A stretch of DNA of 45,860 nucleotides. It comes from Candidatus Villigracilaceae bacterium. Its GTDB lineage: Bacteria > Chloroflexota > Anaerolineae > Anaerolineales > Villigracilaceae. Positions 1 to 45,860 of the stretch are shown piece by piece. Each line of letters begins with the position of its first letter. The stretch's first letter is position 1. Location: positions 1 through 45,860 of the forward strand of contig JAPKMP010000026.1 in NCBI GenBank assembly GCA_026645935.1. Direction: 5' to 3'. The notes below the pieces were generated by a model. The model saw only the letters and a list, made by a program, of their open reading frames with translations. It made no database searches and was not told where the DNA came from. The position numbers and the translations under genes were made by a program.

Positions 1-437
1 GTCGCGCCATCACCGAACATACAAATGGTGATGTTGTCGTTCTTGGCGTACTGGTCACCAAGCGCGAGTCCTGCCGCGACAGGGAGGTGTCCGCCGACGA
101 TGGCGTGCCCGCCCCACATGTTTTTCTCCACGCTTGCCATGTGCATTGAGCCGCCCTTGCCCTTGGACATGCCCGTGGCTTTGCCGAGTAGTTCCGCCAT
201 AACTTCGTTGGCAGAGATACCGCAGTTGATGGCGACACCGTGGTCGCGATACGCAGTAATGACACGGTCACGGGGCTCACGCGCCGCGATCAAACCCGTC
301 GAAACGGCTTCCTGCCCGATGTACAGGTGCATGAAACCGCCAATTTTGCCAGCCTGGTACAGTTCCGCGCCGCGTTCTTCCACACGGCGGATCAGCACCA
401 TCTGATGATATAAATCGAGCAGTTGTTCTTTCTTCAT
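1..437 (-). CDS. pdhA: Pyruvate dehydrogenase E1 component alpha subunit (N-terminal part; runs off window)
   Basis: Reverse-strand gene whose first 145 codons are present; the 3' part lies beyond base 1. The product begins MKKEQLLDLYHQMVLIRRVE, the usual opening of thiamine-diphosphate E1 alpha subunits. It continues through the family blocks GGFMHLYIGQEA, TAYRDHGVAI, KGKGGSMHM and GGHLPVAAGLALG, and reaches the start of the ThDP/Mg motif (FGDGA) at the edge. The family decarboxylates pyruvate and reductively acetylates the E2 lipoyl domain with an E1 beta partner, which would be expected downstream, outside the window. The ATG at 437 follows GGAG (447-450) at a good distance. A branched-chain or acetoin E1 alpha cannot be excluded from the N-terminal half alone. 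Confidence 0.9.
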   Translation of the reverse strand, partial: MKKEQLLDLYHQMVLIRRVEERGAELYQAGKIGGFMHLYIGQEAVSTGLIAAREPRDRVITAYRDHGVAINCGISANEVMAELLGKATGMSKGKGGSMHMASVEKNMWGGHAIVGGHLPVAAGLALGDQYAKNDNITICMFGDGA

Positions 438-552
438 TAGAGGGAACTCCGATAAGGTAATACGCACGCAGGCGTAATATTGGATTGAGAATATCTAAGA
501 AAAAAACACCAAACTCCTTCTGGCGTTATGTTTCCCGACACACAAGTCCGGG

Positions 553-561
553 ATTATATCA
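553..561 (-). promoter_or_regulatory. Possible extended -10 promoter for pdhA
   Basis: Reading the reverse strand, TGATATAAT forms an extended -10 element (TGn plus a perfect TATAAT) about 115 nt upstream of the pdhA start. No -35 hexamer is visible at the usual spacing, so this is a weak call resting on the extended -10 alone. Confidence 0.35.
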
Positions 562-637
562 GAGAAAAAACACGGGACTCCTGTATCCTGATAGATTTTG
601 AAAGCAGATGAAGTTCCGAAACCCTCGATTTTTATAG

Positions 638-665
638 TTGACATATCCCCTGCCTGTGCTATAAA
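638..665 (+). promoter_or_regulatory. Strong sigma70-type promoter for the small membrane protein
   Basis: Consensus -35 TTGACA (638-643), 16-nt spacer, then TATAAA (660-665) preceded by TGC, giving an extended -10. The predicted transcript starts near 672, at a small hairpin (CGTCC-GCC-GGACG, 671-683) that could protect the 5' end. It is among the most consensus-like promoters in the window. Confidence 0.75.
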
Positions 666-716
666 TTAAGCGTCCGCCGGACGCGTTGATCTTTTTTTCT
701 TACAAAGGAGAATGAA

Positions 717-887
717 ATGAAACTATCGCCTCCCAAAGCAGTCACGTATTGGGTTACCGTAGCCGTTGCGGTGCTCGGCTTCCTGGCTCAGTTCGGCATG
801 TTGACGTTCCTCCCCATCTCCGGCTTCTGGCTCGTAGCCATCGCTTTCATCGTCCTTGCCCTGAGCCTTTTGATCAAGGGTCTCTAA
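717..887 (+). CDS. Small hydrophobic two-helix membrane protein (56 aa)
   Basis: A 56-residue ORF beginning MKLSPPKAVTYW. It has two hydrophobic segments (about residues 9-31 and 34-53) joined by a short FLPISGF turn and ends in LLIKGL. The start at 717 lies 7 nt after AAAGGAG; the nearer ATG at 712 is followed at once by a stop. It is monocistronic, with a near-consensus promoter upstream and a strong terminator 20 nt after the stop, which argues that this is a real and probably well-expressed gene despite its size. I do not recognise a named family and assign no function. A two-helix hairpin in the cytoplasmic membrane is the likely topology. Confidence 0.72.
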   Translation: MKLSPPKAVTYWVTVAVAVLGFLAQFGMLTFLPISGFWLVAIAFIVLALSLLIKGL

Positions 888-907
888 ATTTATCCACCGG
901 CGGATAA

Positions 908-946
908 AAAGACTTCCCGCGGCAGCGCGGGAAGTCTTTCTTTTTT
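908..946 (+). terminator. Rho-independent terminator after the small membrane protein
   Basis: Stem GACTTCCCGC (911-920) pairs perfectly with GCGGGAAGTC (927-936), extended by AAA/TTT, with a 6-nt loop and a following T-run (941-946). A smaller hairpin (TTATCC/GGATAA, 890-907) sits just before it. Confidence 0.9.
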
Positions 947-1058
947 AGACCTCTTGCATAAGTGCTCCCGCTGCAGTCCTCAGCGGCGGGGACGCCGTCT
1001 TGAGCAAGGTATTATCTTTGACCTTTGCATGAAGTCTCTCTATGGAAATAAGATGCTA

Positions 1059-1766
1059 TTATTTGCAGGGCGGCACGAACTGGATCGCTCTCTCAGACGT
1101 TCCGTTTGCATTTACCGATTCGATCTCATAAGTGACGTTCTTGTTATACGGCGCGGCGGGGTCTTTGTAGGTGAATTTCGTCGGCTTGAGCTCGATCACC
1201 TGCTTGCCGTCGCGGAAGACGCGGAAAGCCGTCTCACCGCCGCCGCTCGACCAGCTCAACGTCACCGAGAATTTTTTTTGCGCGGAAAGACACTGCTGGT
1301 CTACAACAAAGAAGTTCAACGGAATGCCGGGCAGGGGTGGGGCTTCACCGATGGAGAGCGAACTGAAATCCTGGTTGGGCGTGGCGTTATCGAAAAAGAT
1401 CCAGCATTCGCGGCCCGTATCGTTCACGACCTGCCACCACTCATTGTCTTCACTGCGGCCGATCACAGGCAATTCCTTCCCCGATGCGATCTGGTCCACG
1501 ATATTGTAGAAGGTACTGGGACCCAGGCGGCAATTGGAGTTTTTCGAAAGGGTGAGTTCCGGCGGGATGGATTGGGTGGCTGTCGGCGGAATGGGCGTAT
1601 CGGTCGGGGCGGTTGTCGGCGTATTCTCAACCACGACCACAAAGGTCACGCCCGGGCTGGGTTGAGCCGCGGGATTTCCTCCGCCTGCATCGCTCCCGGG
1701 CATATTACAGGCAAGGATCGAAAGGATCAGAACGACGCCTAAGATAACTTCTCTTCTCGTTTTCAT
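1059..1766 (-). CDS. SH3-domain lipoprotein
   Basis: 235-residue predicted lipoprotein. Residues 1-20 form a signal peptide ending in a lipobox (LSILAC, lipidated Cys20). A threonine/proline linker (TPTTAPTDTPIPPTAT) follows, then a bacterial SH3-like domain containing NCRLGPSTFYNIVD and ending in ECWIF. A C-terminal beta-rich, fibronectin-like segment follows (VTLSWSSGGGETAFRVFRDG). Such domains usually bind cell-envelope material, so an outward-facing adhesion or scaffolding role is an inference. I chose the ATG at 1766 over a longer frame because GAGGAG lies 6 nt upstream and the signal peptide then starts correctly (MKTRREVILG). The gene is convergent with the small membrane protein and divergent from the HEAT-repeat gene. 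Confidence 0.82.
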   Translation of the reverse strand: MKTRREVILGVVLILSILACNMPGSDAGGGNPAAQPSPGVTFVVVVENTPTTAPTDTPIPPTATQSIPPELTLSKNSNCRLGPSTFYNIVDQIASGKELPVIGRSEDNEWWQVVNDTGRECWIFFDNATPNQDFSSLSIGEAPPLPGIPLNFFVVDQQCLSAQKKFSVTLSWSSGGGETAFRVFRDGKQVIELKPTKFTYKDPAAPYNKNVTYEIESVNANGTSERAIQFVPPCK

Positions 1767-1841
1767 GCGCATCTCCTCAAGTTGGCGGAACGATGTTTCC
1801 GCCAATTATACTCTCGTGTTCAGGTCGATTTCAAATTCATG

Positions 1842-1847
1842 TAAAAT
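1842..1847 (+). promoter_or_regulatory. -10-like box, leaderless start of the HEAT-repeat gene
   Basis: TAAAAT ends exactly 6 nt before the ATG at 1854 and there is no Shine-Dalgarno sequence, so transcription would begin at or next to the start codon. The -35 (TTCAGG, 1819-1824) is poor. Confidence 0.5.
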
Positions 1848-1853
1848 ATTCTC

Positions 1854-2993
1854 ATGGACTGGTTCATCAACCCGAAACAGAATGAAGCGAAAAGGTTGGT
1901 CTCATGGCTTGCGGATTCCGGGAAACGCGAACGTGCCGCGCAGAACCTGATTCGACTCGGCGCTGATGCCGTCCCGGTGTTGATGGATGCGCTTCAAACC
2001 CAGGACCCCGGCTTGTCCGCCATCTATCAGCAAATCCTTGCCCGAATCCCATCCGCCTCTCCAGAACTTGCAAAAGCGTTGACTTCCGCACATCCGTTGA
2101 TTCGCGGACGAGTGGCAGAGATATTTGCGATCAGCGGGGATAAATCTGCTGTTCCGGTTTTGATCGAAGCCCTGCGCGGAGAGTTTTTCACGGTAAAGTC
2201 GCGGGCGGCGATCGCGCTTGGAAATATCGGCGACGCGCGTGTTCTGCCCGAATTGCTTCCCTTGTTGAAAGACAAGGAGAACGAAGTGCGTATTGCGGCT
2301 TGTATCGCGATTGGAAAGTTCCGCGACCCTTCCACGTTCGATGAACTCGCCAATGTGACTCTCGATGATCCAGTCATCGAGGTGCGCCAGGCGGCGGTGA
2401 AAGCGCTTGGCGATTCGCGCCATCCAGCGGCGATCCCGTTTCTCATGGAAGCCCTGCGAGATTCATTCTGGTGGTTCGAGCGCGAGCAATCCACCCGGGA
2501 TCTGTTTACAGCCATCGAGAACATGGGTGGGGATGTCGTCGAACCGTTGATCGAGGCGCTGGGAGACCGCGAAGGCACTGTTCGCAGGTTCGCCGCGATG
2601 ATCTTGGGGAAACTGCGCGACCCGCGCGCCATCGAAGAACTTGGGATGACATTGTATGATCTGCATCATGATGTGAGCCAGGTTGCGGCCGAGGCATTGG
2701 CTCAATTTGGCGCAGACGCTGTCGGCGTGTTACGCGAAGCGTTATCTCATCCCGAAGCGGGGGTAAGGGAGAGGGCGGCCCACGGGTTGGGGTTGATCCG
2801 GGACGAGCGCGTTGTTCCTTTGTTGATCGAAAGGCTGAACGATCCCGACCGGGTTGTGAAAAAACAAGCCATCCAGTCTCTTGGCGGCTTGCAAGCTAAA
2901 CGCGCCGTTCCCGCGCTTCAGCAAATTGCCGCTGACCGGAGCGATCGTGAACTGGCTGCGCTTGCAAAGGCGGCGATCGAGAAAATAAGTTAA
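1854..2993 (+). CDS. HEAT-repeat protein
   Basis: 379 residues built almost wholly of about ten 30-residue HEAT (PBS-lyase-like) repeats, recognisable by recurring units such as AVPVLIEALRG, AAIALGNIGD, VRQAAVKALGD and VVPLLIERLNDP. No catalytic domain, signal peptide or membrane helix is visible, so this is a soluble alpha-solenoid, probably a protein-binding scaffold. Some HEAT families act on phycobilins, but solenoids of this sort are common in Chloroflexota, which lack phycobilisomes, and no such role is claimed. The start has no Shine-Dalgarno sequence and lies 6 nt after a -10-like box, so it is probably translated from a leaderless mRNA. Confidence 0.85.
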   Translation: MDWFINPKQNEAKRLVSWLADSGKRERAAQNLIRLGADAVPVLMDALQTQDPGLSAIYQQILARIPSASPELAKALTSAHPLIRGRVAEIFAISGDKSAVPVLIEALRGEFFTVKSRAAIALGNIGDARVLPELLPLLKDKENEVRIAACIAIGKFRDPSTFDELANVTLDDPVIEVRQAAVKALGDSRHPAAIPFLMEALRDSFWWFEREQSTRDLFTAIENMGGDVVEPLIEALGDREGTVRRFAAMILGKLRDPRAIEELGMTLYDLHHDVSQVAAEALAQFGADAVGVLREALSHPEAGVRERAAHGLGLIRDERVVPLLIERLNDPDRVVKKQAIQSLGGLQAKRAVPALQQIAADRSDRELAALAKAAIEKIS

Positions 2994-3045
2994 TCGGCAA
3001 GTCTTTGGATCTGGGACGTCTTTATTTTAGAAGTAAGGAGTTCGC

Positions 3046-3738
3046 ATGAAACGCATCCATATCCTGCTTGGTGTCCAATCCTTTCTCGCTGTATTTGTGT
3101 CCTTCAACAGGCTGACGGATTGGTTCACCGATTATGTACTCCCCAATCAATTCCTGCGGTGGGTGGATTTGAACAATATCCTCGTCTCGTTGATCAGCCT
3201 CGTGGCGGGGTACCTTCTGAAAAAAACCATAGAATACAATTCGCCCGCGCGGGAAGGGCGCGCGCACACGCTTTGGAATCTTGTGTTCTTCGTCGGCGTG
3301 TATCTGAGCGCTCTGAGTTACGGCTTCCATGAGATGACAAATTACCTGCACATCCGATTTTGTGAGCCTGACCCGGGAAGCGACCTGTGCCGCATCATCA
3401 TCTTCAACGACGACGAGTTTAGCCATTGGCTTTTCTTTGCCGGGTTCACGATGGTCAATGGGGCGATTTTGTTTTTGCAGGATGTTTTCCCGCATCCCAA
3501 GCCGGTTTCCGGCAGCGATATCGGCTTCCTTCTCGTGAACTCCCTGTTTTTAGGCGCGGGCGTCTTCGCCAATCTTGGATTCGAAGAGATTGGATTCGAT
3601 TTGTTTGTGGTGGGACTTCTTGCACTCGTTTCAGCTTATCTACTTTGGAAGCGGGGCAGGCAGCCGATGTTCGTCTATTACACAACGGCGTATTGGCTGG
3701 GTTTGGCTGGAAGTCTATTGGCGCAGGCAATCCGCTGA
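3046..3738 (+). CDS. Polytopic membrane protein of unknown function (230 aa)
   Basis: A hydrophobic protein with about six membrane segments (roughly residues 44-60, 78-98, 125-145, 160-180, 187-203, 210-228). A short extramembrane loop with two cysteines (RFCEPDPGSDLC, near 105-116) separates segments two and three. GGAG lies 8 nt before the ATG. No transporter, enzyme or respiratory signature is visible. It is followed 79 nt later by another membrane protein on the same strand, and the pair may be co-transcribed. Function unknown. Confidence 0.75.
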   Translation: MKRIHILLGVQSFLAVFVSFNRLTDWFTDYVLPNQFLRWVDLNNILVSLISLVAGYLLKKTIEYNSPAREGRAHTLWNLVFFVGVYLSALSYGFHEMTNYLHIRFCEPDPGSDLCRIIIFNDDEFSHWLFFAGFTMVNGAILFLQDVFPHPKPVSGSDIGFLLVNSLFLGAGVFANLGFEEIGFDLFVVGLLALVSAYLLWKRGRQPMFVYYTTAYWLGLAGSLLAQAIR

Positions 3739-3817
3739 CCTGGCAGGAAACCAGTATCTGGTTGGGGGGTTCTAACTTCAAAATAACATCGAAGATCGAA
3801 GCAACGCGGAGGAACCC

Positions 3818-5443
3818 ATGAAAGATAACATTGCGAATGTCCTGGAAGATTTCGAGAAACTCGCCTACAAGATCCTGATGTGGGTCATCCTCGTCCCGAA
3901 GACCATCGTCAAGGTTGTCGTGGACCCGGGTTTTGTGCCCGGGTATGTGAGCGCGGAATTGAAGGCGGAGAAAGGCAAGCAGTTCGACGAATACATTTCC
4001 CCGATGCTTTTATATCTGGGTGTGACGCTCCTGCCTGCCATCGCGATCTATCTCCTCCCGTCGTTTGGGATGAATGTTTTATCGCCGCTTGAAGACCCAA
4101 GTTTATATTCCGATGCGTTCGTGGAGACAGAGCGGGGTCAAATAAGTGTGAACGATCCTTCATTGGGCGGGGTTGTCTCCCAGGTCACGGGCGTTGTGCA
4201 GCAAGAAGCCCCCGTTGAGCAAACAACGTTCCTCGGTCATTTTATTGAACTCCGAGTGGAATTGAAAACCAGGGCGGATACGACCAATCAGTGGCATAAT
4301 TTCAGGTGGGATGTCTGGGCATGCGGAAATCGAGACTCCGACACAGGATCATGCAATTTCGACGACTATTATTACGGTGAAATTCACGACGAACAATTTG
4401 GCTCAGCCTGCATCTACGGAACATTCTTCGAAGGGGCTGAGAACCCAGGATGTCTTGCCTCCCCGGACGAAAAAGCTTCAGACGAGGCTTGGTCTTCGTA
4501 TTACACTATCTCCTTCCCTGAGAAAAGCTACAGTGGTGAAAAGAATAATAGAAACCTCGTCAGCGATGTTTTTAGTTTGTTTTACCTTCCGGGGACATCC
4601 GGGTCGTCGGGCGAGTATCGAATCAAGATCACTGCCGCTACCCGCATTCTGGACGATCCAAGTGTAATGGTCGAGACCGATTCGAATATCGTGGATTTGC
4701 TTGCCTATCCATTTTCCTCTGAATTCAGCATAAACCCATTTTCCGGGTATTCCACCGCGTCGGATGTTGATGAGCGGTATTCCTTATTTCATTTCCTCGG
4801 GTTCAGAATCAATCCGGATAAGGAAGGAGAGGAATCGCGCAGTCTGGCGGACCGGCTGGAAAGCGGCGAAACCATTGCTTTCGGACTTGCCTTATTGCTA
4901 CCGCCGTTATTGATCGCCGGGGTGATCGGTATTTTCAAGGGCTCGATCTCATTCGTCGACGAAGGCGGGTCTGTGAAACAAAGATCCTCCATCGGTGAAG
5001 ATGCGCTAAGGGAAAATTTTTACGCGCAGTGTTATTATTTTGCGCCGGTCGGGCTTGCTTTCTGGGCTTGGTATTACTCATTGAATTACCATACCCATGA
5101 CATTCAATACCGGGCGGAGTGGCTTTGGATCCCCCTGGCTCTTGCCCTGATATGGTTCTTTATCGTCGAGGTCATTTCGATCGCTGATGAACTGTTGTCG
5201 AAAAGCAGACCAAAGGCATTTTTCATCCTGTTCGGTTGCATCGTTATTATGTTCCTGATCGTTCGCCTGGGACAGGCATTCGCGTACAACTTTGACTGGT
5301 TGAGGAAATCAGCCATTTGGTCATATCCCGGCGTCACGTTACTGCTCACGCTCGGTGTAATATACATGCAATACTTCATGAAAAGAAAAGGCAGGAAAGG
5401 CGCCGGACTGAATATGCAGGATGGATCAATTAAAGACCAATAG
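3818..5443 (+). CDS. Large membrane protein with an extracytoplasmic domain, unknown function
   Basis: 541 residues. A short cytoplasmic N-terminus leads into a hydrophobic stretch near residues 18-35 and a helix near 65-84. A predicted extracytoplasmic domain of about 250 residues follows, with a four-cysteine cluster (CGNRDSDTGSC and further on SACIYG and NPGC, about 169-215) that could form disulfides. The C-terminal third carries about five helices (near 352-372, 408-426, 440-460, 470-490, 500-518) and a basic tail. GGAGG lies 7 nt before the ATG. I do not recognise the family. Its last 18 bases overlap the convergent phosphatase-superfamily gene, so the two transcripts run into each other. 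Confidence 0.75.
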   Translation: MKDNIANVLEDFEKLAYKILMWVILVPKTIVKVVVDPGFVPGYVSAELKAEKGKQFDEYISPMLLYLGVTLLPAIAIYLLPSFGMNVLSPLEDPSLYSDAFVETERGQISVNDPSLGGVVSQVTGVVQQEAPVEQTTFLGHFIELRVELKTRADTTNQWHNFRWDVWACGNRDSDTGSCNFDDYYYGEIHDEQFGSACIYGTFFEGAENPGCLASPDEKASDEAWSSYYTISFPEKSYSGEKNNRNLVSDVFSLFYLPGTSGSSGEYRIKITAATRILDDPSVMVETDSNIVDLLAYPFSSEFSINPFSGYSTASDVDERYSLFHFLGFRINPDKEGEESRSLADRLESGETIAFGLALLLPPLLIAGVIGIFKGSISFVDEGGSVKQRSSIGEDALRENFYAQCYYFAPVGLAFWAWYYSLNYHTHDIQYRAEWLWIPLALALIWFFIVEVISIADELLSKSRPKAFFILFGCIVIMFLIVRLGQAFAYNFDWLRKSAIWSYPGVTLLLTLGVIYMQYFMKRKGRKGAGLNMQDGSIKDQ

Positions 5444-6343
5444 TTTTCCAATGACTGGCGCTACCCCTGTCAGATCCGAGACGTCTGCAAAGGCGTCTCG
5501 ATTTGTTTTATCTCCAAATAACAACAGAGGCACCTGTGCGGATGTATGCTTGCGCGTGCCGAGGTCTTCCATGTTGCCGTGGTCGGAGGTAAGCAGAATG
5601 AGGTCGTTTGCCATGTCCCAGTTTGTGAGCAGACCTTTCAACACGCTGTCGAAGGTTTCGAGTTGCCTTACCGCCCAGGGCATATCCTGTTTGTGACCGG
5701 CGTAATCGCTCGCCCAATACTCGAAGAAAGAAAAATCATAATTGCCCGCGAGTTCAGCGAGTTTTGCGCCTGAAGTTTCCAGGTCAAAAGCCGGCGCATC
5801 GGGGAAGCCGAGGAAAGTGCGCCAGCCTTCGCCGGTGAAATCGGCGGAGAGGGCATTGCCAGCATAGTAATCCTTGTCGGTGAACAGCGGAACGCCAGCA
5901 TTCGTCAATGCAAGGGGGATGGACGAAAATAAGCGCTTGCCGGAATCGATCCCATCGAAGTAACGCGGGGGATACGCATTGAGAAGCGCCGTCTTTTTGC
6001 CTGCCTGAACGACACGAGAAAAAACAGTTTTGCCATCGAGATATTGTGCAACTTCAGGATTCGGTTTGGGGCCGTAATGGTAGCCGAGTTCGGCAGGGAT
6101 ATTGATGCCTGTGAGCAAAACGGCTTGTCCCGTTGCGGATTGGGGAAGTCCCTTTACTCCGAGATTGGGGTCAATGGCCTTGAGAGTGAGGATGTCGCTC
6201 TCGAACGGCGCGGCGGATTCGGTGAATTTTTTCCCGCCGAGCAACGATTCGAGATAGGGCATATCCGCGCGGGCAAAAGGGTTGAACTCAGGATTATCTT
6301 CGCCGAGACCGATGCCGTCGAGAAAAAGAAAGAGGATTTTCAT
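5426..6343 (-). CDS. Metalloenzyme of the alkaline phosphatase / phosphoglycerate mutase superfamily
   Basis: 305 residues with the metal-site layout of the PF01676-type metalloenzyme superfamily: Asp9 in FLFLDGIGLG, a probable nucleophile region at Ser69/Thr71 (LPQSATGQ), Asp213 and His217 (DYAGHK), Asp254-His255 (SDHGNMED) and His266 (RKHTSAQVPLLL). Members include cofactor-independent phosphoglycerate mutase and phosphopentomutase. This one is shorter than both and lacks the long iPGM insert, so the exact substrate is open. It lies on the reverse strand and its 3' end overlaps the preceding forward gene by 18 nt. No Shine-Dalgarno sequence is obvious at the ATG (6343). Confidence 0.8.
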   Translation of the reverse strand: MKILFLFLDGIGLGEDNPEFNPFARADMPYLESLLGGKKFTESAAPFESDILTLKAIDPNLGVKGLPQSATGQAVLLTGINIPAELGYHYGPKPNPEVAQYLDGKTVFSRVVQAGKKTALLNAYPPRYFDGIDSGKRLFSSIPLALTNAGVPLFTDKDYYAGNALSADFTGEGWRTFLGFPDAPAFDLETSGAKLAELAGNYDFSFFEYWASDYAGHKQDMPWAVRQLETFDSVLKGLLTNWDMANDLILLTSDHGNMEDLGTRKHTSAQVPLLLFGDKTNRDAFADVSDLTGVAPVIGKLLVFN

Positions 6344-6398
6344 TAGAAAACTAAGAATGATGGATTATGAATGGCGAAGAACTTGTAACCTGCAACCT

Positions 6399-6971
6399 TC
6401 AACCCAACTGCCATAAAAACCATGCCGAAGGCCGCTCGCGTTTATCCCAGCCGTCTTTGCGGGAAACGAGAGTCAGTTTGTATTGTTGGATAAGGTCGAG
6501 ATCGGCGTCCACAAGCCCGGGACCGGAAAGATGCGGGGCGGATTTGAAGAATCCGTACATAAGCCAGAATCCGTTCGGGGCGAGGACGCGGGTCAATTGG
6601 GTCAGATAATCCGCCTTGTTCTTTATTCCATGGAAACATCCGAGATCGAGCGCGAGGTCGAAAGCGTCGGAGACGTATTGCATTCGGGTTGCATCATCCG
6701 TGAAGACGGATGCCTGTACATTCGCTTTATTGATTTTGCGTTTGGCGGTTTTGATCGCGCGCGGTGAGAAATCGAAACCCGTCACCAGCCAGCCTGCATT
6801 TGCGAGCGTGATGATGTTCGTCCCTGTCCCGCATCCGATGTCGAGCGCGCGCCCGGCGGAATGTGCAGCGATGAAATCGTAAAGTTCAGGCGGCGAGATT
6901 CCGCCATCCCACGGCGCGTTGCCGAAAAGGTAGGCAAGATCGAATTTGATTCGGCGAAATGGATCATTCAT
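6399..6971 (-). CDS. Class I SAM-dependent methyltransferase
   Basis: 190 residues starting MNDPFRRIKFDLAYLFG. The SAM-binding glycine motif (ALDIGCGTGTN, near residues 38-48) is followed by an acidic residue after strand two (VTGFDFS) and by LALDLGCFHG, the usual Rossmann methyltransferase order. The substrate cannot be told; the small size suggests a stand-alone small-molecule enzyme. The start at 6971 lies inside the last codons of the upstream thioredoxin gene (8-nt overlap), so the two are translationally coupled. A longer frame upstream is the shadow of that gene. The stop overlaps an 18-nt repeat (6387-6404) seen again at 15037. Confidence 0.85.
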   Translation of the reverse strand: MNDPFRRIKFDLAYLFGNAPWDGGISPPELYDFIAAHSAGRALDIGCGTGTNIITLANAGWLVTGFDFSPRAIKTAKRKINKANVQASVFTDDATRMQYVSDAFDLALDLGCFHGIKNKADYLTQLTRVLAPNGFWLMYGFFKSAPHLSGPGLVDADLDLIQQYKLTLVSRKDGWDKRERPSAWFLWQLG

Positions 6972-7452
6972 CGGCAAGGGTTTCGCGGACGCGCTGGGGA
7001 TCGAACTCGCCCACCATGCGCCAGACCTCGTTCCCTTCCGCGTCGAAATAGATGAATGTGGGTGTGAATTCGAAATCATATAGCGGCGCGAGTTCCATGC
7101 CCACACTTTCCTGTATGTTGAGGCGGATGATATGAATCTGGTCGCCAATTTCCAGTTCGAGCTCGTCCACGACGGGCTTTATCGAGACGCAGCGTATTCA
7201 GTAGGGGGATTGGAATTCGAGCAGGACCGGCTCTCCCGCGCCGATCATTGCCTGCACTTCCTTTGCATCGTCCATGAGCAGGGTCTGGCGCGGATGCAAA
7301 GTCACCCATGCGGCGACCAGGGCGCCCACGATCACGGCGAATGCGAGATAATCGTTCCAGCGCGGACGATTGGTCAGCAGGATCAACCCGGCGATGAAAG
7401 CAAACCCGGCGGCGACAAAGATGTAGGAATATTGGGTAAAAAGCGTTTCCAT
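6964..7452 (-). CDS. Membrane-anchored thioredoxin-like protein, probable selenoprotein (Sec-Ile-Arg-Cys)
   Basis: One continuous frame of 162 codons interrupted only by TGA at 7198-7200. Residues 1-84 hold two hydrophobic helices (about 8-28 and 34-52) and the first thioredoxin strand (EPVLLEFQSPY). The TGA is codon 85, followed in frame by IRCVSIKPVVDELELE, so it occupies exactly the first redox cysteine of a CxxC motif, giving UxxC (85-88). The rest completes the fold, including the cis-proline loop TPTFIYFD (Pro131). A hairpin with a GUG apical loop lies 28 nt after the TGA. Read with Sec, the gene is intact; read without, it breaks into two meaningless pieces. The alternative is a TGC/TGT-to-TGA mutation or sequence error. 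The likely job is thiol-disulfide or peroxide-linked reduction at the outer face of the membrane. Translationally coupled to the methyltransferase. Confidence 0.72.
7157..7185 (-). promoter_or_regulatory. Candidate bacterial SECIS element
   Basis: In the mRNA sense, UCG (7185-7183), AGC (7178-7176) and CGUC (7174-7171) pair with GACG (7167-7164), GCU (7162-7160) and CGA (7159-7157). The result is 10 bp with a 4-nt bulge, one C-A mismatch and apical loop GUG (7170-7168). The loop begins 28 nt after the UGA and opens with G, which fits the described bacterial SECIS consensus (apical loop 16-37 nt after UGA, a G in its first two positions). Folded by eye only. Confidence 0.5.
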
Positions 7453-7503
7453 GGGGTGTGAATTGGTTCAAAATGTCATAATGAAGGCGTGACTCTCCGC
7501 ACT

Positions 7504-7532
7504 TTGACAATTCATTTGAGTTCTTTTACAAT
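7504..7532 (+). promoter_or_regulatory. Promoter of the EF-G2-like gene
   Basis: Perfect -35 TTGACA (7504-7509), 17-nt spacer and TACAAT (7527-7532), 46 nt before the start codon. Confidence 0.8.
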
Positions 7533-7578
7533 CGTCCAACCTGCTTGACATTCCATAACGACAGGAAGGTAATTCACG

Positions 7579-9660
7579 ATGAAAGAGTATACCACCGAGT
7601 TCATTCGCAACGTTGCGTTGGTGTCGCACGGCGGGGCGGGTAAGACCATGCTCGCAGAATCCTTTTTGCATGCCACGGGGGCGACGACCCGTCTTGGGAA
7701 GGTGGAAGACGGTACGACTGTTTCCGATTACGACGACGAGGAACATAGAAAGAAGATATCGATCTACACGAGCGTCATCCCGGTCGAGCACAGGAATTAC
7801 AAGATTAATTTTCTTGATGCGCCAGGCTACACCGATTTCGTGGGCGAGATGGTTTCCGCCCTGAGTGTGGCTGATGGCGCAATTATTTTGGTGGATGCCG
7901 TCGCGGGCATCGAGGTCGGGACCGAACTTGCCTGGCGTTACTGCGATCAATTCAACCTGCCGCGTTTCATCGTCATCAATAAGATGGATCGCGAGAATGC
8001 TGACTTTGAAAAAGCGTTCGCGCAAGTGGAAGAGTTGGTGAAACGTCACGACAAGCGGGCCATCAAAGTACACCTGCCCATCGGCGCCAAGCACGAATTC
8101 AAAGGCGTGGTCGATATCATCGGCATGAAGTCCTACATGGGGGATGGAAAAACCACCGCCGAGATCCCCGCTGAATTGAAGGAAGCGGCGGACAAAGCCC
8201 ATTTCGACCTTGTCGAAGCCGCGGCTGAAGGCGAAGACGAATTGATGGAGAAATATCTCGAGAACGGCTCTCTCTCGGACGAGGAGATGGTACGCGGTCT
8301 GGAAGATGTGGTCTACGCCGGGAGTTTTGTCCCGGTCTTTTGCGCGGCGGGCGGACACGAAGTCGGCGCAATCGCGTTGCTCAACGACATCATCGACCTG
8401 CTGCCTTCCCCGATACATGCCGTCAAACGGACGGCGCAGGGAAAAGACGGACCCGAAGAATTGAATCCTTCAGATCAGTCGCCTCTGGCCGCTTATGTAT
8501 GGAAGACCACCGCCGATCCTTTCGTCGGCAAGATGACCTACTTCCGCGTGTTTAGCGGATCGATCCAGGCTGATGCACATGTATGGAACCAATCCAAGGG
8601 CGCGGACGAGCGCATGTCCGGTTTGCACTTCCAGCGCGGAAAGGAGGCGATCCCAGCCAAAACAGTCCATGCTGGCGATATCGCCGTCGTCTCCAAGTTG
8701 ACTGTTTCCTCCACCGGCGATACGTTTTGCGATAAGGGACATCCGTTGACAATTGCAAAACCGGTCTATCCGGCGGCGTTAAATCGTGTGGCGGTTTCGC
8801 CCAAGACCCAGGCAGACGCGGCGAAAATTTCGACCGTGCTCACCCGACTAAGCGAAGAGGATATGACCCTCACCTGGCAGAACGATCAGGTGACTCACGA
8901 GACCGTTTTACAGGGCATGGGCGACCAGCATATCGAAGTGGCAGTCAACCGGGCGCAGACGAAATTCCAGGTTGGGATCGTGACCCGCGAGCCGAAGATT
9001 GCCTATCGCGAAGGCATTACGAAGAAAGCCCAGGCGCAATACCGCCATAAGAAACAATCCGGCGGGGCGGGGCAGTTCGGAGAAGTGCATCTTCGAATCG
9101 AACCGTACATGGAAGGCGACTTTGATTTTGTCGATGCGCTTGTAGGAATGAATCTTTCGCGTTCCTATCTGCCGCCGATTGAAAAGAGCATCCGCGCGAC
9201 GATGGAAAAAGGCGCGTTCGCCGGTTACCCGATGAGCAATGTGCGCGTGACCGTTTACGACGGCAAGGAACATGAAGTGGACTCGAAACCGGTCGCGTTC
9301 GAGATCGCCGGGCGCGAAGCCTTCAAACTCGCCGTGGCGGATGCGGGTCCCGTGTTATTCGAGCCGATAATGCTTGTGCGTGTCACCTGCCCGGACGGGA
9401 ACATGGGCGACGTGATGAGCGATCTCAACACCCGGCGCGGTCGCGTGCAGGGAACCGAGTCTGAGCGTGGAACGACCACCATCATTGCGCACGTGCCGAT
9501 GGCGGAAATGTTGAAGTACACAACGCAAGTGCGTTCCATTACCGGCGGGCGCGGCTACTTTACGATGGAGTTCGATCACTACGAAACCGTTCCGAACCAT
9601 ATCGCCGGTTCGATCATTGAAGCGCATAAGAAGGAGATGGAAGCAAAGAAGGAAGAGTAA
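7579..9660 (+). CDS. Elongation factor G-like GTPase (EF-G2 type)
   Basis: 693 residues with full EF-G architecture: GTPase domain (P-loop SHGGAGKT 16-23, switch II DAPGYTDF 80-87, NKMD 134-137), beta-barrel domain II, and the III-V domains with SYLPPIEKSIRATMEKG and the C-terminal GRGYFTMEFDHYE. The P-loop lacks the canonical AHVDHGKT form, and the switch II histidine of EF-G (DTPGH) is replaced by tyrosine. Both traits mark the EF-G2/FusA2-like subfamily, whose role is less clear than that of housekeeping EF-G. An indispensable translocase role is therefore not claimed; a paralogous fusA probably exists elsewhere. GGAAGG precedes the ATG, a strong promoter lies at 7504 and a terminator at 9693, so it is a single-gene unit. 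Confidence 0.88.
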   Translation: MKEYTTEFIRNVALVSHGGAGKTMLAESFLHATGATTRLGKVEDGTTVSDYDDEEHRKKISIYTSVIPVEHRNYKINFLDAPGYTDFVGEMVSALSVADGAIILVDAVAGIEVGTELAWRYCDQFNLPRFIVINKMDRENADFEKAFAQVEELVKRHDKRAIKVHLPIGAKHEFKGVVDIIGMKSYMGDGKTTAEIPAELKEAADKAHFDLVEAAAEGEDELMEKYLENGSLSDEEMVRGLEDVVYAGSFVPVFCAAGGHEVGAIALLNDIIDLLPSPIHAVKRTAQGKDGPEELNPSDQSPLAAYVWKTTADPFVGKMTYFRVFSGSIQADAHVWNQSKGADERMSGLHFQRGKEAIPAKTVHAGDIAVVSKLTVSSTGDTFCDKGHPLTIAKPVYPAALNRVAVSPKTQADAAKISTVLTRLSEEDMTLTWQNDQVTHETVLQGMGDQHIEVAVNRAQTKFQVGIVTREPKIAYREGITKKAQAQYRHKKQSGGAGQFGEVHLRIEPYMEGDFDFVDALVGMNLSRSYLPPIEKSIRATMEKGAFAGYPMSNVRVTVYDGKEHEVDSKPVAFEIAGREAFKLAVADAGPVLFEPIMLVRVTCPDGNMGDVMSDLNTRRGRVQGTESERGTTTIIAHVPMAEMLKYTTQVRSITGGRGYFTMEFDHYETVPNHIAGSIIEAHKKEMEAKKEE

Positions 9661-9692
9661 AGCAGTAATCAGTGAGGTAGTGATCAGTAATC

Positions 9693-9725
9693 AGTCCCGG
9701 AGTAAAAAGACCCCGGGACTTTTTT
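9693..9725 (+). terminator. Rho-independent terminator after the EF-G2-like gene
   Basis: AGTCCCGG (9693-9700) pairs with CCGGGACT (9713-9720) across an A-rich loop, followed by TTTTT (9721-9725). The T-run abuts the stop codon of the convergent lipoprotein gene. Confidence 0.88.
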
Positions 9726-10297
9726 CATGGCGTGGCCGCCAGCCGCATCATGCGCGAGCCGAGTTGATTCCCCGTGATGTGACCTTCGGCAAAATCCCAA
9801 ACATCACTCCATGCAATGTGTATGACCCCGTCTCGCGCCATCCGGTCGAATGATATGACTTCGAGAGTCTCCACCGTTGAGGGGATTTGGTCCTGAACCC
9901 GTCCCATAACCTTGTCGTTTGCCGTAAAGCCATACATCAACGCAACGAATGTGGTCTCAGGTGTGCAGGCATCGTTGTATATCCAATCGCAATCCACATG
10001 TACTTGCAGGAGCAAAGCCTGGCGGGTTGTGCTGTCGAGTATCACTTGTGCATCGAGGACGATGTATTTCGCCACGATGGTTTCGCTCAAGGGATTTGCG
10101 CCCGCAATGGCATTATTCAGGATACCCACGATCTTCCCGGTGTTCGGCTGTGGCGTGGCGGATGGAGTGACGGGAGTCGGCGTCCAGACTGTTGCAGTGA
10201 GCGAGTTGATCACCGCCGCCTGAATCTGCGGATCCGATACATCAGGCGAACAGGCAACAAGAAGGAACAAGGGAATAAATGGAAAAGCGCGCTTCAT
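9725..10297 (-). CDS. Lipoprotein of unknown function (190 aa)
   Basis: Signal peptide with a lipobox (LLVAC, lipid-modified Cys16), then a short TPTPVTPSATP linker and a globular domain of about 130 residues that contains a cysteine pair (DCDWIYNDAC). AAAGGAGG lies 8 nt before the ATG, a strong ribosome site. No recognised domain; it belongs with the other TPT-linker lipoproteins of this window (1059, 15368, 22201). Its stop codon touches the terminator of the convergent EF-G2-like gene. Confidence 0.78.
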   Translation of the reverse strand: MKRAFPFIPLFLLVACSPDVSDPQIQAAVINSLTATVWTPTPVTPSATPQPNTGKIVGILNNAIAGANPLSETIVAKYIVLDAQVILDSTTRQALLLQVHVDCDWIYNDACTPETTFVALMYGFTANDKVMGRVQDQIPSTVETLEVISFDRMARDGVIHIAWSDVWDFAEGHITGNQLGSRMMRLAATP

Positions 10298-10456
10298 CGT
10301 GGAACCTCCTTTGGGCGAGTTTTAACCGATTATCGATTTCCCGGTCAAATTCTTTTCCCATACGAAGTCCATACGCATCCCCGGTGATGTTCTCATATAT
10401 ATAATCGCTTATAAATGTAGAGACCGATACGATCGCTTTGAACTCTCGAATTCGTG

Positions 10457-10462
10457 TAGAAT
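10457..10462 (+). promoter_or_regulatory. -10-like box, leaderless start of the first sulfur carrier
   Basis: TAGAAT ends exactly 6 nt before the ATG at 10469 and no Shine-Dalgarno sequence is present. No convincing -35 lies at standard spacing. Confidence 0.45.
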
Positions 10463-10468
10463 AGCTGT

Positions 10469-10741
10469 ATGCCGACCGTGAAATTCCCCTCCATGATGAA
10501 ATTCTATGTTGGTAACCAGAGCGAGTTCCTGGTGGATGGCGGGACCGTTTCGGCATTGCTGGAAAATGTATTGATACGCCACCCCGCTCTCAAACCCCAC
10601 CTCTTCGACTCAAAAGGAAATCTACACCGCCATTTCAACATCTTCGTAAACGGACAACACATCCGCGATTTGGATGGATTGGAGACGAATTTGGCTTCGG
10701 ATGATAAGGTCATCCTCATGGCATCCGCGGCGGGCGGATGA
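10469..10741 (+). CDS. MoaD/ThiS-type ubiquitin-like sulfur carrier (CysO-like)
   Basis: 90-residue beta-grasp protein ending in exposed Gly-Gly (MASAAGG), the form that an E1-like enzyme adenylates and converts to a thiocarboxylate. Central features match MoaD/CysO relatives: HPALKPHLFDSKGNLHRH, FNIFVNGQHI, LASDDKVILM. The neighbours cysM, a JAMM protease and a MoeZ-like E1 point to a CysO role in cysteine synthesis rather than molybdopterin or thiamine synthesis. A second, related carrier lies at 13517. The start appears leaderless. It is separated from cysM by 374 nt holding an independent promoter, so the carrier may be expressed separately from the rest. Confidence 0.85.
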   Translation: MPTVKFPSMMKFYVGNQSEFLVDGGTVSALLENVLIRHPALKPHLFDSKGNLHRHFNIFVNGQHIRDLDGLETNLASDDKVILMASAAGG

Positions 10742-10831
10742 AAACCATCCCCAGGGAGCCTCGAGTTTGACGCGCCTGCGGGCTGTCTTCATCCATAAGA
10801 ATTGATTAATTTAATTGGGGGATTTTTATCT

Positions 10832-10859
10832 TGACAAAACTAGTAAGATTCATAAAATT
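10832..10859 (+). promoter_or_regulatory. Promoter of the cysM-led operon
   Basis: Perfect -35 TTGACA (10832-10837), 16-nt spacer, TAAAAT (10854-10859). The predicted start near 10866 leaves a leader of about 250 nt before cysM. Confidence 0.75.
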
Positions 10860-10865
10860 GGCGCA

Positions 10866-11050
10866 ATCTATGAATAAAATCATGAAAACATTCGACCATT
10901 GCTTGTGTCTTGGGCGGGGCTCGTAGCCGCCTGAGAGAAACCCCTTCCGCAGTCAACAGACTCAGACGGTAAACGACCCCCGCGTGCAAAATCTGCATCG
11001 TGAGTGGCGTTCGTTCGCCGTCTTTTTGTTTGTCCGTTGACTGTTTTTGT
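10866..11050 (+). promoter_or_regulatory. Long structured 5' leader of cysM (candidate riboswitch or attenuator)
   Basis: Most of the 374-nt gap 10742-11115 is leader. Visible structure: GGCGG/CCGCC hairpin (10913-10917/10927-10931); CTGAG (10931-10935) complementary to CTCAG (10961-10965); AGTC-AACA-GACT hairpin nearby; GGCG/CGCC hairpin (11006-11019) followed by GTCTTTTTGTTT. Two alternative long-range pairings exist: AGACGG (10964-10969) with CCGTCT (11018-11023), and CAGTCAAC (10950-10957) with GTTGACTG (11036-11043), the latter directly before TTTTTGTTT. Competing helices around T-runs are typical of transcription-attenuating leaders. I compared it by eye with SAM-I, TPP, cobalamin, glycine and T-box motifs and it matches none. 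Confidence 0.5.
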
Positions 11051-11115
11051 TTAATGCGTATCAGGCGCTCTCCAACGCTGACGGCCAGCAGAGAGTCGTC
11101 TCCGTAGAGGTAAAA

Positions 11116-12084
11116 ATGACATTACTGGACTTTCGAATTACTGAATCAAATACCATCCCTTTGGACAGCCTTGCTTATCACGTCGGCAATACGCCGCTCC
11201 TTCCGCTTCGCAGAATCAGCCAGGACTTGGCTCCTCGTGCCCAGGTCTTTGCCAAAGCCGAATGGTTCAACCCCGGCGGCTCCGTCAAGGATAGGCCTGC
11301 GCTCAATATCATTCAGACCGCGCTGGCGAATGGCGATCTTGGGAACGGCAAACGGTTGCTGGATTCAACCTCAGGCAACATGGGCATTTCGTATGCGACC
11401 TTCGGCGCGGCGTTGGGAATCCCGGTTACTTTGGCAGTGCCTGCCAGCGCAAGCGCGGAGCGGATCTCGATCCTCAAAGCCCTCGGCGCGGAAGTCATCC
11501 TGACCGATCCGCTCGAAGGCTCGGATGGCGCTATCCTCAAAGCGCGCGAACTGGCATCGGACCATCCTGAAAGATATTGGTACGCGAATCAATATAACAA
11601 CGAAGCCAACTGGCATGCGCATTACAAGTCGACCGGGCCTGAAATCCTTTCGCAGTCCGGCGGCGGAGTGACCCATTTTGTTGCAGGGCTTGGGACGTCC
11701 GGCACGTTGACCGGTGTTGGGAGGTTTTTGAAGGAGCAGAAGCCCAATGTAAAGATCGTATCGTTCCAACCGGATGCGTCCTTTCACGGACTCGAGGGTC
11801 TCAAGCACATGCCCACCGCGATCAAGCCGGGGATCTATGATGAGTCTCTGGCGGATGAACAACTCGAAATCCGGACCGAGGCGGCGCATGAGATGGTCAA
11901 GAGATTGGCGCGGGAGGAAGGCCTTTTTGTGGGAATCTCATCCGGGGCGGCTGTCGTTGCTGCGCTCGAGGTCGCAAGCCGGTTGGATGAAGGTATGGTA
12001 GTCACAGTCCTGCCGGATGCCGGGTACAAATATCTGAGCGACAAAAAACTTTGGGAATCTCCTCTCCCTGAGGGAGAGGGTTAG
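11116..12084 (+). CDS. cysM: Cysteine synthase of the CysM type (PLP-dependent)
   Basis: 322 residues of the fold type II cysteine synthase family: PLP lysine Lys58 in NPGGSVKDRPA, substrate loop STSGNMGIS (85-93), phosphate loop GLGTSGTLTGVG and C-terminal GISSGAA. It would combine an activated serine (O-acetyl- or O-phosphoserine) with a sulfur donor. Flanking CysO-like, JAMM and MoeZ-like genes make the thiocarboxylate-dependent CysM reaction likely. By rough alignment from memory, the O-phosphoserine-binding Arg of M. tuberculosis CysM falls on Lys in GLKHM. The start at 11116 follows AGAGG by 5 nt; an upstream TTG at 11047 lies in the leader and is rejected. The last residues (SPLPEGEG) are encoded by a palindromic repeat. 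Confidence 0.9.
   Translation: MTLLDFRITESNTIPLDSLAYHVGNTPLLPLRRISQDLAPRAQVFAKAEWFNPGGSVKDRPALNIIQTALANGDLGNGKRLLDSTSGNMGISYATFGAALGIPVTLAVPASASAERISILKALGAEVILTDPLEGSDGAILKARELASDHPERYWYANQYNNEANWHAHYKSTGPEILSQSGGGVTHFVAGLGTSGTLTGVGRFLKEQKPNVKIVSFQPDASFHGLEGLKHMPTAIKPGIYDESLADEQLEIRTEAAHEMVKRLAREEGLFVGISSGAAVVAALEVASRLDEGMVVTVLPDAGYKYLSDKKLWESPLPEGEG
12061..12079. repeat. REP-like palindrome at the cysM/JAMM junction
   Basis: CCTCTCCCT (12061-12069) and AGGGAGAGG (12071-12079) form a perfect 9-bp inverted repeat around one base, followed by TTAGGGTGAGGGG. It supplies the cysM C-terminus, its stop codon and the ribosome-binding region of the next gene. It looks like a dispersed intergenic palindrome that entered a gene junction. 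Confidence 0.6.
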
Positions 12085-12094
12085 GGTGAGGGGC

Positions 12095-12505
12095 ATGTTG
12101 AAGATTTCAAAAGAATTGACAAGGCTCATGGAAGCGCATTTGGAAAAAGCCTATCCGGGTGAAGGCGCTGGCTTTTTGCTTGGTGACGATGGTGATGTGA
12201 GCCAGGTTCTGCCGTTGGAAAATGCCCGTGAAGAATCGGCGAGGCGCAATCGTTATTTGATCTCGCCCGGAGATTATCTCAATGCCGAAACGAAAGCGAT
12301 GGAACTGGGCGTGGACCTGATCGGCGTCTTTCATTCGCATCCCGACTGCCCGAATGAACCGTCCGAGTATGACCGTGAGTGGGCGCAGCCGTTTTTCTCA
12401 TACATCATCACCCGCGTGGATAATGGCAGGGTCGTCAGCCATCGTTCGTGGAAGTTGAGGGAAGACCGCGTAAAGTACGAAGAAGAAGAATTACTGATCA
12501 TTTGA
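12095..12505 (+). CDS. JAMM/MPN+ metalloprotease (Mec-like)
   Basis: 136 residues with a complete JAMM zinc site: Glu23 (GEGAGFLLG), His80 and His82 in HSHPDCPNEPSEYD, Ser90 and Asp93, matching H-x-H-x7-S-x2-D exactly. Small bacterial members cleave after the C-terminal glycines of ubiquitin-like sulfur carriers. The M. tuberculosis counterpart Mec frees cysteine from CysO-Cys, and other members trim extra residues after Gly-Gly. Both substrates are plausible here because one carrier ends in Gly-Gly and the other in Gly-Gly-Ser-Glu-Tyr. I chose the ATG at 12095, with GGTGA 5 nt upstream; a GTG at 12086 in the same frame would add three residues. The gene begins 10 nt after cysM and is certainly in its operon. 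Confidence 0.88.
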   Translation: MLKISKELTRLMEAHLEKAYPGEGAGFLLGDDGDVSQVLPLENAREESARRNRYLISPGDYLNAETKAMELGVDLIGVFHSHPDCPNEPSEYDREWAQPFFSYIITRVDNGRVVSHRSWKLREDRVKYEEEELLII

Positions 12506-12522
12506 CCTTAGGAGATGAAACA

Positions 12523-12768
12523 ATGAACGGAATTGATGTGATCAAGGAAGATATTCTGCTGGATTGTTCGGGACTGCTTTGTCCGATGCCAATTGTTAAG
12601 ACCGCCAAGGCGATAAAAGAAATGCAAACCGGTCAGATATTGAAAATGATCTCAACCGATGCAGGTTCGCCGCCCGACATCGCCGCATGGAGCAGGCAGA
12701 CCGGGAATGAACTACTGCTCTCCACCGAAGATGGCGGGAAGTTCGTTTTCTTTTTGAAAAAGAGTTAA
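12523..12768 (+). CDS. tusA: TusA-family sulfur transferase
   Basis: 81 residues with the TusA/SirA signature LDCSGLLCPMPIVK. Cys20 (LCPMP) is the family's persulfide-carrying cysteine, and an extra Cys15 lies five residues earlier. TusA proteins relay persulfide sulfur between rhodaneses, DsrE-type proteins and acceptors in the cytoplasm. AGGAG precedes the ATG at 12523 by 8 nt; a longer frame upstream overlaps the JAMM gene and is rejected. It sits between the protease and a DsrE2-like gene, the arrangement of Rhd-TusA-DsrE2 relays, although here the rhodanese is fused to the E1 enzyme at 13883. Confidence 0.9.
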   Translation: MNGIDVIKEDILLDCSGLLCPMPIVKTAKAIKEMQTGQILKMISTDAGSPPDIAAWSRQTGNELLLSTEDGGKFVFFLKKS

Positions 12769-12774
12769 TTTTGT

Positions 12775-12868
12775 TGTCATTCTGAGCGATAGCGACACAT
12801 GCGCCGCGCGCAGTGCGGTGAGAATCTCTTGTTTGACGTAGAGACCCTTCTCTGCCGCTCAGGGTGAT
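12775..12868. repeat. Dispersed inverted repeat, TGTCATTCTGAG family, copy 1
   Basis: Begins TGTCATTCTGAGCG and ends CCGCTCAGGGTGATTA, with internal GAGAATCTC and AGAGACCCTTC blocks. The same blocks recur in opposite orientation at 19311-19390. It lies between tusA and the dsrE2-like gene and may form a hairpin in the operon mRNA. Confidence 0.7.
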
Positions 12869-12885
12869 TATCAGGAGAAACCACC

Positions 12886-13410
12886 ATGTCTAAATCAAAC
12901 CCCAACGCTCCAAAACGCCTCGCTCTCATCGCCAGCAAAGGGACCCTGGACTGGGCATATCCGCCTTTCATCCTTGCCAGTGCGGCGGGCGCAATGGGCT
13001 GGGAGGTTGGCGTCTTTTTTACCTTTTACGGGTTGACCCTGCTCAAACCTGAATTGACAGCGGCAGTCTCGCCGCTTGGCAACCCTGCCATGCCGATGAA
13101 GATGCCGTTCGGTCCGGAAGGCTTTCAGAATATCAATTGGAACATGCCGAACCTGCTCATGGCGAACGTCCCCGGGTTCGAAAGCCTGGCGACCACCTTG
13201 ATGAAGCAAACCTTCAAGAACAAAGGTGTGGCGTCCATCGAAAAACTGCGCGAAATGTGCGTGGACATGGATGTGCGCCTGATCGGTTGCCAGATGACCA
13301 TGGATGTTTTCGGCTTTAAGCGCGAAGATTTCATCCCGCAAGCCGAGATCGGCGGAGCGGCTACATTCCTTGAATATGCCGCCGATGCCGATGTACAATT
13401 GTTCATATAA
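12886..13410 (+). CDS. DsrE2-like (DsrE/DsrF/DrsH-like) sulfur-relay protein
   Basis: 174 residues matching the DsrE2-type family: an N-terminal Rossmann-like segment (RLALIASKGTLDWAYPPFIL), AGAMGWEVGVFFTFYGLTLLK, and the conserved CQMTMDVFGF block with Cys135, preceded by Cys125 (LREMCVDMDVRLIGC). Such proteins bind or transfer sulfane sulfur with TusA and rhodaneses. AGGAG lies 8-10 nt before the ATG. The position directly after tusA supports a shared relay feeding the carrier proteins. The hydrophobic stretches (28-52) may be buried or membrane-associated. Confidence 0.85.
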   Translation: MSKSNPNAPKRLALIASKGTLDWAYPPFILASAAGAMGWEVGVFFTFYGLTLLKPELTAAVSPLGNPAMPMKMPFGPEGFQNINWNMPNLLMANVPGFESLATTLMKQTFKNKGVASIEKLREMCVDMDVRLIGCQMTMDVFGFKREDFIPQAEIGGAATFLEYAADADVQLFI

Positions 13411-13420
13411 GAGATAACAA

Positions 13421-13482
13421 ACCACAAGGTCGCCAGGTGTTATGAAGGAAAAATCTTTGTTTACCCTAGTGACCTGTCGGTG
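13421..13482. repeat. Decayed inverted repeat, ACCAC-AAGG family
   Basis: ACCACAAGGTCGCCAGGTG at the left is imperfectly complementary to CTAGTGACCTGTCGGTG at the right, around an AT-rich centre. It resembles a degenerate copy of the clearer element at 13798 and fills the gap between the dsrE2-like gene and the second carrier. Confidence 0.45.
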
Positions 13483-13516
13483 AAAAAATAATAAGCGAAA
13501 GAGAAAATCAGAAATA

Positions 13517-13798
13517 ATGACCACATTAAGAATTCCAACCCCCTTGCGCTCCTACACCGGCGGCAAAAGCGAAGTCATCGTGGCGGGCGCGAAAATTTCC
13601 GAAGCGCTGGCAGACCTGACGACGCAATATCCTGCCATCAAACCGCACCTCTTCAACGAAAGCGGCGATTTACGCCCGTTCGTGAATCTGTTCATTGGCG
13701 AAAGCAATATCAAAGACCTGCAAGGCGTGGACACGCCCATCACGGAGGGCGATAAGGTGATGCTGATCCCGTCCATTGCGGGCGGAAGTGAATATTAA
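13517..13798 (+). CDS. Second MoaD/ThiS-type sulfur carrier with a C-terminal tail after Gly-Gly
   Basis: 93-residue beta-grasp protein clearly related to the carrier at 10469 (shared KPHLF, NLFI/NIFV, DKVMLIPSIAGG blocks). It differs at the end: Gly89-Gly90 are followed by Ser-Glu-Tyr, so the Gly-Gly is not free. Carriers of this form need trimming before an E1 can activate them; in the quinolobactin system a JAMM protein performs this step. The JAMM gene at 12095 and the E1 at 13883 lie in the same operon. The ribosome site is weak (GAAATA before ATG). Whether the tail is cut, or serves to keep this carrier inactive, cannot be told from sequence. Confidence 0.85.
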   Translation: MTTLRIPTPLRSYTGGKSEVIVAGAKISEALADLTTQYPAIKPHLFNESGDLRPFVNLFIGESNIKDLQGVDTPITEGDKVMLIPSIAGGSEY

Positions 13799-13869
13799 CC
13801 ACGAAGGGTCACAAAGTGTCACGAAGGTCTTAAGTTCTTCCTTTGTGTACCTTCATGACACTTTGTGGT
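13798..13869. repeat. Inverted repeat, ACCACGAAGG family
   Basis: ACAAAGTGTCACGAAGG (13811-13827) is complementary, with one mismatch, to the CCTTCATGACACTTTGT block near the right end, and ACCAC/GTGGT close the element. It starts at the carrier's stop codon and ends just before the ribosome site of the moeZ-like gene, so the mRNA would carry a long hairpin there. Confidence 0.7.
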
Positions 13870-13882
13870 AATAAAGGTTCCC

Positions 13883-15037
13883 ATGATCGAAGAGCTTTCA
13901 CACGAACAAATTTTGCGCTATTCGCGCCACCTGCTCATGCCAGAAGTCGGCTTGCAGGGACAGATCAAACTCAAGAACTCGTCCGCGCTGGTCATCGGCA
14001 CGGGCGGACTCGGCTCGCCGGTCGCGCTGTATCTTGCCGCGGCGGGCATCGGTCGCATCGGCTTGGTGGATTACGACGTTGTTGATTCATCCAACCTGCA
14101 AAGACAGGTCATTCACGGAACATCCACAGTTGGAAAATTGAAAGTGGAAAGCGGGCGCGACCGCCTGCAAGACCTCAATCCTGATATACAGATCGATATT
14201 TTCAACGAGCCGTATACATCGGAAAACGCTCTTCGCATTGCGAAGGATTACGACATCATCATCGACGGCACGGACAACTTCCCGACGCGTTACCTCACCA
14301 ACGATGTGGCGGTCTTCCTCGGCAAGCCGAACGTGTACGCGTCCATCTATCGCTTCGACGGGCAAGTGAGTGTTTTTTACGCGAAGGAAGGTCCGTGCTA
14401 TCGTTGTCTCTTCCCCGAACCCCCTCCTCCTGGACTCGTCCCATCATGTGCGGAGGGCGGCGTGCTTGGCGTGCTACCCGGCACGGTGGGCACACTGCAA
14501 GCCACCGAAGCCATCAAGGTTTTGCTCGGCATCGGCTCGCCGCTCATCGGCAAATTGCTTCTTTATAACGCGCTCGATATGAGTTTTGATTTCGTCAAAC
14601 TCAAGAAGAATCCCAAATGCCGAGTGTGTGGACCGGACGCCGACATCAAGGAGTTGATCGATTACGAAGCCTTCTGCGGAGTCCCCGGTCATCACGCGGA
14701 TGACACGTCTGCGGGCGCGGATTGGGATATCACGCCGCAGGATATGAAAACCCGCCTCGAGCGTGACCCGGGCTTGATCCTGCTCGATGTGCGCGAACCT
14801 CACGAGTTGGAGATCTCCGCCATCGAGGGCGCGAAGAACATCCCCCTCGGTGAAGTTGCGCAACGCATGTCCGAGTTGGATTCCGCAAAAGAAATGATCG
14901 TCTTCTGCAAACGCGGATCGCGTTCTGCGCGGGCGATTGAAATCCTTTCATCTGCCGGGTTCAAGAAGATGAAGAATCTCAAAGGCGGAATCAACGCCTG
15001 GGCAGAGGAAGTGGATAGGAGATTGCCGTTGTATTAG
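13883..15037 (+). CDS. moeZ: MoeZ-like E1 adenylyltransferase-rhodanese fusion
   Basis: 384 residues in two domains. Residues 1-260 are a ThiF/MoeB-type E1: ATP loop GTGGLGSP (39-46), NLQRQV (71-76), DGTDNFPTRY (128-137), zinc cysteines Cys172/Cys175 and Cys246/Cys249, and Cys189 in SCAEGG. Residues about 283-384 are a rhodanese with active-site Cys342 in CKRGSR. Such fusions adenylate the Gly-Gly end of MoaD/ThiS/CysO proteins and transfer persulfide sulfur from the rhodanese to make the thiocarboxylate. The operon holds its likely substrates and the user enzyme CysM. The start at 13883 has AAAGG 5-6 nt upstream; an in-frame GTG at 13865 lies in the repeat and is rejected. Confidence 0.92.
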   Translation: MIEELSHEQILRYSRHLLMPEVGLQGQIKLKNSSALVIGTGGLGSPVALYLAAAGIGRIGLVDYDVVDSSNLQRQVIHGTSTVGKLKVESGRDRLQDLNPDIQIDIFNEPYTSENALRIAKDYDIIIDGTDNFPTRYLTNDVAVFLGKPNVYASIYRFDGQVSVFYAKEGPCYRCLFPEPPPPGLVPSCAEGGVLGVLPGTVGTLQATEAIKVLLGIGSPLIGKLLLYNALDMSFDFVKLKKNPKCRVCGPDADIKELIDYEAFCGVPGHHADDTSAGADWDITPQDMKTRLERDPGLILLDVREPHELEISAIEGAKNIPLGEVAQRMSELDSAKEMIVFCKRGSRSARAIEILSSAGFKKMKNLKGGINAWAEEVDRRLPLY

Positions 15038-15091
15038 GTTGAAGGTTGCAGGTTGAAAGCTGCAAAGGGATGGTTTGAAAGAGTTATCCCC

Positions 15092-15164
15092 GGTGATTGA
15101 TTAGCCAGAGGCGTAAGCCGAAGGCATATCGCCTGTCTCGACGGCTTGTGCCGTGGAAACCACC
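15092..15164 (+). ncRNA. Candidate structured RNA downstream of moeZ
   Basis: The gap 15038-15367 has no convincing gene but strong local structure. GCC-AGA-GGC-GTAA-GCC-GAA-GGC (15104-15125) gives a helix with a purine-rich AGA/GAA internal loop and a GNRA-type GTAA tetraloop. Next come AGGC-ATATC-GCCT (15122-15134) and ACGGC-TTGT-GCCGT (15141-15154), or alternatively GTGG-AAA-CCAC (15153-15163). GGTG (15092-15095) can pair with CACC (15161-15164) to close a junction. A terminator follows at 15176. The architecture is riboswitch-like but matches no class I know. It could instead be the untranslated tail of the moeZ mRNA. Confidence 0.4.
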
Positions 15165-15175
15165 CGTTGGAACTA

Positions 15176-15215
15176 AACCCTCTTGTCGAGTTTTTGGCGG
15201 GAGGGTTAATTTTTC
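15176..15215 (+). terminator. Intrinsic terminator (first of a matching pair)
   Basis: CCCTCTTG (15178-15185) pairs with CGGGAGGG (15198-15205), including two G-U pairs, flanked by AA/TT and followed by AATTTTTC. It probably ends the cysM-moeZ operon. Nearly the same hairpin recurs at 16017. Confidence 0.75.
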
Positions 15216-15367
15216 GCCGGATTCGAGATAAACTCGAACCATTGCCCACCTTCGACGGTCTGAATCAGGCTCGAGGGCGGATGAAGCGGGGCAACCCGTC
15301 CCCAAGAAATTTGACGACTAAGTTGGTAACTTCAAATTTATAAATACAATAACCAAGGAGAATGATC

Positions 15368-15979
15368 ATGAAACGATATTTATTACTGGTGTCGATTGTC
15401 GCTTTATTCGCCCTTCAGGCTTGCGGATCTGGCAATCCGTCCGTCGAAGAGGATGGCTCGGGTTACCTGGTCCCTGCCGTGACTTCGGGTGAAGGCGCCG
15501 TTTCTCTCGAAGGGGCGGCGGGAGCCGAAAGCCCGGCTCTGGCAGCGCCGAGCGGATGCGCGGCGAGCGATGCGAACGCCGCCCAGCTCGCAACGGAAGT
15601 GCTCGCACTGGTGAATCAGGAACGCGCTTCAAATGGTTTGGCGGCGGTGACACTCAACGCGCAATTGAACCAGGCCGCGCAGGGACATTCCTTCGACATG
15701 GGTTGTAAGTTTTTCCTCTCGCACACCGGCTCGGATGGGTCCGATCCCGGCGCGCGCATCGACGCCACCGGCTATTACTGGTTGACCTGGGGTGAAAATG
15801 TGGCGGCGGGATACAGCACTGCGGCGACGGTTATGAACGGCTGGATGAACAGTCCGGGCCATCGCGCGAACATCCTCAACGGCAGTTTCACCGAGATGGG
15901 GTTTGGGTACGTGTATAATTCTGCCGATACGGTTAAATCCTACTATCATTACTGGACGATGGTGCTGGCAGATCGGTAA
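15368..15979 (+). CDS. CAP/SCP-domain (YkwD-like) lipoprotein
   Basis: 203 residues: signal peptide with a lipobox (LQAC, Cys19), an acidic, glycine- and alanine-rich spacer, then a CAP domain from about residue 70. The CAP blocks are present: LALVNQERASNGLAAV, QGHSFDMGCKFFLSHTGSDG, GENVAAGYSTAATVMNGWMN, SPGHRANIL and EMGFGY. Bacterial CAP proteins of this type are secreted and of uncertain activity; a cell-surface location is clear from the lipobox. The ATG at 15368 lies 7 nt after AAGGAG, whereas the ATG at 15362 is too close. The gene is flanked by two near-identical terminators and may be an independent cassette. Confidence 0.87.
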   Translation: MKRYLLLVSIVALFALQACGSGNPSVEEDGSGYLVPAVTSGEGAVSLEGAAGAESPALAAPSGCAASDANAAQLATEVLALVNQERASNGLAAVTLNAQLNQAAQGHSFDMGCKFFLSHTGSDGSDPGARIDATGYYWLTWGENVAAGYSTAATVMNGWMNSPGHRANILNGSFTEMGFGYVYNSADTVKSYYHYWTMVLADR

Positions 15980-16016
15980 CGTGGAAATTGAAGATCGTAG
16001 GCTGAAAGTTGATTGA

Positions 16017-16050
16017 ATCCCTCCCGTCGAGTTTTCGGCGGGAGGGTTTA
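16017..16050 (+). terminator. Intrinsic terminator (second of a matching pair)
   Basis: CCCTCCCG (16019-16026) pairs perfectly with CGGGAGGG (16039-16046) around TCGAGTTTTCGG, followed by TTTAT. Loop and stem nearly match the hairpin at 15176. With the next hairpin, the decayed fragment at 16140 and the repeat at 16234, it accounts for most of the 334-nt gap 15980-16313. Confidence 0.82.
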
Positions 16051-16095
16051 TCATTCTAAAAAATTGGGATAAACCCTATTCCGCGACCGCGATCC

Positions 16096-16122
16096 AAACT
16101 CCCGCCAAATTGACGGGAGTTT
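16096..16122. terminator. Hairpin, possible bidirectional terminator
   Basis: AAACTCCCG (16096-16104) pairs perfectly with CGGGAGTTT (16114-16122) around a 9-nt loop. The following T-run is short (TTTTCC), so efficiency is uncertain. It could serve the forward CAP gene or the reverse GxxExxY gene. Confidence 0.5.
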
Positions 16123-16139
16123 TCCTATTCACTCATCAC

Positions 16140-16205
16140 TCATAAAGAAAGAAATACCTGCCCGTAATACTCGCACTGATCCATGAGCAATTCCTGCATG
16201 CACCG
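16140..16205 (-). pseudogene. Decayed copy of the 3' end of the neighbouring zinc-ribbon gene
   Basis: About 60 bases on the reverse strand align with the 3' end of the gene at 16770. The conceptual translation MDQCEYYGQVFLSL then stop parallels MDKCEYCGQVILS there, with one zinc cysteine changed to tyrosine. The rest of the gene is absent. The GxxExxY gene lies between this fragment and the intact copy, so an insertion or unequal duplication placed it there. Confidence 0.6.
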
Positions 16206-16233
16206 TATTTTCCGAGCGATCGGAACTTAGAGT

Positions 16234-16300
16234 CTTAACGCAAAGGCGCAAGGTCGCAAGGGAAAACCATTTCTTTGCGTCTTCGCGTCCTTGCGTTAAG
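16234..16300. repeat. Inverted repeat, CTTAACGCAAAGG family
   Basis: The left end CTTAACGCAAAGGCGCAAGG is complementary to the right end reading CGCGTCCTTGCGTTAAG, with internal CGCAAAG-type heptads. It directly precedes the 3' end of the GxxExxY gene at 16314. Confidence 0.75.
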
Positions 16301-16313
16301 GTTCTGGATTTTT

Positions 16314-16694
16314 CTACAATCCATTTACCACTCGATGGATTCCGTGTTTTACAAGCCTCTGCCCAAAATTAATCACGATCCCTAACCTCAAGCCGGTTAG
16401 CCGCAGATAGGTCAATGTTTGCGATTCAAAGATCGGGTTATAAGTCAGAACCGCCTTGCATTCCACAATCACCAACCCTCCGGCGAGTAGATCCAGTTTT
16501 AAAGGCGCGCCGAGCAATTCCCCTTTATATCTGACAGGCACTGGTCTTTCGGTTTCAACTACAACCCCACGACTCTTGATCTCGAATCCCAGTGCGTCTC
16601 GGTAAATTGACTCTAGCAATCCGGGTCCACCTAGAGTCTTATGAACTTCGATTGCCGACTCTACAATTACCTTGCTGATCTCGTTTTCATCCAT
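16314..16694 (-). CDS. GxxExxY-family protein (PD-(D/E)XK nuclease-like)
   Basis: 126 residues with the defining Gly25-x-x-Glu28-x-x-Tyr31 (GLLESIY). There is a nuclease-like core in which Asp68 and Glu78-Cys-Lys80 (KLDLLAGG, VIVECK) match the D...ExK pattern of PD-(D/E)XK enzymes. The family is widespread in environmental bacteria, with no firmly assigned role. GGAAGG lies about 9 nt before the ATG. Its setting is unusual: a palindromic repeat directly at its 3' side, a hairpin at its 5' side, and a partial duplication of the next gene beyond. That suggests a mobile or recently inserted unit. Activity and target are unknown. Confidence 0.8.
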   Translation of the reverse strand: MDENEISKVIVESAIEVHKTLGGPGLLESIYRDALGFEIKSRGVVVETERPVPVRYKGELLGAPLKLDLLAGGLVIVECKAVLTYNPIFESQTLTYLRLTGLRLGIVINFGQRLVKHGIHRVVNGL

Positions 16695-16717
16695 AATAAA
16701 TTCCTTCCTTGGTATAT

Positions 16718-16759
16718 AAAATGACAGGTGACAGCCCCCCTTCTGCCACCTGTCATTTT
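16718..16759 (-). terminator. Terminator hairpin after the FG-GAP gene
   Basis: AAAATGACAGGTG (16718-16730) and CACCTGTCATTTT (16747-16759) form a perfect 13-bp stem with a 16-nt loop, 10 nt after the stop codon of the reverse-strand gene at 16770. It ends in T-rich sequence in that direction. Confidence 0.7.
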
Positions 16760-16769
16760 CAGATCATTT

Positions 16770-18329
16770 CTACGACAAAATCACCTGCCCGCAATACTCG
16801 CACTTATCCATGCCGAGTTCCAGCGTGCCGCCGCAGTTGGGGCAGGCGAAGGTCTCGGTCTTGATGGGGAAGCCCGCTGTCTTGAAGGCGGCTTCGTTTT
16901 CGGCTAAGTCTCCGCGCAGGCGTTTGAGGCGCGAAAGATAGGCTTCATTGGACATTTCACCGGCTTTACGCAGGCGTTCCACGTCCGCGATGTGTTCCTT
17001 CAACATGCGGCGCTGGGCTTCGAGGCTTTCGCGGCTCTTGTCTTGCAAAGAGAGTTTCATCTCGGGCTTGGGCGGAATGGACGCGAGAATCCCTGCAATG
17101 ATGAGAATCACAGCCGAGACGATGACTCCAACCACCAGAGGCGTGTATTGAAAACCGGGAATCGAACTGAACGTCACTTTGTTCGTCTGCACTTCGTTGT
17201 AATCCGCGACGACTACGTAGCGCTCATTCCCAAGTTTGCCGATATCGATGCGCGTGATGCCGCTGGAATGGTCGGGCAGGTTGTTGCGCGTGCCATTCTC
17301 CGTAAAGATCGCCACCTTGCCCGCATCGTCGCCGATGACCGCTTCCTGCTTGCCGTCTTCGTTGATGTCGAGACCGGCGATCTCAGTCACTTTGTCGGAA
17401 AGCGAACCGGTCCACATTTGGGTTGCAGTCGTCCCGTTGAAGGAGAACGCCCAGATGCCGCCGTCCTTTCCGCCTGCGACGATCTCACGTGAAGACGGCT
17501 CGCCGTTCAATTCCACTTCGCGGACTTCGCTCACCGCCTGCCCAAGCGATTTTTCGAAAATAACCTGTCCATCCGCGGCGTTATAGATCTTGAACGCGCC
17601 GTACTCGCCGCCGGTGATGACTTCGCTGTTGCCGTCTGCGTTGAGATCGAAGGCCCGCATCCTTCTCAGTTGTTCCTGGTTCACCGTCCAGACATTGCTC
17701 CCGTCTGACGCAAAGACCTTCACCGTCCCATCGTTCGAGGCGATTGCCACATGGATTTGTCCGCCGATGCGGGCATCGTCCATGCCGCGGATCTCCGCCG
17801 AGCCGACGTTTGATTCCCAGAGAACGGTCCCGTCTGTGCTCAAGGCGAGGACTCGGCCCGAAGAATCGCCGAGCACGATTTGAGGTCCGGTGGGGAAGCG
17901 GATCAACGCAACGCGCGAAGGCGAGCCGATGTTGAGCAGCTGCGCAATATTCGTTTGATTCCCCCTGGAGATCACATCCACCGACATGCCTGTGGCATTG
18001 TGGAAGACGATAATATCCTCGACGCCGTCACCGTCCGCATCGCCCAGCGTGGTCTTGGGTGTGGAAAATGAATTGCTGAAAAGGATGTTGAAGTTTGGAT
18101 CGTACACGGCGACAAAACTGTTGTTTTGAATGAAGAGGTCGTCCTGCCCGTCGCCGGTCACGTCTATGATCTTCATGCTCTCCGCCGTGGGGAAGGATTG
18201 CGAGGCGACGACGCTGCTGTTGAACTTCTCCGCCGCTGCGAGCCCGCTGAACGAGAACACGCCCGCCACGACCATGACCAGACAGATCAGAACGAACGCG
18301 ACGATAAAGGGAATGATTTTGCGACTCAT
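16770..18329 (-). CDS. FG-GAP/VCBS-type beta-propeller membrane protein with a C-terminal zinc ribbon
   Basis: 519 residues. An N-terminal helix (about 7-30) exports a beta-propeller region (about 45-390) with repeated calcium-type FG-GAP units such as DVTGDGQDDLFI, DADGDGVEDIIV, DLNADGNSEVIT and DINEDGKQEAVI. A transmembrane helix (about 400-422) returns the chain to the cytoplasm, where a charged coiled coil precedes a zinc ribbon (CPNCGGTLELGMDKCEYCG). Such proteins may sense or bind something outside and signal through the tail; this is inference. The start codon abuts the stop of the gene at 18330 (TAA then ATG), so the two form an operon. The 3' end exists in a second, decayed copy at 16140. 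Confidence 0.83.
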   Translation of the reverse strand: MSRKIIPFIVAFVLICLVMVVAGVFSFSGLAAAEKFNSSVVASQSFPTAESMKIIDVTGDGQDDLFIQNNSFVAVYDPNFNILFSNSFSTPKTTLGDADGDGVEDIIVFHNATGMSVDVISRGNQTNIAQLLNIGSPSRVALIRFPTGPQIVLGDSSGRVLALSTDGTVLWESNVGSAEIRGMDDARIGGQIHVAIASNDGTVKVFASDGSNVWTVNQEQLRRMRAFDLNADGNSEVITGGEYGAFKIYNAADGQVIFEKSLGQAVSEVREVELNGEPSSREIVAGGKDGGIWAFSFNGTTATQMWTGSLSDKVTEIAGLDINEDGKQEAVIGDDAGKVAIFTENGTRNNLPDHSSGITRIDIGKLGNERYVVVADYNEVQTNKVTFSSIPGFQYTPLVVGVIVSAVILIIAGILASIPPKPEMKLSLQDKSRESLEAQRRMLKEHIADVERLRKAGEMSNEAYLSRLKRLRGDLAENEAAFKTAGFPIKTETFACPNCGGTLELGMDKCEYCGQVILS

Positions 18330-19280
18330 TTATGCAGCCTTTCTTTCCAAGAGTGAATATGCGGTTTTCAAGAAGCCGAGGATGTGATCGTGCTCCACTT
18401 CCTCGAAAGGGGAGACGGCAAGGATATTGATCATGCCGCCTTCGGTATTCAGTTGTTCGATCTTGTATTTGCCGACGTCCTTGCCCTGCGAAAATTGGTT
18501 ATTGGGTTTGATCTTGTACGCCTCGGGGTTGACCACGATGCGTACTTTCAATTCCTGCTGCGAGCCTTTGAACTTTTCCGGCTTGAGTTTGTTTTTGCCG
18601 CTGATGCGCGAGCGCTTCCAATAGGATTTGCGTTTCTTGGTCTTTTGGACCGCGGTCACGCGCAGGACGTTGCCGTCGTAGAGTTTTGCCTTGAGTGAAA
18701 GCCAGGGGTCGTTGAAAAGTTGGGTGGTACGTTTTTGGGCGTCCTGTGTTTCGCGCGCCACTTTGGTTTGGAGCATGGCACCCGTCAGGTCGAGATGGCC
18801 GAGGAAGGTGGAACCGGGCTTGAGGTCGTCGCGAAGCGTGTGCAGGATCTCCTTCGTCCCGTTATAGCGCGGGGAAAAATCCATCAGGTCGCTTCGGCGC
18901 AGGTTGCGCGCCATGATGAAGGCGGCGATCCATAGAAGAAACCCGCCCGCGATGAAAACGAAGGAGGAGGAATAACCAATGATGAAAATGAATACATCGA
19001 CGAGGGCAAGACCGATGCCGGCAAAAAAGATCAACATGGGGATCCAGCGCCATTTATCGCCAGCCGTTTCGGTCTTTTGCGCCTCGGCGACGAACTTGTT
19101 CATGCCGCGGATGATCGAGTCGGGCCTGTCTGCGATGGAAACATAGACAGGCGCGAATTCCTTCTTGCCGAACTGATTTTTATCGACATTCCCTTTTTTA
19201 CGGGCTGTGTTGAGCAGGTAAAAAAAGAACACTAGGAAGACGATGCCCGCTATGACGCTGCCGCAAATAAATCCTTCCAT
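18330..19280 (-). CDS. Membrane protein of unknown function, partner of the FG-GAP protein
   Basis: 316 residues. One N-terminal helix (about 4-24) and a helical hairpin (about 79-122, containing WIPMLIFFAGIGLALVDVF and SSFVFIAGGFLLWIAAFIMA) are followed by a 190-residue C-terminal cytoplasmic domain rich in lysine and arginine (KKRKSYWKRSRISGKNKLK). I recognise no family. The ATG at 19280 has GGAGG 5 nt upstream; a longer frame starting at 19316 is rejected. It is first in a two-gene unit with zero spacing to the FG-GAP gene, so the two proteins probably work together at the membrane. Confidence 0.75.
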   Translation of the reverse strand: MEGFICGSVIAGIVFLVFFFYLLNTARKKGNVDKNQFGKKEFAPVYVSIADRPDSIIRGMNKFVAEAQKTETAGDKWRWIPMLIFFAGIGLALVDVFIFIIGYSSSFVFIAGGFLLWIAAFIMARNLRRSDLMDFSPRYNGTKEILHTLRDDLKPGSTFLGHLDLTGAMLQTKVARETQDAQKRTTQLFNDPWLSLKAKLYDGNVLRVTAVQKTKKRKSYWKRSRISGKNKLKPEKFKGSQQELKVRIVVNPEAYKIKPNNQFSQGKDVGKYKIEQLNTEGGMINILAVSPFEEVEHDHILGFLKTAYSLLERKAA

Positions 19281-19310
19281 CCATGCCTCCGAGTTATAAT
19301 CCTTGAACTG

Positions 19311-19390
19311 TGTCACCCGGAACGAAGCGAAGGGTCTCTCCGCTGCTTCGCGGCGAGATTCTTCGGCTGCTGCGCTTCCTCAGAATGACA
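19311..19390. repeat. Dispersed inverted repeat, TGTCATTCTGAG family, copy 2
   Basis: Starts TGTCACCCGGAACGAAGCG and ends CTCAGAATGACA, with AGGGTCTCTCCG and CGAGATTCTTCGG inside. Its reverse complement aligns with 12775-12868 block by block. It lies between divergent genes, just upstream of the glycosyltransferase -10 box. Confidence 0.7.
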
Positions 19391-19395
19391 TACCA

Positions 19396-19401
19396 TATAA
19401 A
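19396..19401 (+). promoter_or_regulatory. -10-like box, leaderless start of the glycosyltransferase gene
   Basis: TATAAA ends 5 nt before the ATG at 19407 in an A/T-rich tract with no Shine-Dalgarno sequence. The repeat at 19311-19390 supplies the -35 region. Confidence 0.45.
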
Positions 19402-19406
19402 ATAAA

Positions 19407-20576
19407 ATGCCAAACCTTCTCTACACCGCCTTCGACATCGTTCCCAGCCCCAAAGGGGCAAGTACCCATATTCTCCACAATTTGCGCGGGTTGGTCAATG
19501 GCGGGCACAGCGTCCATCTTATCACGCCCAATGACGGTCTGCTCCCCCCCGAAGATACTATCGAAGGCGCGCGCATCACGCGCATCCCTCAGGACCTGTC
19601 AGATAATTTCCTCGCACGCGCCGTGCATTTCGGTAAATCTGTCGTGGCGCATCTGGCGATCCACCCCGGCTATGAAATCGTCCACTTCCGCAACATCTGG
19701 GACGGTTTTCAAATCGCCGGGAACAAAATGAAGTTCGGCTATAAAACTCTCTTTGAAGTCAACGGCCTTCCTTCCATCGAACTCAAATATCATTACCCCG
19801 GCATGGATTCGGAGTTGCTCGCCAAAATAAAGGAACAGGAAATTGCAACGCTTCACCTCGCGGATGCGATCATCTGCCCCTCGAACGTGACCCGCGATTA
19901 CATCGCCTCGCTCGGTCTGGACCGGAAACGGATAACCGTCATCCCAAACGGAGTCAGCCTCTCGGACTTTTCCATCACGCCACTGCCCAGCCGTGAAGGG
20001 CGCGAGCCAATACTGCTTTACATCGGCACTCTTGCCGACTGGCAGGGATTGGACATCGTAATCAAGGCACTGCCGAAAATCATCGAAAGTCGACCGGTGA
20101 AATTAAACATCGTCGGGCGCGGACGGTCGCGTCAGCGTAAAATGCTGGCAAAGCAAATCCGCAAGCTTGGCTTGGAGGATCACGTCATCGTTCAGCCCGC
20201 GGTGCCGCATCACGAAATCCCTGAGTTGATTGCCAAAGCGGATATTTGCGTCGCACCGCTAGCCTTGAACGACCGCAATGTCACACAAGGCGCCTGCCCG
20301 ATCAAAGTCCTCGAATACATGGCGGCTGGACGCCCGCTCCTTGCATCGAACATGCCCATCGTCCGGGAACTGGTCCGCGAGGATGTGGACGGTCTGCTCT
20401 TCTCGCCCAATGACCCGGATGATTTGTCGCGTCAGGCGGTTCAGTTGTTGAAGGATATGGAATTATCCAAGCGGCTGGCGGAGTCCGCGGCGGCGCATGT
20501 GCGCGAAAAATTCACATGGCATGAATCACAGAAGAAGTTGGGGAAGGTCTACGAGAGGTTGCTAATTGGAGATTGA
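19407..20576 (+). CDS. Family 4-type glycosyltransferase
   Basis: 389 residues with the GT-B layout of GT4 enzymes: an N-terminal acceptor domain (SPKGASTHILHNLRGLVNGGHSVH within the first 40 residues) and a C-terminal nucleotide-sugar domain (ILLYIGTLADWQGLD, LNIVGRGRSR). The EX7E-type donor motif region lies at CPIKVLEYMAAGRPLLAS. It would transfer a sugar from an NDP donor to a lipid, glycan or small thiol precursor; the acceptor is unknown. No glycan cluster surrounds it. Translation appears leaderless. Confidence 0.87.
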   Translation: MPNLLYTAFDIVPSPKGASTHILHNLRGLVNGGHSVHLITPNDGLLPPEDTIEGARITRIPQDLSDNFLARAVHFGKSVVAHLAIHPGYEIVHFRNIWDGFQIAGNKMKFGYKTLFEVNGLPSIELKYHYPGMDSELLAKIKEQEIATLHLADAIICPSNVTRDYIASLGLDRKRITVIPNGVSLSDFSITPLPSREGREPILLYIGTLADWQGLDIVIKALPKIIESRPVKLNIVGRGRSRQRKMLAKQIRKLGLEDHVIVQPAVPHHEIPELIAKADICVAPLALNDRNVTQGACPIKVLEYMAAGRPLLASNMPIVRELVREDVDGLLFSPNDPDDLSRQAVQLLKDMELSKRLAESAAAHVREKFTWHESQKKLGKVYERLLIGD

Positions 20577-20591
20577 AGATTCAATCTCCAA

Positions 20592-20999
20592 CTACGTATT
20601 ACCAAACACAGATTCCACCTCTACCGGAATCGCCTTTGGACTCCCCGTTTTGACATCCACGAAGACCCAATCGGTTTCGCCTTTCACCAAAACTTTCCCA
20701 TCGCTTTTTCTCACAAATTCATACTTGCGCAATGACCGCACCTTGCGGATATTCTCCACCCAGGTGCGGATCTCGATCTCTTCGCCTGCGAAAGCGGGCA
20801 GGAGATATTCGATGCTGTGCTGGCGGACGACCCAGGTTGAGTCGGGTCCCTGCGCTTCGATGCCGCCGATCGAAGCATAATGCTCGACAGCGATGTCTTG
20901 CATCCACTGCACATAAACCACGTTGTTAACGTGTCCGTTTTCGTCTATGGCGTCTTTTGGGATGGCGATGGTTTTAGAGTAGTTGGGTGAGATGGTCAT
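20592..20999 (-). CDS. Hotdog-fold acyl-CoA thioesterase (4-hydroxybenzoyl-CoA type)
   Basis: 135 residues with the HBT/YbgC active-site segment DENGHVNNVVYVQWMQ, in which the aspartate and the GHVNN block are typical. The rest is a single hotdog domain (TWVVRQHSIEYLLPAF, GEEIEIRTWV, ETDWVFVD). It hydrolyses an acyl-CoA or acyl-ACP; chain specificity is unknown. The ATG at 20999 is chosen because TATAAT ends exactly 6 nt upstream and there is no Shine-Dalgarno sequence, which points to a leaderless start. The gene is convergent with the glycosyltransferase, 15 nt apart. Confidence 0.85.
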   Translation of the reverse strand: MTISPNYSKTIAIPKDAIDENGHVNNVVYVQWMQDIAVEHYASIGGIEAQGPDSTWVVRQHSIEYLLPAFAGEEIEIRTWVENIRKVRSLRKYEFVRKSDGKVLVKGETDWVFVDVKTGSPKAIPVEVESVFGNT

Positions 21000-21005
21000 G
21001 GGCAA

Positions 21006-21011
21006 ATTATA
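21006..21011 (-). promoter_or_regulatory. -10 box, leaderless start of the thioesterase gene
   Basis: A perfect TATAAT on the reverse strand ends 6 nt before the ATG at 20999. The upstream hairpin (21022-21046) terminates chrA just before it. Confidence 0.55.
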
Positions 21012-21021
21012 AAATAAAGGC

Positions 21022-21046
21022 GACTGTCACTTCTATAGTGACAGTC
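21022..21046 (-). terminator. Terminator hairpin at the end of chrA
   Basis: GACTGTCACT (21022-21031) and AGTGACAGTC (21037-21046) form a perfect 10-bp stem. In reverse-strand sense it is followed by GCCTTTATTTTA. The stem overlaps two bases of the chrA stop codon. Confidence 0.7.
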
Positions 21047-22163
21047 ACCTGATGGATGAAATAATAAATCCGGCTAACGCCCCGCCTGAGATCAGCCAGG
21101 TGGAATTGATTTTGAAACGCAAGAGCAGGATCGATGAAACGACAGCGATGAGGGCGGTCGGAAAATCTGTCAGCGAGGAAAAGGATAACTGGACGGTCAC
21201 TGCCGCCATCAGTCCGAGGGAAGAGGCGTTGACTCCGTCGAGCAGACTGCCTGCCCAGGTCGAATTCCTGATTTTGGGAATCAGCGGGTTGGATATCGCC
21301 ACAAAGAGGAACGAAGGTAAAAAGATTCCGAGGGTGGCGAGCAATGCGCCGCTTGTGCCGCCGAGGATGTAGCCGATGAAGGTCGCCGCCGTGAATAGCG
21401 GACCTGGCGTAACCTGCCCGATGGCGACCGCGTCGATGAGCTGCTGGTCGGTGAGCCAGCCGAGGCGCAGAACGAAATCGTTGCGTAGGAAGGCGAGCAG
21501 GACATAGCCGCTGCCGTAGAGGACGGAGCCGATCTTTAGGAACGTGAGAAACATGGTGGAAAGGTTAAACGGGATGGATTGCATCAACGCCGCGCCGCCG
21601 AGCGGGAGAAGAAGTGCGGGTTGAACATTTCGCAGTCGTTGGATATATGCAAAAATTAGAAAGGCAAGACCGCCTGCAAAGAGAAGAGCAATTTCGTTGA
21701 AGCCAAAAAAATACAGCGTGAAAACAGTTAATCCGATAAGGGCAAGCAAATTGCTTTTGAAGGCTTTGCTCCCAAGTGTCCACAATGCTTGGGCGATGAT
21801 GGCAATGACGACGGGCTTGATGCCGTACATCAACCATTCGGCTTGAGGCGTGGTTCCGTATTGGACGTAAAGCCAGGATAAACCAAGCACGATGAATGTG
21901 GCAGGCAGGATAAAGCACAAACCACCTGCAATCAACCCCATCCAGCCTGCACGGAGGAAGCCGATGTGAATCGTCATTTCGGTGGAGTTTGGTCCGGGGA
22001 TGAGATTGGTCGCGCCGAGCAAGTCTAGGAATTCTTCGTCGGTGAGCCACTTGCGGCGTTTGACAACTTCGTCGTGCATGATTCCGATGTGCGCGGCGGG
22101 TCCGCCGAAGGCAGTGAAACCAAGTTTTAGAAAAAGTTGAACGACTTCGATCAGGTTGGACAT
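21045..22163 (-). CDS. chrA: Chromate transporter, ChrA family
   Basis: 372 residues in two homologous halves, the long-chain CHR arrangement. Each half has the paired motifs: FGGPAAHIGIMHDEVV with NLIPGPNSTEM in the first, and YGSGYVLLAFLRNDFV with GQVTPGPLFTAA in the second. About ten to twelve membrane helices are apparent. The family exports chromate, and possibly sulfate-like anions, across the cytoplasmic membrane. No Shine-Dalgarno sequence is clear at the ATG (22163). It lies 37 nt downstream of a lipoprotein gene on the same strand and is probably co-transcribed with it. No ChrB or other chromate gene is nearby. Confidence 0.92.
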   Translation of the reverse strand: MSNLIEVVQLFLKLGFTAFGGPAAHIGIMHDEVVKRRKWLTDEEFLDLLGATNLIPGPNSTEMTIHIGFLRAGWMGLIAGGLCFILPATFIVLGLSWLYVQYGTTPQAEWLMYGIKPVVIAIIAQALWTLGSKAFKSNLLALIGLTVFTLYFFGFNEIALLFAGGLAFLIFAYIQRLRNVQPALLLPLGGAALMQSIPFNLSTMFLTFLKIGSVLYGSGYVLLAFLRNDFVLRLGWLTDQQLIDAVAIGQVTPGPLFTAATFIGYILGGTSGALLATLGIFLPSFLFVAISNPLIPKIRNSTWAGSLLDGVNASSLGLMAAVTVQLSFSSLTDFPTALIAVVSSILLLRFKINSTWLISGGALAGFIISSIR

Positions 22164-22200
22164 ATCGCAGGGAGAACGGAGGCGTCGCCAGTTTCGAATA

Positions 22201-22827
22201 TTAAGGCGTGTTCGTCACTGCGGGAGTCGTGATATCTCCGACGAGGATTTGGACGAAAAGCGTATCGCCGAAAAAGATTCCGTTCTCGTCCGCCATCTGC
22301 CAGGCGCTTTCGATCACGCCGTTGATTCCGCCTGGCACGACCAGTTCAATCGAAATCTCGCGTTTCGCGCCTGTGGGAATCGCTTCTGTGAGCGTGACGG
22401 TATTTCCGCGCATCGGGTCCCCGCCGACGTGGCGGAATGTGAACCCGGGTCTCCACGCGCACCCACCGATGTTTTGCACGAGCCAGGTCTTGGTGAATGT
22501 TTCGCCGGGCTTCAAGCGCGTTCCATCAGGGATGGTCACATCCGAGATGTACAGCAAATTGAAACAGGGATTCGAAGTGGGCGAAGGTTCCGGTGTCGTC
22601 GAGAGAGCGGTTTCAGTCGCGGCTGGGGAAGCCGTCCGCGTAGGGAAAGGCGTGAATGGAACAGCTGGCAGAGTCCCGGTCAGGGAGGAGGCGTAGGTCG
22701 CGACCGCTTCCGTACGGATGGCATTCGTGTCCACTGCGGTGGTTTGATCAGCCCGGTTGTCTGCGCAAGAAAAGAGAAAGACCCCCAGCATCAACGCAAG
22801 ACCGATGAAGATGGATTTGTATTTCAT
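22201..22827 (-). CDS. Lipoprotein with an NBR1-like Ig domain
   Basis: 208 residues: signal peptide with a lipobox (LFSC, Cys21), a Thr/Pro/Ala linker (about 50-90), then a single Ig-like domain. Its KTWLVQNIGGCAWRPGF and AWQMADENGIFFGDTLFVQI blocks match the NBR1 'FW' domain pattern. Bacterial copies are extracytoplasmic and of unknown ligand. The start at 22827 is chosen because it begins the signal peptide (MKYKSIFIGL); the 22 codons ahead of it are not signal-like. TATAAT on this strand ends 13 nt upstream and no Shine-Dalgarno sequence is visible. Confidence 0.8.
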   Translation of the reverse strand: MKYKSIFIGLALMLGVFLFSCADNRADQTTAVDTNAIRTEAVATYASSLTGTLPAVPFTPFPTRTASPAATETALSTTPEPSPTSNPCFNLLYISDVTIPDGTRLKPGETFTKTWLVQNIGGCAWRPGFTFRHVGGDPMRGNTVTLTEAIPTGAKREISIELVVPGGINGVIESAWQMADENGIFFGDTLFVQILVGDITTPAVTNTP

Positions 22828-22881
22828 GATATGTTTTGGAATTATACCCGCAACGCTTTCGCGTGATAGAATTGCCAAACC

Positions 22882-23535
22882 ATGGCGAAGCATCTTGTGT
22901 TGGTGGCTGGGAATATCGGCGCGGGCAAGACCACGCTGACGGAACGCATCGGCGCGCGTCTCGGGTGGTGGACCGGATACGAATCGGTTGCAGATAACCC
23001 CTACCTTTCCGATTTTTACGGGGACATGCGCTCATGGTCGTTCCATTTGCAGATATTCTTCCTGGGGCATCGCGCCGATCAATACCTTGTTGCGGCGCGT
23101 GATGCGCGTTCGGCGATCCTGGACCGAAGCATTTACGAGGATGCGCACATCTTTGCGCGCGCGTTATATCAATTGGGAAATCTGAACGAGCGCGATTACC
23201 TCGCTTATCGAAAATTGTTCGACCTGGTGGTGAACGGATTGCCGCGCCCCGACCTGTTGATCTATCTCAAAGCGCCGGTGACCGTGTTGATGGAACGCAT
23301 CCGCCGCCGCGCCCGCAACATGGAGACGGGTATCACGACCGAATATCTTTCCCTGCTGGATTCTTTTTACGAGGAATGGCTCAGTTCCTTCGACCTTTGC
23401 CCCGTGCTTGCCATCCACACCGACGATCTCGATTACGTCAATTACCCGAGTCACCTCGACCTTGTGGCGCAACGCATCCAGGACAAACTGGCTGGCAGGG
23501 AAGTGATGGACCTGCGCGGAGATGCGAAGCCATGA
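22882..23535 (+). CDS. Deoxynucleoside kinase (dNK/dGK family)
   Basis: 217 residues with a P-loop (GNIGAGKTT, 10-18), the substrate-side glutamate in YESVADNPYL, the DRSIYEDAHIFA motif and the LID arginines (ERIRRRARNME). These features define the deoxyadenosine/deoxyguanosine kinase family, which phosphorylates salvaged deoxynucleosides. The exact base specificity is unclear. No Shine-Dalgarno sequence is present, and TAGAAT ends 9 nt before the ATG, so the leader is very short. The stop overlaps the start of the next gene by 4 nt (ATGA), coupling the kinase to a regulatory phosphatase. Confidence 0.88.
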   Translation: MAKHLVLVAGNIGAGKTTLTERIGARLGWWTGYESVADNPYLSDFYGDMRSWSFHLQIFFLGHRADQYLVAARDARSAILDRSIYEDAHIFARALYQLGNLNERDYLAYRKLFDLVVNGLPRPDLLIYLKAPVTVLMERIRRRARNMETGITTEYLSLLDSFYEEWLSSFDLCPVLAIHTDDLDYVNYPSHLDLVAQRIQDKLAGREVMDLRGDAKP

Positions 23536-24779
23536 CCGTTCCATCGGATACCTCCCTCTTTCTGCGGATCCCGCTATTTCAAGACCTCTCAAAAGAAGAT
23601 CTGTTCGGTTTGATCAACGAATTGCCCGTCGAAGCCCTCGAAGCGGGGAAATACCTGTTTCATGAAGGCGAACCGGGCAACAGTCTTTACGTCGTAAAAA
23701 GCGGGAAGATCGAAGTGGTGCTTGCGGGCGGCACAAGCGATGAAATGCATTTACGCTTCTGCGGTCCCGGGGAATATGTGGGCGAAATGAGTCTCATCCT
23801 CAAACAGGGCAGGCGCACCGCGTCCGTGCGTACGACCGAGGACAGTCAATTGTGGATGATGACCCGCGACAAGTTCAACGATTGCATCAAACGCTGGCCC
23901 CATCTGGCTTATTCCATGGTCGGCATCATGAGCGAGCGGCTCGAGTCGTCCAATGAAGCGGCTTTCAACGATGTGGTGACGAAGAACCAGATGCTTCAAA
24001 AAGCCTACGATGAATTGAAAGCGGCACAGGCGCAGTTGATCGAAAAGGAACGCCTCGAACGTGAACTGCAAGTGGCGGCGGACATCCAGTTGAGCATTCT
24101 CCCCGACGTTCTGCCTGATGCCGATGAATTCGGGTTCGGGGCGCGCATCCTCCCGGCACGGCAGGTGGGAGGCGATTTTTACGATGTGTTCGAGCTCAAG
24201 GACCACCGCATCGGCGTTCTCATCGGCGATGTGGCCGATAAGGGCGTACCGTCGGCTTTGTTCATGGCGCGCGCTCATGCGCTCATCATGGCAGAGGCGG
24301 ATATCGGCATGACCCCCGCCGAAGTAATGACCCTTGTCAACACCCACATCACGCGCCTGCAAAAATCGACCCAATTCGTAACGGTCTTATACGGCATTCT
24401 CGACCTGAAGACGCGCGATTTTTCGTACGCGCGCGCGGGGCATGAACCGCCGCTCATTGTCCATGCTGATGGCAGCGTGGAGCGTCTTCCACACGACCCT
24501 GGCATGGCGATTGGCTTGTGGGAGCCGGTGACCCTGGACGAGAAGACCGTAAAACTTGTTTCCGGCGATATGCTCTTGTTATATACCGACGGCATGACCG
24601 ATTGCCGCGACCCAAAAGGCGAGCCGTTCGGGCTGGAGCGGATAAAGAAACTGCTCGTTGAATCCTCGAAGTTCGGCGCGCAGCAGGCATGCAATACTTT
24701 GCTCGAAACCCTGCAAACCTACCAGGACGGCGCAAAGCAGGACGACGACGTCACGCTGGTGTCAGTGAAGGCAAAATAA
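23532..24779 (+). CDS. Cyclic-nucleotide-binding domain / SpoIIE-type PP2C phosphatase
   Basis: 415 residues in three parts: an N-terminal cNMP-binding (CAP_ED) domain (about 10-130, with FHEGEPGNSLYVVKSGKIEVV and GEYVGEMSLI), a short coiled coil (about 155-190, QMLQKAYDELKAAQAQLIEKE), and a C-terminal SpoIIE/PPM phosphatase with metal aspartates in GGDFYD, GDVADKG, YTDGMTD and DDDVTL. Such proteins dephosphorylate anti-sigma-factor antagonists or related partners, with the sensory domain tuning activity. Ligand and target are unknown; the sequence does not prove cyclic-nucleotide binding. The start overlaps the kinase stop. A close paralogue is at 38620. Confidence 0.9.
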   Translation: MTVPSDTSLFLRIPLFQDLSKEDLFGLINELPVEALEAGKYLFHEGEPGNSLYVVKSGKIEVVLAGGTSDEMHLRFCGPGEYVGEMSLILKQGRRTASVRTTEDSQLWMMTRDKFNDCIKRWPHLAYSMVGIMSERLESSNEAAFNDVVTKNQMLQKAYDELKAAQAQLIEKERLERELQVAADIQLSILPDVLPDADEFGFGARILPARQVGGDFYDVFELKDHRIGVLIGDVADKGVPSALFMARAHALIMAEADIGMTPAEVMTLVNTHITRLQKSTQFVTVLYGILDLKTRDFSYARAGHEPPLIVHADGSVERLPHDPGMAIGLWEPVTLDEKTVKLVSGDMLLLYTDGMTDCRDPKGEPFGLERIKKLLVESSKFGAQQACNTLLETLQTYQDGAKQDDDVTLVSVKAK

Positions 24780-24827
24780 AATGTCGTTGCTTCGTCGCCG
24801 AAAAAACGGCGGCTGGCAACGACATTG
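24779..24827. terminator. Bidirectional terminator between convergent genes
   Basis: ATGTCGTTGC (24781-24790) pairs with GCAACGACAT (24816-24825), and CGCCG/CGGCG extend the stem inward around an A6 loop. T-rich flanks on both sides suit the convergent phosphatase and PLP-enzyme genes. Confidence 0.8.
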
Positions 24828-24828
24828 T

Positions 24829-25965
24829 TTAATCTAACGCCTGTTCCAGGTCGGCGATCAAGTCGTCCGCGTTTTCCAATCCCACCGAAAGCCGCACGAG
24901 ACCGGGGTCCACTTCGAGAGGCGACCCTTGCGTTGAGAGATGCGTCATCGCCGCGGGGACTTCGATCAAGGACTCCACTCCGCCCAGCGATTCCGCCAGC
25001 GTGAATATCTTTGTGGATTCTGCGACTCTGACGGCCGCATCGCGCCCGTCCTTCAGGATGAAGGAGATCATCCCGCCGCCGTTCTTCATCTGCCGCTTCG
25101 CCACTTTGACCTGGGGATGACTCTCGTGAAATGGGTGGATCAGCCGTTCGACCTTTTTCTGCTTCTCCAAAAACTCGACGATTTTTTCAGCATTCTCAGC
25201 GTGACGATCCATGCGGACGGGAAGTGTTTTGATCCCGCGCAACACGAGGAACGAGTCCATCGGTCCCAGCACGCCGCCGATTGCGTTTTGCAGATAGGCG
25301 AGTCTTTCGCCAAGTTCCTTGTCTTTGCCGATGATCGCGCCACCAACCACATCCGAGTGACCGCCGAGATATTTCGTCATTGAGTGGACGACCAGATCCG
25401 CGCCTAACTCCAGCGGTCGTTGAAGATACGGTGTTGCGAAGGTATTATCCACGACCAATAAAGGTTTGGTTGAATGATTCTTTGCCACCTCAGCGATTGC
25501 GCGAATATCGGAGATCGCCAGCAATGGATTTGTTGGGGTCTCCAGCCAGATGATGCGCGTGGACGGAGTCAACGCTTCGGCAAGATTTTCAGGATCGGTC
25601 GTGTCTGCAAAGGTAAAGTCGAGACCGAAGCGGCGCAGGATTTTATCGAAGAGGCGGAACGTCCCGCCATACACATCATTGCCCGCGACCACATGATCGC
25701 CTTGCGAAAGTAAACGCAGAACCGTATCCGTCGCCGCCATTCCCGAAGCAAAAGCCAGTCCCCACTTTCCGCTTTCCAATTCGGCTAAGCAATCCTGCAA
25801 CGCTTTACGCGTTGGGTTCAGTGTTCTCGAATACTCATATCCCTGCCGCGGCTTGCCGATCCCATCCTGCTTGTACGTGGATGTGAGATAGACGGGCGTC
25901 ATCACCGCGCCGTTGTTCGGGTCTGGCTCCTGCCCGGCGTGGATGGCGAGGGTTTCAAATTTCAT
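24829..25965 (-). CDS. Cys/Met-metabolism PLP enzyme (cystathionine gamma-synthase/lyase type)
   Basis: 378 residues of the fold type I Cys/Met family, with the PLP lysine in VVHSMTKYLGGHSDVVGG and SGMAATDTVLRLLSQGDHVV and YSRTLNPTRKALQ blocks. It carries out gamma-replacement or elimination on homoserine esters or cystathionine; sequence alone does not separate MetB from MetC or a gamma-lyase. It may connect with cysteine made by the cluster at 10.4-15 kb, although the two loci are 10 kb apart. AAGGAG lies 5 nt before the ATG. It appears monocistronic. Confidence 0.9.
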   Translation of the reverse strand: MKFETLAIHAGQEPDPNNGAVMTPVYLTSTYKQDGIGKPRQGYEYSRTLNPTRKALQDCLAELESGKWGLAFASGMAATDTVLRLLSQGDHVVAGNDVYGGTFRLFDKILRRFGLDFTFADTTDPENLAEALTPSTRIIWLETPTNPLLAISDIRAIAEVAKNHSTKPLLVVDNTFATPYLQRPLELGADLVVHSMTKYLGGHSDVVGGAIIGKDKELGERLAYLQNAIGGVLGPMDSFLVLRGIKTLPVRMDRHAENAEKIVEFLEKQKKVERLIHPFHESHPQVKVAKRQMKNGGGMISFILKDGRDAAVRVAESTKIFTLAESLGGVESLIEVPAAMTHLSTQGSPLEVDPGLVRLSVGLENADDLIADLEQALD

Positions 25966-26034
25966 TCAGGCTCCTTGGGCGAAACCATTGCGAGGCGATC
26001 CCGCAATGATATAAAATTTTCCCCGATTATAAAC

Positions 26035-26478
26035 TTATTGCGCTTTTTTCATCTTGATGCAAGTGACCGGGTAGCCGTTATTCTCGCCGTTGAAACGAGA
26101 GAACTCGCGAAAACCTTCGCTTTCATAGAGTTTAATGGCGGCTTTATTTCCATCAAGGACGATGGTCCATGCACCTTGGCCGATCTCGCGGACTCCGATG
26201 CGCAGCAATTCGCGCCCAATGCCTTTGCCATAGTGGGATGGGTCCACGTAGAGCCAGGCGAGATAATCCTCGTCCACGCCGACGAAACCAACCACGGTCT
26301 CGCCTTCACAGGCAACGAATTTTTTACTGCGCTTCAGGTCTTCCACTTCCTTGTCCTGCTCGATAGGAATGAATCCACGCGGGTCACAGGAACCTTTGAG
26401 TTCGTCGGGTCTTGCGCGGTCATGGATTCTGCAAATGGCTTGCCAATCTTTGGCTTCGTAAGGTCGATATGTGATCAT
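26035..26478 (-). CDS. GNAT-family N-acetyltransferase
   Basis: 147 residues of a single GNAT domain. The acetyl-CoA pyrophosphate loop is in DPSHYGKGIGRELLRIG, and the C-terminal KLYESEGFREFSRF segment is typical. GGAGA lies 8 nt before the ATG. Substrate unknown. It heads a reverse-strand run of four genes whose families often act on antibiotics, although none is proven to. Confidence 0.85.
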   Translation of the reverse strand: MITYRPYEAKDWQAICRIHDRARPDELKGSCDPRGFIPIEQDKEVEDLKRSKKFVACEGETVVGFVGVDEDYLAWLYVDPSHYGKGIGRELLRIGVREIGQGAWTIVLDGNKAAIKLYESEGFREFSRFNGENNGYPVTCIKMKKAQ

Positions 26479-26517
26479 GTTTCATTCTCCAGAGATATTT
26501 TTAAAGCAATACCCTCA

Positions 26518-26533
26518 CTGCCGGGGACGGCAG
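26518..26533 (-). terminator. Weak hairpin after the ABC-F gene
   Basis: CTGCCG/CGGCAG with a GGGA loop, inside CTC/GAG flanks, 11 nt beyond the ABC-F stop codon. There is no good T-run, so it is uncertain. Confidence 0.3.
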
Positions 26534-26543
26534 CGAGAGCAAA

Positions 26544-28169
26544 CTATTTATAGATTTTTCCATCTTTTGCGTGCCAAACATCCGTAGCGAAGTGTTCGAT
26601 AAAACTACGGTCATGGACGACGGCGAGAATGGTTCCGTTGAAATTTTCCAGCGCTTCCTCAAAGCGTTCGCGCGAGGGGATGTCGAGGTGGTTGATGGGT
26701 TCATCCAGGATCAAGAAAGTGCATCCTTGCGCGACGAGTAAAGCCAATTGCAAACGAGCGCGTTCGCCAAAAGAGAGTTCCCCAGCCGGGCGCAGCGCGG
26801 CATCACCTTTGAAAAGAAAGTAATGCAGGAAGTTGCGTGTCTCGGTTTCGTTGATGGCGAAAACACTTTGAATGGTCTGCACGGCGTTGATTGCCGGGTT
26901 GATCAATTCCTGTTCCTGCGCCATGTAGCCGAGTTTGGTCGCGCCGCCCAAGCGGAAGGAACCTGCCAGCGGGGGAAGTTTGCCGACGATGGTGCGGATG
27001 AACGATGTTTTGCCCGCGCCGTTCGGACCCGTCAACACAATGCGTTGACGGGCACGGATGAACAAGTTGATACCGGTCAGCAACGGATCTTCTGGCGTGT
27101 AGCCAATTGACAGGGAATCGGTGACGAGCACATCTTTCGATTGGTGTTCCGGCGTGCCAAAGTCCAATTTGAGTTTCCAAGAACCGCGCGGCTTTTCGAG
27201 CTTCTCTTCGGTGAGGATGTGGTCAATGCGCGCTTCGATATTCTTTGCTTTGCCTGCCACATTTTTTGTGGCGCGATTGCCGAAGAAGCCTTTCGCGAAT
27301 TTATCGCCGCCATCCGCTTTGCCGCCAACTCTCATCACCGTCAAACTGCGGATGTGTTTCGCAGCACGACGCAGTTGAGCAAGTTCATCCTGCTGGTCTT
27401 GATAGGCTTGTACCTGCTTGTCGTATTCGAGCAATTTCTGTTCAAGATAATCGCTGTAATTACCATCGTAAGTTTTGATGGTGTGTGTTGTCGAATCCAG
27501 CTCAAAGATGGAAGTTACCGCGTTATCGAGAAATGTCCGGTCGTGCGAGACGATCAGCGCCGCGCCTTTGAATCCGTTCAGCCAATCTTCGAGCCATTCG
27601 AGCATTTCGATGTCGAGATGGTTTGTCGGCTCGTCCAGCAACAGAAGATGCGGATCATCCAACAAAACTTTTGCAAGCATGAGACGGGTCTTCTGCCCGC
27701 CGGAGAGATGGGCGATGGGAGTATCGGCAGGGATGTGGGACAAGCCCAGCGGCTCCAACACCGCCGACGGCTGGATGCTGTTTCCTGAGAGTTTGTGCAA
27801 CGCTGAGTCATATTGTGCTTGCAATGAAGCGTCGTGCGGATTCTGAGACAATGCCACAGCCAGCGACTCCACTTCCAGCGCAGTGTCGGTTTGGGAATCA
27901 GTATCCAGCCCGAGCGCGGAGTGAAGCGTCTGCTGCGGGTTGAATTCCATCCCTTGGGCGAGGTAGCCGAGGCGTAGATTCGGGCGCGTTGAAGCGACAT
28001 CCCCCGAATCTGGATGTTCGAGACCGGCGAGGATGCGCATGAGGGTGGTCTTGCCGGAACCGTTCGCGCCGATCAGACCGATGCGCTCGCCTGCGCTGAT
28101 ATTGAAGTTGATGTTTTTGAGAACGGGCTGGATGCTGAAATGTTTATCGAGGTTATGGATACTAAGCAT
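26544..28169 (-). CDS. ABC-F family ATPase
   Basis: 541 residues with two ABC domains on one chain and no membrane helices. Walker A sites are GANGSGKT and GPNGAGKT, signatures LSGGQKTR and LSFGERARL, Walker B LLLLDEPTNHLD and FLILDEPINHLD. Between them lies the charged linker (about 230-310, YLEQKLLEYDKQVQAYQDQ). ABC-F proteins bind the ribosomal E site; some protect against antibiotics and others tune translation. Which applies here is unknown. The second motif has Ile for the usual Thr. The start at 28169 is chosen for MLSIHNLDKHF, with AGGTG upstream; the longer frame from 28205 has no support. Confidence 0.9.
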   Translation of the reverse strand: MLSIHNLDKHFSIQPVLKNINFNISAGERIGLIGANGSGKTTLMRILAGLEHPDSGDVASTRPNLRLGYLAQGMEFNPQQTLHSALGLDTDSQTDTALEVESLAVALSQNPHDASLQAQYDSALHKLSGNSIQPSAVLEPLGLSHIPADTPIAHLSGGQKTRLMLAKVLLDDPHLLLLDEPTNHLDIEMLEWLEDWLNGFKGAALIVSHDRTFLDNAVTSIFELDSTTHTIKTYDGNYSDYLEQKLLEYDKQVQAYQDQQDELAQLRRAAKHIRSLTVMRVGGKADGGDKFAKGFFGNRATKNVAGKAKNIEARIDHILTEEKLEKPRGSWKLKLDFGTPEHQSKDVLVTDSLSIGYTPEDPLLTGINLFIRARQRIVLTGPNGAGKTSFIRTIVGKLPPLAGSFRLGGATKLGYMAQEQELINPAINAVQTIQSVFAINETETRNFLHYFLFKGDAALRPAGELSFGERARLQLALLVAQGCTFLILDEPINHLDIPSRERFEEALENFNGTILAVVHDRSFIEHFATDVWHAKDGKIYK

Positions 28170-28340
28170 GTTGACACCTGTAGTTAAAAAGAAAACCGAG
28201 GGCAAGCCTCGGCAATATTAAACGCCAATAGGGAAATGCCCTGAAAAAATTGGTTTAACTACTTGCTGTCTGTCATTCGCCGGGTATCCTTTTCGAGCAG
28301 GATTTTATCACATGATTCACTTTCAAAGCAGCTGTTGCCC

Positions 28341-28985
28341 TTACGCATCGCCGAGCGCAACTTCCGGGTGATGCAGGTAGTCCTGCACCTTTTCATAAAA
28401 CCTGCCCATGTGGATTCCGTCCATGACGGCATGATGACCCTGCACTCCCAGCGGCATCTTCAATGTGCCGCTCTCGTTGAAGGATTTCCCCCACGCAAAG
28501 CGGGGTACGGAATCCCCCGGGTGCAACTGCATTGGATGGATAAAGCTTGTGAACGATACCCAGGGTATGGAGGTCATGTACAAGACATCATCCTTTTCAG
28601 TGTCGACGTCCAGATTGGGATGCGCTTTCACATCCGCAATATTCTTTTCAGCCCTCGCTGCAAACCCGGAAAAGTCCTCAGCGTATTCAACATCGCAAAA
28701 ACTGAAATGATCCTTGTCGGTCAATATCGTAAAACCGGGGTTTACGATCTCGTGCTCCACAACTTGATCCCCCCGGATGCGCTGTCTGAATTCCGGGATC
28801 GCATTCGAAGCCCGTGCGATGACGTATACCATGGCTACGGTGAGCGAATATCCATTGCGCTTCACAAATGGTTGGAATGCAGTCACATCCACATTTGCGC
28901 ACATACTGAAGTGCGGGTGATCGACGATACTGTAAAATTTGAAATGATCCCGCCGGGACCAGGTCTGCATATCGATAAATCGCAT
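28341..28985 (-). CDS. Chloramphenicol acetyltransferase-like protein (CAT family)
   Basis: 214 residues aligning with type A CAT over the whole chain. The catalytic segment VQGHHAVMDG places His185 and Asp189 as in CAT (HHxxxDG), and the early WSRRDHFKFY and late SFIHPMQLHPGDSVPRFAWGK blocks match. The family acetylates chloramphenicol with acetyl-CoA, but environmental members vary, so resistance is not asserted. GAGGTGA lies just before the ATG. It sits between ABC-F and DHFR-like genes on the same strand. Confidence 0.88.
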   Translation of the reverse strand: MRFIDMQTWSRRDHFKFYSIVDHPHFSMCANVDVTAFQPFVKRNGYSLTVAMVYVIARASNAIPEFRQRIRGDQVVEHEIVNPGFTILTDKDHFSFCDVEYAEDFSGFAARAEKNIADVKAHPNLDVDTEKDDVLYMTSIPWVSFTSFIHPMQLHPGDSVPRFAWGKSFNESGTLKMPLGVQGHHAVMDGIHMGRFYEKVQDYLHHPEVALGDA

Positions 28986-29034
28986 GGTTCACCTCTTATT
29001 CAGTAAACGCGCTTCGCCCGGTTTCCATAAGGAA

Positions 29035-29580
29035 TTATTTCTTATAGTGTAAGGCAACAACGCCCGAACCAAACGTTTTCGCCCCGAGAAGTCTTAGCGT
29101 AGGGTTCCTGCCCGGTTCGAACAAGCGGGGACCTTTTCCCGCCATGACCGGGTGAACGACAAAGTGATACTCGTCGATGAGATCCCATTGCGCAACCTGC
29201 GATGCGATGTTCAGTCCGCCAATGGAGATGTTTTTTCCCGGCTGTCCTTTTAACTTCATGATCTCCTCTCGAAGATTCGAGTGGAGGAGCGTCGTGTTGT
29301 TCCACTCCACGCTCTTCAATGTCGTTGAAAAGACGATCTTCGGCATGGAATCGAATACGTGCGCGAATTCGTTGGTGGCTTTCGTTTCCGATTGATTCAC
29401 TGCGACATCGTGCCAGTACGGATACATCAAGTGATATGTGTTGCGTCCGAAAATTTCAACGTCCGAATCGCGCATGAGCGCAGTGAAGTACTCGTGCAAT
29501 TCGTCGTCGGCGGCGATCACCGCTTCATGACCGCAGCAGCCGTCTATCGTAATGTTGATTGCAAAAACAACTTTTCTCAT
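29035..29580 (-). CDS. Dihydrofolate reductase-family (RibD C-terminal-like) protein
   Basis: 181 residues with the RibD/DHFR-like fold: MRKVVFAINITIDG at the N-terminus, DVEIFGRNTYHLM, ISIGGLNIASQVAQWDLIDEY and HPVMAGKGPRLFE. The family reduces pteridine- or flavin-type substrates with NADPH, and many members are of unknown substrate. It is not a classical FolA. The start at 29580 has GAAGGA 4 nt upstream; 63 additional codons further upstream are rejected as non-coding. Confidence 0.85.
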   Translation of the reverse strand: MRKVVFAINITIDGCCGHEAVIAADDELHEYFTALMRDSDVEIFGRNTYHLMYPYWHDVAVNQSETKATNEFAHVFDSMPKIVFSTTLKSVEWNNTTLLHSNLREEIMKLKGQPGKNISIGGLNIASQVAQWDLIDEYHFVVHPVMAGKGPRLFEPGRNPTLRLLGAKTFGSGVVALHYKK

Positions 29581-29791
29581 TTGTCCTTCTTCTGCCTGCT
29601 TAAATCCACTCATACCATACAAGTACGATAAAGTCTTTTCTCTGTCCAATGCTGATGGTTGCTGTGCCAGAGCGAACCGCGTACGCGTCCATTGTACATC
29701 CACTTTCCGTTGGAGCGTTGAGTGAAGCGAAGCATGGTCATGAGGTAAACTTCTCCCCTGACCTCGCATCTATACCCTCAAAGGAAAATCC

Positions 29792-30634
29792 ATGACCAAA
29801 AAAATCCTGGCAGTATTGGCGCACCCCGACGACGAGTCATTTGGCTTGGGCGGGACACTGGCTCTGTACGCTCAAAAAGGGTATGACACTTATTATGTCT
29901 GTGCCACACGCGGAGAGGCTGGCTCAGCCGATCCGGAGTTCTTGAACGGATTCAAGGATACTGCCGAAATGCGCACCGATGAACTGATGCGCGCCGCGAA
30001 GGAATTGGGTTTGAAGGAAGTCCACTTTTTGGGCTACCGGGATTCGGGCATGCCGGGTACGGAAGCGAATCATCATCCAGACGCGCAGATCAACCATCCG
30101 ATCGAGGAAGTTGCCGGAAAGGTGGTGAAACACATCCGCGATATCAAACCGGATGTGGTCATCACCTTCGACCCGATTGGCGGATATAAACATCCCGATC
30201 ATATTCACATACAGAAAGCCACTGTATTGGCATTTGCCAATGCCGACGATGAGACCTTTTACCCGGAGCACGGCGAAGGCTTCAAACCGCAGGCATTGTA
30301 TTTTCAGGTGTTTCCGCGCTGGTTCTTGCGCGTCATGACCCGTCTCATGCCGTTGATCGGCAAGGACCCGGCTAGATGGGGGCGCAACGGGGATATCAAT
30401 TTGAAGGAACTGGCGGAAGTGGAATTCCCCGTACATGTGCGCATCGATACCCGCCCTGTGTCTGAAGCGAAGATGCGAGCCAGCGCTCAGCATGCTTCCC
30501 AAGGCGGCATGCAGATGCGCCGCGGATTGATGGGGTTCGTAAGCCGGGTATTTGGAGATCGCGAGGATTTTATGCAAGCCTATCCGCCGGTCACAGATGG
30601 ATTCAAGCGCAGGAACGATTTGTTCGATATTTAG
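29792..30634 (+). CDS. PIG-L/LmbE-family deacetylase
   Basis: 280 residues. The zinc motif AHPDDE (10-15) and GYKHPDHIHIQ with the third ligand place it in the LmbE/PIG-L family, which removes an acetyl group from GlcNAc-type sugars. Members act in bacillithiol, mycothiol or glycolipid synthesis, or on unknown substrates. The long C-terminal part (EGFKPQALYFQVFPRW) is typical of stand-alone bacterial enzymes. AAAGGA lies 7 nt before the ATG. No other thiol-synthesis gene is adjacent, so the substrate is open. Confidence 0.88.
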   Translation: MTKKILAVLAHPDDESFGLGGTLALYAQKGYDTYYVCATRGEAGSADPEFLNGFKDTAEMRTDELMRAAKELGLKEVHFLGYRDSGMPGTEANHHPDAQINHPIEEVAGKVVKHIRDIKPDVVITFDPIGGYKHPDHIHIQKATVLAFANADDETFYPEHGEGFKPQALYFQVFPRWFLRVMTRLMPLIGKDPARWGRNGDINLKELAEVEFPVHVRIDTRPVSEAKMRASAQHASQGGMQMRRGLMGFVSRVFGDREDFMQAYPPVTDGFKRRNDLFDI

Positions 30635-30732
30635 CCGGAGAAAACAGTACAAAAGACACATATCCCGCGCGTTTGCATCGTGTTAGCATTGGGCTTGTAA
30701 CCTCGGAGATTTCCTTATAAAAGGAGATGACA

Positions 30733-31074
30733 ATGCCCGAAAAACGCACCGTTCCGCGCAAGAAATTCAACATGTACCTGCGCGTCCTGGACGACGATAC
30801 GGGAGAAACTTTTGGCCATATGGTGGAGGTAAGCATGACGGGCTTCCGCCTGGAGACTGAAACTCCGCATGAGGCGGGAAAGGATTTCTACCTGCGCATC
30901 GAATTGACGCCCGATATTGGACCCATGCCTTATATCGTTTTCATCGCCCAAAGCAGGTGGTGCAAAATGGACCTGATCCAGCCGAATCTTTTCCAGGTGG
31001 GGTTTGAGTTGGTCGAGATCCATCCAGATGACAGGCAGGCATTCATGCGCATCATGGAAAAATACGGGAAGTAG
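30733..31074 (+). CDS. PilZ-domain protein
   Basis: 113 residues. RTVPRKKF supplies the RxxxR motif and VEVSMTGF the second motif ((D/N)xSxxG), but with Glu in place of Asp/Asn. This is a modest deviation from c-di-GMP-binding PilZ domains, so ligand binding is uncertain. The domain fills the protein, with no attached output domain. AAGGAG is 6 nt from the ATG at 30733; the ATG at 30727 directly abuts it and is too close. Confidence 0.72.
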   Translation: MPEKRTVPRKKFNMYLRVLDDDTGETFGHMVEVSMTGFRLETETPHEAGKDFYLRIELTPDIGPMPYIVFIAQSRWCKMDLIQPNLFQVGFELVEIHPDDRQAFMRIMEKYGK

Positions 31075-31139
31075 GAGAAACCTTAAATCCCTGCCGATCT
31101 CATCAAGTATCCGAGCCGCTGAAAATGGCGGCTTCATGT

Positions 31140-32690
31140 TTAAGGTTGCGGAGCGGCATAGCTCAATTTGAACAAGCCGCGAATGGTGGAAACATAGGCG
31201 ATCCCGTTCTCCACATCGAGTGCAAGCGTGCGGATCCATGGACCAATGTAGTAGGATTCGATGACTTGATATGTATTTAGGTCCACGACCCGCACACGGT
31301 TATCGATGAAGTTCCCCGTAAGTAATAAATTTCGTTGGGGATCGAACGCCAGCGTCCGGTCTCCGGGGCTGGTCCCGATTTTTCCCCTGTACTCAAGCGT
31401 CTCCGCATCATACCGCAGGACGGCGCCTTCCACCATCGAAGCGACAAGTACTTCGTTGTGGCTGGTGTCGAAGACCATTCTTTCTGTGCGGGGGCTGGTC
31501 TCGGTTTGCAGGACGATTCGGGATTCCCGCATATCCCAGGCGGAAAGATCGGTATCCCGTAAGGAATTGAAGTAAAGCCATGGTTTTTGCGGATGAAAGA
31601 CGACATACGTGGCGGGGGTATTCGTGAGCGGATCGCCGGGGAGAAACTCACCGCTTTCGCGGTCGATGTGATAAAAAGAGATTCCGTCATCCTTGTCCGT
31701 TTCATTTGCGATGGTGATCGAATCTGTGAAGGGATTCCAATTGATCCACACATCTCCGGTTGCCATGCCGGGAACGGGAATGGTGCGGATGAGTTTCAAC
31801 TCGGTGGCGTCAAAGTACAACAGTTCCCTGGTGACGATGTTGTAGCTATAGATTTCCTGCCGGTCGGGGTTGAAGGCAAAGCTTTGGGTCTTGTCGATGG
31901 GTATCTTTGATCTTCGAGGCGGGGAAGCCAGATGATTCACATCATAGGCGAGGATAAAATTTGTATCGAGTCCCACCACGTACAATTCCCGCCGGGAGGC
32001 GTTGAACTCGATCCAATTGAAATCCCCTTCGGCGAATTCTTCCACGGCAGGCTCGGAGTGAAGTTTTTCGCCGAGGGTGATGATGCGTTGATTGTCGAAC
32101 GGCGTGAGCAGGAATACCCAGAATAACGGGGCAATGAGGACGCCCGCGAGAGGGGAAAACTTCTCCCATGCAATTTTGGTCTTTTCATTGCAAACCCGGT
32201 CTGTAATCCAGTGAAGATACACTTGCGGGATCAGCGCCTCCACCAGACCCACTCCTGCAAGCAAAAGAGCGCTCAGGATTTTTGAGGTGGTGATTCGTTT
32301 CGAAAACCATTCCGTTGGAAGCGTGTTGATGGCAAAAAGCGCCCCGACTGCCGCAGTCTGCGCAAATGCGTTTGGCACAAGAAATAAGAATGTAAAGGAA
32401 ATGAACACTAGGATAAAAGCGCCCGCAACGGCAAGGAGATACTTTGCTTTCCAGGTTTTACCCGCTTTACGAGCTAGCCAGATAACCGCCCCCAAAACCG
32501 CCGCCCCGAAGAGATAAAGAATCGCTCTCGTGGATGCAGTGCTTAAAAAATACACCATATATGCTACCGTATGTTCCAAGCCGATGGCTTTTTCCCACAT
32601 CTCGAGCAATTGATATCGTAGTATGTAAACAGCCAGCGCCAGCATGGGCAGGCGCAGGACCGCCCATGCGATCAAGGTTGCCCTTTTCAT
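31140..32690 (-). CDS. Membrane protein with a C-terminal YncE-like beta-propeller
   Basis: 516 residues. The first 210 contain about five to six membrane helices (near 7-25, 40-65, 80-105, 112-125, 140-160, 185-205). The remaining 300 form a beta-propeller with blades such as LLTGNFIDNRVRVVDLNTYQ and ETLEYRGKIGTSPGDRTLAF, resembling YncE/WD-like surface propellers. No catalytic motif is visible. GGTGA precedes the ATG (32690). The protein is probably anchored, with the propeller on the outer face. Role unknown. Confidence 0.8.
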   Translation of the reverse strand: MKRATLIAWAVLRLPMLALAVYILRYQLLEMWEKAIGLEHTVAYMVYFLSTASTRAILYLFGAAVLGAVIWLARKAGKTWKAKYLLAVAGAFILVFISFTFLFLVPNAFAQTAAVGALFAINTLPTEWFSKRITTSKILSALLLAGVGLVEALIPQVYLHWITDRVCNEKTKIAWEKFSPLAGVLIAPLFWVFLLTPFDNQRIITLGEKLHSEPAVEEFAEGDFNWIEFNASRRELYVVGLDTNFILAYDVNHLASPPRRSKIPIDKTQSFAFNPDRQEIYSYNIVTRELLYFDATELKLIRTIPVPGMATGDVWINWNPFTDSITIANETDKDDGISFYHIDRESGEFLPGDPLTNTPATYVVFHPQKPWLYFNSLRDTDLSAWDMRESRIVLQTETSPRTERMVFDTSHNEVLVASMVEGAVLRYDAETLEYRGKIGTSPGDRTLAFDPQRNLLLTGNFIDNRVRVVDLNTYQVIESYYIGPWIRTLALDVENGIAYVSTIRGLFKLSYAAPQP

Positions 32691-32792
32691 TCAATCACCT
32701 TCGATAAAAAATCTCGATTGGCGCAAGGTATCGCATGCGCCTTTCGAGATGAAAGTATATCGTAAAGCGGGATTGCGCCCGCGCAACCGGAA

Positions 32793-34175
32793 TTAAGCCA
32801 GGCGGTCCGCGGTTACTGAGGCAATGACCGGCTTCGTTTTGTGCCACTCCGTCGCTGATTGATAGGCGAATCCCATTCTCAGCACACCGGATTCGTTCCA
32901 TGCGCGGCAGACGATCTGCAGCCCTATGGGTAATCCTTCCGCCGTAAAACCGCAGGGGATGGAAAGCGCGGGCAGTCCTGTCAGGTTGAAGGGCGATGTG
33001 AAGCGGGTCAATAATCGGGCGCGTTCGATGGCGTTTTCCCCTTCGAGAACGGGAGCCGCAATCGGTGTGGTGGGAAGGATGAGCGCATCGTACTCTTCGA
33101 AAAGATTATCGCATCGCCGCCGGACCTCAGCCTGGGTGCGCCGGGCAAGCGCATACTCGCTGGAGGTGAATCCTGCTCCCGTTTCCAGCCGTTGACGGAC
33201 GTCCGCCCCGAACCAATCAGGATGTTCCTGTAAACGTTCCCGATGGAACGCCGCTGCATCCGCCTGAGTCATGACAGCATTGGCGAGCGCCGCCTCGCGC
33301 AGGAAATCCATGTTGACTTCTGTGATCGCAGCGCCCTGGTCTGAATACAAATCTGCCGCTTTGCGAACTTCGCCCAAAATTTCGGGATCGGTAACCTCCT
33401 CCACGAATTGGCCAACGGCAAGCGCCACTTTGCGGTCACGGATGGTGTCGCGCATATGACTCGAAAAATCGCCCGGCAGGGTTTTGAACGATGTAGGATC
33501 GCCGCTGTCGTATCCACCCATGACCTGTAACATCAATGCCGCATCTTCGACGCGATTGGTGATCGGACCGGCATGATCGAGATTCCACGATAGCGGCAGG
33601 ACGCCCCTCAGGCTGATTCTTCCATAAGTAGGTTTGAGTCCGACAACCCCGCACAAAGAAGCAGGGATGCGAATCGAGCCGCCGGTATCGGTGCCTATCG
33701 CGGCGGATGCCATGCCTGTGGCGACTGCGACCGCGCTCCCGCCGGATGAGCCGCCGGGCGTTCGGGTCGTGTCCCATGGATTTCTGCATGCGCCAAAATG
33801 CGGATTGTTATTGGTGACACCCAATGCGATTTCATGCGTATTGGTCTTGCCGATAATATACCCGCCCGCATTCTTGATCTTTTCTACGACGAAGGCATCT
33901 TCGGTGGGGATATTATCTTCAAAGAATTTCGATCCGCCGGTGGTGCGAATGCCCTTTGTGTCGAAAAGGTCCTTCACGGCAATGGGGATGCCCGTCAAAT
34001 GACCCTTTCCATGCGGCTCTTCATTGTTCGGCGGGATGACCGTGATGAAGGCATTCAGAATCGGGTTGAGCCGCTCGATCTGACGGTAACATGCCGCGGC
34101 TAAGTCCGAGGCGCTGAGTTGCCCGCTTCTGATCGAATCTCTTTGTTCAGATAAAGTGAGGGAGTCCAAGTTCAT
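32793..34175 (-). CDS. Amidase (amidase-signature family)
   Basis: 460 residues of the amidase-signature family with the Ser-cisSer-Lys triad: Lys68 (IAVKDLFDTKG), Ser142 (PGGSSGGSA) and Ser166 (TDTGGSIR). GatA, indoleacetamide, malonamate and allophanate hydrolases share this core. No GatB or GatC gene is adjacent, so a stand-alone amidase is more likely than the tRNA amidotransferase subunit, and the substrate is unknown. The ATG at 34175 (MNLDSLTLSE) is preferred over a longer frame because TATAAT ends exactly 6 nt upstream, which indicates a leaderless start. Confidence 0.9.
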   Translation of the reverse strand: MNLDSLTLSEQRDSIRSGQLSASDLAAACYRQIERLNPILNAFITVIPPNNEEPHGKGHLTGIPIAVKDLFDTKGIRTTGGSKFFEDNIPTEDAFVVEKIKNAGGYIIGKTNTHEIALGVTNNNPHFGACRNPWDTTRTPGGSSGGSAVAVATGMASAAIGTDTGGSIRIPASLCGVVGLKPTYGRISLRGVLPLSWNLDHAGPITNRVEDAALMLQVMGGYDSGDPTSFKTLPGDFSSHMRDTIRDRKVALAVGQFVEEVTDPEILGEVRKAADLYSDQGAAITEVNMDFLREAALANAVMTQADAAAFHRERLQEHPDWFGADVRQRLETGAGFTSSEYALARRTQAEVRRRCDNLFEEYDALILPTTPIAAPVLEGENAIERARLLTRFTSPFNLTGLPALSIPCGFTAEGLPIGLQIVCRAWNESGVLRMGFAYQSATEWHKTKPVIASVTADRLA

Positions 34176-34181
34176 GGCGTT

Positions 34182-34187
34182 ATTATA
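34182..34187 (-). promoter_or_regulatory. -10 box, leaderless start of the amidase gene
   Basis: A perfect TATAAT on the reverse strand ends exactly 6 nt before the ATG at 34175, with no Shine-Dalgarno sequence between. Confidence 0.55.
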
Positions 34188-34206
34188 GTCAGGTGATACG
34201 GTTTCT

Positions 34207-34258
34207 CCCATAGCCTATGGGTACTGAAATAGTAGGTCACGCGAATCGCGTGACCTAC
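34207..34258. repeat. Two adjacent perfect palindromes between the amidase and fhs genes
   Basis: CCCATAG-C-CTATGGG (34207-34221) is followed by a 12-bp perfect stem, GTAGGTCACGCG (34232-34243) with CGCGTGACCTAC (34247-34258), around AAT. The second resembles REP-type mobile palindromes. It may also act as terminator for the reverse-strand fhs gene ending at 34284. Confidence 0.65.
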
Positions 34259-34283
34259 AGAAATATCGGGGCGTGGTATCGGT

Positions 34284-36269
34284 TTAGAACAAGCCGACGA
34301 CCTTGCCGGTTTTCAAATCCACATCCACATCATAGAAGACGGGGCGGGTGGGAAGACCCGGCATGGTGCGCATCGTGCCGAGAAGTGGATAGAGGAAGCC
34401 TGCGCCCACGCTTGCGCGAATATCGCTGATGGTGACTCGAAAACCGCGCGGCGCGCCTTTCACTTCCGCCTTGTCGGTGAAGGAAAGGTGGGTTTTTGCC
34501 ATGCACAATGGCAGGTTGGCGAAGCCCAGTTTGGTGAATTGTTCGATCTTGCCTTCGGCTTCGGGGGTGTAGTCCACGCCGTCGGCGCGATAGATCTCGC
34601 GGGCGATGATCTCGATCTTTTCCTTGATCGAAAGATTCACATCATATAGGAATTTGAAGTTGCTGGGTTTCTCACAGGCTTTCACAACCGCTTCCGCCAA
34701 CTTGACCGCGCCTTTACCGCCTTCCATCCAGTGACGGGAAACGACCGCATCCATGGCGCCCGCTTCGAGGGCGGCCTGGCGGACGAGTTCTACTTCGGCG
34801 GGTGTGTCGGTGGCGAAAGAGTTGACCGCCACGACCACATTTACGCCGAACTTGAGCGCGTTCTGAATGTGCTGAACCATGTTGGGCATGCCCTTCTTCA
34901 GCAATTCGAGATTTTCATCGGTATATTCTGGCGCAAGCGGTTTGCCGGCAACGACCTTTGGTCCGCCGCCGTGCATCTTGAGCGCACGCACTGTGGCAAC
35001 CAATACGACCACATGGGGGATCAACCCCGAGTAACGGCACTTGATGTTCATGAATTTTTCCATGCCGATGTCCGCCCCGAAGCCCGATTCGGTAATGACG
35101 TAATCCGCAAGTTTGAGCGCGATCTTGTCGGCGATGATGGAGCTGTTGCCGTGCGCGATATTGGCGAACGGTCCGGCATGGACGATGGCGGGAGTCCCTT
35201 CGAGGGTTTGCATCAGGTTCGGTTTGATCGCATCCTTCATCAGGACGGTGAGCGCGCCAGCCACGCCCAGGTCTTCAGCGGTTACGGCTTCGCCCTTGCG
35301 GTTGACTGCAACGACCATACGTCCGAGCCTGTCGCGCATATCCTCGAGGCTGGTGGTCAGCGCGAGGATGGCCATGATCTCGGATGCGACTGTGATGTCA
35401 TAACCGGACTTGTGTTCGAAACCGGCTTCTTCCTTGCCCAGCCCTGTCTGGATCTCGCGCAGCATGCGGTCGTTGATGTCGATGACGCGCCGCCACTGCA
35501 CACCGCTGTAATCGACGTCTAAGCGGGCGAAGCGGCTTTTTTCTTCGGTGGTGAGATCGTTCGGATTGGTCTTGTTGATGCCGAGTTTCTTCAACCGGCG
35601 CAGCATGGTGGGGGAGAATTTCCGGTTGCCCTTTTTATCCGGCGGGCACAATGCATTGAAGAGTTTTTCATCCTCGGGGGTGTTGGTTTCATGCATGATG
35701 CGCACATCCAGCGCGGCGGCGCACAAGTTATGCGCGGCGGTGATGGCATGGATGTCCCCGGTGAGATGCAGGTTGAAATCCTCCATCGGGATGATCTGCG
35801 AATATCCGCCGCCCGCGGCGCCGCCTTTGATGCCAAAGGTCGGTCCCTGTGAAGGCTGGCGGATGACGGTCATCACCTTTTTGCCGAGGTGCGCGCCGAG
35901 CGCCTGTGACACGCCCACCGTCGTCGTGGTCTTGCCTTCGCCGAGCGGGGTCGGCGTGATCGCGGTCACATCGATGTACTTGCCGTTCTTGCGTTTGGCG
36001 AGGCGGTCGAGAATTTCCAACTTGATTTTTGCCTTGTATGGACCAAAAAGCTCCAGTTCATTCTCTTTGATCCCCAATTCCTGCGCGATCTGCAGGATCG
36101 GTTTGAGTTTCCCCGCCTGCGCAATCTCGATATCGGAAGGCACGGGGCGCAGCAGTTTCAGCTTTGTCGGCTGGAATGCGCCGGTTTTCGGAAGTGTCTT
36201 TTTAACGGCCTTTTTGGGTCTGGCTTTCGCTTTTGCACCCTTTTTAGCGGACTTGACTTTGGTTGCCAT
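34284..36269 (-). CDS. fhs: Formate--tetrahydrofolate ligase with a lysine-rich N-terminal extension
   Basis: 661 residues. The ATP-binding loop [13 protein letters not shown] (106-117) and blocks such as [20 protein letters not shown] and [16 protein letters not shown] identify FTHFS, which makes 10-formyl-THF from formate, THF and ATP. The insert [17 protein letters not shown] resembles the longer, eukaryote-like form rather than the 560-residue clostridial one. Residues 1-33 are an unusual lysine/alanine extension ([16 protein letters not shown]) with no family counterpart I know of. AAGGAG lies 5 nt before the ATG and TATAAT lies just upstream at 36285-36290. The role may be one-carbon supply for purines or a C1 pathway. 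Confidence 0.95.
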
Positions 36270-36362
36270 AGAATCTCCTTGAAGATTATATATAATTTGT
36301 CTTTCTCAATTATCCGGTAATTTCATAAAAATGCAAGAGCAATCCGTCATTTTTTTGTCACA

Positions 36363-37163
36363 TTATGACGAGAGAAGCGTACCCACATTTTCACCCCGCA
36401 GGGCGCGGGTGAGCTGGCCGGGTTCCTCGGCGGCAAAGATCTGGGCGGTCAGCCCTTTGTGTTTTTGGATCAGGGCGAACATTTCCTCCACTTTGGCTTT
36501 CATCCCGCCGGTGACGTCGGTGCTGGCTGAGCCTTGGATGCCGCCCCGCATCGCTTCGTAATCTGCGAGTCGAATCTGTTTCACCAGCCTTGTCCTCGCC
36601 GGGAAGTCCTCCCATACGCCCGCTTCCAGCCCTGCCAAAAGAATCCGGGATGCGGAAAATTCAGCGACAAGGAAGGCAAAGACATCCTCGGTGGAAAGGA
36701 TTGTCCCGCCCAGTGAATCATCGAACGCGACATCTCCCTGCACCACGGGCAGGAGCCCGGCTTTCAAAGCGCGGCGGATCGTTTCCGCGTTGTGATGAAT
36801 CACCTTGCGCCTATCGGAGATCATCGAAGCGGACGGCGGGAAGGGCAGGGCGGGGATCCCTGCTTCGAGCAGGGATTGCAGGACATGCCGATTCAGTTCC
36901 GCCGCCTGGTAACGGACTTCGGCAAAGCCCAGCCATTGTTCTTTTGTATGGACTCCGTTTCGGGTTCCGTGCTTTTTCGCGGCGACGTGGCCGAACGAAC
37001 CTGACCCATGCCCGAGGATCAGAGACAAGCCGGGAGCGGAGTCCTGAGCCGCTTTGATCTCCAGCGAGAGTTCCTTCAGTTTGTCCAATCTCGGGGTGTA
37101 ATCTTTATCTTTATCGGTGATGAGCGATCCGCCCAGTTTCAGAAGAATGAGTTCGTTCGTCAT
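36363..37163 (-). CDS. Isopentenyl phosphate kinase
   Basis: 266 residues of the amino-acid-kinase fold with isopentenyl phosphate kinase signatures: LLKLGGSLITDK (Lys9), GHGSGSFGH (51-59, with His59 at the position of the catalytic histidine of IPKs) and the distal TDVTGGM block. IPK turns isopentenyl phosphate into IPP with ATP, the last step of the alternative mevalonate pathway known from archaea and some Chloroflexota. No other mevalonate-pathway gene is in the window. The region upstream is shared with the divergent gene at 37202. A glutamate-5-kinase-type alternative is less likely because of the GHGSGSFGH motif. Confidence 0.85.
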   Translation of the reverse strand: MTNELILLKLGGSLITDKDKDYTPRLDKLKELSLEIKAAQDSAPGLSLILGHGSGSFGHVAAKKHGTRNGVHTKEQWLGFAEVRYQAAELNRHVLQSLLEAGIPALPFPPSASMISDRRKVIHHNAETIRRALKAGLLPVVQGDVAFDDSLGGTILSTEDVFAFLVAEFSASRILLAGLEAGVWEDFPARTRLVKQIRLADYEAMRGGIQGSASTDVTGGMKAKVEEMFALIQKHKGLTAQIFAAEEPGQLTRALRGENVGTLLSS

Positions 37164-37189
37164 GGGACTTGTTTTACCACACTCTCGAC

Positions 37190-37195
37190 TATAAT
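37190..37195 (+). promoter_or_regulatory. -10 box, leaderless start of the TPT-linker membrane protein
   Basis: TATAAT ends exactly 6 nt before the ATG at 37202, with no Shine-Dalgarno sequence. A weak TTGTTT sits 15 nt upstream. The upstream side is shared with the divergent kinase start at 37163. Confidence 0.6.
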
Positions 37196-37201
37196 TTAAA
37201 C

Positions 37202-38035
37202 ATGGATATTCGCACGGGAGTCATCGTTCTTGCCTTGTTTGCGGTCGTTGGAGCGTTTCTTTCCTTTCGGGGGGCGATCCGCAGCATGCAAGCCGCCCGC
37301 AGGATCTCCTTCTATAGTTTGCGCAAACGGTACAACGCCGCGGCATGGAGACTTGTGATTTTCGCATTGATACTCATCGGGCTGGCATTCTGGTTTCCGA
37401 CCGGAGGTGAACAGGTCATGTATCGGGTTTTTCCGCCCACCGCCACGCCCACGCTGACTCCCACCATCACGCTTACGCCGACGATCACGCTATCGCCCAC
37501 AATAACCCTTACACCAACGTTGACCGTCACGCCTCTGGTCTCCGATACGCCCACGTCAACCACCACGCCGTTTTTACCCGTTGCCATCGAAGCCCTGTTC
37601 GCCGGACCCGTCACCCCAAACCCGGATGCGGTTTTCACGGCAATCCAATTTTCCACCGAATTCGACGGCGTCAACCCTGTGAATCCGAAAACCGTGTTTG
37701 AACTTCCGATCCAGACGATATACGGCGGTTTTGATTACAACAACACCCTGCCCGGCGTGCAGTGGACCGCGCTCTGGTATCGCAACGGGGAAATTGTTTG
37801 TTATGAGACCGAACCTTGGCGGTTGGAATGGGGCACCGGCGGCATCGGCGGTTTTACCGAATGTTCGAATCCCATCGGCGGCTGGCAGGCGGGGCAGTAC
37901 GAAGTGCAGATCTTCATGGGTTATGAATGGAAGGTCGTAGGGCGCTTCGTTGTATTGGAGAGTCTGACGCCCCAGGTCACCCCTAGTGGGACGCCGGACC
38001 TAACGATCACCATTTCCCCGACTGGTACGCCCTGA
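37202..38035 (+). CDS. Membrane protein with a TPT-repeat linker and an extracytoplasmic domain
   Basis: 277 residues. Two N-terminal helices (about 4-22 and 47-66) flank a short basic loop. A low-complexity stalk of repeated TPTITLTP-like units (about 78-125) follows, then an outer domain of about 130 residues with a possible disulfide pair (EIVCYETEPW, GGFTECSNP), and a second Thr/Pro tail. The stalk is the same kind of linker as in the lipoproteins of this window. No known domain. The ATG at 37202 is favoured over one 33 nt upstream because it starts at the hydrophobic helix and fits the -10 box spacing. Confidence 0.75.
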   Translation: MDIRTGVIVLALFAVVGAFLSFRGAIRSMQAARRISFYSLRKRYNAAAWRLVIFALILIGLAFWFPTGGEQVMYRVFPPTATPTLTPTITLTPTITLSPTITLTPTLTVTPLVSDTPTSTTTPFLPVAIEALFAGPVTPNPDAVFTAIQFSTEFDGVNPVNPKTVFELPIQTIYGGFDYNNTLPGVQWTALWYRNGEIVCYETEPWRLEWGTGGIGGFTECSNPIGGWQAGQYEVQIFMGYEWKVVGRFVVLESLTPQVTPSGTPDLTITISPTGTP

Positions 38036-38087
38036 TCCAAAACCAGGGTCGAGAAAAAAATAGTGCAGTCCTTCAATTGAGGAACTC

Positions 38088-38579
38088 ATGACCACTCTCG
38101 CTTTTCAAGATTATTACCCCGAACATCTTGCCCATTGTTATGGATGCGGCAAATTGAACGATCTCGGTCACCAGATCAAAAGTTACTGGGATGGGGACGA
38201 ATCCGTTTGCCGTTTTCAACCAAAGCCATATCACACCGCCATTCCCGGTTATGTTTATGGCGGATTGCTTGCGTCATTGATCGACTGTCACGGCACGGGC
38301 ACAGCCGCAGCGGCGGGTTATCGCGCCGAAAATCGCGCCATGGATACCGAGCCCCCGCTTCGTTACCTTACCGCATCTTTGCGTGTGGATTACCTCAAGC
38401 CCACGCCGATGGGACCGACTCTCGAAGTCCGCGCGCGGGTTAAGGAAGTAAAGGGACGAAAGGTGGTGGTCGAAGAATGGATTCAAGCGAACGGGGTTAT
38501 CACAGTTAAAGGGGAAGTGGTCGCTGTGCAGGTGCCCGAGGAGATGGTCAAGGAATTATTGAAGAATGGCGTAGAATAA
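38088..38579 (+). CDS. PaaI-type hotdog thioesterase
   Basis: 163 residues. An N-terminal HCYGCGKLNDLG segment with a CxxC pair precedes a hotdog domain with the PaaI-like helix YVYGGLLASLIDCHGTGTA and LRVDYLKPTPMGPTLEVRARV. Acyl-CoA hydrolysis is the family reaction; the acyl group is unknown. The Cys pair is a frequent N-terminal variant in this group and may bind metal. GAGGA lies just before the ATG. It is the first of three or four same-strand genes leading into the phosphatase at 38620. Confidence 0.84.
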   Translation: MTTLAFQDYYPEHLAHCYGCGKLNDLGHQIKSYWDGDESVCRFQPKPYHTAIPGYVYGGLLASLIDCHGTGTAAAAGYRAENRAMDTEPPLRYLTASLRVDYLKPTPMGPTLEVRARVKEVKGRKVVVEEWIQANGVITVKGEVVAVQVPEEMVKELLKNGVE

Positions 38580-38619
38580 GAAACAGACAATTGCTGAGTG
38601 GAAGACGTAAAAGGTTTAG

Positions 38620-39885
38620 ATGATGAGCATTGACAAGAATACGAATAATAGTTTGGATCTGAGCGGCATTCCTTTATTCCGCTCCCTGCCGCAAAAGACC
38701 ATTACCCGAATCAAAAAGACGTACAAAACATGGGATGCCCCAGCCGGTTCGCATGTGCTGGAGGAGGGGAATCTTGGCGACGAGTTTTACGTCATCTTGA
38801 AAGGGCGGGTCGAGATCGTGCGCGCATTGGGGACGCCCGAAGAATCATTTTTGGGAATGCGCTATCCGGGCGAATTCATCGGCGAGGTGGGATTGTTGAA
38901 CCAGGGTTCGCCGCGCACCGCAACGGCAAGGGTGGCGGAAGACGCCCGCCTGATGACCGTCAAGTATTCCGAATTCAATGAACTTCTCAAGGTCCACCCC
39001 GAGTTGGCGTATGAAATGGCCAGCGCGTTGGGAGCGCGGCTGACTGAATCCCTGAACGAGACCATCCAATACCTGCGGGGCAAAAACGAGGAATTGCAAA
39101 AAGCATACGACGATCTTCGCGCCGCCCAGGCTCAGATCATCGAAAAAGAAAAACTGGAACACAGTCTGCGGGTCGCGCGCACGATCCAGTACAGCATTTT
39201 GCCAACCAGGATTCCCCAGATGGGAGGCTACGACATCGGGGCATTGATGATTCCCGCCCAGGCGGTGGGAGGCGATTTCTACGGGGTGTATCCGCTCGAT
39301 GACGAGAACATGGCGTTGATCGTCGGTGATGTCTCGGATAAAGGCGTTCCTTCCGCCATCTTCATGGCGCAATGTCACGCGCTGTTGCGTTCCTCAATCG
39401 GGAGGGGTGTGAGCGTAAAGAATGTGGTCGAAAGGGTCAACAGTTTGTTATGTGAGATGAACGCCAGCGGGTTGTTCGTCACGGTCATCTACGGGATATT
39501 GAACAAACCTACAGGGGAGTTCCGATATACGCGCGCGGGGCATGAACTTCCCCTGGTCCTCGATGCGCGAGGCGAAGCCTTTTTCCCCGAAATGGGCAAA
39601 ACCATGGTGCTTGGCCTTTTTGATCGGCCGCTGCTCGAGGAGCAAGTGGTAATGATTCCCCGGGGTGGTCTGCTGTTGTTGTATACCGACGGCGCCGCCG
39701 ATGCCAGATACGAGGATGATTTGCCTTTCGGTTTGGACGGAGTCGTCCAAACCATGCAGCGCCTCGGGACTCAAACCCCCGCGCAGAATATTTGCCAGGG
39801 AATCTTCGACTCCGCGGTGGAGTTCCAGCAGGGCGCGCCTCAATTCGATGACATCACTCTGCTGGCGGTGCGGAGAACGGGGTGA
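38620..39885 (+). CDS. Second cyclic-nucleotide-binding domain / SpoIIE-type PP2C phosphatase
   Basis: 421 residues with the same three-part order as the gene at 23532: cNMP-binding domain (about 15-135, GNLGDEFYVILKGRVEIVRA, GEFIGEVGLL), a coiled coil (about 158-190, KNEELQKAYDDLRAAQAQ) and a SpoIIE/PPM domain with GGDFYG, GDVSDKG, YTDGAAD and FDDITL. The first motif ends in Gly rather than Asp. It may dephosphorylate an anti-sigma antagonist or similar partner. Followed after only 3 nt by an HD-domain gene, so the two are co-translated. AAGG precedes either of two adjacent ATGs; the first is used. Confidence 0.9.
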   Translation: MMSIDKNTNNSLDLSGIPLFRSLPQKTITRIKKTYKTWDAPAGSHVLEEGNLGDEFYVILKGRVEIVRALGTPEESFLGMRYPGEFIGEVGLLNQGSPRTATARVAEDARLMTVKYSEFNELLKVHPELAYEMASALGARLTESLNETIQYLRGKNEELQKAYDDLRAAQAQIIEKEKLEHSLRVARTIQYSILPTRIPQMGGYDIGALMIPAQAVGGDFYGVYPLDDENMALIVGDVSDKGVPSAIFMAQCHALLRSSIGRGVSVKNVVERVNSLLCEMNASGLFVTVIYGILNKPTGEFRYTRAGHELPLVLDARGEAFFPEMGKTMVLGLFDRPLLEEQVVMIPRGGLLLLYTDGAADARYEDDLPFGLDGVVQTMQRLGTQTPAQNICQGIFDSAVEFQQGAPQFDDITLLAVRRTG

Positions 39886-39888
39886 ATC

Positions 39889-40488
39889 ATGGACACCCCG
39901 CGATTCGAAGAAGCCTGGGCGTACGCCTTGCATCGCCTGGAGAACGGGCTTTCGCCGAAACTTTTATATCACAGCGTTTCTCATACGCGCGATGACGTCG
40001 TCCCCGGCGTAACGCGGCTGGCGGCGATGGAAGGAATTGATGGGACCGAATTATCATTGCTCATCACCGCGGCATGGTTTCATGATCTTGGTTTCGTCAA
40101 ACAACCCCAATATCACGAATTGATCAGCGTCCGCATCGCGACGGAGGTTTTGCCGGATTATGGTTTCGCCCACGATCAGGTGGAAACTGTGAAATGGGCG
40201 ATCCTGGCAACAGCCCTTCCACAAAAGCCGCAAAACCTGCTTGAAGCGATCCTCACCGACGCCGACCTCGATGTGCTCGGGCGCGAGGATTACAGAATGG
40301 GCAACAGCAACCTGCGAAGAGAACTCGCTTTGTACGGCACGGAATATACCGACGCGGAATGGTACAGCCGTCAACTGGCTTTTCTCGAATTGCATACTTA
40401 CTTCACCGCCTCGGCGCGCATGTTGAGGGAAGACGGAGAGAAAAAGAACCGTCAGGATCTTATAACACTTCTCGAAAAAAATTTGTAA
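39889..40488 (+). CDS. HD-domain phosphohydrolase
   Basis: 199 residues with the HD metal motif: His28 in YHSVSH, His65-Asp66 in AAWFHDLGF and a later Asp in LTDADLDVLG. This is a compact HD hydrolase, not the HD-GYP type (no GYP motif). Substrates of such proteins include nucleotides and cyclic nucleotides. Coupling to a cNMP-binding phosphatase (3-nt gap) makes a signalling nucleotide an attractive but unproven substrate. Confidence 0.83.
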   Translation: MDTPRFEEAWAYALHRLENGLSPKLLYHSVSHTRDDVVPGVTRLAAMEGIDGTELSLLITAAWFHDLGFVKQPQYHELISVRIATEVLPDYGFAHDQVETVKWAILATALPQKPQNLLEAILTDADLDVLGREDYRMGNSNLRRELALYGTEYTDAEWYSRQLAFLELHTYFTASARMLREDGEKKNRQDLITLLEKNL

Positions 40489-40505
40489 GTTGAATTGATC
40501 TCGCC

Positions 40506-41420
40506 ATGCAACTCCGTGCCGTATCCATAGGGGAGGCTGTCCCGCGCGAATCCTTCCAGGCGCAGGTCCGATCCGTGTTCGATTCGGCGGTCAATCTGCG
40601 GCTTGCGGATGAAGACCGGCTCCTCACGGTCTTTCTTTCGGATGAAAACGAATTACCGCAGGGGATTCGGATTTCAGAGGAGATTCCGCTTCGATCACTA
40701 CGGGTGGGTTTGGCTGCGTTTACAAAGGGCGGGATCTTAAGCTTCGACTCGTCCCCGCATTCCATTGACCTGCGCGGCGCTCCCGTTTGGAAATGCCCCA
40801 TCCCTGAACTCTCGGCGGAAATGTCAGCCGTTTTCGCCATGCGCTCATGGTCTGCTGTGTGGGTTTTGCTTAACGAAGAACAACGCCGAAGAAAAACCGG
40901 GATCATTGCCGGGGAAATATTTCAATTGAACTCTGGGACTCCATTGAACCGGAAAATCGGTCCGCCCATCATGCGGCTAATCGATGCGGCCATGCAATTC
41001 GACAACGAGGGGGCGTTTCGCGCCACGGAAGAAATGATCGGTCTCGGTCCCGGCGTCACTCCATCCGGCGACGACATTTTGTTAGGTTTCCTGGCAGGGT
41101 TGTGGAGCGCGGCTGGCAAAGATCAAAAGAAATTATCTTTCATCCGATCGTTTGGCAATATGATCATGCGGCTTGCTGATCGAACAAGCGAGATCAGCCG
41201 CACCTATTTGCATCATGCGACCCGGGGGCAGTTTTCCAGCAGCCTATCGAATCTTGCGCAGGCAATTGCGGCAGGCGAAGATATAAAATCGACCGCCGAA
41301 TCCGCCTTGCGAGTCGGTCATTCCTCCGGCGCGGATTCGGTCACCGGCTTGCTGATCGGGTTGGGCGTTCAAAACGCAGAGATACGGGAACGCATGTTGG
41401 AGTCTGGAAATACTTGGTAG
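40506..41420 (+). CDS. DUF2877 (AllH-like) protein
   Basis: 304 residues. The diagnostic block MIGLGPGVTPSGDDILLGFLAGLW (about 178-201) and the C-terminal RVGHSSGADSVTGLLIGLG identify DUF2877. One member, AllH, is part of the oxamate carbamoyltransferase complex with FdrA-type subunits (AllF/AllG). No such partner is in the window, so this copy may work alone or with genes elsewhere. The N-terminal half is less conserved. It follows the HD gene by 17 nt, has no clear Shine-Dalgarno sequence and is probably last in the operon that begins at 38088. Confidence 0.78.
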   Translation: MQLRAVSIGEAVPRESFQAQVRSVFDSAVNLRLADEDRLLTVFLSDENELPQGIRISEEIPLRSLRVGLAAFTKGGILSFDSSPHSIDLRGAPVWKCPIPELSAEMSAVFAMRSWSAVWVLLNEEQRRRKTGIIAGEIFQLNSGTPLNRKIGPPIMRLIDAAMQFDNEGAFRATEEMIGLGPGVTPSGDDILLGFLAGLWSAAGKDQKKLSFIRSFGNMIMRLADRTSEISRTYLHHATRGQFSSSLSNLAQAIAAGEDIKSTAESALRVGHSSGADSVTGLLIGLGVQNAEIRERMLESGNTW

Positions 41421-41441
41421 ATCAAAAACATTGCGTGAATT

Positions 41442-41476
41442 GCGTTCTCCAGAACAAATACAGCGTTGGAGAACGC
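41442..41476. terminator. Hairpin between convergent genes
   Basis: GCGTTCTCCA (41442-41451) and TGGAGAACGC (41467-41476) form a perfect 10-bp stem in the gap between the DUF2877 and AHSA1-like genes. There is no T-run, so strength is uncertain. Confidence 0.5.
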
Positions 41477-41486
41477 CAAATACGCG

Positions 41487-41873
41487 CTACAGGTACTCCC
41501 GCATCGGCTTGAAATAAAAATCCTCCCAGCCTTGTTTATAACTTTCTGACTGACCGACGGGGATGTTTGTGTGTACCAGCGTAAGTTTCGTCTTGCCATC
41601 CTGTTCTTCCAATAGGATTTCCACCTGAGAGTCCTCGGCGTCTTCGGGGAACTCGCCCGTGCGCCACGATTGCAGGATGCGTTTGTTCTCGTCCAATTCC
41701 AGGAACGTGCCCCAGATGTAGCCGTCCCAGGCGGTGAACTCGCCGCCTGCGCGCCCGTCCACTTTGGCGGGGCTGCCCGTCATGAGCGTATGCCCCTGCG
41801 TGGATATCCAGGCTTTATAGATCGTTTCCGTGTTGGTAATGAATTCAGCAGTCAGGGTAAATTCGTTTTTCAT
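41487..41873 (-). CDS. SRPBCC / AHSA1-family protein
   Basis: 128 residues of an AHSA1-like START/SRPBCC fold: TAEFITNTETIYKAWIST, AGGEFTAWDGYIWGTFLEL, RILQSWRTGEFPED, KLTLVHTNIPVGQSESYKQG and WEDFYFKPM. The family binds hydrophobic ligands or Hsp90-like partners; bacterial members usually have no assigned role. The ATG at 41873 has AAGGA 6 nt upstream; 14 further in-frame codons upstream are unlikely. It follows psuG by 29 nt on the same strand and may be co-transcribed. Confidence 0.85.
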   Translation of the reverse strand: MKNEFTLTAEFITNTETIYKAWISTQGHTLMTGSPAKVDGRAGGEFTAWDGYIWGTFLELDENKRILQSWRTGEFPEDAEDSQVEILLEEQDGKTKLTLVHTNIPVGQSESYKQGWEDFYFKPMREYL

Positions 41874-41902
41874 GTTTTTCCTTGCCGCATCCCTTTGAAA
41901 GA

Positions 41903-42829
41903 CTAAATCGCCCAATCGTTTTTCCTTGCATACATCTCTTTCGAGATCTCACCTGCAAGGCGGGCATTATTCAACAAAAGGGCAAGATTGGCTTTGAGCG
42001 ACCTTCCCTCCGTCAATTCGTTGATACGGGATAACAGGAAGGGAGTCAATTCCTGGCCATGCATGCCCTTCTCCATGGCTTCCTTCGAGGCTTTGGCGAT
42101 GACCGGCTCCATCCCCGACTTTGAGATGGATTCTGTTTCAGGGACCGGGTTCGTCACGAGGACAGCGCTCCGGAGTCCCAGACTCCAATGCGCCTTTGCG
42201 AACTCAGCGATCTCTTTTGGCGAATCAAGCCCTGCGCTGACTTTCAGTCCGCTTTCGCGTGAGTAAAATGCCGGGAATTCATCGGTCTGATAACCGACCA
42301 CGGGGACGCCCATCGTTTCGAGATATTCCAAAGTGGCGGGTAGATCCAGAATGGCTTTTGCCCCGGCGCAGACGACGATCATCGGCGTTTCGGCTAATGC
42401 TTTCAAGTCCGTCGAAACATCGAAGGGGAATTCTTTGTGAACGCCGCCGATGCCGCCTGTGGCGAAGACCTTGATTCCGGCCATGTGCGCGGCGAGCATC
42501 GTCCCGGCGACGGTGGTTCCGCCGTCCATTTTTTTGACGATGGCTGTGGCGAAGTCGCGGTGACTGACCTTCAGCGAGGAATCACTTTCAGAAAGCCGGA
42601 CCAGTTCCCCGTCCGAGAGACCGAGGCGGATCTTCCCGTCGAGCAAGGCAACTGTGGCCGGAATCCCCCCGACACTGCGGACCTGTTTTTCCATATCCCG
42701 CGCGAGGTCAAGGTTTTGCGGATGGGGTAAACCGTGCGTGATGACGGTGGATTCAAGCGCGACTATGGGCGAACCCAATTTGAGCGCGCGCGCAATTTCG
42801 ACGGAGAGTTGAACGTGTGGATGTTTCAT
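41903..42829 (-). CDS. psuG: Pseudouridine-5'-phosphate glycosidase
   Basis: 308 residues of the PsuG family: IVALESTVITHGLPHPQN, GGTTVAGTMLAAHMAGIKVFATGGIGGV, VCAGAKAILDLPATLEYLETMGVPVVGYQTDEFPAFY and LTPFLLSRINELTEG. It splits pseudouridine 5'-phosphate into uracil and ribose 5-phosphate, or the reverse. The usual partner, a PfkB-type pseudouridine kinase, is not adjacent. The start overlaps the 3' end of an SPFH-like gene by 4 nt (ATGA), making it the third gene of that operon. This is an unexpected setting for a nucleoside-salvage enzyme. Confidence 0.92.
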   Translation of the reverse strand: MKHPHVQLSVEIARALKLGSPIVALESTVITHGLPHPQNLDLARDMEKQVRSVGGIPATVALLDGKIRLGLSDGELVRLSESDSSLKVSHRDFATAIVKKMDGGTTVAGTMLAAHMAGIKVFATGGIGGVHKEFPFDVSTDLKALAETPMIVVCAGAKAILDLPATLEYLETMGVPVVGYQTDEFPAFYSRESGLKVSAGLDSPKEIAEFAKAHWSLGLRSAVLVTNPVPETESISKSGMEPVIAKASKEAMEKGMHGQELTPFLLSRINELTEGRSLKANLALLLNNARLAGEISKEMYARKNDWAI

Positions 42830-44433
42830 GGCGATGGAGGTTTGACGTAATGGAAGACGTGGAAGTCGATATCGCCAAGGGCTTTGTTTATTTTGGCGAT
42901 CTCGGCCTGTTTATCGATGGAGGAACGGTTTTCCTTTTCGATCAGTTCGCGCGCGGCGATCAGTTCCCTGCGGAAGGCTTTGAGGATGTCGTGAGCCATG
43001 GACTGCGCATCGCGTTTGCTGGAAACGTTTTGCGAAAAACGCTGCTGGAACATGGGGCTGTATGCGATCTCGGGATTCCCCTCGAGGATCTTCGCCAGTT
43101 CGAGGTAGTCCTTTTCGGTGAGTTTGCGGTTCGACCCCGAACCGCCGGAGCGGCTGTAACTGGCGATGATGACATTGTTGACGAGTTCCATCAATTCCTT
43201 CATCTCGTGCTGTTTCGCGGACCGTTCGACCCCGGCACGGCGCCTCGCGTTATCGCCCATCAACTTCCATGCGGCTTTTAATTCCTCGAGAATGATCTCG
43301 CTCGGCAATTGCCATGTGCCGATGTCGATCCAATGAACGGCGACGCCGAGTTTTGCGGCTTTGGCTTTGAATTCGTCGCTGAAGAAATGCGCGGTGATCT
43401 TGGAGCGCGAAAGGAATTCCGGCGCGCGGGACGCTCCCGGCTGGCTGGCAAGGGTTTGCTCGCTGGTCATTTCGATGCGTATTTGTTTGTTGGTGGCTTC
43501 GTTCAGGCTCAGTTCGTCCAGTTCCCTGCGGCTGATGCTGGCAAGGATCTCGCTCAGGTTGCGCGATGTGATCAGGTTTTCCAATTCTCCGGTGACGAGC
43601 GGCAGGACGGTGGTATCCCATGGAAAGGAAACGCCGGAAATTTTTGCGGGCGCAGGGGAGATGATGGTCTGGTCATATACAAGGGAATAGACCGCGGTTT
43701 CGTCGTAGTGATAAGGATCGTTTTCAGGCGCTGATTCCTTTGGTTTGCGCAGGATGCTGAACATGACCTTGACGTCCTGCGCCTCGATCGGGATGCCGTC
43801 CTTGGTGCGCGATTTGACGGATAGTCCGCGAACGAACTGGTCGCGCAGGTTGATGATGGCATATTCGCGCTTTCCGGCTTCGTCGTTTTTGCCGATCTCG
43901 CGGATGCGTTCGAAGCGTCCCAATTTCCACGCCTCCTGGCGCGGCTCGATGATCTCCGGGATTCCATCCACTCGCTCGAGCAGGGCGACGCTGTCGAGGT
44001 TGACTTGCACATATCCCGGTCCGCCAATGCGGATGATCGGTGACCCTTCGTCCTCTTCGGAGATCTTCCCTTCGTTGATGGTGATGAGTTCATGACCCTG
44101 TCCGAATGACACATTCTCGATGAAATCGTAGGCGACGGTCTCATCTTCCAATTCGAATATGTCTGCGAGATAGGCAGCGGCTTTGGTCTTTGCCAGCGCA
44201 TAGATCACGGCAAGCAGGGGCAGGTATTTTACGGCGCTCATCGCGGCGATAGCCATGCGTTGAAGGTTGTCTGCGGCAAGGAAGATAAATGCCGCCAGCG
44301 TCAAACCGCTCAGGACAGCCCATGCTGCAAACCCGGCGTAGGTGCGGATCCGGTTGCGATACTCGACGCTCTCTTCGTTCAGGTCGAAGAGGCGCGGCAT
44401 CACCTGGTCGCGTTGGAAACGGATGCGCTTCAT
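42826..44433 (-). CDS. SPFH-like membrane protein
   Basis: 535 residues. Two to three N-terminal helices (near 31-53, 62-81) are followed by a long cytosolic part with SPFH/band-7-like strands and helices (DQFVRGLSVKSRTKDGIPIEAQDVKVMFS, LNEATNKQIRIEMTS) and a C-terminal charged coiled coil (AFRRELIAARELIEKEN). No catalytic motif is visible. It overlaps both neighbours by 4 nt and resembles the preceding gene in design, so the two probably form a hetero-oligomeric membrane scaffold. The SPFH assignment is by eye and needs a profile search. Confidence 0.68.
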   Translation of the reverse strand: MKRIRFQRDQVMPRLFDLNEESVEYRNRIRTYAGFAAWAVLSGLTLAAFIFLAADNLQRMAIAAMSAVKYLPLLAVIYALAKTKAAAYLADIFELEDETVAYDFIENVSFGQGHELITINEGKISEEDEGSPIIRIGGPGYVQVNLDSVALLERVDGIPEIIEPRQEAWKLGRFERIREIGKNDEAGKREYAIINLRDQFVRGLSVKSRTKDGIPIEAQDVKVMFSILRKPKESAPENDPYHYDETAVYSLVYDQTIISPAPAKISGVSFPWDTTVLPLVTGELENLITSRNLSEILASISRRELDELSLNEATNKQIRIEMTSEQTLASQPGASRAPEFLSRSKITAHFFSDEFKAKAAKLGVAVHWIDIGTWQLPSEIILEELKAAWKLMGDNARRRAGVERSAKQHEMKELMELVNNVIIASYSRSGGSGSNRKLTEKDYLELAKILEGNPEIAYSPMFQQRFSQNVSSKRDAQSMAHDILKAFRRELIAARELIEKENRSSIDKQAEIAKINKALGDIDFHVFHYVKPPSP

Positions 44434-45860
44434 GACCCGCCCTCTTCACGATGCATGGAGGCGTCCAGTTTATTGACGAGCAGCCACTTCCAGATCTCAT
44501 CCAATTTCTTGATCTCGGATTCCATCTGGTTGTTCGCGCGGCTTTCGATCAGGATGGTTTCCCTCACTGGCTCGATCAGGTTCTGAAGGGTGGAGAAGAT
44601 ATCCTCCGGCGGGGAAATGGGATTGTGGAATTTCTGCGAGGCGAGCCGCGCGAAGTTCTTGACGGCTTCGCTGTGCGCAGCAGTTTCGATCAATTTCTCG
44701 TGTTCGTTCAGCAGGTCTGCGTCGCGTTGGGCGATCTTCATCCACTCCGCGTTCCAGTTCTTGATCGTCTGTTCCTCGATGACGGGGTCGAACAGAACGT
44801 TATGGATTCGAACGTCCATGATCTCGAGTCCGCGCGCTTCGAGTTGTTCGTATTCGAGGCTGGGGATGGCTTCACCGGTCGTCTCGGGGAGGCCCGTATC
44901 GTCCAATGCCACTACAAACGGACGTTTCAACCGCCGGTTGAGCATCTCTTCGATGGTCTGCAAGCCGCTGATGCCGTCCGCTTTGAACAGGTCTTCCAGT
45001 TTGAACTTGCGGACATATTCCCGCCACAAGTTCACAACAAGATGGGCGGGGAGCCGATACCATTCCATTCGGCTGCGTCTGTTTTCCGCCGTGACCAGTT
45101 CGATCACTTCGCGCGTGACAGCGTTTAATACAGCCTGGGCGTTATAACCGTATTGCGAAACGACGCCGCTTTCCGACGGGACCTTTTCTTCAGGTCTTTT
45201 GATGCGGAATTTTATGCTGATGGTGGGGGAGATCTCGAAACCGTCGCGGGTGAGACCGGCAGTCTGCTGGCGGCGGGCTTGTAACTCGTTGTATTTTTTC
45301 GGGTCGGAGATCGGAACCGGGTTGAGGAAGGGCTGGTCGCTCGCAAGCGGACCGATGAACTGCCATTGCGCCCGCAGGTCCACGCCTTCTTCGCGGGTGA
45401 TCTTTTCCTTTCCTCTTGTAAAGCGGATTCCAGGTCCCGCCGCCCCGATGATCTCCGTCTCAGTTTGCAACACGACGGCGCTGGCGGTATCCAATACGAT
45501 CACACCGGGACCTTGTTTCTTCGTCTCGCCTGCGTGGGTGATCAACCGTCCGTTCTTGACGAAGAGGGTCGGGCCGCGTTTGCCGTCGAAAGCGCTGACG
45601 CGCGCGTAGATCTCCCGCCGGTCTTTGGGGGTCTGGACGGGCAGGACGAATTGCGAGAAAAAGTAGACCAGTTTGTCGAGGATGAAATTCGTGGCGATGA
45701 TGTCCACAAGAAGGATGAACCCGGCGACGCCGAGGACGGCAACATTGGTGTAGTCCACCCCCAGAAAAAAGAGGATGCCGTGAAAGACGACGACGGTCAC
45801 GAAAAGGACACCGAAAGGCGTCTGCAGAAAAGATCCAATGCCGTCGAACAGCCTTCGAAC
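44430..45860 (-). CDS. SPFH-like membrane protein (N-terminus beyond the window)
   Basis: At least 476 residues. The open frame continues past a GTG at 45800 to the window edge, where sequence before the GTG (FDGIGSFLQTPFGVLF) is already coding-like, so the true start lies outside. Two hydrophobic segments are followed by an SPFH-like body: LFVKNGRLITHAGETKKQGPG, VVLQTETEIIGAAGPGIRFTRG, GFEISPTISIKFRI and the helical VREVIELVTAEN region. A coiled-coil C-terminal tail (NNQMESEIKKLDEIWKWLL) follows. It overlaps the next gene by 4 nt. It is probably the first or an early gene of an operon continuing outside the window. Confidence 0.68.
   Translation of the reverse strand, partial: VRRLFDGIGSFLQTPFGVLFVTVVVFHGILFFLGVDYTNVAVLGVAGFILLVDIIATNFILDKLVYFFSQFVLPVQTPKDRREIYARVSAFDGKRGPTLFVKNGRLITHAGETKKQGPGVIVLDTASAVVLQTETEIIGAAGPGIRFTRGKEKITREEGVDLRAQWQFIGPLASDQPFLNPVPISDPKKYNELQARRQQTAGLTRDGFEISPTISIKFRIKRPEEKVPSESGVVSQYGYNAQAVLNAVTREVIELVTAENRRSRMEWYRLPAHLVVNLWREYVRKFKLEDLFKADGISGLQTIEEMLNRRLKRPFVVALDDTGLPETTGEAIPSLEYEQLEARGLEIMDVRIHNVLFDPVIEEQTIKNWNAEWMKIAQRDADLLNEHEKLIETAAHSEAVKNFARLASQKFHNPISPPEDIFSTLQNLIEPVRETILIESRANNQMESEIKKLDEIWKWLLVNKLDASMHREEGGS

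Follow-up and report, generated by a model that had tools for sequence, protein, structure and literature searches.

Selenocysteine (Sec) forms of thioredoxin are known. In the available text of a 2026 inventory, the thioredoxin family PF00085 with a UxxC active site is a verified selenoprotein family, and the majority of characterized selenoproteins are reported to have a thioredoxin-like fold (PMC13188914). The available text of a 2006 survey counted seven thioredoxin selenoproteins, and three selenoproteins in all Chloroflexi (PMC1794560). The strings "chloroflex" and "anaerolin" are absent from the main text of the 2026 inventory (PMC13188914).

The DNA analysed here (the window) is a stretch of 45,860 nucleotides from a Candidatus Villigracilaceae bacterium; it is contig C18 of a parent genome of 4.33 Mb in 70 contigs. 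On its minus strand a putative selenoprotein gene of 162 codons plus a TGA stop occupies positions 6964..7452, with the ATG at 7452, the terminator at 6966-6964 and a TGA at codon 85 that was read as Sec. That TGA (7200-7198) is the sole internal stop. It falls at the first position of the CxxC motif, so written that the active site reads FQSPY-U-IRC, and is followed in frame by Cys88 (TGC, 7189..7191, minus strand), the second and resolving residue of the UxxC. Translation with table 11 gave instead two open reading frames, of 84 (7198-7452) and 68 amino acids (6964-7170). The product matched the Pfam Thioredoxin model PF00085 at 35.2 bits (cut-off 23.5) over residues 69-158, across the TGA, and was also over the cut-off of PF13098 (34 against 27 bits). 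With the thioredoxin equivalog TIGR01068 it scored 41.5 bits, below the cut-off of 96.8, and neither the window protein nor any of six relatives from the class scored above the cut-off of an NCBIfam 20.0 model. Among the alignments listed, residue 85 was aligned with the first catalytic cysteine in three solved thioredoxins. Downstream in the same frame lies a TP motif with P131 (7060..7062, minus strand), which we take to be the cis-proline of thioredoxins; Pro131 and Thr132 (the PT motif) are invariant in 36 aligned rows, as are, among others, Q81, S82, P83, U/C85, C88, E99 and G148. An earlier note on this DNA, made from the letters alone, had described a frame open on either side of one TGA, the placing of that TGA at the thioredoxin CxxC, and a cis-proline loop beyond it, and had read the gene as a probable selenoprotein. 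These descriptions held: the PF00085 match and the similarity to homologues run across the TGA, and the selenoprotein reading gained support from the Sec machinery, the TGA and Cys homologues and the TGA-linked hairpin presented below. From these sequence comparisons, codon 85 of the window gene almost certainly encodes Sec.

Codon 85 was read in relatives by searching the window protein against 152 genomes of its own family. The family set comprised 82 loci that span codon 85 and score at least 79 bits, one per genome. Left out of the counts were three matches short of codon 85 (G108, G061, G144), the second fragment in G124 (L097), a second record of the gene under study (L096) and four TGA-bearing paralogue loci (L092-L095); the weaker matches listed, which resemble ordinary thioredoxins, also fell outside the set. 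The four paralogues, L092 (G066), L093 (G068), L094 (G041) and L095 (G036), represent a second TGA-bearing thioredoxin-like family, with the motif EFFxFxUGxC and the TGA at the catalytic position. In the 82 loci codon 85 was TGA in 61 and TGC or TGT in 21, so the homologue comparison that the earlier note had proposed at this position returned both states, and residue 88 was Cys (TGC or TGT) in every one. The genes of G053 and G118 are Cys forms whose apparent TGA was the terminator only. TGA serves as terminator in 49 of the 82 genes, that of the window included.

Searches past the family were made with a 36-row profile (A1), to which 154 of the 396 class genomes and 74 of the 400 phylum genomes had matches (32 of the 74 in the class); some in each search are ordinary thioredoxins. 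The catalytic codon was TGA in 55 and Cys in 17 of 72 class loci from other families, which were mostly the best-scoring among the matches listed in the 154 genomes. Among the matches listed outside the class, 20 loci in 19 genomes gave 16 TGA and four Cys codons, which brought the TGA loci of related anchored thioredoxins read at this codon to 132 (61 family, 55 class and 16 outside). A further 80 loci in named genomes, largely the ones already sampled, comprised 54 TGA and 26 Cys forms and were kept out of the counts; these matches were mostly in Anaerolineales and other Chloroflexi metagenome-assembled genomes (MAGs), the nearest at 81% identity. Three Cys homologues stand in records titled Akkermansia or Verrucomicrobia (L173, L174 and L179), and those of the two titled Akkermansia muciniphila MAGs (L173, L174) resemble the copy in the Verrucomicrobia MAG (L179). 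Five TGA loci from outside the class (L279, L280, L282, L285, L286) read UGAS, UAKS or UASS, that is UxxS, with the resolving Cys replaced; in one genome two TGA copies, one UxxC and one UxxS, stand in tandem (G552:C20:73420-75617; L280, L281). The earlier note had held that a two-helix, membrane-anchored UxxC form would be noteworthy here. That form is indeed predicted; it is not a one-off, because recoded members of this family are also present in the rest of the class and beyond it.

The parent genome was searched for the Sec machinery, as the note had suggested, and all four components were present. A tRNA-Sec was found at 66.7 bits (cut-off 47), with the anticodon tca according to ARAGORN, and SelA, SelB and SelD scored 536.8, 358.3 and 361.9 bits against curated cut-offs of 267.9, 242.25 and 125. 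The SelD gene (L181) carries an in-frame TGA of its own (SACAG-U-ASK) and so serves as a natural positive control; by eye, this single gene has a GUC-loop hairpin at offset 36 from its TGA. Across the family, tRNA-Sec was detected in 131 of 152 genomes, among them 53 of the 61 with a TGA gene (G093 being taken as the one unlisted miss). The eight TGA genomes in which it was missed are multi-contig drafts, and SelB was above its cut-off in all eight. Since tRNA-Sec was also present in 19 of the 21 Cys genomes, the presence of the machinery does not discriminate Sec from Cys genes.

A SECIS-like hairpin lies at 7161..7177 on the minus strand, with a seven-pair stem (offsets 23-29 and 33-39, counted from the T of the TGA) and a GUG apical loop (offsets 30-32; 7170-7168). 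It begins 20 nt past the TGA, and 27 nt separate the TGA from the loop, in agreement with the earlier description of a hairpin with a G-starting loop about 28 nt downstream. The window sequence forms six of the seven pairs, with one internal C.A mismatch, and it is the conservation in relatives, not the window alone, that places the hairpin beyond chance. Since many of the stem bases are dictated by the protein motif KPVVDGLE, pairing was compared with a synonymous-codon null, in which codons were redrawn with the protein held fixed and related sequences were treated as independent. The TGA genes of the family (58 distinct sequences) formed 5.97 of seven pairs on average against 3.96 +- 0.12 in the null (maximum 4.43 in 2000 draws), whereas the 21 Cys genes were at chance level (2.57 against 2.54 +- 0.20). 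The class set, scored on the stem as defined from the family set, gave 6.35 pairs against 4.35 +- 0.13 for 55 TGA loci (maximum 4.87 in 1000 draws) and 3.24 against 3.08 +- 0.23 for 17 Cys loci. The loop was GUN in all 58 family TGA sequences (GUU, GUG or GUC) and in all 55 of the class.

When the structure was fixed on 57 TGA sequences, 85.2% of cells were paired and 14 cells were changed on both sides, values that none of 500 shuffles reached; slid structures gave at most 42.1% paired, and the Cys set 36.7%, which is the shuffle level. Two of the five pair measures for these 57 sequences lay within the shuffles, namely pairs changed on both sides (53 of 500) and further pair types (264 of 500). 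Changes on both sides were seen at offsets 26/36 and 27/35, where the class set has several pair types. The third stem position had no standard pair in 23 of the 57, the window gene among them. RNAalifold predicted no pairs, and hence no consensus structure, on the alignment of the 57 TGA sequences, and single-sequence folds frequently favoured other pairings. A search of positions 6500-7700 with Rfam gave no SECIS match, the only two hits being sub-threshold and to unrelated families. On the tree described below, six or more pairs were formed in 101 of 115 TGA rows (14 had fewer) against three of 38 Cys rows. Those three (L086, L236, L246), together with L177, are Cys genes that keep six or seven of the seven pairs, and are possibly recent Sec-to-Cys conversions with a relict SECIS. 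The motif KPVVD(G/E)LE (residues 92-99; 7156-7179) coincides in position with the stem and is less strictly kept in the Cys forms; the RNA element seems to constrain the helix after the active site.

The AF2 model of the protein (mean pLDDT 88.2) has two helices, residues 9-27 and 32-52, followed by a thioredoxin fold. The helices coincide with hydrophobic windows and are predicted to span the membrane (7297..7428, minus strand), and the thioredoxin-fold domain covers residues 61-162 (6967..7272, minus strand). When residues 61-162 of the model were compared with solved structures, the top match was 2yoi_A (Z 15.2, rmsd 1.4 Å over 96 residues), and the best 50 entries were thioredoxins, thioredoxin fusions or designs. 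Positive charges were counted in 81 rows to orient the helices. The mean number of K plus R was 2.65 in the inter-helix loop, 0.21 at the N-terminus and 2.07 in the 15 residues past helix 2; compared with that C flank, the loop had more K plus R in 35 rows and an equal number in 29, and a higher net charge in 59. Of the 34 rows of relatives with a single helix (L224-L267 minus ten removed by eye), 30 had a higher positive charge in the N flank than in the C flank, counted in automatically placed windows of which at least one is misplaced (L226). The charge of the inter-helix loop and the positive N flank of the single-helix relatives argue weakly for an outward domain, and on these counts the thioredoxin domain probably faces outward. 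A role as an outward-facing, membrane-anchored disulfide reductase is a reasonable inference.

The gene has conserved neighbours. Downstream on the same strand is a class I SAM methyltransferase (6399..6971), whose first 8 nt overlap the end of the selenoprotein gene, followed by a metalloenzyme superfamily protein (PF01676; 5426..6343, minus strand); elongation factor G (7579..9660, plus strand) lies divergently upstream. The methyltransferase was found in this position in 66 of the 82 family loci (52 of 61 TGA, 14 of 21 Cys), the metalloenzyme in 62 and the elongation factor in 77; some of the misses, chiefly of the metalloenzyme, fall at contig ends. PF13649 marks the window methyltransferase as a class I enzyme of generic type, and all 25 NCBIfam matches listed for it were below cut-off. 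The methyltransferase, to which the earlier note had put the thioredoxin as coupled, is a conserved neighbour; a functional link would go beyond that observation, since an arrangement of this kind may simply have been inherited from an ancestor instead of marking a shared function. By eye, an ordinary TrxA gene stands directly upstream of the copy in two distant relatives (L232, L252); it encodes a thioredoxin (WCGPC) that is a possible electron donor to the anchored Sec thioredoxin. Two others, L201 and L216, lie directly upstream of a metalloenzyme resembling that of the window.

The history of the Sec and Cys states was followed on an unrooted tree built from 153 proteins under LG+G4 by a quick search and without bootstrap (the fragment L091 was left out), in which 62 of 149 inner branches are weak and several long branches were flagged. 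The distribution of Sec and Cys needs 16 changes, at least ten of them on starred branches, against 34.1 when labels are shuffled. In ten independent pairs the hairpin followed Sec in six on average, opposed it in none and did not differ in four, a weak test (median p 0.03, range 0.016-0.125). Most Cys groups are nested within larger Sec groups, which suggests repeated replacement of Sec by Cys. One old branch is mostly Cys (eight of ten) and the tree is unrooted, so that we infer the direction of change rather than read it from the tree.

A nonsense mutation in a pseudogene, or a miscalled Cys codon, would account for the two short frames under table 11, and Cys homologues do exist. However, this codon is TGA in 61 of 82 family, 55 of 72 class and 16 of 20 outside-class loci, no two family loci share a genome, the protein similarity continues across the codon and the hairpin tracks the TGA, which leaves such an origin scarcely credible. 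The running on of the frame past the TGA would also be expected if UGA were read as some other residue, by a suppressor or under a changed code such as TGA for Trp. A changed code is unlikely because TGA also terminates 49 of the 82 family genes, the window gene included; moreover the alternative residue is Cys in 21 of 21 cases and Trp in none, the Sec machinery is complete and a TGA-tied hairpin lies at SECIS distance, so that this reading is highly improbable. Pseudogene, sequencing error and code change were accordingly rejected on the conservation of the TGA, the TGA terminators and the TGA-tied hairpin.

The two other explanations leave the recoding in place. The hairpin might be a by-product of the protein motif KPVVDGLE, recoding then proceeding without a local RNA signal; the protein-only null indeed already gives 3.96 to 4.35 of seven pairs, and RNAalifold yields no consensus. 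Codon choice nevertheless adds two pairs in two separate sets and nothing in the Cys genes, and changes on both sides occur at offsets 26/36 and 27/35, so we regard a by-product as very unlikely. A true Sec thioredoxin might alternatively face the cytosol and act on a membrane-bound substrate, possibly linked to the neighbouring methyltransferase. The overlap with the methyltransferase gene, which is of 4 nt in 39 of the 66 loci carrying it, would suit such an arrangement, and the charge evidence for an outward domain is modest (59 of 81 rows by net charge). Set against this, the N-terminus is almost without K and R, the inter-helix loop is the most positive segment on average and the N flank is positive in 30 of 34 single-helix relatives; a cytosolic domain is therefore rather unlikely, though far less so than the other alternatives.

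Very likely, then, the gene encodes a membrane-anchored thioredoxin with Sec as its first catalytic residue, decoded by SelB with the hairpin and most likely facing outward. SelB would bring Sec-tRNA(Sec) to the UGA, presumably docking on the GUN-loop hairpin 20 nt downstream. The two N-terminal helices would anchor the protein, with the thioredoxin domain most likely outside, where Sec85 would react with disulfides in its substrates, or with other oxidised substrates, and Cys88 would resolve the mixed selenenylsulfide; a thiol donor of the membrane or the cytosol would then recycle the protein, if electrons flow in that direction. The recoding site, the UGA-tied hairpin, the Sec machinery and the predicted thioredoxin fold are the supported parts of this scheme. 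As a broader and tentative proposal, to which we give somewhat less than an even chance, the relatives would form a phylum-wide Chloroflexota family of outward-facing, anchored selenothioredoxins, with Sec as the older state and Cys as a substitute that arose later and repeatedly. If true, this would mean that disulfides are reduced at the cell surface by a selenium-based system whose genes are cut in two by gene callers, and that the protein motif KPVVDGLE is shaped by an RNA hairpin. A gene caller that stops at TGA would record a truncated membrane segment of 84 residues beside a short orphan frame, so the protein would be missing from proteomes made in this way; as recoded copies of the gene occur in many relatives, a whole family of selenium proteins is probably escaping annotation. 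With at least ten Sec/Cys switches and a hairpin found mostly with Sec, this family lends itself well to testing why Sec is retained or lost, and it is also suited to the study of an RNA element that constrains its host protein.

Compared with canonical thioredoxins, which have the motif WCGPC and no membrane anchor, the window protein has YUIRC and two hydrophobic helices. It resembles TlpA, ResA and CcmG/DsbE, which are Cys proteins of the TlpA-like group, in its N-terminal anchor and probably outside thioredoxin domain, but differs from that group in that the best 50 entries for its model are thioredoxins, thioredoxin fusions or designs. Known Sec thioredoxins are generally soluble, whereas the window protein has two predicted membrane helices and the motif FQSPYUxxC, and it is by this description that it is set apart from them. 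Bacterial SECIS elements lie about 16-37 nt from the UGA, and the window hairpin lies at 27 nt; hairpins of the window type differ from them in their GUN triloop, their seven-pair stem, a third pair that is non-standard in 23 of 57 and the lack of an Rfam match. The anchored branch reaches the cut-off of no NCBIfam model, and it is not named as a family in the available text of PMC13188914, PMC9312934 and PMC1794560 or in the opening lines of the other abstracts listed. Sec thioredoxins as a kind are on record; in the literature covered, neither the anchored family nor its extent appears to have been given a name. With the thiol:disulfide interchange selenoprotein WP_011366075.1, as given in the available text of PMC13188914, the window protein is likened by PF13098 and UxxC alone. 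In the coding region, just past the UGA and with a loop starting in G, its hairpin is like the bacterial SECIS of bSECISearch (PMC1794560, available text), and in fold, position of the Sec and the presence of one Sec the protein itself is like the Sec thioredoxins (PF00085, UxxC) in the available text of PMC13188914 and PMC1794560.
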